36,239 nucleotides of DNA, taken from the NCBI GenBank assembly GCA_009377645.1, contig WHTQ01000040.1:1-36239 (forward strand). Reading direction: 5' to 3'. The stretch is from Micromonosporaceae bacterium. Its GTDB lineage: Bacteria > Actinomycetota > Actinomycetes > Mycobacteriales > Micromonosporaceae. This document shows, piece after piece, positions 1 to 36,239 of the stretch. The notes beneath the pieces are model-generated. The model made no database searches. It was not told the origin of the DNA and was given only the letters and a program-made list of their open reading frames with translations. The stretch's first letter is position 1. Each line of letters begins with the position of its first letter. The translations under genes were made by a program, and so were the position numbers.

Positions 1-766
1 GAAAGCACCCCGAACCACGTGCCCTGCCCGAGGCCGCGTGGATTAACGAACCACCCTCCCAACCTCACCAGCAGGACGGAGGCACTACTCACTCAACGAA
101 TCCTTGACTACCCTGCCTCGAAAAGCTTGACATCTTCCGCCACCCTCCACTTCGGCTAAACGGCCCGGGCTCCGATCATGTTCCGACGATCATCCATGCT
201 GGCCTCGTACGCCATTATGTGTTAGCTGGAACGCGCAATCGGACCCTGGATCGGACCCTGGTGTGCCCGGATCGGGTCGGTGCGCTAGGTGTGGTCACCG
301 GCATGCCGTGGACGGACCCGTAAGCCTTACCCTGCCAGGCTCCCAGGTCGACATGCTTCGGGCGATAGTCGCCGCGGGGGGCCAAGAGCATGTCCGCGTG
401 GATAGCCGAAGCGGTGGCCCAGCAGCTGGCCGAGCGCGACGGCCGAGCGAACACCAGCTGCCCGCGCCGTGCCGCGAACGTAGTCGGAGTGAGCCACCCC
501 GGTCTGGTGGAGTCTCCTCATCGACGTGTACCCGACGGAAAGTCGGTGGTGGCACGACCCAGCCGTAGCTGCGGACGATGCGGTCGCGACTATGCCTCGA
601 CTCAGCGACAGCAGCGCAGCGCACCCATACACCGGAAGGCCGCGTCGTGCCGTGAGATGCCAGCGAGAATCACCCGATCACGTCCCCGTCCGGGTGACAC
701 CTTGATGACAGATGATCAATACCTTGATCATCTACTAAGACGATCAAGGCGTTTATCTCCGCTTTC
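1..766. other. Gene-poor flank at the 3' side of tRNA-Ala
   Basis: I see no convincing protein-coding gene here. Reading frames are open but lack actinobacterial codon bias, and base composition is visibly less GC-rich than in the genes that follow. The plus-strand frame at 390-446 reads like the end of a ribbon-helix-helix/VapB-type antitoxin (MSAWIAEAVAQQLAERDG), but a TAG lies 22 nt upstream in the same frame and no start or partner toxin is present, so at best it is a decayed fragment. The stretch lies directly after the 3' end of a tRNA gene, the usual integration site for actinomycete integrative elements, so it may be the worn end of one. That is inference; no integrase or clear duplicated tRNA end is visible in the window. 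Confidence 0.4.
710..733. repeat. Perfect 10-bp AT-rich palindrome with satellite half-sites
   Basis: AGATGATCAA at 710-719 and TTGATCATCT at 724-733 are exact reverse complements around a 4-nt loop. CCTTGAT occurs again at 700-706 and 722-728, and inverted at 742-748, so the 50-bp stretch is a cluster of half-sites. It lies about 34 nt beyond the 3' end of the minus-strand tRNA-Ala. It could be a terminator hairpin for that tRNA (no T-tract follows), an operator, or recombinase arm sites. The sequence alone does not decide. Confidence 0.6.
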
Positions 767-843
<77 letters not shown>

Positions 844-906
844 ACCGGGGCTTCGCCGCCCCGGGCGGCCCGTTCACCGGACAAAGCCGGCAGTGGACCG
901 TCGCCA

Positions 907-936
907 ACCATAGCAGGGCCGGAAGATCCCCCCCAA
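907..936 (-). promoter_or_regulatory. Candidate promoter of tRNA-Ala
   Basis: On the minus strand TTGGGG (936-931) and TATGGT (912-907) are separated by 18 nt, a fair match to a housekeeping actinobacterial promoter. Transcription would begin near 900, giving a leader of about 55 nt before the tRNA. No other use for a minus-strand promoter is visible here. Confidence 0.35.
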
Positions 937-1070
937 CCAGGTTCGGCCCCGGCGCCGCGGGTGCGCCCGGTGCCGGTGTGGCGCGGCGGTGCGCTGGCGA
1001 GATCACCGTAACCTCAGGTGAGGCGGTCATTTCGCCGGGCCTCGGAGATCGGGTCCAGCGACAGAGGGGA

Positions 1071-1802
1071 GTGCGGTTGCCGACTTCGGTGCTGCTCGCT
1101 GTTCTCGTCGCCGCGAGTCTGCTGGCGTTGGCACCGGCGCTGGTCCGCCGGTATGACGCTGCCGAGCGGCTGGAGGCGGAGCGGGCACAGTCGACGGCGC
1201 GGGTGCTGTCACGCACCCCGCGCCGGCGCACCGTGCCCGGGCGGCGTCCGGTCAACCCGTCCCGGGTCCTGGTGCCGACCCTGCGGGTGGCCGCCCCGGC
1301 ACCGGAGCAGCCCCGGTACGCGAGCATCCCGCGACCCGGGTCCCCGGCAGCCGACCGGGCACCCCGCGGGCTGGCGGTCGCGCCCCGGTCGGCGCCCCCG
1401 GCAAGCCGGCCGGTCCGGCCCCGACACTCCCCGGCGGTCTACCGGCGCCGCCGGACGCTGGCCGCCCTGCTGCTGCTCAACACCGTGGAGCTGGTCGGGG
1501 TGGCGGCGGTCGGACCCGGGTTCTGGGTCGGGTTCGCGGTGACCGGCAGCCTGCTGCTGGCGTTCATCGTCCACCTGCGCAACCTGGCCCTCGCCGACCG
1601 GCAGCGCCGGCGGGCCGAGCACCGGCGGCGGGCCTGGCTGGTCGCCCAGCAGGCCGAGGTGCGGCGGGAGCAGGACCGGCGGGCGGCCGAGCGGCGGGCC
1701 GCCGCGCGCCGGCTGGCCGGGCAGCGGGAGTCGCTGCGCCGGGCCGGTGACGGCTGGTCGGCGGCGCCCACCGTCTCGTACCGCCGCGCCCGCGGCGAGT
1801 AG
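1071..1802 (+). CDS. glpR: Divisome membrane protein SepX/GlpR (gephyrin-like Glp receptor)
   Basis: A 243-residue membrane protein of the actinobacterial SepX/GlpR family. In Streptomyces SepX supports septation, and in corynebacteria GlpR is the membrane receptor of the gephyrin-like protein Glp that binds FtsZ (established for those families). Visible here are an N-terminal membrane segment (about residues 4-22), a basic Pro/Arg-rich linker (residues 45-125), two hydrophobic segments (about 127-172), and a long Arg/Ala/Gln-rich cytoplasmic tail that looks helical or coiled. GTG at 1071 begins the conserved stretch; a purine-rich AGAGGGGA lies right before it, so TTG at 1077, with better spacing, is an alternative. 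The open frame continues upstream through the tRNA and must not be used. The gene faces the glp operon tail to tail with a 12-nt gap, so receptor and ligand genes are neighbours on opposite strands. Confidence 0.85.
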   Translation: MRLPTSVLLAVLVAASLLALAPALVRRYDAAERLEAERAQSTARVLSRTPRRRTVPGRRPVNPSRVLVPTLRVAAPAPEQPRYASIPRPGSPAADRAPRGLAVAPRSAPPASRPVRPRHSPAVYRRRRTLAALLLLNTVELVGVAAVGPGFWVGFAVTGSLLLAFIVHLRNLALADRQRRRAEHRRRAWLVAQQAEVRREQDRRAAERRAAARRLAGQRESLRRAGDGWSAAPTVSYRRARGE

Positions 1803-1814
1803 TGCCCAGAGGGC

Positions 1815-2483
1815 TCAGCTGCCGGGGGCGTCCGGGGTCCGGGCGGCCCGGAGCCGGTGCCAGCGGGCCAGCAGGCCGCCGTCGGCGGTCACGTCCTCCA
1901 CCGTCAGCGCGTACCCCACGTGATCGCGCCACGCACCGTCGATGAACATGTACCGCGGGTGAAACGCCTCCTCGCGGAAGCCCAGCTTGTCCACCACCCG
2001 CCGGCTGGCCCGGTTCTCCGGCCGGATGTTCACCTCGACCCGGTGCAGCCCGCCCAGCCCGAACGCGTGGTCGACCAGCAGCGCCAGCGCGGTCGGCATG
2101 ACCCCCCGGCCGGCCACCGCCGAGTCCACCCAGTATCCGACATATCCGGACCCGAACGCCCGCCGGGTGATGCTGCCCAGTCCGATGTGGCCGACGTACC
2201 GCTCGCCGCCGCGGCCACCCGGCTCCCGCAGCCGGATCGCGAACGGCATCGCGCTGCCGTCCCGCGCCGACCGGCGCAGGTCCCGGTAGAACAGCCGGTA
2301 CGCGGCCGGTGAGTTGAGCTCCTCCCACGGGCCGACCGCGGTCGGCTCCCAGGGCGCCAGCCAGGCCTGGTTCGCCCGGCGCACCGCCGACCACGGCTCC
2401 GCGTCGCCGCGACGGTAGGGGCGCAGCACCACCGAACCGTCGGTCAGCACCGCCGGCCAACCGATCTGCCCGGAGTAGACCAT
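1815..2483 (-). CDS. RimJ-type GNAT N-acetyltransferase
   Basis: A 222-residue GCN5-related acetyltransferase of the RimJ/RimL type, which transfers acetyl from acetyl-CoA, often to protein N-termini. The N-terminal part has the family pattern VVLRPYRRGDAEPW, the middle has YVGHIGLG and GYVGYWVDSAVAGRG, and the C-terminal part has RVEVNIRPENRASRRVVDKLGF, the usual acetyl-CoA loop and NxxS/R helix. It is last in the tight minus-strand run with Glp and GalU, and this arrangement recurs in other actinobacteria, so a link to cell division or envelope proteins is plausible but unproven. ATG 2483 lies 5 nt past the Glp stop; GTG 2486 or GTG 2492 (overlapping the Glp stop) are alternatives. The physiological substrate cannot be read from sequence. 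Confidence 0.85.
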   Translation of the reverse strand: MVYSGQIGWPAVLTDGSVVLRPYRRGDAEPWSAVRRANQAWLAPWEPTAVGPWEELNSPAAYRLFYRDLRRSARDGSAMPFAIRLREPGGRGGERYVGHIGLGSITRRAFGSGYVGYWVDSAVAGRGVMPTALALLVDHAFGLGGLHRVEVNIRPENRASRRVVDKLGFREEAFHPRYMFIDGAWRDHVGYALTVEDVTADGGLLARWHRLRAARTPDAPGS

Positions 2484-2488
2484 CACGA

Positions 2489-3826
2489 TCACCGACGCCG
2501 GTCGAGCATCAGCACGTCCACGTTGGAGCCTACCGGGGCGCTGGCCACCCGCTCGCCGAGCACCAGCAGCCCGTTGCAGCCGGTCAGCCCGGACAGCGAG
2601 TACGGGCCACCGGCCAGCGGCTGCACCGTGTACCCACCACCCCTCCGCTCGGCCACCAGCGCGGGGCGGAACTCCCGCAGCCCGGCCGGGGACTGCACCG
2701 CCGCCAGCAGGTGCCCGCGCACGCTCGGGCGGAACACCGGCTCGGCCCCGACCAGCACCTGGATCGCCGGCCGGGCCAGCAGCTCGAACCCGATCATCGC
2801 CGCGCCCGGGTCGCCGGGCAGGCAGATGATCGGGACCTCCTCCACCCCGACCGTGCCGAACCCGAGCATCCCGCACGGGTGCACCGCCAGCTCGGTGAAC
2901 GACACCGAGCCGGCGCGCGGCCCGTCCCGGCGGGCCAGCACCCGCCGCACCATGTCGCCCGGCCCGGTGCCGGTCCCGCCGGTGGTCACGATCAGATCCG
3001 CCCGCAGCGTCTGGTCCTCCACCAGCCCGCGCAGGCCCTCCGGGTCGTCGTCGCAGATCCCGACCCGGTACGCGTACCCGCCGGCCTCGCTGGCGGCGGC
3101 GGTCAGCGCGTGCGAGCTGACGTCGACCACCTGGCCGGGCTGGCTGACCCGGCCGGCGTCGACCAGCTCGTCGCCGGTGGCGGCCACCACCACCCGCGGG
3201 GCGGGCCGCACCGCCACGTGCGTGATGCCGGTCGCCGCGAACGCCGCCACCTGGAACGGGGTCACCGTGCTCCCGGCGCGCGCCAGCACCGTCCCGGCGA
3301 CGATCTCCTCGCCGGCCCGGCGGACCCCGTGCCCCCGCACCGGCAGCCGGTCGATCTCCACGGCAGCCATGCCCTGGTCGGTCCACTCCGCCGGCACGAC
3401 CGTGTCGGCGCCCCCGGGCAGCGGCGCGCCGGCCGCCACCGAGAAGCACGTCCCCGGGGTCAGCCGCACCGGTCGCCAGCTGGCCGCGGTCAGGTCACCG
3501 ATCACCGACAGCCGGAGCGGCCGCTCCGCCCGGCCCGGATCGTCCACCCGCACCGCGTACCCGTCGATCGCGGCGCAGTCGAACGACGGGGACCCGTGCG
3601 GGGCGGGCACGTCCTCGGCGAGCACCGTCCCGTACGCCTGGGTGAGGTCGAGGTCCAGCGGTGGCAGCGGCTGCAGCCGGCGCAACGCGCTGCCCAGGTA
3701 GTCGGCCAGCGGCGTGAGCGCCTCCGGCACCTCCGTGCTACCGGGCCCGGCCGCTTGACCGCGGGCTCCGCTGGCGCTCCGCCCGCTGGCGCTCCGCCCG
3801 CTGGCGGCCCCGACCGCGCCCGGCAT
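2489..3826 (-). CDS. glp: Gephyrin-like molybdotransferase Glp (MoeA family)
   Basis: A MoeA/gephyrin-family protein of about 445 residues. Classical MoeA inserts molybdenum into adenylylated molybdopterin; the actinobacterial Glp branch, encoded next to GlpR and GalU, binds FtsZ and the GlpR receptor in corynebacteria (established there). Family features include LTPLADYLGSALRRL at the start of the conserved fold, FDCAAIDGYAVR, the phosphate-binding loop TTGGTGTGPGDMVRR, and the C-terminal LPGDPGAAMIGFELLARP. The start at ATG 3826 lies 5 nt after galU. The first 30 residues are a low-complexity Ser/Gly/Arg stretch (ASGRSASGRSASG) encoded by a repeat element also found in two other genes of this window (see repeat at 3741). 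The conserved fold begins only at about residue 35, so this N-terminal extension is probably not part of the enzyme fold. A later start inside the repeat is possible. Confidence 0.85.
   Translation of the reverse strand: MPGAVGAASGRSASGRSASGARGQAAGPGSTEVPEALTPLADYLGSALRRLQPLPPLDLDLTQAYGTVLAEDVPAPHGSPSFDCAAIDGYAVRVDDPGRAERPLRLSVIGDLTAASWRPVRLTPGTCFSVAAGAPLPGGADTVVPAEWTDQGMAAVEIDRLPVRGHGVRRAGEEIVAGTVLARAGSTVTPFQVAAFAATGITHVAVRPAPRVVVAATGDELVDAGRVSQPGQVVDVSSHALTAAASEAGGYAYRVGICDDDPEGLRGLVEDQTLRADLIVTTGGTGTGPGDMVRRVLARRDGPRAGSVSFTELAVHPCGMLGFGTVGVEEVPIICLPGDPGAAMIGFELLARPAIQVLVGAEPVFRPSVRGHLLAAVQSPAGLREFRPALVAERRGGGYTVQPLAGGPYSLSGLTGCNGLLVLGERVASAPVGSNVDVLMLDRRR
3741..3809 (-). repeat. In-CDS repeat element, copy 1 (5' end of glp)
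   Basis: Read in the coding direction, this stretch carries GCCGCCAGCGGGCGGAGCG, then a second near-identical unit (15-bp tandem period, about 2.5 units at 3771-3807), and ends in CGCGGTCAAGCGGCC. The start (GCCAGCGGGCG) and end (CGGTCAASCGGCC) modules match those in the radical SAM gene (25308-25413) and pepA (35278-35340), in the same orientation relative to the coding strand. Here it is read one base out of phase with the other two copies and encodes a Ser/Gly/Arg run. Confidence 0.7.
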
Positions 3827-3831
3827 CCGGG

Positions 3832-4767
3832 TCAGTCCCCCGCCAGGAAGCCGGCCAGCCACCGCTTGAACTCCGGCCCCAGGCCGTCGCGCTGGCACGC
3901 CAGCTGCACCACCGCTTGCAGGTAGCCGAGCGGGACCCCGGTGTCGTAGCGCACGCCGCGGTGGATCACCCCGTGCACCGGCGTCCCCTCGGCCAGCAGC
4001 AGCGCCATCGCGTCGGTCAGCTGGATCTCACCACCGCTGCCCGGCTTGGTCCGCCGGATCGCGTCGAAGATCCCGCTCGGCAGCACGTACCGGCCGATCA
4101 CCGCCAGGTTGCTGGGGGCGTCGGCCAGCGCCGGCTTCTCCACCAGACCGGTGACCCGCACCGTGCTCTTCGGCGCGCCCAGCGCCGGGTCGGCCGGCTC
4201 CACCGAACCGATCCCGTACCGGTTGACCTGGTCGTCGGGCACCTCCAGGAACGCCAGCACGATCCCGCCGGTGTGCTGCTGCAGGCTCAGCATCCGGGAC
4301 AGCAGCGGGTCGGACGGCTCCGGGAACTCGTCCGGCAGCAGCACCGCGAACGGCGCCCCGCCCACGTGCGCCTCCGCGTACCCGACCGCGTGACCGAGCC
4401 CCAGCATCTCCGGCTGCCGGACGGTGTAGATGTCGGCCAGCTCGGAGGGGCGCCGGATCGCGTCCAGCCGGGCCTGGTCGCCCTTGGCCGCCAGCACCGC
4501 CTCCAGGTCCGGGCGCCGGTCGAAGTGGTCCACCATCGACGTCTTGCCCCGCCCGGTGATCAGCAGCACGCTGCTGAGCCCGGCCGCCGCCGACTCCTCC
4601 ACGATGTACTGCAGGACCGGCCGGTCCACCACCGGCAGCAGCTCCTTCGGCACCGTCTTGGTGGCGGGCAGGAACCGGGTGGCGAAGCCGGCGGCCGGGA
4701 TGACTGCGCAGGTCGCACGGTCCGGAGCGCGCTGCGGAGCGCGGGGTGGGGCGGAGTCCGGTGCCAT
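3832..4767 (-). CDS. galU: UTP--glucose-1-phosphate uridylyltransferase
   Basis: A 311-residue nucleotidyltransferase that makes UDP-glucose from UTP and glucose-1-phosphate for polysaccharide and glycolipid synthesis. The nucleotide-binding signature AAGFATRFLPATKTVPKE lies at residues 25-42. VLLPDEF holds the metal-binding aspartate, GLVEKP the sugar-binding segment, and VRYDTGVPLGYLQA the typical GalU C-terminal motif. Full family length. Spacing to the upstream diguanylate cyclase is 9 nt and to glp 5 nt, so they are probably co-transcribed. In addition, TAGTCT six nt before the ATG gives a possible internal leaderless promoter, while GGAGG directly abuts the ATG, too close to work well as a ribosome site. 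The first 18 residues are a variable Pro/Ala/Arg leader. Confidence 0.93.
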   Translation of the reverse strand: MAPDSAPPRAPQRAPDRATCAVIPAAGFATRFLPATKTVPKELLPVVDRPVLQYIVEESAAAGLSSVLLITGRGKTSMVDHFDRRPDLEAVLAAKGDQARLDAIRRPSELADIYTVRQPEMLGLGHAVGYAEAHVGGAPFAVLLPDEFPEPSDPLLSRMLSLQQHTGGIVLAFLEVPDDQVNRYGIGSVEPADPALGAPKSTVRVTGLVEKPALADAPSNLAVIGRYVLPSGIFDAIRRTKPGSGGEIQLTDAMALLLAEGTPVHGVIHRGVRYDTGVPLGYLQAVVQLACQRDGLGPEFKRWLAGFLAGD

Positions 4768-4773
4768 CCTCCG

Positions 4774-4779
4774 AGACTA
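4774..4779 (-). promoter_or_regulatory. -10 box for a leaderless galU transcript
   Basis: TAGTCT on the minus strand ends exactly 6 nt before the galU ATG, matching the TANNNT-N6-start arrangement seen at several other genes of this window. It overlaps the TAG stop codon of the diguanylate cyclase gene. It would allow galU-glp-rimJ to be expressed apart from the cyclase. Confidence 0.4.
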
Positions 4780-6798
4780 TCGGCCGCGGGTCTGCCGCGG
4801 CGCTCGCGCCCCGCCGGCCTGCGGCAGGTCGTCGGCCGGGATCCGGGCGCCGGCCCGGACCGGCAGCTCGGCGGCGGCCACCGGGACCGGTCCGGCGGTG
4901 GCGACCCGGTACGTGTCGCGGCCGCCCGCCTTCGCCGCGTAGAGCGCGTCGTCGGCGGCGTCCAGCAACGCCGGCGGGGTGAGGGCGTGGTCCGGGTACA
5001 CGGCGATCCCGATCGAGGTGGTGACCCGGATCGGCACCGAACCGTCGGTCCCGGCCCCGCGCGGGGCGATCACCATCGGCTGGTCCCGGACCACCGCACC
5101 GAGCCGCTGCGCCAGCACCGTGGCACCGCGGGCGTCGGTCTCCGGCAGCAGCACCACGAACTCCTCGCCGCCCTGCCGGAACGCCAGGTCCACCTCCCGG
5201 ATCTCGGACCGGATCCGCCGGGCGAACTCGACCAGCACGGTGTCGCCGGCCGGGTGCCCGTACCCGTCGTTGACCGACTTGAACCGGTCCAGGTCGAGCG
5301 CGAGCACCGCCAGCGTGTGGTGGAACCGGCTGGCCCGCTCCACCTCCCGGCGCATCGACTCCTTCAGGTAACGGTAGTTCCAGAGCCCGGTCAGCGGGTC
5401 GGTCAGCGACAGCCGCTGCGCCTCCTCGTGGGTGCGGACGTTGTCCACCGCCACCCCGGCCTGGCCGGCGAAGGTACGCAGGGTCACCAGGTCGGTGTCG
5501 TCGAACTCGTCCGCCCCGAGCCGGTCGTAGAGCGCCAGCACCCCCCGGACCGCCGGCGGCGCCGGCCACGGCGCGGCGTGCACCGCGAGCCCTCCCGGGG
5601 CGCTGATCGGGACCACGACATAGGTCCGGCAGGCCGGCTCGGCCGGATGCGGGGCCGGACCGTCCCGGCTCACCCGGCCCCGGCGAGCCTGACCGGCGGC
5701 GGCCACCGAGCCGAGCAGGCCATCTCCCAGCGGTACGGTGACCGCGACCTCGGCGCCGCCGGGTGCGCCGGCGGTGGCGTGTCCGACCAGCGTCCCGCTG
5801 TCCTGATCCAGCAGCAGCACCGCCCCGGACCGGGCGCTGGTCGCGGTGACCGCGGTCTGCAGGATCACCTGCAGGATCCGGTCCAGGTCGTGGGTGCTGG
5901 ACAGAGTGTCGCCCAACACCGCCAGGTGCCGCCGCAGCTGGTCCCGGCTGGCGGTGAGCGCCAGCACGTACGACTGGGTGCGGTGCGCCATCCGGTTGAA
6001 GGCGTCCGCCAGCCGCCCGGCTTCGTCCCCGGCCCGCACCGGCACCCGGACGCTGAGGTCGCCCTCGGCGACCCGGTCGGCCGCCTGGGCCAGCTCGTCC
6101 AGCGGTCGGGTGGTGGACCGGGCAAGCCGCCAGGCGGCGAGCACCGCCAGCGCCCCGGCCAGCCCCACCACCCCGGTCAGCAGCGCGTAGAGATCCTGCA
6201 GATCGGTGTCCGGGACCGAGAGCGCCAGCCGCAGCGGCTGGCCCTCGGTCGGGTCCAGCCGCCGCACCCGGCGCCCGTCCGGGCTCGCTCCGCCCGGATC
6301 CACGGACACGGTCGCGCCGGCCGCCGCGGTGAGCCGCTCCACCAGCGCCGCGTCCAGCCGGGCCGCCGCCCACACCTCGCCCGTCTGGTCCGGCAGCACC
6401 GCCCGGGCGGCGATCGCCCCGTACCGCCCTGGTCCTTCCTCCGGAGGGCCCGCGCAGTCCGCCCACGGCAGCGGCGGTGACCCGGTGGTCATCAGCGCCT
6501 GGCCGGTGCCGGACTCGACGATCCGGACCGCGGCGACCAGGTCCCCGCCGGTCAGCTCGGCGGCCGCCGCCGCCCGGCGGTCGGCCGGCTGCAGGGCCAC
6601 CGCCTCGGCGGTGGTGCGCAGCTGCTGGCACAGCGAGGCGACCGCGCTCTGGGTGGCGCTGGCCGCCAGGTCGAGCTGGCGGTCGGCCCGGTCCCGGCTG
6701 ACCGCCCCGACCGTCGTGCCGACGAAGATCGCCCCGAGCAGCACCGGGCCGAGCACCACCGCGAGGAACCCGGCGGTCAGCCTGGCACGCAGGGTCAC
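4777..6798 (-). CDS. Membrane diguanylate cyclase (HAMP-GAF-GGDEF)
   Basis: A 673-residue sensor that should make cyclic di-GMP from two GTP. Order of parts: membrane segment 8-32; extracytoplasmic sensor about 33-203; membrane segment 204-223; HAMP about 226-280; GAF-like domain about 300-455; GGDEF domain about 463-625. The active-site motif is GGEEF at 543-547, metal-binding aspartates lie in LDLDRFK (D502), and an inhibitory RxxD (R534-D537) sits exactly five residues before GGEEF, so product feedback is expected. No EAL domain. The start is GTG 6798 with GGGGAGG about 6 nt upstream. It heads the run to galU, glp and rimJ, with 9 nt before galU. This suggests, by inference, that a signal at the membrane is tied to UDP-glucose supply and the divisome factor Glp. 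Confidence 0.9.
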   Translation of the reverse strand: MTLRARLTAGFLAVVLGPVLLGAIFVGTTVGAVSRDRADRQLDLAASATQSAVASLCQQLRTTAEAVALQPADRRAAAAAELTGGDLVAAVRIVESGTGQALMTTGSPPLPWADCAGPPEEGPGRYGAIAARAVLPDQTGEVWAAARLDAALVERLTAAAGATVSVDPGGASPDGRRVRRLDPTEGQPLRLALSVPDTDLQDLYALLTGVVGLAGALAVLAAWRLARSTTRPLDELAQAADRVAEGDLSVRVPVRAGDEAGRLADAFNRMAHRTQSYVLALTASRDQLRRHLAVLGDTLSSTHDLDRILQVILQTAVTATSARSGAVLLLDQDSGTLVGHATAGAPGGAEVAVTVPLGDGLLGSVAAAGQARRGRVSRDGPAPHPAEPACRTYVVVPISAPGGLAVHAAPWPAPPAVRGVLALYDRLGADEFDDTDLVTLRTFAGQAGVAVDNVRTHEEAQRLSLTDPLTGLWNYRYLKESMRREVERASRFHHTLAVLALDLDRFKSVNDGYGHPAGDTVLVEFARRIRSEIREVDLAFRQGGEEFVVLLPETDARGATVLAQRLGAVVRDQPMVIAPRGAGTDGSVPIRVTTSIGIAVYPDHALTPPALLDAADDALYAAKAGGRDTYRVATAGPVPVAAAELPVRAGARIPADDLPQAGGARAPRQTRGR

Positions 6799-6894
6799 GG
6801 CGCCTCCCCGAAGCGGTCATGCGGCTTGAGCGGGCATCACAGGTGCGATGCTTGCACAAAGGGGTACTCATCACCGACAGTACGGGACGGTTTC

Positions 6895-7506
6895 ATGTCG
6901 GATACCGGACAACTACCCGGCCCGGGTCAGGGCAAGGCGCCGGTCCGGGCCCGCATCCTGGAAGCCCGCCGCGCCCTCCCCGAGCAGGTACGGGCGGCTG
7001 CCGCGCGCCGGGTCCAGGCGGTCCTGTGCGCCGCCGTCGCGGCGGCGCGACCGGACACGATCACCGGGTACGTGCCGATCGGCACCGAGCCGGGTGGGCC
7101 GGATCTGCCGGCGGCGCTGGCCGGCGCGCTGGGTCCGGGCGGCCGGCTGCTGCTGCCGGTGCTGCGCCCGGACCGGGCGCTGGACTGGGTGGTCTACCAG
7201 CCCCCGGCGGGGCGGCCACTGTCAGCGACCGACCCGCCCGGGCCGCGGCTCGGGGTGGCCGCGCTCCGGTCCGCGTCGCTGGTGGTGGTGCCGGCGTTCG
7301 CGGTCGACCGGCGCGGGGTCCGGCTCGGCCGGGGGGGCGGATCGTACGACCGGGCGCTGGCCACGGTCTCGCCCGGCACCCAGGTGGTGGCGCTGCTGCA
7401 CGACGGTGAGCTGCTCGACCAGGACCTGCCGGCCGAGCCGCATGACCAGCGGGTATCGGCCGTCATCACCCCCGCGCTGGGCCTGCTGCCGCTGCCGGCG
7501 GGCTGA
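6895..7506 (+). CDS. 5-formyltetrahydrofolate cyclo-ligase
   Basis: A 203-residue 5-FCL (MTHFS) that converts 5-formyltetrahydrofolate with ATP to 5,10-methenyltetrahydrofolate, clearing an inhibitory folate. The N-terminal helix KAPVRARILEARRALP carries the ATP-binding basic residues. VPAFAVDRRGVRLGRGGGSYDRAL is the signature loop; the second aromatic usually present (GGGYYDR) is Ser-Tyr here. Length is normal. I chose ATG 6895 because the conserved helix begins shortly after it; ATG 6826 would add 23 unconserved residues. It is divergent from the diguanylate cyclase, with 96 nt between starts. TTGCAC (6852-6857) and GACAGT (6876-6881) are a weak promoter candidate there. Its place beside galU and fmdB is common in actinobacteria. 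Confidence 0.9.
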   Translation: MSDTGQLPGPGQGKAPVRARILEARRALPEQVRAAAARRVQAVLCAAVAAARPDTITGYVPIGTEPGGPDLPAALAGALGPGGRLLLPVLRPDRALDWVVYQPPAGRPLSATDPPGPRLGVAALRSASLVVVPAFAVDRRGVRLGRGGGSYDRALATVSPGTQVVALLHDGELLDQDLPAEPHDQRVSAVITPALGLLPLPAG

Positions 7507-7551
7507 CCCCCGGCCCCTGCGGTGGACAATCGGCCGGCCGATGGAGCACTA

Positions 7552-7578
7552 TTAGCACTCGGGTACACCGAGTGCCAG
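7552..7578 (+). promoter_or_regulatory. CIRCE-like HrcA operator upstream of fmdB
   Basis: TTAGCACTC at 7552-7560, nine bases, then GAGTGCCAG at 7570-7578. The CIRCE consensus is TTAGCACTC-N9-GAGTGCTAA, so the left half is perfect and the right half matches 7 of 9, with exact 9-nt spacing; an 8-bp perfect inverted core GCACTCGG/CCGAGTGC results. It ends 15 nt before the GTG of fmdB. A possible promoter, TGGACA (7523-7528) with CACTAT (7547-7552), would place the operator at the transcription start. HrcA control of heat-shock genes is established; control of fmdB is inference. Confidence 0.7.
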
Positions 7579-7593
7579 ATTCGGAGGATAGCC

Positions 7594-7974
7594 GTGCCTA
7601 CCTACCAGTACGCCTGCACCGCGTGCGACCACCGGCTGGAAGCGGTGCAGTCCTTCGCCGACGACCCGCTGACCACCTGCCCGGTGTGTGAAGGTGGCCT
7701 GCGGAAGCTGTTCGGCTCGGTGGGCATCGTGTTCAAGGGCTCGGGGTTCTACCGGACCGACTCGCGGGCCGCCGCGAACGGCAAGGCCAAGGCCGACGGT
7801 GACGGCGGCGCGAGCGGCGGCAAGAGCGGCGAGGCCGGCAGCAAGGACAAGGCCCCGGTCGGCTCGGGCGCTGCCAGCTCCAGCTCATCCGACAGCTCCA
7901 GCTCCGGTTCATCAGACTCGTCCGGTTCGTCCAGTTCCTCCGGCTCGTCTACCAGCCCCACCAGCGGCTCCTGA
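7594..7974 (+). CDS. FmdB-family zinc-ribbon protein
   Basis: A 126-residue protein. Residues 1-50 form the FmdB regulatory-protein zinc ribbon: MPTYQYACTAC with C8 and C11, and TTCPVCEG with C29 and C32, then KLFGSVGIVFKGSGFYRTD, the conserved family ending. The remaining two thirds are a Lys/Gly-rich linker and a very long Ser/Gly run (from about residue 90), certainly disordered. The function of the family is poorly known; a role in regulating formamidase and amidase genes was proposed for one member. The start is GTG 7594 with CGGAGGA six nt upstream; an upstream ATG at 7522 would read through the CIRCE-like operator and is rejected. The neighbouring folate enzyme lies 87 nt upstream. Confidence 0.85.
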   Translation: MPTYQYACTACDHRLEAVQSFADDPLTTCPVCEGGLRKLFGSVGIVFKGSGFYRTDSRAAANGKAKADGDGGASGGKSGEAGSKDKAPVGSGAASSSSSDSSSSGSSDSSGSSSSSGSSTSPTSGS

Positions 7975-8164
7975 CCCCGCCAAACTGGGCCGAGACTGGT
8001 GCTCCCCCGCGTGGGCTCCCACCGTAGCGGCCCGACGAGGTGTGGGGCATCAGGAATCATTGAGCATCGCTGATGCTGGCTACCTGAAGTCGTTTCAGTG
8101 CCGACCGTGCGGATGTGTTGACGCCTTCTAGTCGCTGGTCGGTGGCGCGGATGATGCGCTGGAT

Positions 8165-9304
8165 CTAGTGGGGGAGGCGATGAACCTGCGCCACAGTTAC
8201 GGCGCGTTCGAACGCGGTTTGCGCGTCGCGGTGGTCGTTGCGGGTCAGGAGCACTTCGCCGACGGTGGCCTGGAGGATCGCTTGCCACTGCGGCGGGAGG
8301 AGGGCGCCGGGAGTCGGGCTCAGGTCCAGGAGGGTGGCTGCCAGGCGTCCCCGGTCGGTTCGGATGAGGCCTCGGAGGTGGACCTCGTGAAGCGCGTAGC
8401 TGCTGGCCACCACGTCTGGAGGCTCGGTCTCGACGGCTTGTCGTGCCCGGGTGATCGTCTGGTCGAATAGCTGCGGGTCGCCGAGCTCACCGGCTGCTCG
8501 GGCAAGTTGCACCAGCGCGGGACCACGCAGAGTCTCCTGGGTAAGTTCGGCAGCGCGTTGAAGGCGGACGACCGCCGCAGCCGGATGGCCGACCTTGCGT
8601 AGCTCGTTGCCGTGGACGCGCAGGGTGTGGGCTAGCAGCCTCGGGTCCTCGGCGCGCTCGGCGAGCAGCAGCGCGCGACCGGTCCAGCGGGCGGCGGTGA
8701 CAAGTCGTTCCTCGGGGAGAATGTAGCCGAGTGAAACCCCGAGTTCGGCGCGGGCGCGGATGAGCAGGGTCAGCACGTCGCGTTCGACAAGGCCGTGGGC
8801 GGCGCGGGCCTCGAGGCGTGCGACCAGCGGCCACAGCTCGTTGACCGCTTCGGTGCCGTGGCCGGACTGGCGGGCGAGAGTAGCCAGCCGGAGCGTGGAC
8901 TCGCCGAACTGGAGCATGGCAGCCACGTCGGCGTTGTCGGGGTCGGTGACGCCGAGGGTGTGGGGCGGTAGGCCGAGATGCCGGGCGACACGCAACCGGG
9001 TGGCGATGTCGGTCACGTCTCGCCTGCCGGTTTCGATCATGGAGATGTACGTGGGGTCGTAGCCGAGCACCTCACCGAGCTGGCGCTGACTGACACCCGT
9101 GGCAGCGCGGTAGGCGCGTAGGACCGCGGAGAGGCTCCCGGAGGACAGCGCTGCCTGGGCATTGCTACTGTTCCACAGCCACACCGACGACCCGAAACGT
9201 CGAGGTGCTGGCAGCAGGGGCGCGCCGGCCACCGCGTGGCAGGCCGGGCATAGCGACAATGGACTCCACCGGCCGATGGTCGCTTCGCATCCCTCGCAGC
9301 GCAT
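8165..9304 (-). CDS. XRE-family regulator with zinc ribbon and helical repeats
   Basis: A transcription regulator of about 379 residues. The N-terminal 22 residues hold two CxxC pairs (C3/C6 and C19/C22), a likely zinc ribbon. A Cro/C1-type helix-turn-helix follows at about 60-115 (AYRAATGVSQRQLGEVLGYDPTYISMIETGRR split over its helices). The remaining 260 residues are Ala/Leu-rich helical pairs resembling tetratricopeptide repeats, often a ligand- or peptide-sensing part. ATG 9304 is preferred over ATG 9313 because a TACAAT -10 box lies 7 nt before it. The NUDIX gene ends 7 nt or more upstream on the same strand. Base composition is less GC-rich than in the flanking genes. The target is probably the cassette itself, including the divergent dioxygenase (inference). 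Confidence 0.8.
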   Translation of the reverse strand: MRCEGCEATIGRWSPLSLCPACHAVAGAPLLPAPRRFGSSVWLWNSSNAQAALSSGSLSAVLRAYRAATGVSQRQLGEVLGYDPTYISMIETGRRDVTDIATRLRVARHLGLPPHTLGVTDPDNADVAAMLQFGESTLRLATLARQSGHGTEAVNELWPLVARLEARAAHGLVERDVLTLLIRARAELGVSLGYILPEERLVTAARWTGRALLLAERAEDPRLLAHTLRVHGNELRKVGHPAAAVVRLQRAAELTQETLRGPALVQLARAAGELGDPQLFDQTITRARQAVETEPPDVVASSYALHEVHLRGLIRTDRGRLAATLLDLSPTPGALLPPQWQAILQATVGEVLLTRNDHRDAQTAFERAVTVAQVHRLPH

Positions 9305-9311
9305 GGTCTCC

Positions 9312-9317
9312 ATTGTA
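9312..9317 (-). promoter_or_regulatory. -10 box for a leaderless XRE regulator transcript
   Basis: TACAAT, a near-ideal TANNNT box, ends 7 nt before ATG 9304 on the minus strand and overlaps the alternative start ATG 9313. It favours 9304 as the true start and gives the regulator its own promoter inside the end of the NUDIX gene. Confidence 0.45.
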
Positions 9318-9320
9318 GAG

Positions 9321-9734
9321 CTACCGTGAAGAGTCCTGTAGACTCGCGTACCACGCCTTGATCGACCTCTGGTATCCCTCAGGCATCGGAAGGGTGGCGG
9401 CCTCCTCGACGGTAAACAGGCCGGCCTCCTCGTGCTCGTGGCTGACCACTGGGTCGGCTTCGGCGGTGAGGTGGCAGCCGTAGGTGACGATCAGGACGTC
9501 GACGCCATCGTGGATGTGGTACTGCCAGGCGTCGAGGATCGGCCCGATGGTCACGTCCCATCCAACCTCCTCGACGATCTCCCGCACCACGCAGGTTGCC
9601 GGGTCCTCACCGAGATCCAGCTTGCCGCCGGGTAGCTCCCACTCGTCTCGTTCGTTGCGCAGCAGCAGCACTCGCCCCTCACGAAACACCACGCCCTTCA
9701 CGGAGACCGGAAAGGCGTGCGGACGAAAGTTCAT
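9321..9734 (-). CDS. NUDIX hydrolase
   Basis: A 137-residue NUDIX protein that should hydrolyse a nucleoside diphosphate linked to another group. The NUDIX box is complete: GKLDLGE, seven residues, then REIVEEVGW (GX5EX7REUXEEXGU). VKGVVFREGRVLLLRN is the usual first strand pair. The substrate cannot be told. ATG 9734 is preceded by GGAGGGG with suitable spacing. It is followed by the XRE regulator on the same strand and is divergent from the dioxygenase with 154 nt between them. NUDIX and XRE genes often travel together on actinomycete integrative elements, which fits the cassette-like composition here. Confidence 0.9.
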   Translation of the reverse strand: MNFRPHAFPVSVKGVVFREGRVLLLRNERDEWELPGGKLDLGEDPATCVVREIVEEVGWDVTIGPILDAWQYHIHDGVDVLIVTYGCHLTAEADPVVSHEHEEAGLFTVEEAATLPMPEGYQRSIKAWYASLQDSSR

Positions 9735-9810
9735 TCAGGGTCCCCTCCACGACGGCCTCCCCTCTGTCGGCAACGTAGCACGCCGCATGGATTTCCGGCG
9801 CCTGGCGGGG

Positions 9811-9853
9811 TTGACAATCTGTCACTTGACCTGCATGTCCAGCCGGGTAACGG
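9811..9853 (+). promoter_or_regulatory. Candidate promoter(s) of the dioxygenase gene
   Basis: In the divergent region TTGACA (9811-9816) and TTGACC (9826-9831) are both good -35 boxes. TAACGG (9848-9853) lies 16 nt after the second and is a moderate -10. Start would be near 9860, leaving a leader of about 30 nt with GGAGG at 9879-9883. Confidence 0.35.
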
Positions 9854-9888
9854 TTGCTTGTAGGAAGTGTTCTTCGCCGGAGGTGAAC

Positions 9889-10704
9889 ATGCATAAGCTG
9901 ACAGACCAGACGCCGATCCAGCTTGGACGGGTGGACAGTGTCGACCACGTCGTCAGTGCCTTGCGCACGCACGGTCTGGCACTGGTCACCGGCATAACCG
10001 GGCGGACCGATACGCTCGCTCTCGGGCAAGCGCTGGGAACCGTGCGAACACACCGCGACAGCGACTCCTACGGAGTTACCGCCATCGCCCAGCGATCGAA
10101 CGTCGCAGGCCAGGTTGGCATGGGCGGCTTCAGCGATCGCGACCTGAGCCCACACACCGACGGCTCTGCCCTGCAACAACCTCCCAAGTTGCTTATCATG
10201 ACCTGCATCCACCGTGCTGCCGATGGCGGTGACACGGTCCTGATCGATGGCCACGAGATCTACCGGGAGATCGCCCACACCGATCCAGGAATGCTGGACG
10301 CTCTATGCGCACCTCGCTCGGTGCACTTCGGTGCGGGGGCCGGATTCCTCGGTTCGATCTTCCAGCCGCAACCAGACGGACGCGTTACCGTCCGGTTCCG
10401 GCTCGATGACCTCGTGCGCTTATCACCAACAGTCAGCCCCTACCTCGACCGGCTACGTCCGCTGCTAGCCCGACAAGCGAGGCGACGGCGACTCGATGCA
10501 GGCGAGGGATTCGTAACGCTGAACGACCGCTGGCTGCATGGGCGCACTCGGTTCCGTGGCGATCGCCTGTTGCTGCGGATTCTCGGTGACCCGCTTCCCC
10601 AGCATGCGATACCAGCCGGGTTTCCCGTCGACCCCACAGAGGCCGTAGCCGACCTCGCGGCTGCCGCCCCCAGGCCGGTCGAATCCGGGTCGATGACCAC
10701 GTAA
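9889..10704 (+). CDS. TauD/TfdA-like Fe(II)/2-oxoglutarate dioxygenase
   Basis: A 271-residue enzyme expected to couple 2-oxoglutarate decarboxylation to hydroxylation or other oxidation of a small molecule. The facial triad is visible: H89-T-D91 in LSPHTDGSA and distal H217 in NDRWLHGRTRF, followed by the arginines that bind 2-oxoglutarate (RGDRLLLR). GDTVLIDGHEIY is the usual strand after the first motif. Length is normal for the family. ATG 9889 has CCGGAGG six nt upstream. It shares the less GC-rich composition of the NUDIX and XRE genes and is divergent from them, so the three look like one cassette in which the regulator may answer to a metabolite the oxygenase acts on. The substrate is unknown; amino-acid-like compounds are common in the family. 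Confidence 0.8.
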   Translation: MHKLTDQTPIQLGRVDSVDHVVSALRTHGLALVTGITGRTDTLALGQALGTVRTHRDSDSYGVTAIAQRSNVAGQVGMGGFSDRDLSPHTDGSALQQPPKLLIMTCIHRAADGGDTVLIDGHEIYREIAHTDPGMLDALCAPRSVHFGAGAGFLGSIFQPQPDGRVTVRFRLDDLVRLSPTVSPYLDRLRPLLARQARRRRLDAGEGFVTLNDRWLHGRTRFRGDRLLLRILGDPLPQHAIPAGFPVDPTEAVADLAAAAPRPVESGSMTT

Positions 10705-10787
10705 CCGATGATCTGGGAGTAGACGGTGGATGACCACCAGCACTCCCGCATCCTGATCTTCAAACTCCGCTGAACGGGTTCGTTGGG

Positions 10788-10814
10788 TTATCCACAGGCA
10801 GGGAGTTATCCACA
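10788..10814 (+). promoter_or_regulatory. Pair of perfect DnaA boxes
   Basis: TTATCCACA occurs at 10788-10796 and again at 10806-10814, both on the plus strand, each followed by GG, with an 18-bp period. Both match the classical DnaA box consensus TTATNCACA. They lie in the 165-nt gap before the SAF gene and about 45 nt before its predicted -10 box. Such a pair could allow DnaA to control the promoter or act as a titration site; no other origin genes are in the window. Confidence 0.75.
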
Positions 10815-10855
10815 GGTCGCGGGCAGACAGGTTGCGGCTGCCGGGCCGGGCGCCC

Positions 10856-10861
10856 TAGCCT
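10856..10861 (+). promoter_or_regulatory. -10 box of the SAF gene
   Basis: TAGCCT ends 8 nt before the ATG at 10870, consistent with a leaderless or nearly leaderless mRNA. No Shine-Dalgarno sequence is seen before this ATG. Confidence 0.35.
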
Positions 10862-10869
10862 GCCCAGCC

Positions 10870-11412
10870 ATGACCACCTCCGCCACCGACCGGCTGGATC
10901 CGGTTGGGCGGCTGCGAGCGCCGCGCCGCCCGGCCGTGGTCCGCGCCGCGCTCGCCGCCGTCCTGCTGCTGACCGCCGCCGGTGTGCTCTACGCCGGTGG
11001 AGAGCCGGCGGACCGGGTGGCCGACCCGGACGACCCAGCCGGACCGGCACCGGCCCGCGCGCCGGCGACCAGCCCGGCTGCCGCTGGTCCGGAAGCGGGT
11101 CCGCTCGACCCGGGGCGCCTGGCCATCCCGGACGGCCTGGTGGGCGTACCCGTCCCCCTCGGCGACCCGGCCAGCCTGGCGGTCCTCCGCCCGGGCGACC
11201 AGGTCGACCTGCTGGCGGTCCCCACCGGCGGCGGCGAGCCAGCGGAGCTGGTCACCGGCGCCCCGGTGCTCGCCGTCGACCAGGCCGCCGCCGCGCTGCT
11301 GCTGGCGGTCACCCCGGAGCAGGGCCGAGCGGTGGTCTCCACCCCGCAACCCGCCGCCCGGTTCGCGGTGATCGTGCACGGAAACCCCCGGGACGGTCCG
11401 CCGCCGCGGTAG
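10870..11412 (+). CDS. SAF domain protein (CpaB/RcpC-like), membrane-anchored
   Basis: A 180-residue protein with one N-terminal membrane segment (about residues 22-42, AALAAVLLLTAAGVLYAGG), a Pro/Ala/Asp-rich linker (43-80) and a SAF-like domain (about 85-175; VPVPLGDPASLAVLRPGDQVDLLAV and the closing AVVSTPQPAARFAVIVHG). SAF domains of the CpaB type are found in pilus-assembly and related envelope proteins; no pilus genes are nearby, so the role is open. ATG 10870 is chosen because the upstream open frame crosses the DnaA boxes. The stop is followed 13 nt later by the next gene. A SAF protein near FmdB and 5-FCL is a common actinobacterial arrangement, which makes the three genes between them look inserted. 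Confidence 0.75.
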   Translation: MTTSATDRLDPVGRLRAPRRPAVVRAALAAVLLLTAAGVLYAGGEPADRVADPDDPAGPAPARAPATSPAAAGPEAGPLDPGRLAIPDGLVGVPVPLGDPASLAVLRPGDQVDLLAVPTGGGEPAELVTGAPVLAVDQAAAALLLAVTPEQGRAVVSTPQPAARFAVIVHGNPRDGPPPR

Positions 11413-11418
11413 TAGCGT
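11413..11418 (+). promoter_or_regulatory. -10 box of the small membrane protein gene
   Basis: TAGCGT directly follows the SAF stop codon and ends 7 nt before GTG 11426, fitting a leaderless transcript. Confidence 0.35.
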
Positions 11419-11425
11419 CGGGACC

Positions 11426-11647
11426 GTGAGCTACCCCGGACCACCGCCGACCACGCCGCCCCCGCCGGGCTGGCGGCCGCCGGTGGTTTCCCGGCCGGCT
11501 CCGCCGCGCGAGCTGCCGCCGCAGGACCACGCCGCGCTGGACGCGGCCGAACGCACCGCCCGCCGGCTCAGCCTGGCGATCGCGGCGGTCGCCGGGGTGG
11601 TCGGGCTGGTGATCGCCTGCGGGCTGGCCGGCCGGGTGGTGTTCTAG
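11426..11647 (+). CDS. Small proline-rich single-pass membrane protein
   Basis: A 73-residue protein of unknown function. Residues 1-35 are proline-rich (PPPTTPPPPGWRPP) and cytoplasmic by charge. A short basic helix (ERTARRLS) precedes one membrane segment at about 50-70 (LAIAAVAGVVGLVIACGLAG), which ends the protein. GTG 11426 is the only sensible start. It lies 13 nt after the SAF gene and overlaps the convergent DUF2231 gene by 4 nt. I recognise no family. Confidence 0.6.
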   Translation: MSYPGPPPTTPPPPGWRPPVVSRPAPPRELPPQDHAALDAAERTARRLSLAIAAVAGVVGLVIACGLAGRVVF

Positions 11648-12126
11648 CCGCCGGTCACCGGAGCCCAGATCGGCTCCCACACGATCCGGCTGCCGAGATC
11701 CCCGGTCCGGACGACGTAGACCGCGGTCGCCCCGGCGGCGAGCGCCACCAGCACCGTCAGCCCGCCGGTCAGCCAGGCCTGGACGGCGGACCCACCGGGG
11801 CGCCGCCGGACCCAGACCAGGAGCAGCGTCAGCACCCCGAGCCCGATGGTCAGCCACATCGTGATCGTGCCGAGGTTGCGGTGGTCGGCCAGCTCCCCGG
11901 CCAGGGGCAGCCCCCGCCGTTGCTGGAATGCCTCCCCGGACAGCTTGGCGGTCACCGCCGCCAGTGGCGCCGCCACCGACAGCAGCACCGCCACCCAGCC
12001 GACCCGCGACCGTAACCTCGGGACCAACGAGTACGCCAGCGAAGCCAGGGCCAGCAGCGGCACCAGCACGACCGCCCCGTGGACCGCGAGCGGGTGCAGC
12101 GGCAGGCCCAGAATCTCCTCGAACAC
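11644..12126 (-). CDS. DUF2231 membrane protein
   Basis: A 160-residue integral membrane protein with four hydrophobic segments. The N-terminal LGLPLHPLAVHGAVVLVPL is the DUF2231 hallmark, with two histidines that may bind a metal or haem (inference from the family pattern). DHRNLGTITMW holds another conserved histidine. The function of the family is unknown. I use GTG 12126 because a perfect CGGAGGT lies five nt before it; the longer open frame from 12159 would place that ribosome site inside the gene. It is divergent from the Fur gene (119 nt between starts) and ends against the small membrane protein. Confidence 0.8.
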   Translation of the reverse strand: MFEEILGLPLHPLAVHGAVVLVPLLALASLAYSLVPRLRSRVGWVAVLLSVAAPLAAVTAKLSGEAFQQRRGLPLAGELADHRNLGTITMWLTIGLGVLTLLLVWVRRRPGGSAVQAWLTGGLTVLVALAAGATAVYVVRTGDLGSRIVWEPIWAPVTGG

Positions 12127-12245
12127 GTGACCTCCGTGGGGGTGGGACGTCACGATCATGGTACGGGTCGGGAGTTCTCCGTGCTGCCGGACACACGCCG
12201 GCGCAGGGTTTGGCCAGCCCCAGCCGGGCGTGGTCTTATTGACGC

Positions 12246-12671
12246 ATGTCTGGCACCGAGCTGCTGCGTACGGCTGGCCTGCGGGTCACCCGGCCGCGGC
12301 TAGCCGTGCTCGAGGTGCTGCGCGGCGGCGGCCACCTGGACGCCGACGAGATCGCCACCCGGCTGCGGGAGCGGCTGGAGTCGGTCTCCACCCAGGCGAT
12401 CTACGACGTGCTCGGCGCGCTGTCCCGGGCCGGGCTGGCCCGCCGGGTGGAGCCGGCCGGCTCCCCCGCACGGTATGAGGCGCGGGTCGGCGACAACCAC
12501 CATCACGTCGTGTGCCGCGGCTGCGGCGAGATCGCCGACATCGACTGCACGATCGGCGAGGCGCCCTGCCTGGACCCGGCCACCGCCCGGGGCTACGAGG
12601 TGGACGAGGCAGAGGTGACTTTCTGGGGCCTGTGCCCCGGCTGCCAGGCGCTCCGGGCGACGGAGGCATAG
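12246..12671 (+). CDS. Fur-family metal-dependent regulator
   Basis: A 141-residue Fur-family repressor. The winged helix occupies residues 1-80 (LRVTRPRLAVLEVL, HLDADEIATRLRER, VSTQAIYDVLGALSRAGLARRV). The metal-binding part has NHHHVVCRGCGEIADID and a C-terminal CPGC, so both structural zinc CxxC pairs are present. It most resembles the FurA/CatR group that senses iron or peroxide, often beside catalase genes, but none is here. The next gene, an MpaB-like oxygenase, begins 4 nt after its stop, so Fur probably controls its own operon. Confidence 0.9.
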   Translation: MSGTELLRTAGLRVTRPRLAVLEVLRGGGHLDADEIATRLRERLESVSTQAIYDVLGALSRAGLARRVEPAGSPARYEARVGDNHHHVVCRGCGEIADIDCTIGEAPCLDPATARGYEVDEAEVTFWGLCPGCQALRATEA

Positions 12672-12675
12672 CCCC

Positions 12676-13593
12676 GTGCCGGCCAGCGCAACCAGCGCCG
12701 CGGTGGCGGCCGATCCGGAGCCGCCGGCCAGCCGGGACCTCGGGCTGTTCGGGCCGGGCTCGGCCACCTGGCGGGTGCACTCCGAGCCGATCCTGGCACT
12801 GGCCGGGCTGCGGGCACTGTTCCTGCAGTCGCTGCACCCGCGCGCGCTGGCCGGGGTGGTGCAGAACTCGAGCTTCCGGACCGACCCGTGGGGCCGGCTG
12901 GTGCGTACCATCAACTTTGTCGCGACCGCCGTCTACGGCACCACCGCCCAGGCCGAGGCCGCCGGGCGGCGGGTCCGGGCGGTGCACGCCGGGCTGATCG
13001 CGACCGACCCGGCCACCGGAGAACGCTTCCGGATCGACGACCCGGAGCTGCTGCGGTGGGTGCACGTCACCGAGGTCGACTCGTACGCGGACACCGCCCG
13101 CCGGGCCGGCATCCGGCTGGACCCGGCCGGCTGGGACGGGTACTGGCGGGAGCAGCGCCGGACCGCCGCCCTGGTCGGGCTGGACCCGGCCAGCGTGCCG
13201 GGCAGCACCGCCGAGGCGGCGGACTACTACCGCACGATGCGGCCGCAGCTGGCGATGACCCGGGACGCGGCGGACGCGCTGCTGTTCCTGGCCACGCCCC
13301 CACCGCCGTGGCGGCCCGGCACCGGCTGGCGGCGGACAGCGCTGGACCGGCTCGGCCGGCCGTCGTTCCGGGTGGCCTATCTGGGGGTCGCGGCCACCGC
13401 GTTCGGGCTGCTGCCGGCCTGGGCGCGCCGGCTCTACGGCGCACCGGGCCTGCCCACCACCGACCTCACCGCCACGGTCTCGGCCCGCGGGCTGCGGCTG
13501 GCGCTGAACGCCCTGCCCCACCGGGTGTACGAGGGGCCGCTCTACCGGTCGGCGATGGCTCGGGCCGCCGCCGCGGGGAAGGAACTGCCATGA
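12676..13593 (+). CDS. MpaB/latex-clearing-like oxygenase (DUF2236)
   Basis: A 305-residue protein of the DUF2236 family, named for fungal MpaB and related to rubber oxygenases, haem enzymes that cleave double bonds. Family signs are ATWRVHSEPILALAGLRALFLQSLHPRALAGV split over helices, HVTEVDSYADTARRAG, and the all-helical composition. No signal peptide. GTG 12676 is 4 nt after fur, and its stop overlaps the next start (ATGA at 13590). It is placed between a metal-dependent repressor and a cyclotransferase, so expression is likely linked to iron or oxidative state (inference). The substrate is unknown. Confidence 0.8.
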   Translation: MPASATSAAVAADPEPPASRDLGLFGPGSATWRVHSEPILALAGLRALFLQSLHPRALAGVVQNSSFRTDPWGRLVRTINFVATAVYGTTAQAEAAGRRVRAVHAGLIATDPATGERFRIDDPELLRWVHVTEVDSYADTARRAGIRLDPAGWDGYWREQRRTAALVGLDPASVPGSTAEAADYYRTMRPQLAMTRDAADALLFLATPPPPWRPGTGWRRTALDRLGRPSFRVAYLGVAATAFGLLPAWARRLYGAPGLPTTDLTATVSARGLRLALNALPHRVYEGPLYRSAMARAAAAGKELP

Positions 13594-14399
13594 TGCTGCG
13601 CGCCGCGGCGGGAGCCGCGCTGGTCGGGTCGCTGGTGGCCTGCTCCGCACCGGCACCGGCGGGCGGGAACACCGGGGAGCCGGTGCGGTTGCGGGTCGAG
13701 GTGATCGACAGCTATCCGCACGACCCGACCGCCTTCACGCAGGGCCTGGAGCTGCACGACCAGCTGTTGTACGAGGGCACCGGGCTCTACGCGGAGTCCG
13801 AGATCCGGACCGTGGACCCGCAGACCGGACAGGTCGACCAGACGGTGTCGCTGCCGCCGGAGACCTTCGGCGAGGGGATCACGCTGGTCGGCGACCAGCT
13901 CTGGCAGCTCACCTGGAAGGAGCAGACCGCGTTCCGGCGGGACCGGAGCACGCTGGCCGAGGTCGGGCGGGCCAGCTACTCCGGCGAGGGGTGGGGGCTG
14001 TGCTACGACCAGCCGCGGGACCGGCTGGTGATGAGCGACGGTACCGCCGAGCTGACCTTCCGGAACCCGGCCAGCTTCGAGCCGACCGGGACGGTCGCCG
14101 TCACCCGGGAGGGCGAGCCGCTGGCGCAGATCAACGAGCTGGAGTGCGCCGGCGACCGGGTGTGGGCCAACGTCTGGCAGACCGACGAGATCGTACGGAT
14201 CGACCCGGACACCGGGGCGGTGGAGGCGGTCGTCGACGCGTCCGGCCTGCTGTCCACAGACGAGCAGGCCGGCGCCGACGTGCTGAACGGGATCGCCGCC
14301 GCGCCCGGCTTCGGGGGCCGGGCGGAGGAGGACCTGTTCCTGGTCACCGGAAAGCTGTGGCCGCGGATGTTCCTGGTCAGGTTCGTCGAGCCCGGGTAG
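13590..14399 (+). CDS. Glutaminyl-peptide cyclotransferase, lipoprotein
   Basis: A 269-residue plant/bacterial-type glutaminyl cyclase that turns N-terminal glutamine of peptides into pyroglutamate. The start is a lipoprotein signal: MMLRAAAGAALVGSLVACSAP, with the lipobox cysteine at about residue 20-21 (LVAC), so the enzyme is anchored outside the membrane. The rest is a five-bladed propeller. SYPHDPTAFTQGLEL, YEGTGLYAES, WQLTWKE, GEGWGLCYD, INELEC, WANVWQTDEI and VLNGIA are the conserved family pieces, including the acidic residues of the active site. ATG 13590 overlaps the oxygenase stop by 4 nt, showing translational coupling. The 3' end overlaps the convergent ion-channel gene by 23 nt. 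Confidence 0.9.
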   Translation: MMLRAAAGAALVGSLVACSAPAPAGGNTGEPVRLRVEVIDSYPHDPTAFTQGLELHDQLLYEGTGLYAESEIRTVDPQTGQVDQTVSLPPETFGEGITLVGDQLWQLTWKEQTAFRRDRSTLAEVGRASYSGEGWGLCYDQPRDRLVMSDGTAELTFRNPASFEPTGTVAVTREGEPLAQINELECAGDRVWANVWQTDEIVRIDPDTGAVEAVVDASGLLSTDEQAGADVLNGIAAAPGFGGRAEEDLFLVTGKLWPRMFLVRFVEPG

Positions 14400-15246
14400 C
14401 CGGGCGGTCCGGATTATCCGGCTCGGGACCCGGCGGCGCCGGCTCCGGCCCGGAACCCGGCGCCGGGTCCGACTCGAGCCGGCGGCGCAGCGCCACCAGC
14501 TCGTGCCGGAGCGAGGCGATCTCGGTAAGGACCGCCGAGGTGCCGGCCGCCGCCTGCGCGCCGTCCTCGTCCTCCCGGACCGACTCCATCGCGCTGACGA
14601 TCACCGCCAGGAACAGGTTCAGCACCACGAACGTGGAGATCAGGATGAAGATCAGGAAGAACACCCAGGCCATCGGCTGCTCGTCCATCACGTCGGCGGC
14701 GACGTCCGGCCAGGCCTCCCCGGTCGTCACCTGGAACAGCGTCCACAGGGACTTGCCCAGGTCGCCGAAGTGGTCCGGCGACGCCTCCCCGAACAGGGTG
14801 GTCCCCATCACCCCCGAGACGTAGACCAGCAGCACCAGCAGCCCGACGATCGAGACGACGCCCGGGATCGCCGCCAGCAGGGTGGACACCACCCGGCGCA
14901 TGCTGGGGATCATCGAGACCAGCCGCAGGATCCGCAGCAGCCGCAGCGACCGGACCACCGAGAACGGGCCGGTGGCGGGCACCAGCGCCACCCCGACCAC
15001 CAGGAAGTCGAAGCAGTTCCACGGGTCCCGGAAGAACCGCCACCGGTAGACGTAGAGCTTGGTCAGCAGCTCGGCCACGAAGATGCCCAGGGCGATCTTG
15101 TCGATCGCGCTCAGCAGGCCGCCCACCCGGTCGTCCAGCCCCTGCGAGGTGGCCAACCCGAGCGTGATCGCGTTCACGACGATGACGACGGTGATGGTGC
15201 GCTGGAAGCCGCGCGACTCCACCAACCGGCGGAGCCTGTCCCGCAT
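14377..15246 (-). CDS. NaChBac-type voltage-gated ion channel
   Basis: A 289-residue six-segment channel subunit, expected to form homotetramers. S1 about 17-36, S2 about 49-67, S3 about 77-92. The voltage sensor S4 (about 97-118) has arginines at every third position (R99, R102, R105, R108). S5 is about 123-146, the pore helix and filter lie at LFQVTTGEAWPD with E177, and S6 about 193-218. NaChBac-type channels carry LESW at the filter; here it is GEAW, so ion preference may differ. A Glu/Arg-rich helix (coiled-coil bundle) follows S6, and the tail is Pro/Asp-rich. ATG 15246 or TTG 15252; GGGAGG spacing fits the TTG better. Confidence 0.87.
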   Translation of the reverse strand: MRDRLRRLVESRGFQRTITVVIVVNAITLGLATSQGLDDRVGGLLSAIDKIALGIFVAELLTKLYVYRWRFFRDPWNCFDFLVVGVALVPATGPFSVVRSLRLLRILRLVSMIPSMRRVVSTLLAAIPGVVSIVGLLVLLVYVSGVMGTTLFGEASPDHFGDLGKSLWTLFQVTTGEAWPDVAADVMDEQPMAWVFFLIFILISTFVVLNLFLAVIVSAMESVREDEDGAQAAAGTSAVLTEIASLRHELVALRRRLESDPAPGSGPEPAPPGPEPDNPDRPATRARRT

Positions 15247-15352
15247 CGACAACGATGGCCTCCCAGTCCAACCTCGGGCGAGCGTACGAGGGCGGCGGCA
15301 GACCGCCAGGGCTGAAACCTTATCGTGTCCCGGCCACCGCCGGCCGAGGTGG

Positions 15353-16207
15353 CTACCGCAGGCCGGCCCAGGGCTCCTTGCCCGGCACCGCACGGCCGGC
15401 CGGGCAGGACCGCCGGAAATCGCACCAGCCGCACCGCGGACCGGGAGCGGTCGGGAACGCCTGGTCCGGGTCGGTGCCGGCGGCCACCGCCCGCTCCGCG
15501 GCCCGGATGTCGGTGGCGGTCGCCTCGGCCCGCTGCACCTGCCGGGCGATCGCCGCCTCGGTCAGCTCCGCGGCGGCGACCGTGCCGGTCGGCAGGTGGT
15601 GCAGCTCCACCCGCCGGCAGGCGCGCCGGAACACCAGCCCGGCGGCGAACGCGTACAGCGACAGGGCCGGGGAGGCGCGAGCGTCGTCCTGGTCCGGCAC
15701 GGCCCGGCCGGTCTTGTAGTCGACGATCACCAGCTCACCGTCGGGCCCGGCGTCGATCCGGTCGGCCCGGCCGTGGAAGGCCATCACCGAGGTCCGCGCT
15801 GCCACCACCCGCTCCACCCCGAGCGGCTCGGCCGGCAGGGCAGGCAGGTAGGACTCGAGCCAGCCCAGCGCGCGCCGCCACACCTCCCGCTCCTGCGGCA
15901 GGTCCCGGTAGCCTTCCCGCACCCAGGTGGCCTTCAGCAGGGTCGGCACGACCCGCGGATCCCGTTGCGCCGGCGGCACCTCGTACCAGTTCCGCAGGGC
16001 GGTGTGCACGCTCGCGCCCAGTGAGTTGTGCCCCCACGGTGGCCCCTTCGGCGGGGTGGGGCGGTCCAGGTACGCATACCGGTAGCGGCGTGGGCAGTCG
16101 GCGAACGCCCCGAGCCGGCTCGGGGTCGCCACCACCAACCGGTCCGGCATTCCCGGCAGCTGCGGCTGCTCCGGCACGGCCGGCCTCCCGGTCAACGGTG
16201 CTCCCAT
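15353..16207 (-). CDS. RecB-family PD-(D/E)XK nuclease with Fe-S cysteines
   Basis: A 284-residue stand-alone nuclease domain of the RecB/AddB/Cas4-like type. The catalytic core is GRADRID followed by ELVIVDYKTG (the D-x-K pair). Four cysteines match the iron-sulfur layout of this class: FADCPRRYRY near the N-terminus and CGWCDFRRSC near the C-terminus. HTALRNWYE carries the conserved histidine. No helicase domain. ATG 16207 is chosen because the conserved SPSRLGAF-like strand begins shortly after; GTG 16240 is possible. CAGGAT six nt before 16207 may be a -10 box. In many actinobacteria such proteins stand alone; a repair role is likely. Confidence 0.85.
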   Translation of the reverse strand: MGAPLTGRPAVPEQPQLPGMPDRLVVATPSRLGAFADCPRRYRYAYLDRPTPPKGPPWGHNSLGASVHTALRNWYEVPPAQRDPRVVPTLLKATWVREGYRDLPQEREVWRRALGWLESYLPALPAEPLGVERVVAARTSVMAFHGRADRIDAGPDGELVIVDYKTGRAVPDQDDARASPALSLYAFAAGLVFRRACRRVELHHLPTGTVAAAELTEAAIARQVQRAEATATDIRAAERAVAAGTDPDQAFPTAPGPRCGWCDFRRSCPAGRAVPGKEPWAGLR

Positions 16208-16252
16208 ACCCCGATCCTGCCAGCGGGGTGCGACAGCCACGCTGTCCGGCTG

Positions 16253-17554
16253 CTATCCGGGCTCGACCACCAGCACGGCCGCGCCGGCCAGGGGGGTCAC
16301 CTCGACCCCGCCCGGAGAGCCGGCCAGCAGCCGCTCCGGCGCCAGCCGGACCAGGCCGTCGGCGGTCGGCAGCACCGCCCGCTCCGGATCGAGCCAGACC
16401 GGCTTCCCGGTCACGGCGGAGACCTCCGGCACGGTGGTGACCGCCGGTTGCTGCGCGAACGCCGCCGCCACGTCCACCAGGACCGGCCCGGCCTCCGGGT
16501 CCCCGGTGGTGGTGACCAGCCACCGGCCGTCCGGTGAGAGCGCGGCCGGCCCGTCCACCGACAGCCCGCCACCCCCCGAGAGCTCGCCCGGCAGGCAGGC
16601 CACCTCGGCCGGTGCCAGCTCCCGGTCGACCGCCAGCCGGGCCAGGCAGGCGCCGGCGGGCTCCCCGCCGGACTGCGGTGGCACCAGCCCGAGCGCTTCC
16701 TGCCCGCCCGGCAGCGCACCGTACACCCGCGTCACCTGGTCGTTCCAGGCTGGACGGTAGTCATCCGCGGTGGGCAGCCAGGTGTCCCAGCCGGCCGGGT
16801 CGGTGCGGGACAGCAGCACCCTCTCGCCGAGGAACCCGACCGGCAGCCCGCCGCCCTCCGGCGCCGCGGTGGTGAACCGCTCCACCAGGTCGCCCTGGCC
16901 GGACAGGCGGGCGGTGGCCAGCACCGCCCCCCGCCGCCAGGCCACCCGCTCCCGCTCGACCACGATCGAGTCCATCCCGGCCAGCACCGTCACGGACGCC
17001 CCGTCCGCGCCCAGCCACCAGAGCCGGGTGGTGCCCGGGTCTCCGCCGACCACCGCCCAGCCCTCGGCCACCCGGTGAGCGGACACCACCGTGTCGACCG
17101 CCCCGAGATCCATCGTCCGGCCGTCCCCGGTGGCCAGCACCCGGCCGCCGGTGACGCCGTCCCCGACCAGGTCGGCGGCGAGGGCGAACGGCAGCGCCGG
17201 GTCATGGGCCAGCTCGGCCGGCCGGTCCGGAGTCGGGGCGGCAGTGGCCACCGGGTCGCCGATCCGCCCGGCGGCCGGCCCGAGCGTGGTGCCGCCCGAG
17301 CCCTGCCAGTCCTGCAGCAGCACACCGGTGGCGAGCACGGTGGCGCCGACCACCGCGACCAGCCCGACCAGCTGCCGGCGCCGGTGGGTGCGGCGGGCCC
17401 GGGCGACCACCGCACCCGCCAGGTCGGTACGCGGGAGCCGGCCGCGGGCCGACTGGCCAGCAAGGCAGTCGCGCACCTGGCCTTCCCACGTGTCCTGGTC
17501 CGCCACGCCGAATAGACGCCCCGGTGCGGATCGCCGGTTGTCAGGCTGAGGCAC
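16253..17554 (-). CDS. Putative anti-sigma / sigma-regulatory membrane protein
   Basis: About 433 residues: a cytoplasmic N-terminal part of about 60 residues (DTWEGQVRDCLAGQ... RARRTHRRRQ), one membrane segment (about 62-82, LVGLVAVVGATVLATGVLL), and a large extracytoplasmic part with repeated WxxxxG/Dxx-type strands resembling a beta-propeller. I recognise no precise family. Its 5' end overlaps the 3' end of the SigE-family sigma gene by 14 nt if GTG 17554 is used; GTG 17506 would leave a gap of 34 nt. The one-membrane layout right after an ECF-like sigma gene is typical of a factor that restrains that sigma; this is inference from position, and no zinc HxxxCxxC anti-sigma motif is seen. 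Confidence 0.6.
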   Translation of the reverse strand: MPQPDNRRSAPGRLFGVADQDTWEGQVRDCLAGQSARGRLPRTDLAGAVVARARRTHRRRQLVGLVAVVGATVLATGVLLQDWQGSGGTTLGPAAGRIGDPVATAAPTPDRPAELAHDPALPFALAADLVGDGVTGGRVLATGDGRTMDLGAVDTVVSAHRVAEGWAVVGGDPGTTRLWWLGADGASVTVLAGMDSIVVERERVAWRRGAVLATARLSGQGDLVERFTTAAPEGGGLPVGFLGERVLLSRTDPAGWDTWLPTADDYRPAWNDQVTRVYGALPGGQEALGLVPPQSGGEPAGACLARLAVDRELAPAEVACLPGELSGGGGLSVDGPAALSPDGRWLVTTTGDPEAGPVLVDVAAAFAQQPAVTTVPEVSAVTGKPVWLDPERAVLPTADGLVRLAPERLLAGSPGGVEVTPLAGAAVLVVEPG

Positions 17555-18332
17555 CGCTGCCCCGCATTCCGGCTGGCCCGTGGGCGGCCGGCAGCGGCAC
17601 CGGTGAGCCCGGGGTGGCCGGGGCGGCCGGCCCGGACGGCGGCCCGGCGGGCGGGCCGGCCAGCGGCCCGGACGATCCGGCCGGGGACTGCGCGGCCCGG
17701 GCAGCCCGGACCGGGACCGGTTCGGCCGGGACCGGTTCCGCCGGGACCGGGCGGGCCGGTGTGGGAGCCACCGGGGCGGGAGTCGCTGCAGCCGGCCGGA
17801 CCACTCCCTCCGCGGCGAGCCGCCGGCGGAGCGTCGCCAGCGCCCGGGCGGTCTGGCTCTTGACGGTGCCCGGCGAGATCTCCAGCAGGTCCGCGGTCTG
17901 CGCCTCGGACAGGTCCTCGTAGAAGCGCAGCACCAGCACCGCCCGCTGGCGGGCCGGTAGGGCCCGGACGTGCCGCCACAGCAGGTCCCGCTCCAGCGCC
18001 TGCTCGTGCCGGTCCGGCCCGGGCTGCTCCGGCAGCACCTCGGTCGGCCGCTCCCCGTGCCACCGCCGGCGCCACCAGCTGGTGGCGGTGTTGATCAGCA
18101 CCCGCCGGGCGTACGGCTCGACCGCCTCGATCCCACCCAGCCGCTTCCAGGCCAGATAGGTCTTGGTCAACGCGGTCTGCAGCAGGTCCTCGGCGGTCGC
18201 CCAGTCACCGGCGAGCAGGTACGCGGTGCGCAGCAGAGCACTGGAGCGGGCCGCGACGAACTCGCGGAACTCCTCCTCCATGCTCGGCAGTTCGGCGCTG
18301 CCTGTCAGCCGAACCGACTTCCTCTGCGCCAC
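17541..18332 (-). CDS. SigE-family ECF RNA polymerase sigma factor
   Basis: About 263 residues. Region 2 (AYLLAGDWATAEDLLQTALTK, then YARRVLINTATSWWRRRW) and region 4 (LPARQRAVLVLRFYEDLSEAQTADLL, then GTVKSQTARALATLRRRL) are complete, of the actinobacterial SigE subfamily. After residue about 185 comes a long Pro/Ala/Gly/Val tail with a repeated VPAEP unit, about 75 residues that are not part of the sigma fold. GTG 18332 is chosen because GGGAGG lies eight nt upstream; ATG 18281 is the other candidate and starts right at the sigma fold. It is 57 nt after the PH-domain gene and overlaps the putative regulator downstream. Confidence 0.88.
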   Translation of the reverse strand: MAQRKSVRLTGSAELPSMEEEFREFVAARSSALLRTAYLLAGDWATAEDLLQTALTKTYLAWKRLGGIEAVEPYARRVLINTATSWWRRRWHGERPTEVLPEQPGPDRHEQALERDLLWRHVRALPARQRAVLVLRFYEDLSEAQTADLLEISPGTVKSQTARALATLRRRLAAEGVVRPAAATPAPVAPTPARPVPAEPVPAEPVPVRAARAAQSPAGSSGPLAGPPAGPPSGPAAPATPGSPVPLPAAHGPAGMRGSGASA

Positions 18333-18389
18333 CCCGGCCGCCTCCCGACGCTGGTTGCCGGCCAGCGTACCCGCCGGCCCGAGAGACAT

Positions 18390-19208
18390 TCATGAGTCGC
18401 CGGCCCGCTGTTCTTCCTCCGATTCGTCGGGACTGCCGCCCATTCGGGCCTCGACCGCCGCCGGTTCGTACATCTCCTCCACCACCCGCAGGTACAGCTC
18501 GTTCGGGTTGGGAAGGTAGGGCACCTCGCGAAGCGCCTGGTCCTGCCCGGCCGACTCCAGCACGAAGGTCCCGTAGTTGAGCATCCGGCCCAGCGGCGAC
18601 TGCTCGTACTTCATGTCCGTGACTCGCAGCAGCGGCATCATCGCGACCTTGCGGGTGATGATCCCGCTGACCTTCATCACCCGCTTGTTGGTGAGGATGA
18701 ACCGGTCGAAGTGCCAGTCCGCCACCCGCCACGCGACGTAGCCCATCACGCCCAGCCAGACCAGGACCAGCACCAGGGCCAGCCAGCCGGCGCCGACCCA
18801 CCGGGTGGCCAGCCCGGACAGCCAGCCCAGCGCGAAGGTGCTCAGCACACCGATCGTGATCGGCCAGCCGAGGGAGATGATGTGCCGTTTCCACTCCCCG
18901 CGGTAGCGCTCGGTCGGGAACAGGTAGCGCGCGACCAGCCCGCTCGCCTCGTCCTCCAGCGGCAGCACCCGGCGGATGGCGGTCGAGGCGCCGCCCTCGT
19001 CGCCCTGTAGGCCGGCCAGCTCCGCCGGGTCGATCTGTGGCGGCTCCCCCAGGTCCTCGGCGAGATCCAGGTCGGGGACCGCCGCCCGCCCCATCACCTG
19101 GGTGTCGGAGTCGCCCAGATCCGGGTCGTCGAACCAGTCCGGCCGGTCCGGATGGTTCGGCCCGTCCGGCCGGTCGCCGCGCCCACGCCCGGGGGGCTCG
19201 CCGGCCAT
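18390..19208 (-). CDS. PH-domain (bPH2-type) membrane protein
   Basis: A 272-residue protein. Residues 1-85 are acidic and probably disordered (DWFDDPDLGDSD). VARYLFPTERYRGEWKRH leads into two membrane segments (about 108-130 and 138-160), then a bacterial PH domain: DRFILTNKRVMKVSGIITRKV, MPLLRVTDMKYEQSPLGRMLNYGTFVLESAG. This matches the YdbS/bPH2 pattern. The C-terminus is acidic again. The role is unknown, probably in membrane homeostasis. It follows a tiny membrane protein gene by 2 nt and is 57 nt before the sigma gene, so the three may be co-transcribed. Confidence 0.85.
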   Translation of the reverse strand: MAGEPPGRGRGDRPDGPNHPDRPDWFDDPDLGDSDTQVMGRAAVPDLDLAEDLGEPPQIDPAELAGLQGDEGGASTAIRRVLPLEDEASGLVARYLFPTERYRGEWKRHIISLGWPITIGVLSTFALGWLSGLATRWVGAGWLALVLVLVWLGVMGYVAWRVADWHFDRFILTNKRVMKVSGIITRKVAMMPLLRVTDMKYEQSPLGRMLNYGTFVLESAGQDQALREVPYLPNPNELYLRVVEEMYEPAAVEARMGGSPDESEEEQRAGDS

Positions 19209-19210
19209 GG

Positions 19211-19369
19211 CTATGCGACCAGCTCCGAGACGAAGTCACCGAAGCCCTGGAACATGTTCGTTAAGCCGTTGCCCAGCGCCCGCACCACGTCCGCTGCGTC
19301 GCCGGGGTTGTAGGCGATGAACAGGATCAAGAACGCGAGTCCGCCCCAGACCATTATCTTCTTGACCAT
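19211..19369 (-). CDS. Small membrane protein upstream of the PH-domain gene
   Basis: A 52-residue protein: MVKKIMVWGGLAFLILFIAY is a single membrane segment, followed by NPGDAADVVRALGNG and an amphipathic FQGFGDFVSELVA end. Similar small proteins beside PH-domain genes are common in actinobacteria (remembered, no family name). ATG 19369 has GGGAGGAGG about 9 nt upstream. It likely heads the operon. TTGACA at 19417-19412 on the minus strand is a good -35 box, though the -10 region 17 nt on (GGTGCA) is weak. Confidence 0.7.
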   Translation of the reverse strand: MVKKIMVWGGLAFLILFIAYNPGDAADVVRALGNGLTNMFQGFGDFVSELVA

Positions 19370-19548
19370 GCGGTCGGCCTCCTCCCACTGCACCGGGCCG
19401 CGCTGTGGCGATGTCAAGAATATCAGCGTCTGGGTCGATCCGGGCGTTTGTCGGCCACCGTCCCGAGCCCGGCGCCTAGGTTAGTCGACCGTCGCCCGCC
19501 CGCCCGGCAGGCGCGCCGGACCGGTCCGGCCTCACGGAGGGCCGGTGG

Positions 19549-20199
19549 TCAGCCGGGCAGGCGCGCGGACAGCGCCCCGTACACGAGCTCGGGTGGCAGC
19601 CAGTCGACCAGGTCGCGCAGGACGAGGTCGTCGGTGAGCAGGTAGCCGGTGGTGGCCGGCCAGCCGATCCCGACCAGCCAGACCCCCCGCGCCTCCCCGG
19701 CGTAGGCGCTGCACCCGTCCGCCGACGGAATCGACCACAGTGGAGTCGGATGGCCGCCCGCCCGGACCTTGGCGTGGGCCGGCCGGCCAGCCATCGCCTC
19801 GGCCAGCCGGGGCCCCGGGTCCGGCCCAGGCAGGCCGGCGTAGTGGCTAGCCAGGCCCACCCCGGGCGCCTCGGACACCAGCAGCAGGTCGGCCGGCCCG
19901 CCGCTCAACGGGGCCGGCCCGGTGATCGCGAGCACGGTGGCCCGGACCCCGTCACGCTCGTCCCCGACCCAGCCCACCCCGGCCACGGTCCAGCCGGCCG
20001 GCAGCGGCCACGGGCACCACAGCGGCACCCGGTTGCGGTGCCGGGCCACCTCGTACACGGCCGCCGCCATCACCTCCGGGCCGATGTGCGCGGGCAGGTG
20101 CAGGGGTGCGACCTGGCCGCACTCGTCACAGCGCCAGTCGGTGTGCATCAGGTCGGGCGGGCGCACCGAACCCCGGCACCGCGGGCAGCTCACCCTCAC
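19549..20199 (-). CDS. DUF6758 family zinc-ribbon protein
   Basis: A 216-residue actinobacterial protein. The N-terminal CPRCRGSVRPPDLMHTDWRCDECG holds two CxxC pairs, a zinc ribbon. The rest matches remembered Streptomyces homologues closely: VPLWCPWPLPAGW, GPAPLSGGPADLLLVSE, GVGLASHYAGLPGPDPGP, PAHAKVRAGGHPTPLW, GEARGVWLVGIGWP, and the ending YGALSARL. Function unknown. GTG 20199 is chosen because GAAGGGG lies five nt before it; the longer open frame upstream reads through the palindromic repeat at 20249-20298. Confidence 0.82.
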   Translation of the reverse strand: MRVSCPRCRGSVRPPDLMHTDWRCDECGQVAPLHLPAHIGPEVMAAAVYEVARHRNRVPLWCPWPLPAGWTVAGVGWVGDERDGVRATVLAITGPAPLSGGPADLLLVSEAPGVGLASHYAGLPGPDPGPRLAEAMAGRPAHAKVRAGGHPTPLWSIPSADGCSAYAGEARGVWLVGIGWPATTGYLLTDDLVLRDLVDWLPPELVYGALSARLPG

Positions 20200-20248
20200 G
20201 CCCACCCCTTCACAGTGGACCGGGCACCGGACCGAAGTCAACCCCGGC

Positions 20249-20298
20249 GTTGACCATGGACCCACGGCACGACACGCCGACGAAACCCCATGATCAAC
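20249..20298. repeat. Palindromic stop-codon repeat, copy 1
   Basis: A 50-bp element bounded by GTTGACCATGG and CCATGATCAAC, inverted repeats with one mismatch in 11. Its inside (ACGGCACGACACG...CCGACGAAAC) matches the reverse complement of the second copy at 29756-29817, but lacks 12 nt between two GACACG direct repeats. The TGA stop of the TrmH-family gene (20296-20294 on the minus strand) is the TGA of the element's terminal GTTGATCATGG. It lies between two minus-strand genes and could act as a terminator hairpin. Confidence 0.8.
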
Positions 20299-20893
20299 CG
20301 GTACGGGGGGTGGTGGCGTGGGTCTGGATCCAGGCATGCATGGCGATTCCGGACGCGACGCCGGCGTTGATCGAGCGGGTCGACCCGTACTGGGCGATCG
20401 AGTAGAGCCGGTCGCAGGCGGCGCGGGCGGCGGTGGACAGGCCGGGACCTTCTTGGCCGAACAGCAGGATGCACTGCCGGGGCAACGGTTCGGTTTCCAG
20501 CGGGCGGCTGCCGGGGAGGTTGTCGATCCCGATCAGCGGCAGGCCGGCGGCCTTGGCCCAGCCGGCCAGCTCGGCGATCGTGTCGTGGTGGCGCAGGTGC
20601 TGGTAGCGGTCGGTGACCATCGCCCCGCGCCGGTTCCACCTCCGCCGGCCGACGATGTGCACCTCGCGGGCCAGGAACGCGTTGGCGGTCCGGACCACCG
20701 TGCCGATGTTCAGGTCGTGCTGCCAGTTCTCGATCGCGACGTGGAACTCGTGCCGGCGGGTGTCCAGGTCGGCCACGATCGCCTCCACCCGCCAGTAGCG
20801 GTACCGGTCGGCGACGTTGCGCCGGTCACCGGCGGCCAGCAGCTCCGGGTCGTAGCGCGGGTGGTCCGGCCACGGGCCCGGCCACGGGCCCAC
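20294..20893 (-). CDS. TrmH-family (SPOUT) RNA 2'-O-methyltransferase
   Basis: About 199 residues of the SpoU/TrmH class, which methylates ribose in tRNA or rRNA using S-adenosylmethionine. Motif 1 is NIGTVVRTANAF, motif 2 LLFGQEGPGLS, motif 3 AQYGSTRSINAGVASGIAMHAW, where the usual SLNVSVA is SINAGVA. There is an N-terminal extension YDPELLAAGDRRNVADRYRYWR typical of the actinobacterial form. The start is uncertain: GTG 20893, or TTG 20905 overlapping the upstream stop (TTGA). The stop codon is supplied by the palindromic repeat at 20249-20298. The exact RNA target is not readable. Confidence 0.85.
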   Translation of the reverse strand: MGPWPGPWPDHPRYDPELLAAGDRRNVADRYRYWRVEAIVADLDTRRHEFHVAIENWQHDLNIGTVVRTANAFLAREVHIVGRRRWNRRGAMVTDRYQHLRHHDTIAELAGWAKAAGLPLIGIDNLPGSRPLETEPLPRQCILLFGQEGPGLSTAARAACDRLYSIAQYGSTRSINAGVASGIAMHAWIQTHATTPRTG

Positions 20894-20901
20894 CCCGACG
20901 G

Positions 20902-21411
20902 TCAAGAAAGCGCGGTGGCGAGGTCGTCGAGGAACTCCCGCTCCACCGGCGGGACCGTCTCGCCGCTCAGGCCGAGCACTCCCCCGGAGCGGGACGCCCC
21001 GAACACCCGTACCGCCACCTGCTGGATCCAGTGCCGGTAGGCGGCGGCATCGGCCGGGTCCGCGCCGCGCAGGACGTCCGCCACCCGGCGGCATTCCGCG
21101 AGCACCCCGGACCGCCGCGCCGGCGGCCCGTCCGGCGGCGCGGCCGGCTCCGGGCGGTCGTCTTCCGGCTCCGAGTAGATCGCCGCCACCACCGCCCGGA
21201 CCAGGTCGCTGTCCGACCCGCGGCCGGCGGCGATCGCGTCCAGGCCGGCGAGGCCCTCGGCGACGGTCCGGCGTGACCCGCCTTCCCGCAGCGCGATCGT
21301 CGCGATCATGATCTCGGCGGGCAGCTGGGTGAGCAGGCGCCACTTGTCCGTGGCGAACCCGTGGGCCGCGAACCGGACCGGATATCGGGGGGCTGAGCTG
21401 GCACGGGGCAT
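20902..21411 (-). CDS. Protein of unknown function, helical
   Basis: 169 residues with no family I recognise. It looks all-helical: a conserved-looking N-terminal part (YPVRFAAHGFATDKWRLLTQLPAEIMIATIALREGG), then GLAGLDAIAAG, an acidic Pro-rich link (EPEDDRPEPAAPPDGPP), and a helix ADPADAAAYRHWIQQVAVRVFGASR. There is no membrane segment. ATG 21411 has AGGAGGT eight nt upstream, a strong ribosome site. The TrmH-family gene starts at or just after its stop, so the two are coupled. Codon bias supports a real gene. Confidence 0.7.
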   Translation of the reverse strand: MPRASSAPRYPVRFAAHGFATDKWRLLTQLPAEIMIATIALREGGSRRTVAEGLAGLDAIAAGRGSDSDLVRAVVAAIYSEPEDDRPEPAAPPDGPPARRSGVLAECRRVADVLRGADPADAAAYRHWIQQVAVRVFGASRSGGVLGLSGETVPPVEREFLDDLATALS

Positions 21412-21655
21412 GGGGACTGACCTCCTGGGGTCAGCATAAGCCTGAACCGGCCCGCGGCGTACCTGGCTTGTCACAACTGACCGGAGCGCTGCCCCCCCCC
21501 GCCGGCTCCGCAGACTCAGCAATGAGCGACGGGGCTCTGCCGCTCCCGCCGCCCACGCTGTGTGACACCTGATTCTGCCGGAGCCGGAGCGGCTGCAACA
21601 GGGGGCCGGCGGCGAGACCCTGGTCACATCTGCGGCCGGGTACTGTCTGGACCCA

Positions 21656-22090
21656 ATGGACAGGTTGACGCGGCGGGGACGGGCGATCCGGCTGGCGGCC
21701 ACCGCGGTAGCCGCCGGCCTGCTGCTGGCGGGCACGCTGTGGGGCGAGGACGACCACTTCCCGTTCGGCCCGTTCAAGATGTACGCGAGCGCGGTCGACC
21801 TGGACGCGCCGGCCGAGGACACCCGGCTGGAGGCGATCGACCCGGCCGGGCGGACGGTGCTGCTGACCCCGGACAACACCGGCTTCCGGCGGGCCGAGTT
21901 CGAGGGCCAGCTGGGGCGGTTCCAGGAGCAGCCGGAGCTGCTGGCCACGGTCGTCGACGCGTACCAGCGGCGCAACCCGACCGCGCCGCACCCGACCGAG
22001 ATCCGGCTGGTGGTGCGGTGGCACGAGGTACGCGACTTCGAGGTCACCGGAGCCTGGCGCGACGAGGTGCTGGCCACATGGCGGCCGTGA
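21656..22090 (+). CDS. Membrane-anchored partner of the HTTM protein
   Basis: 144 residues: an N-terminal membrane segment (about 10-28, AIRLAATAVAAGLLLAGTLWG), then the motif DDHFPFGPFKMYA, and a small extracytoplasmic domain with strands ending in IRLVVRWHEVRDFEV. I know of no named family, but proteins with an FPFGPFKMY stretch are commonly found beside HTTM genes. It overlaps the HTTM gene start by 13 nt (or 4 nt if GTG 22087 is used), so translation is coupled. TACTGT at 21641-21646 is a possible -10 box. Confidence 0.7.
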   Translation: MDRLTRRGRAIRLAATAVAAGLLLAGTLWGEDDHFPFGPFKMYASAVDLDAPAEDTRLEAIDPAGRTVLLTPDNTGFRRAEFEGQLGRFQEQPELLATVVDAYQRRNPTAPHPTEIRLVVRWHEVRDFEVTGAWRDEVLATWRP

Positions 22091-23049
22091 CCGCGGCCGC
22101 GGCGATGGCCCGGTGGCTGACCGCGCCGGTGCCGCTGGGCCGGCTGGCCGCGTTCCGGACCCTGGTCTACCTGTTCGTGATCGGCGACCTGCTCCACTTC
22201 ACGTCCTGGGTGCGCGGGCACGCGGACCTGCCCGGAGAGCTGTACCGGCCGCTGCTGGTCGGCCGGCTGCTGCCGTTCCCCACCCCCACACCGGCGCTGG
22301 TGTACGGGGTGTTCGCCGCCCTGCTGCTCGCCGCCGCGGTGGCCGCCACCGGCCGGCTGCCCCGGCTGGCCGGCGGCGCGGTCGCCCTGCTCTACCTGCA
22401 GTGGATGCTGATCGCGATGAGCTACGGGAAGGTGGACCACGACCGGTTCGGCCTGCTGGTCGCGCTGGCTGTGCTGGCCACCGTCGGCCGGGCCCGGCAC
22501 GGCGACCCGACCCGGTCGGAGGCGGCCGGCTGGGCCTTGCGCGCCACCCAGCTCGCGGTGGTCGCCACGTACTTCCTTGCCTCCTGGGCGAAGCTGCGCT
22601 ACGGCGGGCTGGACTGGATCACCAGCGCCACCCTCACCTGGGCGATCATCCGCCGCGGCACGGTGCTGGGCGACGCACTGCTCGGCGCGCCCTGGCTGCT
22701 GATCGCCGGCCAGGCCGGGATCGTCGCCTTCGAGCTGCTCAGCCCGCTGCTGTTCGTGCTGCGGGAACGCTGGCGGTACGCGGCGGTGGGGTTCCTCTAC
22801 TCGTTCCACCTGGTCTCGTTCGCCGCCATCACGATCTCGTTTCTGCCACACCTGGTGGCGATGACCAGCTTCCTGCCGCTGGAACGGGTCCGGCCGGTCG
22901 AGTGGGTGCGGCGGTGGTGGCGGCGGCGCCGGTCAGGCGGGGCGGGGCAGCGCGCAGGCGGCGGTGCCGCCGGGCAGCCGGTGCCGGTTCCGGGCGACCC
23001 ACCGGTACGCGGGCCAGGCGAGCGCGCGCACCGGGCGGACCCGCAGTAG
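22078..23049 (+). CDS. HTTM domain protein (vitamin K carboxylase-like)
   Basis: 323 residues with several membrane segments and the horizontally transferred transmembrane (HTTM) domain shared with vitamin K-dependent gamma-carboxylase. Family signs: RLAAFRTLVYLFVIGDLL, YLQWMLIAMSYGKVDHDRFG, FLASWAKLRYGGLDWI, and FELLSPLLFVLRERWRYAAVGFLYSFHLVSF. The last 45 residues (from RRWWRRRRSGG) are low-complexity Gly/Pro/Arg and are read from the antisense of the DCC-family gene, with a 117-nt overlap. The actual reaction of bacterial HTTM proteins is mostly unknown. Start: ATG 22078 or GTG 22087 (GTGA overlap). Confidence 0.8.
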   Translation: MAAVTAAAAMARWLTAPVPLGRLAAFRTLVYLFVIGDLLHFTSWVRGHADLPGELYRPLLVGRLLPFPTPTPALVYGVFAALLLAAAVAATGRLPRLAGGAVALLYLQWMLIAMSYGKVDHDRFGLLVALAVLATVGRARHGDPTRSEAAGWALRATQLAVVATYFLASWAKLRYGGLDWITSATLTWAIIRRGTVLGDALLGAPWLLIAGQAGIVAFELLSPLLFVLRERWRYAAVGFLYSFHLVSFAAITISFLPHLVAMTSFLPLERVRPVEWVRRWWRRRRSGGAGQRAGGGAAGQPVPVPGDPPVRGPGERAHRADPQ

Positions 23050-23307
23050 CCGGCCCACCAGCCGCCACCCCAGGTGACTGGTCAGCAGCAGCGCGGCGAT
23101 CGCGTCCGGGCCGGCCAGCGGAGCCGGGGCACCCGGCGCCACCCACTGCACCGCCTCCTGGCACTCCGGCTCGGTCAGCCCGAGCCCGGCCAGGTCGGCG
23201 AACTGCCACGGCATGATCACCGCCCGGGTCGGCACCCACCGCTGCGCGAACCGGGCGCAGGTGGTGCAGAACGCGCAGTCACCGTCGTAGACAAACGTCG
23301 CCTCCAT
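22933..23307 (-). CDS. DCC-family thiol-disulfide oxidoreductase (DUF393)
   Basis: A 124-residue protein beginning MEATFVYDGDCAFC, the DCC signature with redox-like cysteines C11 and C14 plus C17. The thioredoxin-like fold is inferred from the family. It is convergent with the HTTM gene and overlaps its last 117 nt, and it is divergent from thioredoxin, 103 nt away. HTTM and DCC proteins are often encoded together, and a role of DCC in handling thiols for HTTM enzymes is a reasonable inference. Confidence 0.87.
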   Translation of the reverse strand: MEATFVYDGDCAFCTTCARFAQRWVPTRAVIMPWQFADLAGLGLTEPECQEAVQWVAPGAPAPLAGPDAIAALLLTSHLGWRLVGRLLRVRPVRALAWPAYRWVARNRHRLPGGTAACALPRPA

Positions 23308-23410
23308 GCACCCATTGTCCCACCCCGCCCCTCGGGGCACCGGAATACCGGTGTCCGTCCTGGGAGTTATGCCGGTGGGTAACCAGACCAGAGCCGGAAC
23401 GGAGATGCAC

Positions 23411-23770
23411 ATGGCGACCGTGGAGCTGACCGCGGACAACTTCGACGAGGTCACCAGCGGCGACGGGATCGTGCTGGTCGACTTCTGGGCCAGCTGGTGC
23501 GGGCCGTGCCGGCAGTTCGCCCCGGTCTACCAGCGCGCCTCCGACAAGTATGAGGACATCGTCTTCGGCAAGGTCGACACCGAGGCGGAGCAGGCACTGG
23601 CGGGCAAGTTCGACATCCGCTCGATCCCGACCCTGATGGCGGTCCGGGACGGGGTGATCGTGTTCGCGCAGCCGGGCGCCCTTCCGGACCAGCTGCTCGA
23701 GTCCCTGATCGAGCAGGTGCGGGCGCTGGACATGGACGACGTGCGGGCCAAGCTCGCGACCCGGGCCTGA
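23411..23770 (+). CDS. trxA: Thioredoxin
   Basis: A 119-residue thioredoxin with the classical active site WCGPC (C30, C33), VLVDFWASWCGPCRQF, KVDTEAEQALAGKFDIRSIPTLM with the cis-proline, and a C-terminal amphipathic helix. It lacks a signal peptide, so it reduces cytoplasmic disulfides. ATG 23411 has ACGGAG six nt before it; ATG 23405 two codons upstream is possible. It sits between the DCC-family gene and a DNA-damage-type radical SAM gene. Confidence 0.95.
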   Translation: MATVELTADNFDEVTSGDGIVLVDFWASWCGPCRQFAPVYQRASDKYEDIVFGKVDTEAEQALAGKFDIRSIPTLMAVRDGVIVFAQPGALPDQLLESLIEQVRALDMDDVRAKLATRA

Positions 23771-23784
23771 CCCCGGATCTGACC

Positions 23785-23800
23785 CGAACGTGTGTACGAT
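23785..23800 (+). promoter_or_regulatory. LexA-type SOS box overlapping a leaderless -10 box
   Basis: CGAACGTGTGTACG (23785-23798) matches the actinobacterial SOS box CGAAC-N4-GTTCG with one mismatch. TACGAT (23795-23800) overlaps its right half and ends 6 nt before GTG 23807, so LexA would cover the core promoter of a leaderless mRNA. Established: mycobacterial SOS boxes have this form; I also recall that Rv2578c, the homologue of the gene here, belongs to the mycobacterial LexA set, which needs checking. Confidence 0.6.
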
Positions 23801-23806
23801 GGCCGG

Positions 23807-25867
23807 GTGAGATGGTCGCACCTGGTCGGCGAGGCGACGCCGGCGGCGGGAGCCCTGCCGCTGGCGCTGCCCGGCGCGGTGGTCCGCACCTTCGACACTC
23901 CCGACTTCGCCGGGATGACCTTCTTCGAGGTCCGCGCCAAGACGATCCTCAACCGGGTGGCCGGCACCTCCCGGATGCCGTTCGAGTGGACCCTCAACCC
24001 CTACCGGGGCTGTAGCCACGCCTGCGTCTACTGTGCGGCTGGCGACACACCGATCCTGATGGCTGACGGGCGGACGGCACCGCTGGCCGACCTGAAGGTC
24101 GGGGACCGGGTCTACGGAACAATCCGGGAGGGCGGCCACCGCCGCTATGTGACGACCGAGGTGCGGGCGCACTGGTCGACGGCGAAACCCGCGTACCGGG
24201 TGGTTCTCGAGGACGGCACGGAGCTGGTCAGCAGCGGCGACCACCGGTTCCTCACCGACCGCGGCTGGCGGCACGTGACCTGCCCGATCAGCGGCACCGG
24301 CCGGCGGCCGCACCTGAGCACCGGCGACCAGCTCATGGGGGTCGGACAGTTCGCGGCCCCACCGAAGCTCTCCGATGAGTATCGACGCGGCTACCTCTGC
24401 GGGATGGTCCGCGGCGACGGCCACCGTGCGCTGGTCGACCCCGAGGCCCTGCAGCGAACCCGGAGCTATCTCGCCCACTTCGGCATCCCGACCGACGAGT
24501 CCGTCGCGGTCCGGCAGCTGGTCGCCCCGCTTGTCGCCCCGCTGGTCGCCCCGCCCGAGCTCATCACCGACTCGTGGCGGAAGGGCTTCCTGGCGGGGAC
24601 GTTCGACGCCGCGGGCGGTCACGAAGCAGAGGCCGTCCGGATCACCAGCTCGGACCAGAGGATCATCGACGGTACGGCGACGGCGTTGCAGGCGTTCGGC
24701 CTCGGCTACGCCATCGAGGTGGCGCACGACCAGGTCCGCAACGTCCGGCTGGTCGGAGGACTGCCCGAGCGGCTGCGGTTCTTCCACACCGTCGACCCGG
24801 CGATCACCCGGAAGCGGACGATCGACGGGACGCCGGTCGAGTCCGACCCGAAGCTGGGCGTGATCTCGGTGCAGCCGCTCGGGCTCGATCTCCGCTTGTA
24901 CGACCTCACGACCGGCACCGGTGACTTCATCGCCAACGGAGTGATCAGTCACAACTGCTTCGCCCGGAGCTCCCACTCCTATCTGGACCTGGACCCGGGC
25001 GAGGACTTCGACCGCCGGATCGTGGTCAAGGTGAACGCGGGCGAGCTGCTGCGCCGGGAGCTGGCCGCGCCGCGGTGGCGGGGGCAGCCGGTCGCGATGG
25101 GCACCAATGTGGACTGTTACCAGCGGGCCGAGGGCCGATACCGGCTGATGCCGCAGATCCTGGCCGGGCTGCGGGACTTCGCGAACCCGTTCTCGATCCT
25201 CACCAAGGGCACGCTGATCCTGCGCGACCTTCCGCTGCTGCGGCAGGCGGCGCAAGTCACCGACGTGCGGCTGGCGGTCTCGGTCGGCTTCCTGGACGAG
25301 ACCCACCGGCCGCCAGCGGGCGTAGCGGAGCGTAGCCCAGCGCGTCGGAGCGATCAAGCGAAGCCAGCGACGCCGTGGGGATCACGGTCAAGCGGCCTAC
25401 GCCCAGCTTCATTGCGCACCGTCGAGCCCGGCACCCCGAGCCCGCGCCGGCGGCTGGACGTAGTGCGCCGGCTGTCCGATGCCGGCTTCCGGGTCGGGGT
25501 GCTGATGGCCCCGATCCTGCCCGGGCTCACCGACGACGACGCCTCGATCGAGGCCACGGTGGCGGCGATCGCGGCCGCCGGTGCGGTCAGCCTCACCCCG
25601 CTGCCGCTGCACCTGCGCCCCGGTGCCCGGGAGTGGTTCGGGCAGTGGCTGGCCCGGTGGCACCCGGAGCTGGTCGAGCACTACCGCACGCTGTACGCGG
25701 CCGGCGCGTACGCGCCGAAGTCCTACCAGCGCGACCTGACCGCCCGGGTGCGCCGGGCCGCCCGCCGGCACGGGCTGGCGGGCGGTGGCGACCAGACCCA
25801 CCGGCCGCCGCCACTGCCGGCGCCTGCGCCGGCCCGACCCGCCCCCGAGCAGCCCACCCTCTGGTGA
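23807..25867 (+). CDS. Rv2578c-family radical SAM protein with intein
   Basis: 686 residues as translated. The host protein resembles mycobacterial Rv2578c and spore photoproduct lyase-like radical SAM enzymes. RGCSHACVYC (C69, C73, C76) is the 4Fe-4S motif CX3CX2C, interrupted after Y75 by a 308-residue intein (76-383); the spliced motif reads CSHACVY-CFARSSH. Downstream parts FDRRIVVKVNAGELLRREL, TNVDCYQRAEGRYRLMPQIL, SILTKGTLILRDLPLL and LPLHLRPGAREWFGQWLARWHPELV match the family. A second insertion at about residues 501-536 comes from the in-CDS repeat (25308). Without both, about 341 residues remain, the size of Rv2578c. GTG 23807 (VRW...) matches the family start. The role is probably DNA-damage related (LexA box upstream), but the reaction is unproven. 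Confidence 0.9.
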   Translation: MRWSHLVGEATPAAGALPLALPGAVVRTFDTPDFAGMTFFEVRAKTILNRVAGTSRMPFEWTLNPYRGCSHACVYCAAGDTPILMADGRTAPLADLKVGDRVYGTIREGGHRRYVTTEVRAHWSTAKPAYRVVLEDGTELVSSGDHRFLTDRGWRHVTCPISGTGRRPHLSTGDQLMGVGQFAAPPKLSDEYRRGYLCGMVRGDGHRALVDPEALQRTRSYLAHFGIPTDESVAVRQLVAPLVAPLVAPPELITDSWRKGFLAGTFDAAGGHEAEAVRITSSDQRIIDGTATALQAFGLGYAIEVAHDQVRNVRLVGGLPERLRFFHTVDPAITRKRTIDGTPVESDPKLGVISVQPLGLDLRLYDLTTGTGDFIANGVISHNCFARSSHSYLDLDPGEDFDRRIVVKVNAGELLRRELAAPRWRGQPVAMGTNVDCYQRAEGRYRLMPQILAGLRDFANPFSILTKGTLILRDLPLLRQAAQVTDVRLAVSVGFLDETHRPPAGVAERSPARRSDQAKPATPWGSRSSGLRPASLRTVEPGTPSPRRRLDVVRRLSDAGFRVGVLMAPILPGLTDDDASIEATVAAIAAAGAVSLTPLPLHLRPGAREWFGQWLARWHPELVEHYRTLYAAGAYAPKSYQRDLTARVRRAARRHGLAGGGDQTHRPPPLPAPAPARPAPEQPTLW
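24032..24955 (+). other. Intein with LAGLIDADG endonuclease, probably decayed
   Basis: In-frame segment of 308 codons. It begins with Cys (CAAGDTPILMADG, block A), has block B DGTELVSSGDHRFLT, block F LYDLTTGTGDFIANG, and ends VISHN before a +1 Cys, so all splicing residues (C1, block B His, penultimate His, last Asn, +1 Cys) are present. Two DOD motifs lie between: YLCGMVRGDG (host residues 196-205) with D204, and FLAGTFDAAG (261-270), where the catalytic acid position is A269. The stretch between the motifs is short and contains LVAPLVAPLVAP, a triple repeat. Splicing should be active; homing activity is probably lost. Confidence 0.92.
25308..25413 (+). repeat. In-CDS repeat element, copy 2 (radical SAM gene)
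   Basis: Starts CCGCCAGCGGGCGTAGCGG and ends CGGTCAAGCGGCCTACGC followed by CCAGCTTCA. The first and last modules match the pepA copy nearly base for base. Near the ends GGGCGTAG (25318-25325) and CTACGCCC (25397-25404) form an inverted repeat. Inserted between FLDETH and TVEPGTPSP, where homologues continue directly, it adds about 36 residues (PPAGVAERSPARRSDQAKP...). The reading frame equals that of the pepA copy. Confidence 0.8.
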
Positions 25868-25895
25868 CCTTCGGGGCCGCGTTGCGGCCGCCGGC

Positions 25896-25901
25896 TACCA
25901 T
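25896..25901 (+). promoter_or_regulatory. -10 box of the first DUF4190 gene
   Basis: TACCAT ends 7 nt before ATG 25909 with no Shine-Dalgarno sequence beyond CCGGG, consistent with leaderless expression. Confidence 0.35.
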
Positions 25902-25908
25902 CCCCGGG

Positions 25909-26271
25909 ATGACCATCCCTCCTCCGGACCCGTACGGTCACGGACCGGCCGGGCCGCCTGGGCCGCCCGTCCCGGCCGTCCCGGCCCCCTACCCGCCGCC
26001 GCCGTACTATCCGTACCCGCCGGCCCGGGGCACCAACACCATGGCGATCCTGGCGCTGGTGTTCGCGTTCGTGTTCGCCCCGGCCGCGATCGTGCTCGGT
26101 CACATCGCCCGACGGCAGATCCGGGAGACCGGGGAAGAGGGCGACGGGATGGCCCTGGCGGGTCTGATCGTCGGCTACATCTTCACCGGCATCAGCGTCC
26201 TGGCGTGCCTGGGCTACCTGGTGGTGGTGATCGTGTTCATCGGTGCCGCCAGCACCGCCGGAACGGTCTAG
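25909..26271 (+). CDS. DUF4190 membrane protein, paralog 1
   Basis: 120 residues: a Pro/Gly/Tyr-rich N-terminus of about 42 residues (PPPDPYGHGPAG, PYPPPPYYPYPP), then the DUF4190 core with two membrane segments: TNTMAILALVFAFVFAPAAIVLGHIARRQI and GMALAGLIVGYIFTGISVLACLGYLVVVIVF, joined by the charged RETGEEGD loop. Function unknown. It is the first of three paralogs within 2.4 kb, and its core is most like the second. It follows the radical SAM gene by 41 nt. Confidence 0.85.
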   Translation: MTIPPPDPYGHGPAGPPGPPVPAVPAPYPPPPYYPYPPARGTNTMAILALVFAFVFAPAAIVLGHIARRQIRETGEEGDGMALAGLIVGYIFTGISVLACLGYLVVVIVFIGAASTAGTV

Positions 26272-26356
26272 CCACCGGCCCGGGCACCCGGTCCACCAGG
26301 GTCCCACACCACTGGGTGCGCACGGTAACGTACCCCGACAGGAGGTAACCGAGATC

Positions 26357-26821
26357 ATGACAAGTCAGCCCCCGCCGGACCCGTACGGGCAGCCGCCGCA
26401 GCAGCCAGACCCGTACGGGCAGCAGCCGCAGCAGCCGGACCCGTACGGGCCGAGCACGCCGCCACCCGGCCAGCCGCAGTATCCGCCGCCCGGGCAGCAG
26501 CAGCCGTACCAACAGGCGTACCAGCAGCAGCCCTACCAGCAGCCGGGCTATCCTCCGCCGGGCCAGCCCGGCTACCCGCCACCGCCCGCCGGCGGCGGCG
26601 CCACCAACACCATGGCGATCCTGGCGCTGGTCTTCGCGTTCGTGTTCTGGCCGGCCGGGATCGTGTGCGGGCACATCGCCAAGAAGCAGATCTCCGAGCG
26701 CGGCGAAGAGGGCTCCGGGCTGGCGACCGCCGGGCTGGTGCTCAGCTATGTCTTCGGCGGGCTGACCGTGCTGTGCTGCGGGCTCGGCGTCATCGGCGCG
26801 ATCGCCGACAGCACCGTCTAA
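26357..26821 (+). CDS. DUF4190 membrane protein, paralog 2
   Basis: 154 residues. The N-terminal 80 residues are built of Gln/Pro/Tyr/Gly repeats (QQPDPYG three times, then QQPYQQ and PGYPPPGQ units), a disordered tail. The core TNTMAILALVFAFVFWPAGIVCGHIAKKQI is nearly identical to paralog 1, pointing to tandem duplication. A second membrane segment follows. ATG 26357 has AGGAGGT about 11 nt upstream. Function unknown. Confidence 0.87.
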   Translation: MTSQPPPDPYGQPPQQPDPYGQQPQQPDPYGPSTPPPGQPQYPPPGQQQPYQQAYQQQPYQQPGYPPPGQPGYPPPPAGGGATNTMAILALVFAFVFWPAGIVCGHIAKKQISERGEEGSGLATAGLVLSYVFGGLTVLCCGLGVIGAIADSTV

Positions 26822-26837
26822 GCGTGCGAGCGGGCGG

Positions 26838-27629
26838 TCAGGGCAGCATCGCTTCCCGCACGCTGTTACCGCCATCGATAACGAGCAACTGGCCGGTGAT
26901 GTAGGACGCTGCGGGCGAGCAGAGGAACGCGATCGCCGCCGCCACTTCGTCCGGCCGCCCGGGCCGGCCCAATGGCGATCCGATGCCCTGCTTGAGCTCG
27001 GCCACTGTAGAGGCAGCGGTATAGATCGATGCCGGCGCGACCGCGTTGACGGTCACCCCGTCGGCGACCAGTTCCATCGCCAGCGCCCGGGTCAGGCCGA
27101 GCACACCCGCCTTGGCGGCGGCGTACGCGCCCTCGGCCGGCAACGCGTTGACCGGCCCGGCGGTGGCCGAGAGGTTGACGATCCGGCCCCACCCGCGCTC
27201 GGCCATCGGCGGGGCGAACGCCCGGCAGCACAGGAACCCGGTGGTCAGGTTCCGGTCCACCTCCGCGCGCCACTCGTCGAAGCTGAGCTGGGCGATCGGG
27301 CGCAGCACCTCCGGGCTCGCCTTGCTCGCCAGCCCGGCGTTGTTGACCAGCACCTCGACCTCGCCGAGCTGGTCAGCCAACGCGTCGTGCAACGCCCCGA
27401 CCTCGGACTCGTCGGTCAGGTCGACCACGAACCCGGTCGCGCCCAGCTCGGCGGCCCGCTGGTGGATCCGGCGGGTGGTCGACACCATCGCTACCCGGGC
27501 GCCCAGCGCCACCAGCCGGCGGGCGGTCGCGTACCCGATCCCCTCGGCGCTGCCCGCGCCGGTCACCAGCGCCACCCGTCCATCCAGCCGGTCGGTCACC
27601 GGCGGGAGATCGTCATCGTGATCGGCCAT
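26838..27629 (-). CDS. SDR-family oxidoreductase
   Basis: 263 residues of the classical short-chain dehydrogenase type using NAD(P)[11 protein letters not shown] (residues 24-32) is the cofactor loop, VNNAG and NLSATAG the structural and catalytic Ser segments, and YAAAKAG the Tyr-x3-Lys pair. [11 protein letters not shown] is the typical ending, seen in 3-oxoacyl-ACP reductase-like members. The substrate is unknown. ATG 27629 starts just before the fold; an earlier GTG at 27665 is less likely. It is inverted between the second and third DUF4190 genes, so it probably arrived after that cluster formed. Confidence 0.9.
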
Positions 27630-27727
27630 GGTTCTGATCCTGCCCGCTGGCGCCGGTCCGGGCAACGACCACCCCGGCTCGCATCGTTCCGCTACCCTGA
27701 CGAGAGCCCACCGCCCGGAGAGGATTC

Positions 27728-28228
27728 ATGTCGCAGCCCCCCACGCCCGGCCCACCTGGCTCGCCGGAACAGCCCCCGCAGCCCGGCTCGTCCGGCGACT
27801 GGCCCGACCCGTACGCCCCGAGCCAGGGTGGGCCACCGACCACCCCGTCCGGGCCGCCGGCCGGCCCAGGCCACCCCACCTACCCCGCCTATCCACAGTC
27901 GGCGTTCGGGCCACCCCCGGCCGCCCCACCCGGCTACGGCTACCCGCCGCCGTACGGGTATCCGGCTCCCGCGCCGACCAACGGCCTGGCGATCGCGTCG
28001 CTGGTCTGCTCGCTGGCCGGCCTGGCGGTCGGCGTGTCCGCTCCGGTCGGGGCGATCCTCGGGCATGTGGCTCGGCGGCAGATCCGGGAACGCGGCGAGC
28101 AGGGCGACGGGATGGCGCTGGCCGGGATCGTCGTCGGCTGGATCCTCACCGGCATCATCGTGCTGTGCTGTGCCGGCTACATCGGCGTCATCGGGTTCGC
28201 AATCAGCCAGGACTCCGGCTCGTTCTGA
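27728..28228 (+). CDS. DUF4190 membrane protein, paralog 3
   Basis: 166 residues: a long Pro/Gly/Tyr-rich N-terminus (about 85 residues, ending PPYGYPAPAPTNG), then the DUF4190 core LAIASLVCSLAGLAVGVSAPVGAILGHVARRQIRERGEQGDGMALAGI split over two membrane segments. More diverged than paralogs 1 and 2. ATG 27728 has GGAGAGGA four nt upstream, a normal ribosome site. The last 26 nt overlap the convergent EamA gene. Function unknown. Confidence 0.87.
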   Translation: MSQPPTPGPPGSPEQPPQPGSSGDWPDPYAPSQGGPPTTPSGPPAGPGHPTYPAYPQSAFGPPPAAPPGYGYPPPYGYPAPAPTNGLAIASLVCSLAGLAVGVSAPVGAILGHVARRQIRERGEQGDGMALAGIVVGWILTGIIVLCCAGYIGVIGFAISQDSGSF

Positions 28229-29129
28229 GCCCGGCCGGCGGACGCCCGCGGGCCCGGATCACCACCGCCACCCCGGCCAGCAGCAGCACCAGCCCCGGCC
28301 AGGCCGCCGGCGCCGGGAGCTGCCCGAGCCACAGCCATCCGATCAGCGCCGCTCCGGGCACCTCCAGCAGGTACATCACGCTGACCGTGGTCGCCGAGGC
28401 CCGGCGCAGCGCGTAGCTGAACATCGAGTGCCCGAGCAGCTGCGGGCCGACCACCAGCGCCCCGATCGCCAGCCAGGCAGCCGCCGGGTAGCCACCCAGC
28501 TCCACCCGCCCGAGCAGGCACACCGCCACCAGCACCCCGGTACAGACTCCATAACAGACGGTCGTGTAGCCGGTCGTACTCGTGGTCGCGCGTACCCGCT
28601 CGCCGGCGGCGGTGTAGACGGCGCCGGCCACCCCGCCGGCGATCGCGAGCAGATCCCCGGCGACCGCCTGCCCGGACACGGTGAGGTCGGCCCCGGTGGC
28701 CGCTACCGCGCCGGCGACCGCCAGCCCAATCCCGGCCCAGGCCGCCACCGGCAGCCGGCGCCCCTGCGCCCGCGCGATCAGCCCCTGCCACACCGGCTGG
28801 GTGGCCACCAGTGCGGTCGCGGTGGCCACGCTGGTCAGCTTGACACTGGGCACCCAGGCGCCGAAGTGGGCGGCCAGCGCCACCCCCGCGACCACCGTGA
28901 CCAGCCCCTCCCGCCCGGTCAGCAGCCGCCGCAGCTCGCCCGGCCGGGTCGCCACCGCCACCGGCGCCAGCGCACCCGCCGCCAGGGCGTTGCGCCAGAA
29001 CGCGATCGCCAGCGCCGGAGCGGCCGCGTACGCGATCAGCGGCGCCGACGACGAGACCCCCAGGACCCCGACCGCCAGCGCCCCGGCGGCGAGCAGATCC
29101 GGTCGTGGCACGGCTGCCCATCGTTCCAC
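28203..29129 (-). CDS. EamA-family (DMT) transporter
   Basis: 308 residues with about ten membrane segments, made of two EamA repeats (about 12-145 and 155-290). AFWRNALAAGALAPVAV and PVWQGLIARAQGRRLP are typical, and YLLEVPGAALIGWLWLGQLP is the conserved second-repeat stretch. Members export small metabolites or amino acids; the substrate is not readable. GTG 29129 is taken; no good ribosome site is seen, and GTG 29108 is an alternative. It is divergent from the AMMECR1 gene with 37 nt between starts. Confidence 0.87.
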   Translation of the reverse strand: MERWAAVPRPDLLAAGALAVGVLGVSSSAPLIAYAAAPALAIAFWRNALAAGALAPVAVATRPGELRRLLTGREGLVTVVAGVALAAHFGAWVPSVKLTSVATATALVATQPVWQGLIARAQGRRLPVAAWAGIGLAVAGAVAATGADLTVSGQAVAGDLLAIAGGVAGAVYTAAGERVRATTSTTGYTTVCYGVCTGVLVAVCLLGRVELGGYPAAAWLAIGALVVGPQLLGHSMFSYALRRASATTVSVMYLLEVPGAALIGWLWLGQLPAPAAWPGLVLLLAGVAVVIRARGRPPAGLRTSRSPG

Positions 29130-29154
29130 ACCCCGCGCGCCGCCGGATCGGGGC

Positions 29155-29160
29155 TACGCT
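29155..29160 (+). promoter_or_regulatory. -10 box of the AMMECR1 gene
   Basis: TACGCT ends 6 nt before ATG 29167, fitting a leaderless transcript. Confidence 0.35.
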
Positions 29161-29166
29161 GTGCCG

Positions 29167-29760
29167 ATGAGCGCGCCGCTGACGGCCGCCGACGGCGAGG
29201 TGCTCGCCGGGCTGGCGGCCGCCGCGGTAGCCGCCCAGCTGGCCGGCCACCCCTTCGCGGGTCATCCCGCTGATGGCCATCCCCCCACCAGCCCCCTGCA
29301 CGCCCCCGGCGCCACCTTCATCACCCTCTCCACCGCCGGCCAGCTGCGCGGCTGCATCGGCAGCCTGGAAGCGCAGCGGCCGCTCTACCGGGACGTGACC
29401 CGCAACGCCGTCCGGGCCATGACCGACCCGCGGTTCCGTCCCGTCAACCACACCGACTGGCCGCACCTCGACGTCTCCGTCTCCGTCCTCTCCCCACCCG
29501 AACCGATCCCCACCCCCACCCCCGAAACCCTCCTCGCCGCCCTCCGCCCGCACGTCGACGGCCTCACCCTCACCTCCGGCCGCCGCCGCGCCACCTTCCT
29601 CCCCAGGGTCTGGGAGAAGCTCCCGACCCCGGAACAGTTCGTTGCGGCGCTGCTCGCCAAAGGTGGCTGGCCCCCGGCCCGCTGGCCGCCCGGCCTGTCC
29701 GCCCACCGCTACACCGCCCGCGAGTTCCACAACCTCGCCCCCCGCCCCACTTGGCGTTGA
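29167..29760 (+). CDS. amrA: AMMECR1-domain protein (AmmeMemoRadiSam protein A-like)
   Basis: 197 residues. The conserved strand GATFITLSTAGQLRGCIGSLEAQRPL contains the RGCIGS motif of the AMMECR1 family, followed by NAVRAMTDPRFRPV, LDVSVSVLSPPEPI, and the ending TFLPRVWEKLPTPEQFVAALLAKGG. In the AmmeMemoRadiSam set it occurs with a Memo-like and a radical SAM protein; neither is next to it here. The second half uses CTC, CCC and TCC codons heavily where neighbours use CTG and CCG, suggesting separate ancestry. Its TGA stop lies within the palindromic repeat at 29756. Confidence 0.85.
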   Translation: MSAPLTAADGEVLAGLAAAAVAAQLAGHPFAGHPADGHPPTSPLHAPGATFITLSTAGQLRGCIGSLEAQRPLYRDVTRNAVRAMTDPRFRPVNHTDWPHLDVSVSVLSPPEPIPTPTPETLLAALRPHVDGLTLTSGRRRATFLPRVWEKLPTPEQFVAALLAKGGWPPARWPPGLSAHRYTAREFHNLAPRPTWR

Positions 29761-29817
29761 TCATGGAGTTTCCTCGGCGTGTCGCCCGACGTGTCGTGCC
29801 GTAACTCCATGATCGAC
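29756..29817. repeat. Palindromic stop-codon repeat, copy 2
   Basis: A 62-bp element with ends GTTGATCATGGAGTT and AACTCCATGATCGAC, inverted repeats matching at 14 of 15 positions. The middle holds CGGCGTGTCG and GTGTCGTGCCG. Its TGA at 29758-29760 is the stop codon of the AMMECR1 gene, just as copy 1 ends the TrmH-family gene, in the same orientation to the gene. It can form a long hairpin and may end transcription. Confidence 0.85.
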
Positions 29818-29835
29818 GGTACGGGCGGCGGGGTC

Positions 29836-29841
29836 TACGAT
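29836..29841 (+). promoter_or_regulatory. -10 box of the gene at 29848
   Basis: TACGAT ends 6 nt before ATG 29848, the same arrangement as at the radical SAM, AMMECR1 and mrp genes. Confidence 0.4.
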
Positions 29842-29847
29842 GGCGGG

Positions 29848-30342
29848 ATGGCGCACCCGCTGGTCGAGGAGGCCATGAAGAAGGCGGCCGTGGCATGGGT
29901 CGCGGTCGCCGGGGCACCAGCCCGGCTCCTCTGGTGCCTGCCGCTCGACGGTGCGCTGTGCCTGGTCAGTGGCCCCGGCGAGCAGGAGGCGCCGGGCCTG
30001 GCCACCGCCGACCAGGCGCTGGTGACGCTGCGCGGCGACCACGGTGGGCGGATCGTCACCTGGCCGGCGCAGGTGCGGCGGCTCGACCCGCAGAGTGAGC
30101 AGTGGGCCGAGGTCGCGCCGCAGCTGGCCGGGAAGCGGCTGAACGCCAGCGGCGACGCGGCGGCGGTGGTGGCCCGCTGGGCGGCCGAGTGCGTGATCAC
30201 CACGCTGACCCCGGCGGGCGACCCGGTGGAGGCCGGCCCCACCCTGCCGGCAGGGTCTCTGGCCGAGCCGACCCGGGACACACCGGCCCGGCGGCGGACC
30301 CGCCGGCCGTTCCGGCTACACCGGGTCCGTCCGCCCCGCTGA
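29848..30342 (+). CDS. Conserved actinobacterial protein of unknown function
   Basis: 164 residues. The start MAHPLVEEAMKKAAVAWVAV and the parts LDGALCLVSGPGEQEAPGLATADQALVTLRGDHGGRIVTWPAQV and WAEVAPQLAGKRLN read like a small beta-barrel, possibly of the FMN/F420-binding split-barrel type; this is only a fold impression. The final 35 residues are basic and disordered. ATG 29848 is chosen by its -10 box and fits the remembered start of homologues. It lies just after the palindromic repeat and is convergent with phzF-like (31 nt between). Confidence 0.65.
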   Translation: MAHPLVEEAMKKAAVAWVAVAGAPARLLWCLPLDGALCLVSGPGEQEAPGLATADQALVTLRGDHGGRIVTWPAQVRRLDPQSEQWAEVAPQLAGKRLNASGDAAAVVARWAAECVITTLTPAGDPVEAGPTLPAGSLAEPTRDTPARRRTRRPFRLHRVRPPR

Positions 30343-30373
30343 TCGGGCGACCCCCACAACCCACCGAGCGGGC

Positions 30374-31285
30374 TTATCCGGGCGGGACGGCAATCTGGCC
30401 GCTGGCGATCGGTACCACGGCGCCGGTGACTGTGGCCGACACCGCGACCCCGCCCTCCGCGGTGACGGTCCCGTCCAGCTGGGACGGCCGGCCGAGGGCG
30501 GCGCCCTGGCGCACCCGGTAGGACGACTCGCCGTCACCCGGCAGCAGTCCGGACGCGACCAGCCACACTCCCAGCCCCAACGCCGCCGACCCGGTCGCCG
30601 GGTCCTCGACGACCCCCAGCCCAGATGCGAACACCCGCGCCTGCGCCTCCGCCGTACCCGCGTCCCAGGCGAACACGCTGACCTGGCCGATGCCGTGGTC
30701 ACGGACCGCCGCCGGGTCGAGGGTGGCCCGGGCGAGCGCGTCCGGGCGCACCGGCAGGAACGGGAACTCCAGCCCGCACCCGGCCGACCGGGGCGGCGGG
30801 CCGGCGAGATCCGGTCCCGCCAGCCCGACCGCGGCCAGCAGCGGTTCGGCCGGAAGCTCCGGCCCGACCGTAGGCCGGCTCCCGGTCAGCGTGGCCCGCC
30901 CATCCCGCACGGTCAGCGGCAGGAGTCCCACCCCGCACTCCTGCACCAGCACCACCGCCGCACCGGCGGCCGACCCCGCCTCGACCGGAGGCGCCAGCTC
31001 GGCCGGGGCCGCCAGCCCGCGGCGGGCGACGGTCACGGCCGCGCCCACGCTGGGGTGGCCGGCGAACGGCAGCTCCGCGGCGGGTGTGAAGATCCGCGCC
31101 CGGTAGGTCGCGTCTGGCTGGGTCGGCGGCAGTACGAACACCGTCTCCGACAGGTTGAACTCGCTGGCGATCGCCTGCAGCTGGGCGGTCGCCAGGCCAT
31201 CCGCGTCGAACACCACCGCGAGCGGGTTACCGGTGAACGGCCGGTCGGTGAAGACGTCCACGATCTCGTACGGCACGCTGGTCAT
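30374..31285 (-). CDS. PhzF-family isomerase/epimerase-like protein
   Basis: 303 residues of the PhzF family, named for the phenazine enzyme that isomerises a dihydro-hydroxyanthranilate; most members have unknown substrates. EIVDVFTDRPFTGNPLAVV begins the first half. The catalytic glutamate is E47 in NLSETVF. FTPAAELPFAGHPSVGAA is the central signature, and VEDPATGSAALGLGVWL the mirrored one in the second half. No phenazine genes are near, so the gene symbol phzF is not used. A TAGGGT -10 box lies 7 nt before ATG 31285. Confidence 0.9.
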   Translation of the reverse strand: MTSVPYEIVDVFTDRPFTGNPLAVVFDADGLATAQLQAIASEFNLSETVFVLPPTQPDATYRARIFTPAAELPFAGHPSVGAAVTVARRGLAAPAELAPPVEAGSAAGAAVVLVQECGVGLLPLTVRDGRATLTGSRPTVGPELPAEPLLAAVGLAGPDLAGPPPRSAGCGLEFPFLPVRPDALARATLDPAAVRDHGIGQVSVFAWDAGTAEAQARVFASGLGVVEDPATGSAALGLGVWLVASGLLPGDGESSYRVRQGAALGRPSQLDGTVTAEGGVAVSATVTGAVVPIASGQIAVPPG

Positions 31286-31292
31286 GGCGTTT

Positions 31293-31298
31293 ACCCTA
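31293..31298 (-). promoter_or_regulatory. -10 box of the PhzF-family gene
   Basis: TAGGGT on the minus strand ends 7 nt before ATG 31285, consistent with leaderless expression. Confidence 0.35.
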
Positions 31299-31414
31299 GG
31301 CCGCCGCGGCGGCCATGGGCGGGGGGTCCGCCGCGCGCCGCAAGGGGCCCGGCGCGCGGCGTAGAGCCGATGGTGGCACCACACCGGGTGTTCTGTCCAA
31401 CTCCGGGTAGGACG

Positions 31415-31420
31415 TAGCAT
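31415..31420 (+). promoter_or_regulatory. -10 box of mrp
   Basis: TAGCAT ends 6 nt before ATG 31427. No ribosome-binding purine run with proper spacing is present, which favours a leaderless mRNA. Confidence 0.4.
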
Positions 31421-31426
31421 GGAAGC

Positions 31427-32566
31427 ATGCCGGCCCAAGCACCCACGATCGAGGACGCGATCCAGGCCGCACTCGCCACGGTCGACGACCCGGAGATCCA
31501 TCGCCCGATCACCGAGCTTGGGATGGTGCGCTCGGCAACCGTCGGCGCCGACCGGGTGGTGCAGGTCGAGCTGCTGCTCACGGTGGCCGGCTGCCCGCTG
31601 AAAGACAAGCTTCGCTCCGACATCACCACCGCGGTCGCGGCGGTGGACGGGGTGGCCGGGGTCCGGATCGAGTTCGGCGTGATGACCGGCGAACAGCGTA
31701 AGGAGCTGCAGCAGCGGCTGCGCGGCGACGTGGCCGAGCCGGTCATCCCGTTCGCCCAGCCCGGCTCGCGGACCCGGGTGTACGCGGTGGCCTCCGGCAA
31801 GGGCGGGGTCGGGAAGTCCAGCGTCACCGTGAACCTGGCGGCGGCGATGGCGGCCCGGGGGCTGGACGTCGGGGTGATCGACGCGGACATCTACGGGCAC
31901 AGCGTGCCCCGGATGCTCGGTACGCAGGACCGACCCACCCAGGTCGAGGACATGATCATGCCGGTGCAGGCGCACGGCATCAAGGTCATCTCGATCGGCA
32001 TGTTCACCGCCGGCAACGCCGCGGTGGTGTGGCGCGGCCCGATGCTGCACCGCGCCCTGCAGCAGTTCCTCGCCGACGTCTGGTGGGGCGAGCTGGATGT
32101 GCTGCTGCTGGACCTGCCACCCGGCACCGGGGACATCGCGATCTCGGTCGCGCAGCTGCTGCCGGCGGCCGAGATCCTGGTCGTCACCACCCCGCAGCTG
32201 GCCGCCGCCGAGGTGGCCGAGCGGGCCGGCGGGATCGCGATGCAGACCCACCAACGGCTGGTCGGAGTGGTGGAGAACATGTCCTGGTTGGAGCTGCCGT
32301 CCGGGGACCGGATGGAGGTCTTCGGCGCCGGCGGCGGGCAGGCCGTCGCTGGGTCGCTGACCAAGCTGGTGGGGGCGCCGGTGCCGCTGCTCGGTCAGGT
32401 CCCGCTCGACCCGCAGGTGCGGGAGACCGGCGACGCCGGTACGCCGTTGGTGCTCACGGCTCCGGACTGCCCGGCGGCGAAGGCGCTGACCGGGGTCGCG
32501 GACCAGCTCGCGGTCCGCCGGGAGTCGCTGGTCGGCAAGCCGCTCGGCCTGCGCCCGGCGGCGTAG
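31427..32566 (+). CDS. mrp: Mrp/NBP35-family Fe-S carrier ATPase
   Basis: 379 residues. An MIP18/DUF59 domain (residues 1-100; ALATVDDPEIHRPITELGMV, TVAGCPLKD) is fused to a ParA-like ATPase with the deviant Walker A GKGGVGKSS (124-132), DADIYGHSVPRMLG, DLPPGTGD, and TTPQLAAAEVAERAG. Mrp proteins carry iron-sulfur clusters to target enzymes. The CxxC that bridges the cluster in E. coli Mrp, expected after ENMS (here ENMSWLELPSGDRM), is absent, as I remember for other actinobacterial Mrp proteins. It is convergent with tatB. The Mrp-TatB-HtrA grouping is conserved in actinobacteria. Confidence 0.92.
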   Translation: MPAQAPTIEDAIQAALATVDDPEIHRPITELGMVRSATVGADRVVQVELLLTVAGCPLKDKLRSDITTAVAAVDGVAGVRIEFGVMTGEQRKELQQRLRGDVAEPVIPFAQPGSRTRVYAVASGKGGVGKSSVTVNLAAAMAARGLDVGVIDADIYGHSVPRMLGTQDRPTQVEDMIMPVQAHGIKVISIGMFTAGNAAVVWRGPMLHRALQQFLADVWWGELDVLLLDLPPGTGDIAISVAQLLPAAEILVVTTPQLAAAEVAERAGGIAMQTHQRLVGVVENMSWLELPSGDRMEVFGAGGGQAVAGSLTKLVGAPVPLLGQVPLDPQVRETGDAGTPLVLTAPDCPAAKALTGVADQLAVRRESLVGKPLGLRPAA

Positions 32567-32595
32567 CCAGCCCGCGCCAAGCGCGCCAGCTCCGA

Positions 32596-33093
32596 TCAGG
32601 TGATGTCCTCGTAGTGAGGGCGGTCCGCCGGCGGCGCGGAGGCGGAATCCGGGGCGCCGGACCCGGACGCCGCGGCAGAACCCGGAGCAGCGGCGGACCC
32701 CCGGGCACCGGCCGACCCGGGCACCGCGGCCCGCCAGGAGGCGGTCCGGCGCACCTCCCCGGCCGCCCGGCCAGCGTCCTCGAGATCCTGCTGGACGCCG
32801 CGGGTCTGCTGCACCAGATCGTCCGAGACCCCCTTCAGCGGGCTGAGCAGCTTCTCCTGGTCGGCTTCGCTGAGCAGGTGCTTGCGTACGAAGCTGCGCG
32901 GGTTCAGGTCATCGAGCTGGATGTCGGTGCCGAGCTCCCGGCTCAGGTCGCTGGTGGCGTTCTGGGCCATCCGGCGCAGGTTCCGCAGCATCCGCAGCCC
33001 GTCTCCGATTATCCGGGGCAGCTTGTCGCCGAAGATGAACAGGGCCAGCAGCAGCAGCGCCACGACCTCGTACCAGCTCAGGTTCGAAAACAC
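32596..33093 (-). CDS. tatB: Sec-independent translocase protein TatB
   Basis: 165 residues. The N-terminal membrane segment (about 8-21, EVVALLLLALFIFGDKLP) with the FGDKLP hinge is followed by an amphipathic helix (RIIGDGLRMLRNLRRMAQNA), the TatA/TatB pattern; the longer acidic helical region (to about residue 110) and the position next to htrA and mrp point to TatB. The tail is Ala/Ser/Gly/Pro-rich. TatB receives twin-arginine precursors with TatC, which is not in this window. GTG 33093 has GGAGGAGG upstream at suitable distance. It follows htrA by 35 nt. Confidence 0.88.
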   Translation of the reverse strand: MFSNLSWYEVVALLLLALFIFGDKLPRIIGDGLRMLRNLRRMAQNATSDLSRELGTDIQLDDLNPRSFVRKHLLSEADQEKLLSPLKGVSDDLVQQTRGVQQDLEDAGRAAGEVRRTASWRAAVPGSAGARGSAAAPGSAAASGSGAPDSASAPPADRPHYEDIT

Positions 33094-33128
33094 GCCGCCT
33101 CCTCCACCACCGCCAGGTTACGCCGGCC

Positions 33129-34454
33129 TCAGCCGTCGTCGGCCACCAGCGTGACCGCGGCGTCCTCCTCCGAGCCACCCCGCCGGTACGCGATCGTGAC
33201 CACCGCTCCCGGCGCGTGCTTTCGGACCAGCGCGATCAGGTCGGTCGGTCCGGTCAGCGGCTGCCCCTCGAACCGCACCAGCACGTCCCCGGCCCGGATC
33301 CCGGCCTCGTCGGCCGGTCCGCCGCCCACCACCGAGGCCAGCCGGACCCCGCCGCCGGCGACCCGCCCGCTGCGGTCCAGCTCGGCGCCGATCACGGTCC
33401 GCCGGGCCTGCCCGGTCTCGATGATCTCCTGCGCCACCCGCCTCGCCTGGCTGATCGGGATGGCGAACGCGAGCCCGATGTTGGCCGCCTCGTCCGCGGT
33501 CGCCGCCACCGACTTGATCACCGAGTTGACCCCGATCACCCGGCCGGCCGCGTCCACCAGCGGCCCGCCGGAGTTGCCCTGGTTCACCGCGGCGTCGGTC
33601 TGGATCGCGGCGTAGTAGCGCACCTGCTCACCCGGCTCGCCGGCCTGGATGGTCCGGTCGACCGCGCTGACGATCCCGGCGGTGACGGTGTTCGCCAGCG
33701 CCAGCGGCGACCCGAACGCGAGCACCGGGTCCCCCGCCGCGACCATTGCCGAGTCGCCGAGCCGCACCGGGGCCAGCCCGTCCTGGTCCACCCGGAGCAC
33801 CGCGAGGTCGGACTCGGGGTCCCGCCCGACCAGCTCGGCCGGAGCGCTCGCCCCGTCGTGGAAGGTCACCACCGCCGGGGTGTCGCCCTCGCCCACCACG
33901 TGGTCGTTGGTGATCACATGTCCTTCGGCCGAGGCCACGAACCCGGAGCCGAGGTTGGTGCCGCCCGGGCTGCCGGTGCGGATCGTGACCACGCTCGGCA
34001 GGACCTGCTCGGCCACCCCGGCCAGGCTCTCCGGCGGCCGCTGCGGCAGGGCCGCCGGGGCCGCGCTGTCGACGGCGCCGAGGATCGCGCCGCCGCCCCG
34101 GTCGCCCCCGGCGTAGGTGTAGCCGAGCACACCGCCCACCGCGCCGGCCACCAGGCCGACCAGCAGCGCGGTCACCACCACCGTCGCGACCAGCCGGCCC
34201 CGGCTCGCCGGCCGGTCCGGAGCCGCCAGCGGTTCCAGCGGCGCGGGTGGCCGGGGCGGGGCCGGGGCGGGGAGCACGATCTCGGTCTGGGTGGCCGGGT
34301 TTCGCCACGGGTCGGTGCGGGCCTCCGACCACCAGGGCGGTTCGGAACGGCCCCGGCCCTGGTCGAGCGGTTCAGAGCGCGCGACCGGGTCCGCCGCGGG
34401 CACCTCCGGACCCGCCGTTGCCGGCCATCGGGCCCAGCTCCCGCCGTCGGTCAC
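33129..34454 (-). CDS. HtrA/DegP-like membrane serine protease with PDZ domain
   Basis: 441 residues. A cytoplasmic Pro/Asp-rich N-terminus of about 85 residues precedes one membrane segment (about 88-112, LVATVVVTALLVGLVAGAVGGVLGY split around Val/Gly), then a trypsin-like domain with H185 (ITNDHVV), D216 (ESDLAVL) and S295 (GNSGGPL), and a C-terminal PDZ domain (about 350-430, GIRAGDVLVRFEGQPL). It degrades or refolds damaged exported proteins. GTG 34454 (VTDGG) is preferred; GTG/ATG starts up to 34490 add 12 residues. The SigE-family sigma gene is 16 kb away, not adjacent. Confidence 0.9.
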   Translation of the reverse strand: MTDGGSWARWPATAGPEVPAADPVARSEPLDQGRGRSEPPWWSEARTDPWRNPATQTEIVLPAPAPPRPPAPLEPLAAPDRPASRGRLVATVVVTALLVGLVAGAVGGVLGYTYAGGDRGGGAILGAVDSAAPAALPQRPPESLAGVAEQVLPSVVTIRTGSPGGTNLGSGFVASAEGHVITNDHVVGEGDTPAVVTFHDGASAPAELVGRDPESDLAVLRVDQDGLAPVRLGDSAMVAAGDPVLAFGSPLALANTVTAGIVSAVDRTIQAGEPGEQVRYYAAIQTDAAVNQGNSGGPLVDAAGRVIGVNSVIKSVAATADEAANIGLAFAIPISQARRVAQEIIETGQARRTVIGAELDRSGRVAGGGVRLASVVGGGPADEAGIRAGDVLVRFEGQPLTGPTDLIALVRKHAPGAVVTIAYRRGGSEEDAAVTLVADDG

Positions 34455-34527
34455 CCACCCAGCATGACAGAAGCCGAGCCCACCTCGCATCGATCCGGAC
34501 GAGCCAACCTTTCCCGGACCGGTCGGC

Positions 34528-36054
34528 TCAGCCGGCGTACGAGGTGAGGAAGCGCAACAGAGTCCGCACTCCCCAGCCGGTGGCTCCCCGACTCACCTCC
34601 GCATCGTCCTTGTCGGCCCAGGCCGGCGCCGACATGTCCAGATGTGCCCACCGGCTCCGGGCGGTGCCGGTGAACTCCCGCAGATAGAGCGCGGCCAGCA
34701 CCGACCCGGCGCCTTCCGGTGCGTTGGTCAGGTCGGCCACCTCGCTGCCGAGCGCTTCCACGTAGTCGTCGACCAGTGGCATCCGCCAGACCTGCTCACC
34801 GGCCGCCTCCGCCGCCTGCGCGAGCGCCGCCGCCAGGTCCGGATCCTCGGTGTAGAGGCAGGCGGTCCGGCGGCCCACCGCGACCGCGTTCGCGCCGGTC
34901 AGGGTGGCCAGGTCCAGCAGCAGGTCGGGGCGCAGCCGGGCGGCGGCGTACGCCAGCGCGTCGGCCAGCACCAGCCGCCCCTCGGCGTCGGTGTTTCGCA
35001 CCTCGCTGGTCTTGCCGCCCCAGTGGCGCACCACGTCGCCGGGCCGCTGCGCCGAGCCGCTGACCAGGTTCTCGGCCAGCGGAGCCAGCGCCGTCACCCG
35101 GACCGGCAGCCGGCGCGCGGCCGCTCCGAGCACCGCGGCCACCACCGCGGCCGCGCCACCCATGTCCTTGCGCATAAGCTTCATGTTGTCGGCCGACTTG
35201 ATCGACAACCCGCCACTGTCGAACGTGATTCCCTTGCCGACCAGCACCACGTGGCGGGTGGCCGGACCGGAGGGCTGTGAAGCTGGGCCGCGGCCGGTTG
35301 ACCGCGAGCTACGCTCCGCTACGCCCGCTGGCGGCCGCCAGGTCAGCTCGACCAACCGGGGTGGCCGGGCCGAGCCGCCGCCGACCGCGACGATGCCGCC
35401 GAACCCGCCGTCCCGCAGCGCCGCCTCGTCCCACACCCGCACCCGTACCCCCGCCTGCCGGTCCGCCGCCTTCACCACCTCCCGGGCGAACCAGGCCGGG
35501 CTCTTGCGCAGCGAGGGGGTGTTGGTCAGGTCCCGGGCCAGGTGGGTGGCGGTGACGGTCGCGTCGGCCTCGGCCAGCGCCGGCTGGTACCGCTCCGGCT
35601 CGTCCGTAGCCAGTGTGACTGTGCGCAGCCGGGGTGCCTTGTCCGGCGGGTCGGATCCGAGCCGGTACCGGTACGCGGCCAGCCGCAGGCCCTCGGCCAG
35701 CCCTCGCACCGCCGCCGGCGTAGCGTCCGATGGCAGCCGGACGGTGACCGAGGTCTCCCGGACCGCGGCCCGGGCGATCCCGGCGCCGGCGGCGCGCCAG
35801 CCGGCCTCGTCACCGTCCCCGATCCCGGCCAGCAACACCCGCCGGGGCCGGCCGAGCGGGCGCGGCAGGTTCTGCACCACCCCCGCCCGCCCGGTGTGCC
35901 CGGTCTGCTCCAGCAGGCTGGAGCACTCCTCCACCAGCTGATCGGGCAGTCCCGCGGTGGTCGGGGCCAGCACACTGCCCGGATCGGCCGGTTGCACGGG
36001 CAGTGCGACTACGGCCGGAGCCCCGCTGGCGGAGGTGAGACGGACGGTGAGCAC
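34528..36054 (-). CDS. pepA: Leucyl aminopeptidase, M17 family
   Basis: 508 residues. The C-terminal catalytic part has GKGITFDSGG (K274, D279), KDMGGAA (D297) and the M17 signature NTDAEGRL (D356, E358, R360), the complete two-metal site. It removes N-terminal amino acids, typically as a hexamer, in the cytoplasm. Residues about 241-264 (PPAGVAERSSRSTGRG...) are an extra segment encoded by the in-CDS repeat, placed in a surface loop just before the first metal-binding strand where homologues have only a few residues. GTG 36054 starts the N-terminal domain, 6 nt after the DUF3117 stop, so the two are likely co-transcribed. Confidence 0.93.
   Translation of the reverse strand: MLTVRLTSASGAPAVVALPVQPADPGSVLAPTTAGLPDQLVEECSSLLEQTGHTGRAGVVQNLPRPLGRPRRVLLAGIGDGDEAGWRAAGAGIARAAVRETSVTVRLPSDATPAAVRGLAEGLRLAAYRYRLGSDPPDKAPRLRTVTLATDEPERYQPALAEADATVTATHLARDLTNTPSLRKSPAWFAREVVKAADRQAGVRVRVWDEAALRDGGFGGIVAVGGGSARPPRLVELTWRPPAGVAERSSRSTGRGPASQPSGPATRHVVLVGKGITFDSGGLSIKSADNMKLMRKDMGGAAAVVAAVLGAAARRLPVRVTALAPLAENLVSGSAQRPGDVVRHWGGKTSEVRNTDAEGRLVLADALAYAAARLRPDLLLDLATLTGANAVAVGRRTACLYTEDPDLAAALAQAAEAAGEQVWRMPLVDDYVEALGSEVADLTNAPEGAGSVLAALYLREFTGTARSRWAHLDMSAPAWADKDDAEVSRGATGWGVRTLLRFLTSYAG
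35278..35340 (-). repeat. In-CDS repeat element, copy 3 (pepA)
   Basis: Read on the coding strand, it begins CCGCCAGCGGGCGTAGCGG, as in the radical SAM gene, and ends CGCGGTCAACCGGCC then GCGGCCCAGCTTCA. Compared with that copy it lacks the middle of about 45 nt, so about 63 nt remain. It is in frame and adds about 22 residues to PepA, and its frame matches the radical SAM copy. Confidence 0.8.
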
Positions 36055-36060
36055 GCGGCG

Positions 36061-36228
36061 TCAGCCGACTGCAGTCTTCAGGGCCGCGCCGAGCGCCGTC
36101 GCCTCGTCCGGTGTCATCTCCACCACCAGTCGACCACCGCCCTCCAGCGGGACCCGCATCACGATCCCCCGACCCTCCTTGGTGACCTCCAGCGGACCGT
36201 CACCTGTCCGCGGCTTCATAGCCGCCAT
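36061..36228 (-). CDS. DUF3117 family protein
   Basis: 55 residues: starts MAAMKPRTGDGPLEVTKEG and ends DEATALGAALKTAVG. This is a very conserved short actinobacterial protein (DUF3117) of unknown function, complete here, with a strand-rich middle (GIVMRVPLEGGGRLVVEM) and one C-terminal helix. ATG 36228 is preceded by GGGGAGACGAG, a plausible ribosome site. The pepA start is 6 nt after the stop, so translation is probably coupled. Confidence 0.93.
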   Translation of the reverse strand: MAAMKPRTGDGPLEVTKEGRGIVMRVPLEGGGRLVVEMTPDEATALGAALKTAVG

Positions 36229-36239
36229 CTCGTCTCCCC

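Follow-up and report, generated by a model that had tools for sequence, protein, structure and literature searches.

Among the short palindromes dispersed in bacterial genomes, REPINs and BIMEs, which are associated with RAYT transposases, are built of paired inverted tips that form a hairpin and occur in tens to hundreds of copies. REPs tagged with GTAG or CGTC are described in passages of Di Nocera et al. 2013 (PMC3733652) as residing mostly between codirectional or convergent genes and less than 20 bp from the 3' end of the gene upstream, where the GTAG termini often provide a TAG stop codon; some REP copies are reported there inside ORFs. The Rickettsia palindromic elements (RPE), as introduced in parts of PMC10969869 and PMC3733652, are palindromic repeats inserted in frame in protein genes. 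Finally, the mycobacterial MIRU are portrayed in a passage of PMC12548453 as apparently mobile and located at the borders of coding regions.

The element considered here was found in a window of 36,239 nucleotides, which is contig WHTQ01000040.1 of a Micromonosporaceae bacterium. Like the GTAG/CGTC REPs of those passages, it is a dispersed palindrome with the same placement, which provides stop codons and has intragenic copies. With respect to the general description of REPs, the copies are indeed numerous, dispersed, mostly extragenic and near the 3' ends of codirectional or convergent genes. Since the placement, the TAG stops and the intragenic copies are reported in these parts of PMC3733652, the phenomenon as such is already known. 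What differs from the described REP-like behaviour is the tip, which is TGATCATG-like and paired, with no unpaired GTAG/CGTC tag (a C often precedes GTCGATC, but inside the palindrome and not as a tag), together with the length of about 62 bp, the use of TGA as the stop, the lack of a linked RAYT and the hosts, which are Actinobacteria; the main text of PMC3733652 does not contain this word. With REPINs/BIMEs the element shares the paired inverted tips forming a hairpin and the many copies; unlike them, it has no GTAG tag, and two comparison genomes (G001 and G002) carry repeats without any match to a Y1 transposase. Its presence in frame inside conserved protein genes recalls the RPE as they are presented in part of that literature; compared by description, it is nevertheless shorter (about 62 vs about 150 bp), belongs to a high-GC host and has most of its copies at gene ends. 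It also resembles the MIRU of the passage cited in being an actinobacterial repeat that appears mobile and lies at the borders of coding regions; in contrast, MIRUs are said there to insert at start codons and to couple translation, whereas the element is mostly found at stops and forms a hairpin. In the open-access literature we found no description of such elements in Actinobacteria, nor, among the matches listed, any description that gives the tip sequence as text.

Copies in the window and in other genomes

Both copies in the window (the second read on the minus strand) begin with the tip GTTGATCATGG; their positions are collected in Table 1 together with those of the genes concerned. In an alignment of copies, the tips of the element are paired and read GTTGATC/GTCGATC. 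An earlier note on this DNA had claimed that the TGA in the tip is the stop codon of an AMMECR1 gene at one copy and of a TrmH-family gene at the other, with element and upstream gene codirectional in both cases; coordinates, stops and orientation are all correct, and the short copy does lack 12 nt located between direct repeats, as the same note had it. When folded in the sense of the gene, the RNA of 29750-29825 reaches -38 kcal/mol (z -5.2) and that of 20240-20306 reaches -30 kcal/mol (z -2.1). An Rfam scan of the window returned tRNA only, with no match of the element over the gathering score. The AMMECR1 gene and its downstream neighbour are adjacent in 12 of 21 other loci of the family, and the TrmH-DUF6758 pair is retained at 28 of the 29 examined.

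Table 1. Positions of the element copies, the genes that they end and further features named in the text; the E values come from a covariance model for which both window copies were among the 16 sequences used to build it
Feature	Position	Strand	Remarks
AMMECR1-domain gene ended by the element	29161..29760	+	start approximate; Pfam AMMECR1 4e-38
Full-length element copy, 62-bp palindrome	29756..29817	+	covariance-model E 2.7e-20, second-best match of the genome
TGA in tip of the full-length copy, stop of the AMMECR1 gene	29758..29760	+	
Gene downstream of AMMECR1, no Pfam match	29848..30342	+	likely ATG at 29848
TrmH/SpoU-family methyltransferase gene ended by the element	20294..20905	-	start approximate; SpoU_methylase 4.4e-24
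Short element copy, 50 bp	20249..20298	-	12 nt shorter in the loop region; covariance-model E 1.1e-11
TGA in tip of the short copy, stop of the TrmH-family gene	20294..20296	-	TGA 20296-20294
DUF6758 gene downstream of TrmH	19549..20190	-	start approximate
Other-subtype palindrome at the TrmH end of G002	L242:2148-2209		numbering along the TrmH gene
Element copy in CofGH, G000	L054:1501-1562		same linker as in G002, opposite orientation
Element copy in CofGH, G002	L096:2501-2562		same linker as in G000, opposite orientation
Y1 (IS200/IS605-type) transposase gene, G000	L350:2767-3174		near contig end

The arm, when read outward, contains an ATG (29809-29811 in the window, within CCATGATC), as do the arms of the element generally, so that the palindrome can resemble a gene start. 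The ORF caller took this arm ATG as the start of the gene after the element, which is probably wrong.

A genome-wide search of the window's genome (G000, 4.97 Mb) gave 47 occurrences of exact GTTGATCATGG vs 1 for the pattern read backwards. The covariance model, built from 16 copies and run over G000, recovered 49 distinct places, of which 39 were kept as well preserved, the 10 weak or half copies being dropped before counting. The same model found 28 close copies in G002, a genome of the same genus, and diverged relatives of the element in G001. The sets used for comparison comprise 20 of the 28 G002 copies (the eight left out comprise seven weaker copies, two of them intragenic, and one located at the edge of a contig), 20 G001 copies out of a longer list, and 50 distinct copies of 142 in G079, a genome of another family in the same class. 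Because G000 and G002 have some element sites in common, a share of the copies may have been inherited from long ago. G000 additionally contains one member of the G001-type subfamily (GCTGATCATGAACTTAGG...; L352:902-962), ~14 nt behind a called gene end.

In the class as a whole, the pattern GATCATGR...YCATGATC was matched in 129 of 296 genomes, with at least 10 matches in 28 of them and 100-142 in four, and its reversed control gave 0 throughout; because many single matches resemble coding DNA, only multi-copy genomes were counted as carriers. Among the matches listed, the palindromes that have GATCATGGASTT arms come from Micromonospora, Hamadaea, Geodermatophilus, Jiangella and further records, most of them actinobacterial, from which a set of named loci was drawn (n=80 among the matches listed, at least four being G002 itself). 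Further genomes of the class (G130, G157, G219, G229 and G199) contain GATCATG tips on different stems, for instance GATCATGGCGTT... and GATCATGACGTTCGC.... Palindromes of this kind suggest a superfamily in which the tips are common and the stems change.

Position, frame and orientation relative to genes

Gene ends were taken from our own small codon-usage ORF caller, which reproduced both gene ends in the window; it may fuse genes or misplace starts, and several of its 5' distances, -9 and -55 among them, probably reflect starts called wrongly. The 39 copies of G000 are distributed as 18 sense and 1 antisense between codirectional genes, 8 between convergent genes, 2 between divergent genes and 10 inside ORFs, one of the latter (C54) just 24 residues before the ORF end. 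When only the 29 non-intragenic copies are considered, a gene 3' end lies on the left side in 26 and divergent genes surround 2. These 26 gene ends facing the left arm fall exactly at -5, that is, in the tip, in 10 cases and inside the element at -49 in 2, and the remaining 14 stop 5-23 nt before the element. The tip thus supplies the stop of a neighbour at 10/39 copies in G000, and does so at 9/20 in G002, 4/20 in G001 and 13/50 in G079. For the named loci, among the matches listed, the 98 facing arms include 11 with the stop in the tip, 47 with the stop 0-30 nt before, 38 with the stop further away and 2 with the stop inside.

Genes that face the element and read into it use the tip frame at 11/14 arms in G000, 10/11 in G002, 4/6 in G001 (p 0.10 alone) and 15/21 in G079. 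Pooled, this amounts to 40/52 arms vs the 1/3 expected per frame, or to 40/56 (p = 6e-9) if the doubtful intragenic cases are taken as read-through. Orientation is biased as well: the sense to antisense ratio between codirectional genes is 6:1 in G002 (p 0.125 alone) beside the 18:1 of G000, and copies behind a separate stop are in sense orientation 11:1. Inside the ORFs of G000, on the other hand, orientation is 5:5 (Fisher p 0.01 vs codirectional placement), and in G001, whose copies are near-symmetric, the ratio of 6:4 is not clear. The outcome is therefore not the random placement relative to stop codons that the earlier note had named as a refutation; both tip-TGA placement and gene-end placement of the element exceed chance.

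At the RNA level, the sense strand folds more stably than the antisense strand in 33/39 copies of G000 and 17/20 of G002; for gene-end copies alone the counts are 23/26 and 16/16, and for intragenic copies 7/10 and 1/3, respectively. Part of this difference could be due to an ancestral loop composition. Stem mismatches at gene ends of G000 comprise 26 G-U vs 5 A-C, compared with 5 vs 5 in G002. Furthermore, codirectional copies of G000 have a GTT tip in 17/18 stop-facing arms vs 5/18 far arms (p 8e-5), which can mean that stop codons are kept, that sense pairing is kept, or both; the tips of G002 are nearly all GTT, and the contrast between near and far tips is seen in one genome only.

Orthologous sites and copies inside genes

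AMMECR1 matches were obtained in 21 other genomes of the family, of 60 searched, and the ends of the orthologues lie at most 5 codons from the end of the window gene in 16/21 cases for AMMECR1 and in 19/29 for TrmH, the others ranging from 8 codons shorter to 48 longer. GATCATG at the stop is absent from all 21 AMMECR1 and all 29 TrmH loci of these genomes. The TrmH orthologue of G001 has its stop at exactly the codon where the window gene ends. That of G002 also ends at this place, but its stop is a TAG and belongs to a 62-bp palindrome of a different subtype (GTTGATCTAGGG...CCCTAGATCGAC), a related element with another stop. As for the other stop-supplied genes, about 16-17 of the 21 non-window genes were compared, with four comparator genomes per set: the orthologue end was at most 5 codons away in 39/50 comparisons and at most 10 in 45/50, with outliers reaching +41 and one of +301 (mtnA of G001, whose stop is 301 codons further on). 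Since the orthologues end near the same place, the element mostly takes over natural gene ends. Exact coincidence was found in 7/50 comparisons, most of the others being a few codons apart, and exact targeting of stop codons was rejected on this count; with few exact ends and most a few codons off, insertion near the end followed by selection of the frame is preferred.

Individual loci illustrate these relations. The rplK stop of G002 is at the same codon as in its four comparators, which are without the element there. At the mtnA end, G000 retains a remnant of the element, which is present at this position in G002, and in G010 a related hairpin with a TGA tip follows the orthologue of one G002 gene. 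A GATCATG flagged in the rplK locus of G000 belongs to the start region of the next gene.

Copies in frame are present in the genes for glutamyl-tRNA reductase (HemA), a class-I glutamine amidotransferase (GATase), which we take to be TrpG/PabA-like, CofGH and NAD synthase (NadE), and also in those for PriA, a hydantoinase A/B fusion, a molybdopterin oxidoreductase and an ABC ATPase. The orthologues of these genes are either without the extra residues or have the element at the same place, the latter being the case in G002 for the amidotransferase, PriA, CofGH and the hydantoinase. In CofGH and the hydantoinase, the G002 copy stands at the same place in opposite orientation to that of G000, which for CofGH would point to independent insertion or to inversion. 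For some of these genes, the molybdopterin enzyme among them, the insert region varies between orthologues and allows just a loose comparison. Intragenic frames avoid the tip TGA, or the tip has GTC instead of GTT.

Mobility, termination and the meaning of gene-end copies

Regarding the enzyme that might move the element, the Y1 transposase profile (PF01797) has one match in G000 and zero in G001 and G002. The G000 gene is followed by an ORF that presumably represents the start of a TnpB partner, and no GATCATG was found in the 3.4 kb around it, a region ending at the contig end. A RAYT was therefore rejected as the mover for now, this sole Y1 match having no repeats around it, and the Y1 search identified no mobilising enzyme linked to the element in G000, G001 or G002. 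Nothing stood out as larger transposon ends in the single-tip stretches L349, L351, L352 and L353, for which gene positions and tips were considered, and no target duplication was identified at the element copies.

The earlier note had gone further and regarded the element as a portable gene terminator. Part of this proposal stood, as the element does recur at gene 3' ends, mostly in sense, with a TGA and a strong hairpin; the rest fared less well, because the stop is supplied in a quarter or so of the G000 copies (just 10/39), because as many lie inside called ORFs, and because there is some evidence against termination itself, in the missing T-run (42/42) and in the copies that separate conserved neighbours, rplK and rplA for example. 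That the hairpin ends the transcription of the upstream gene is decidedly unlikely, even though a strong hairpin stands at the stop or 5-23 nt behind it in 24/26 G000 gene-end copies, mostly in sense, and even though parts of PMC8355165 argue that hairpins without a U-trail terminate in some bacteria, naming M. tuberculosis and Streptomyces. Of the two features of an intrinsic terminator, the GC-rich hairpin is present and the following U-tract absent: a T-run of 4 or more within 20 nt occurs after 0/42 gene-end hairpins, the next 15 nt after the right arm are 12-13% T and 46-57% G, and a terminator scan flagged neither copy in the window. U-tracts are nevertheless rare behind other genes too, with TTTT within 60 nt in 7/72 control 3' regions (GATCATG itself in 16/72), and since these controls are also T-poor, the missing U-tract argues weakly against a classic terminator. 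Copies are also located inside gene pairs kept in other genera, namely AMMECR1 with its neighbour, TrmH-DUF6758, metK-priA and rplK-rplA (4/4 comparators), which we regard as evidence against efficient termination without its amounting to proof; full termination in pairs of the rplK-rplA type would silence the next gene unless it had its own promoter. Intragenic copies, moreover, must be transcribed through, though there the ribosomes could melt the hairpin.

We lean, by a little, towards a REP-like element that is retained at the ends of genes because it provides a hairpin in sense together with a stop of its own. The quantities computed for it are copy number, location, frame bias, orientation bias, in-frame intragenic copies and element-free orthologous sites; from these we infer mobility, selection at the RNA level and a function at the 3' end. 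The element would be a non-autonomous, dispersed actinobacterial palindrome with TGATCATG-type tips that is inserted or copied to many places and survives where it is least harmful. Inside genes, the survivors would be those in frames without a stop, whose translation gives a linker of about 20 residues. At gene ends, with the tip TGA in one frame, an insertion into the last codons would end the protein at once, and insertions just behind a stop would likewise persist. With the copies mostly in sense, the mRNA of the upstream gene would have a strong hairpin on its stop or immediately after it, and this hairpin may be selected as a 3'-end RNA element that blocks 3' exonucleases and limits readthrough, rather than as a classic terminator. 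Against such a role at the 3' end speak the lack of a G-U excess in G002 and, among the matches listed for the named loci, the few tip stops (11/98) and the stop-to-element distances running to 60 nt and more.

A somewhat unlikely alternative dispenses with any use to the host: the element would be a purely selfish REP/MITE-like repeat, and placement, frame bias and TGA would be leftovers of purifying selection. Since the tip TGA adds no residues in one frame while the other frames add many, the frame bias (40/52 arms) would follow from harm alone; several intragenic copies are in regions variable among orthologues, and REPs of other bacteria are placed alike according to passages of PMC3733652. 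By itself, however, this alternative predicts neither the 18:1 sense orientation, nor the 11:1 behind separate stops, nor the fact that TGA has been lost mostly from the far arm. The orientation and the difference in stability of the sense RNA likewise remain unexplained if the palindrome is a site at the DNA level, where a transposase or a nucleoid or repair protein binds the TGATCATG tips and gene ends are just free space. We consider this highly improbable, although the tip is common across genera where loops and stems differ (the tip searches having fixed GATCATG in the pattern itself), the T before GATC, a position left free in the search pattern, is kept in 100/100 arms of G079, and the flanks are C-rich before the element and G-rich after it. 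A bolder version of the reading we lean towards treats the tip as a frame-dependent switch, in which TGA frees the hairpin as a 3' end and any other frame gives a harmless linker whose translation unfolds it; TGA and sense pairing would be under selection at gene ends, and the mobile repeat would have turned into a gene ending that is used ready-made again and again, with a non-RAYT enzyme as its mover. As a whole, this version is rather unlikely.

If the sense-hairpin reading is true, Actinobacteria would have their own large REP-like group, with up to 142 pattern matches per genome, and the gene-end copies would offer a natural experiment on a hairpin placed exactly at the stop codon in the mRNA of high-GC bacteria. 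The intragenic copies would likewise bear on the way in which repeats come to lie in frame within housekeeping proteins of bacteria other than Rickettsia. For annotation, some caution is appropriate, as the last residues of some genes may derive from the repeat.

The idea that copies entered the loop of a hairpin already present was considered for G000 and G002 and rejected, the complementarity of the flanks being no better than that of shuffled partners; in G001 and, among the matches listed, in the named loci it is slightly better, and in G079 it is clearly above shuffled partners out to about 12 nt. In the latter genome (L354-L402), many stems extend via copy-specific complementary flanks, up to 22 nt, and each of these copies looks as if a separate inverted repeat were centred on it, an effect that is weaker with shuffled partners.
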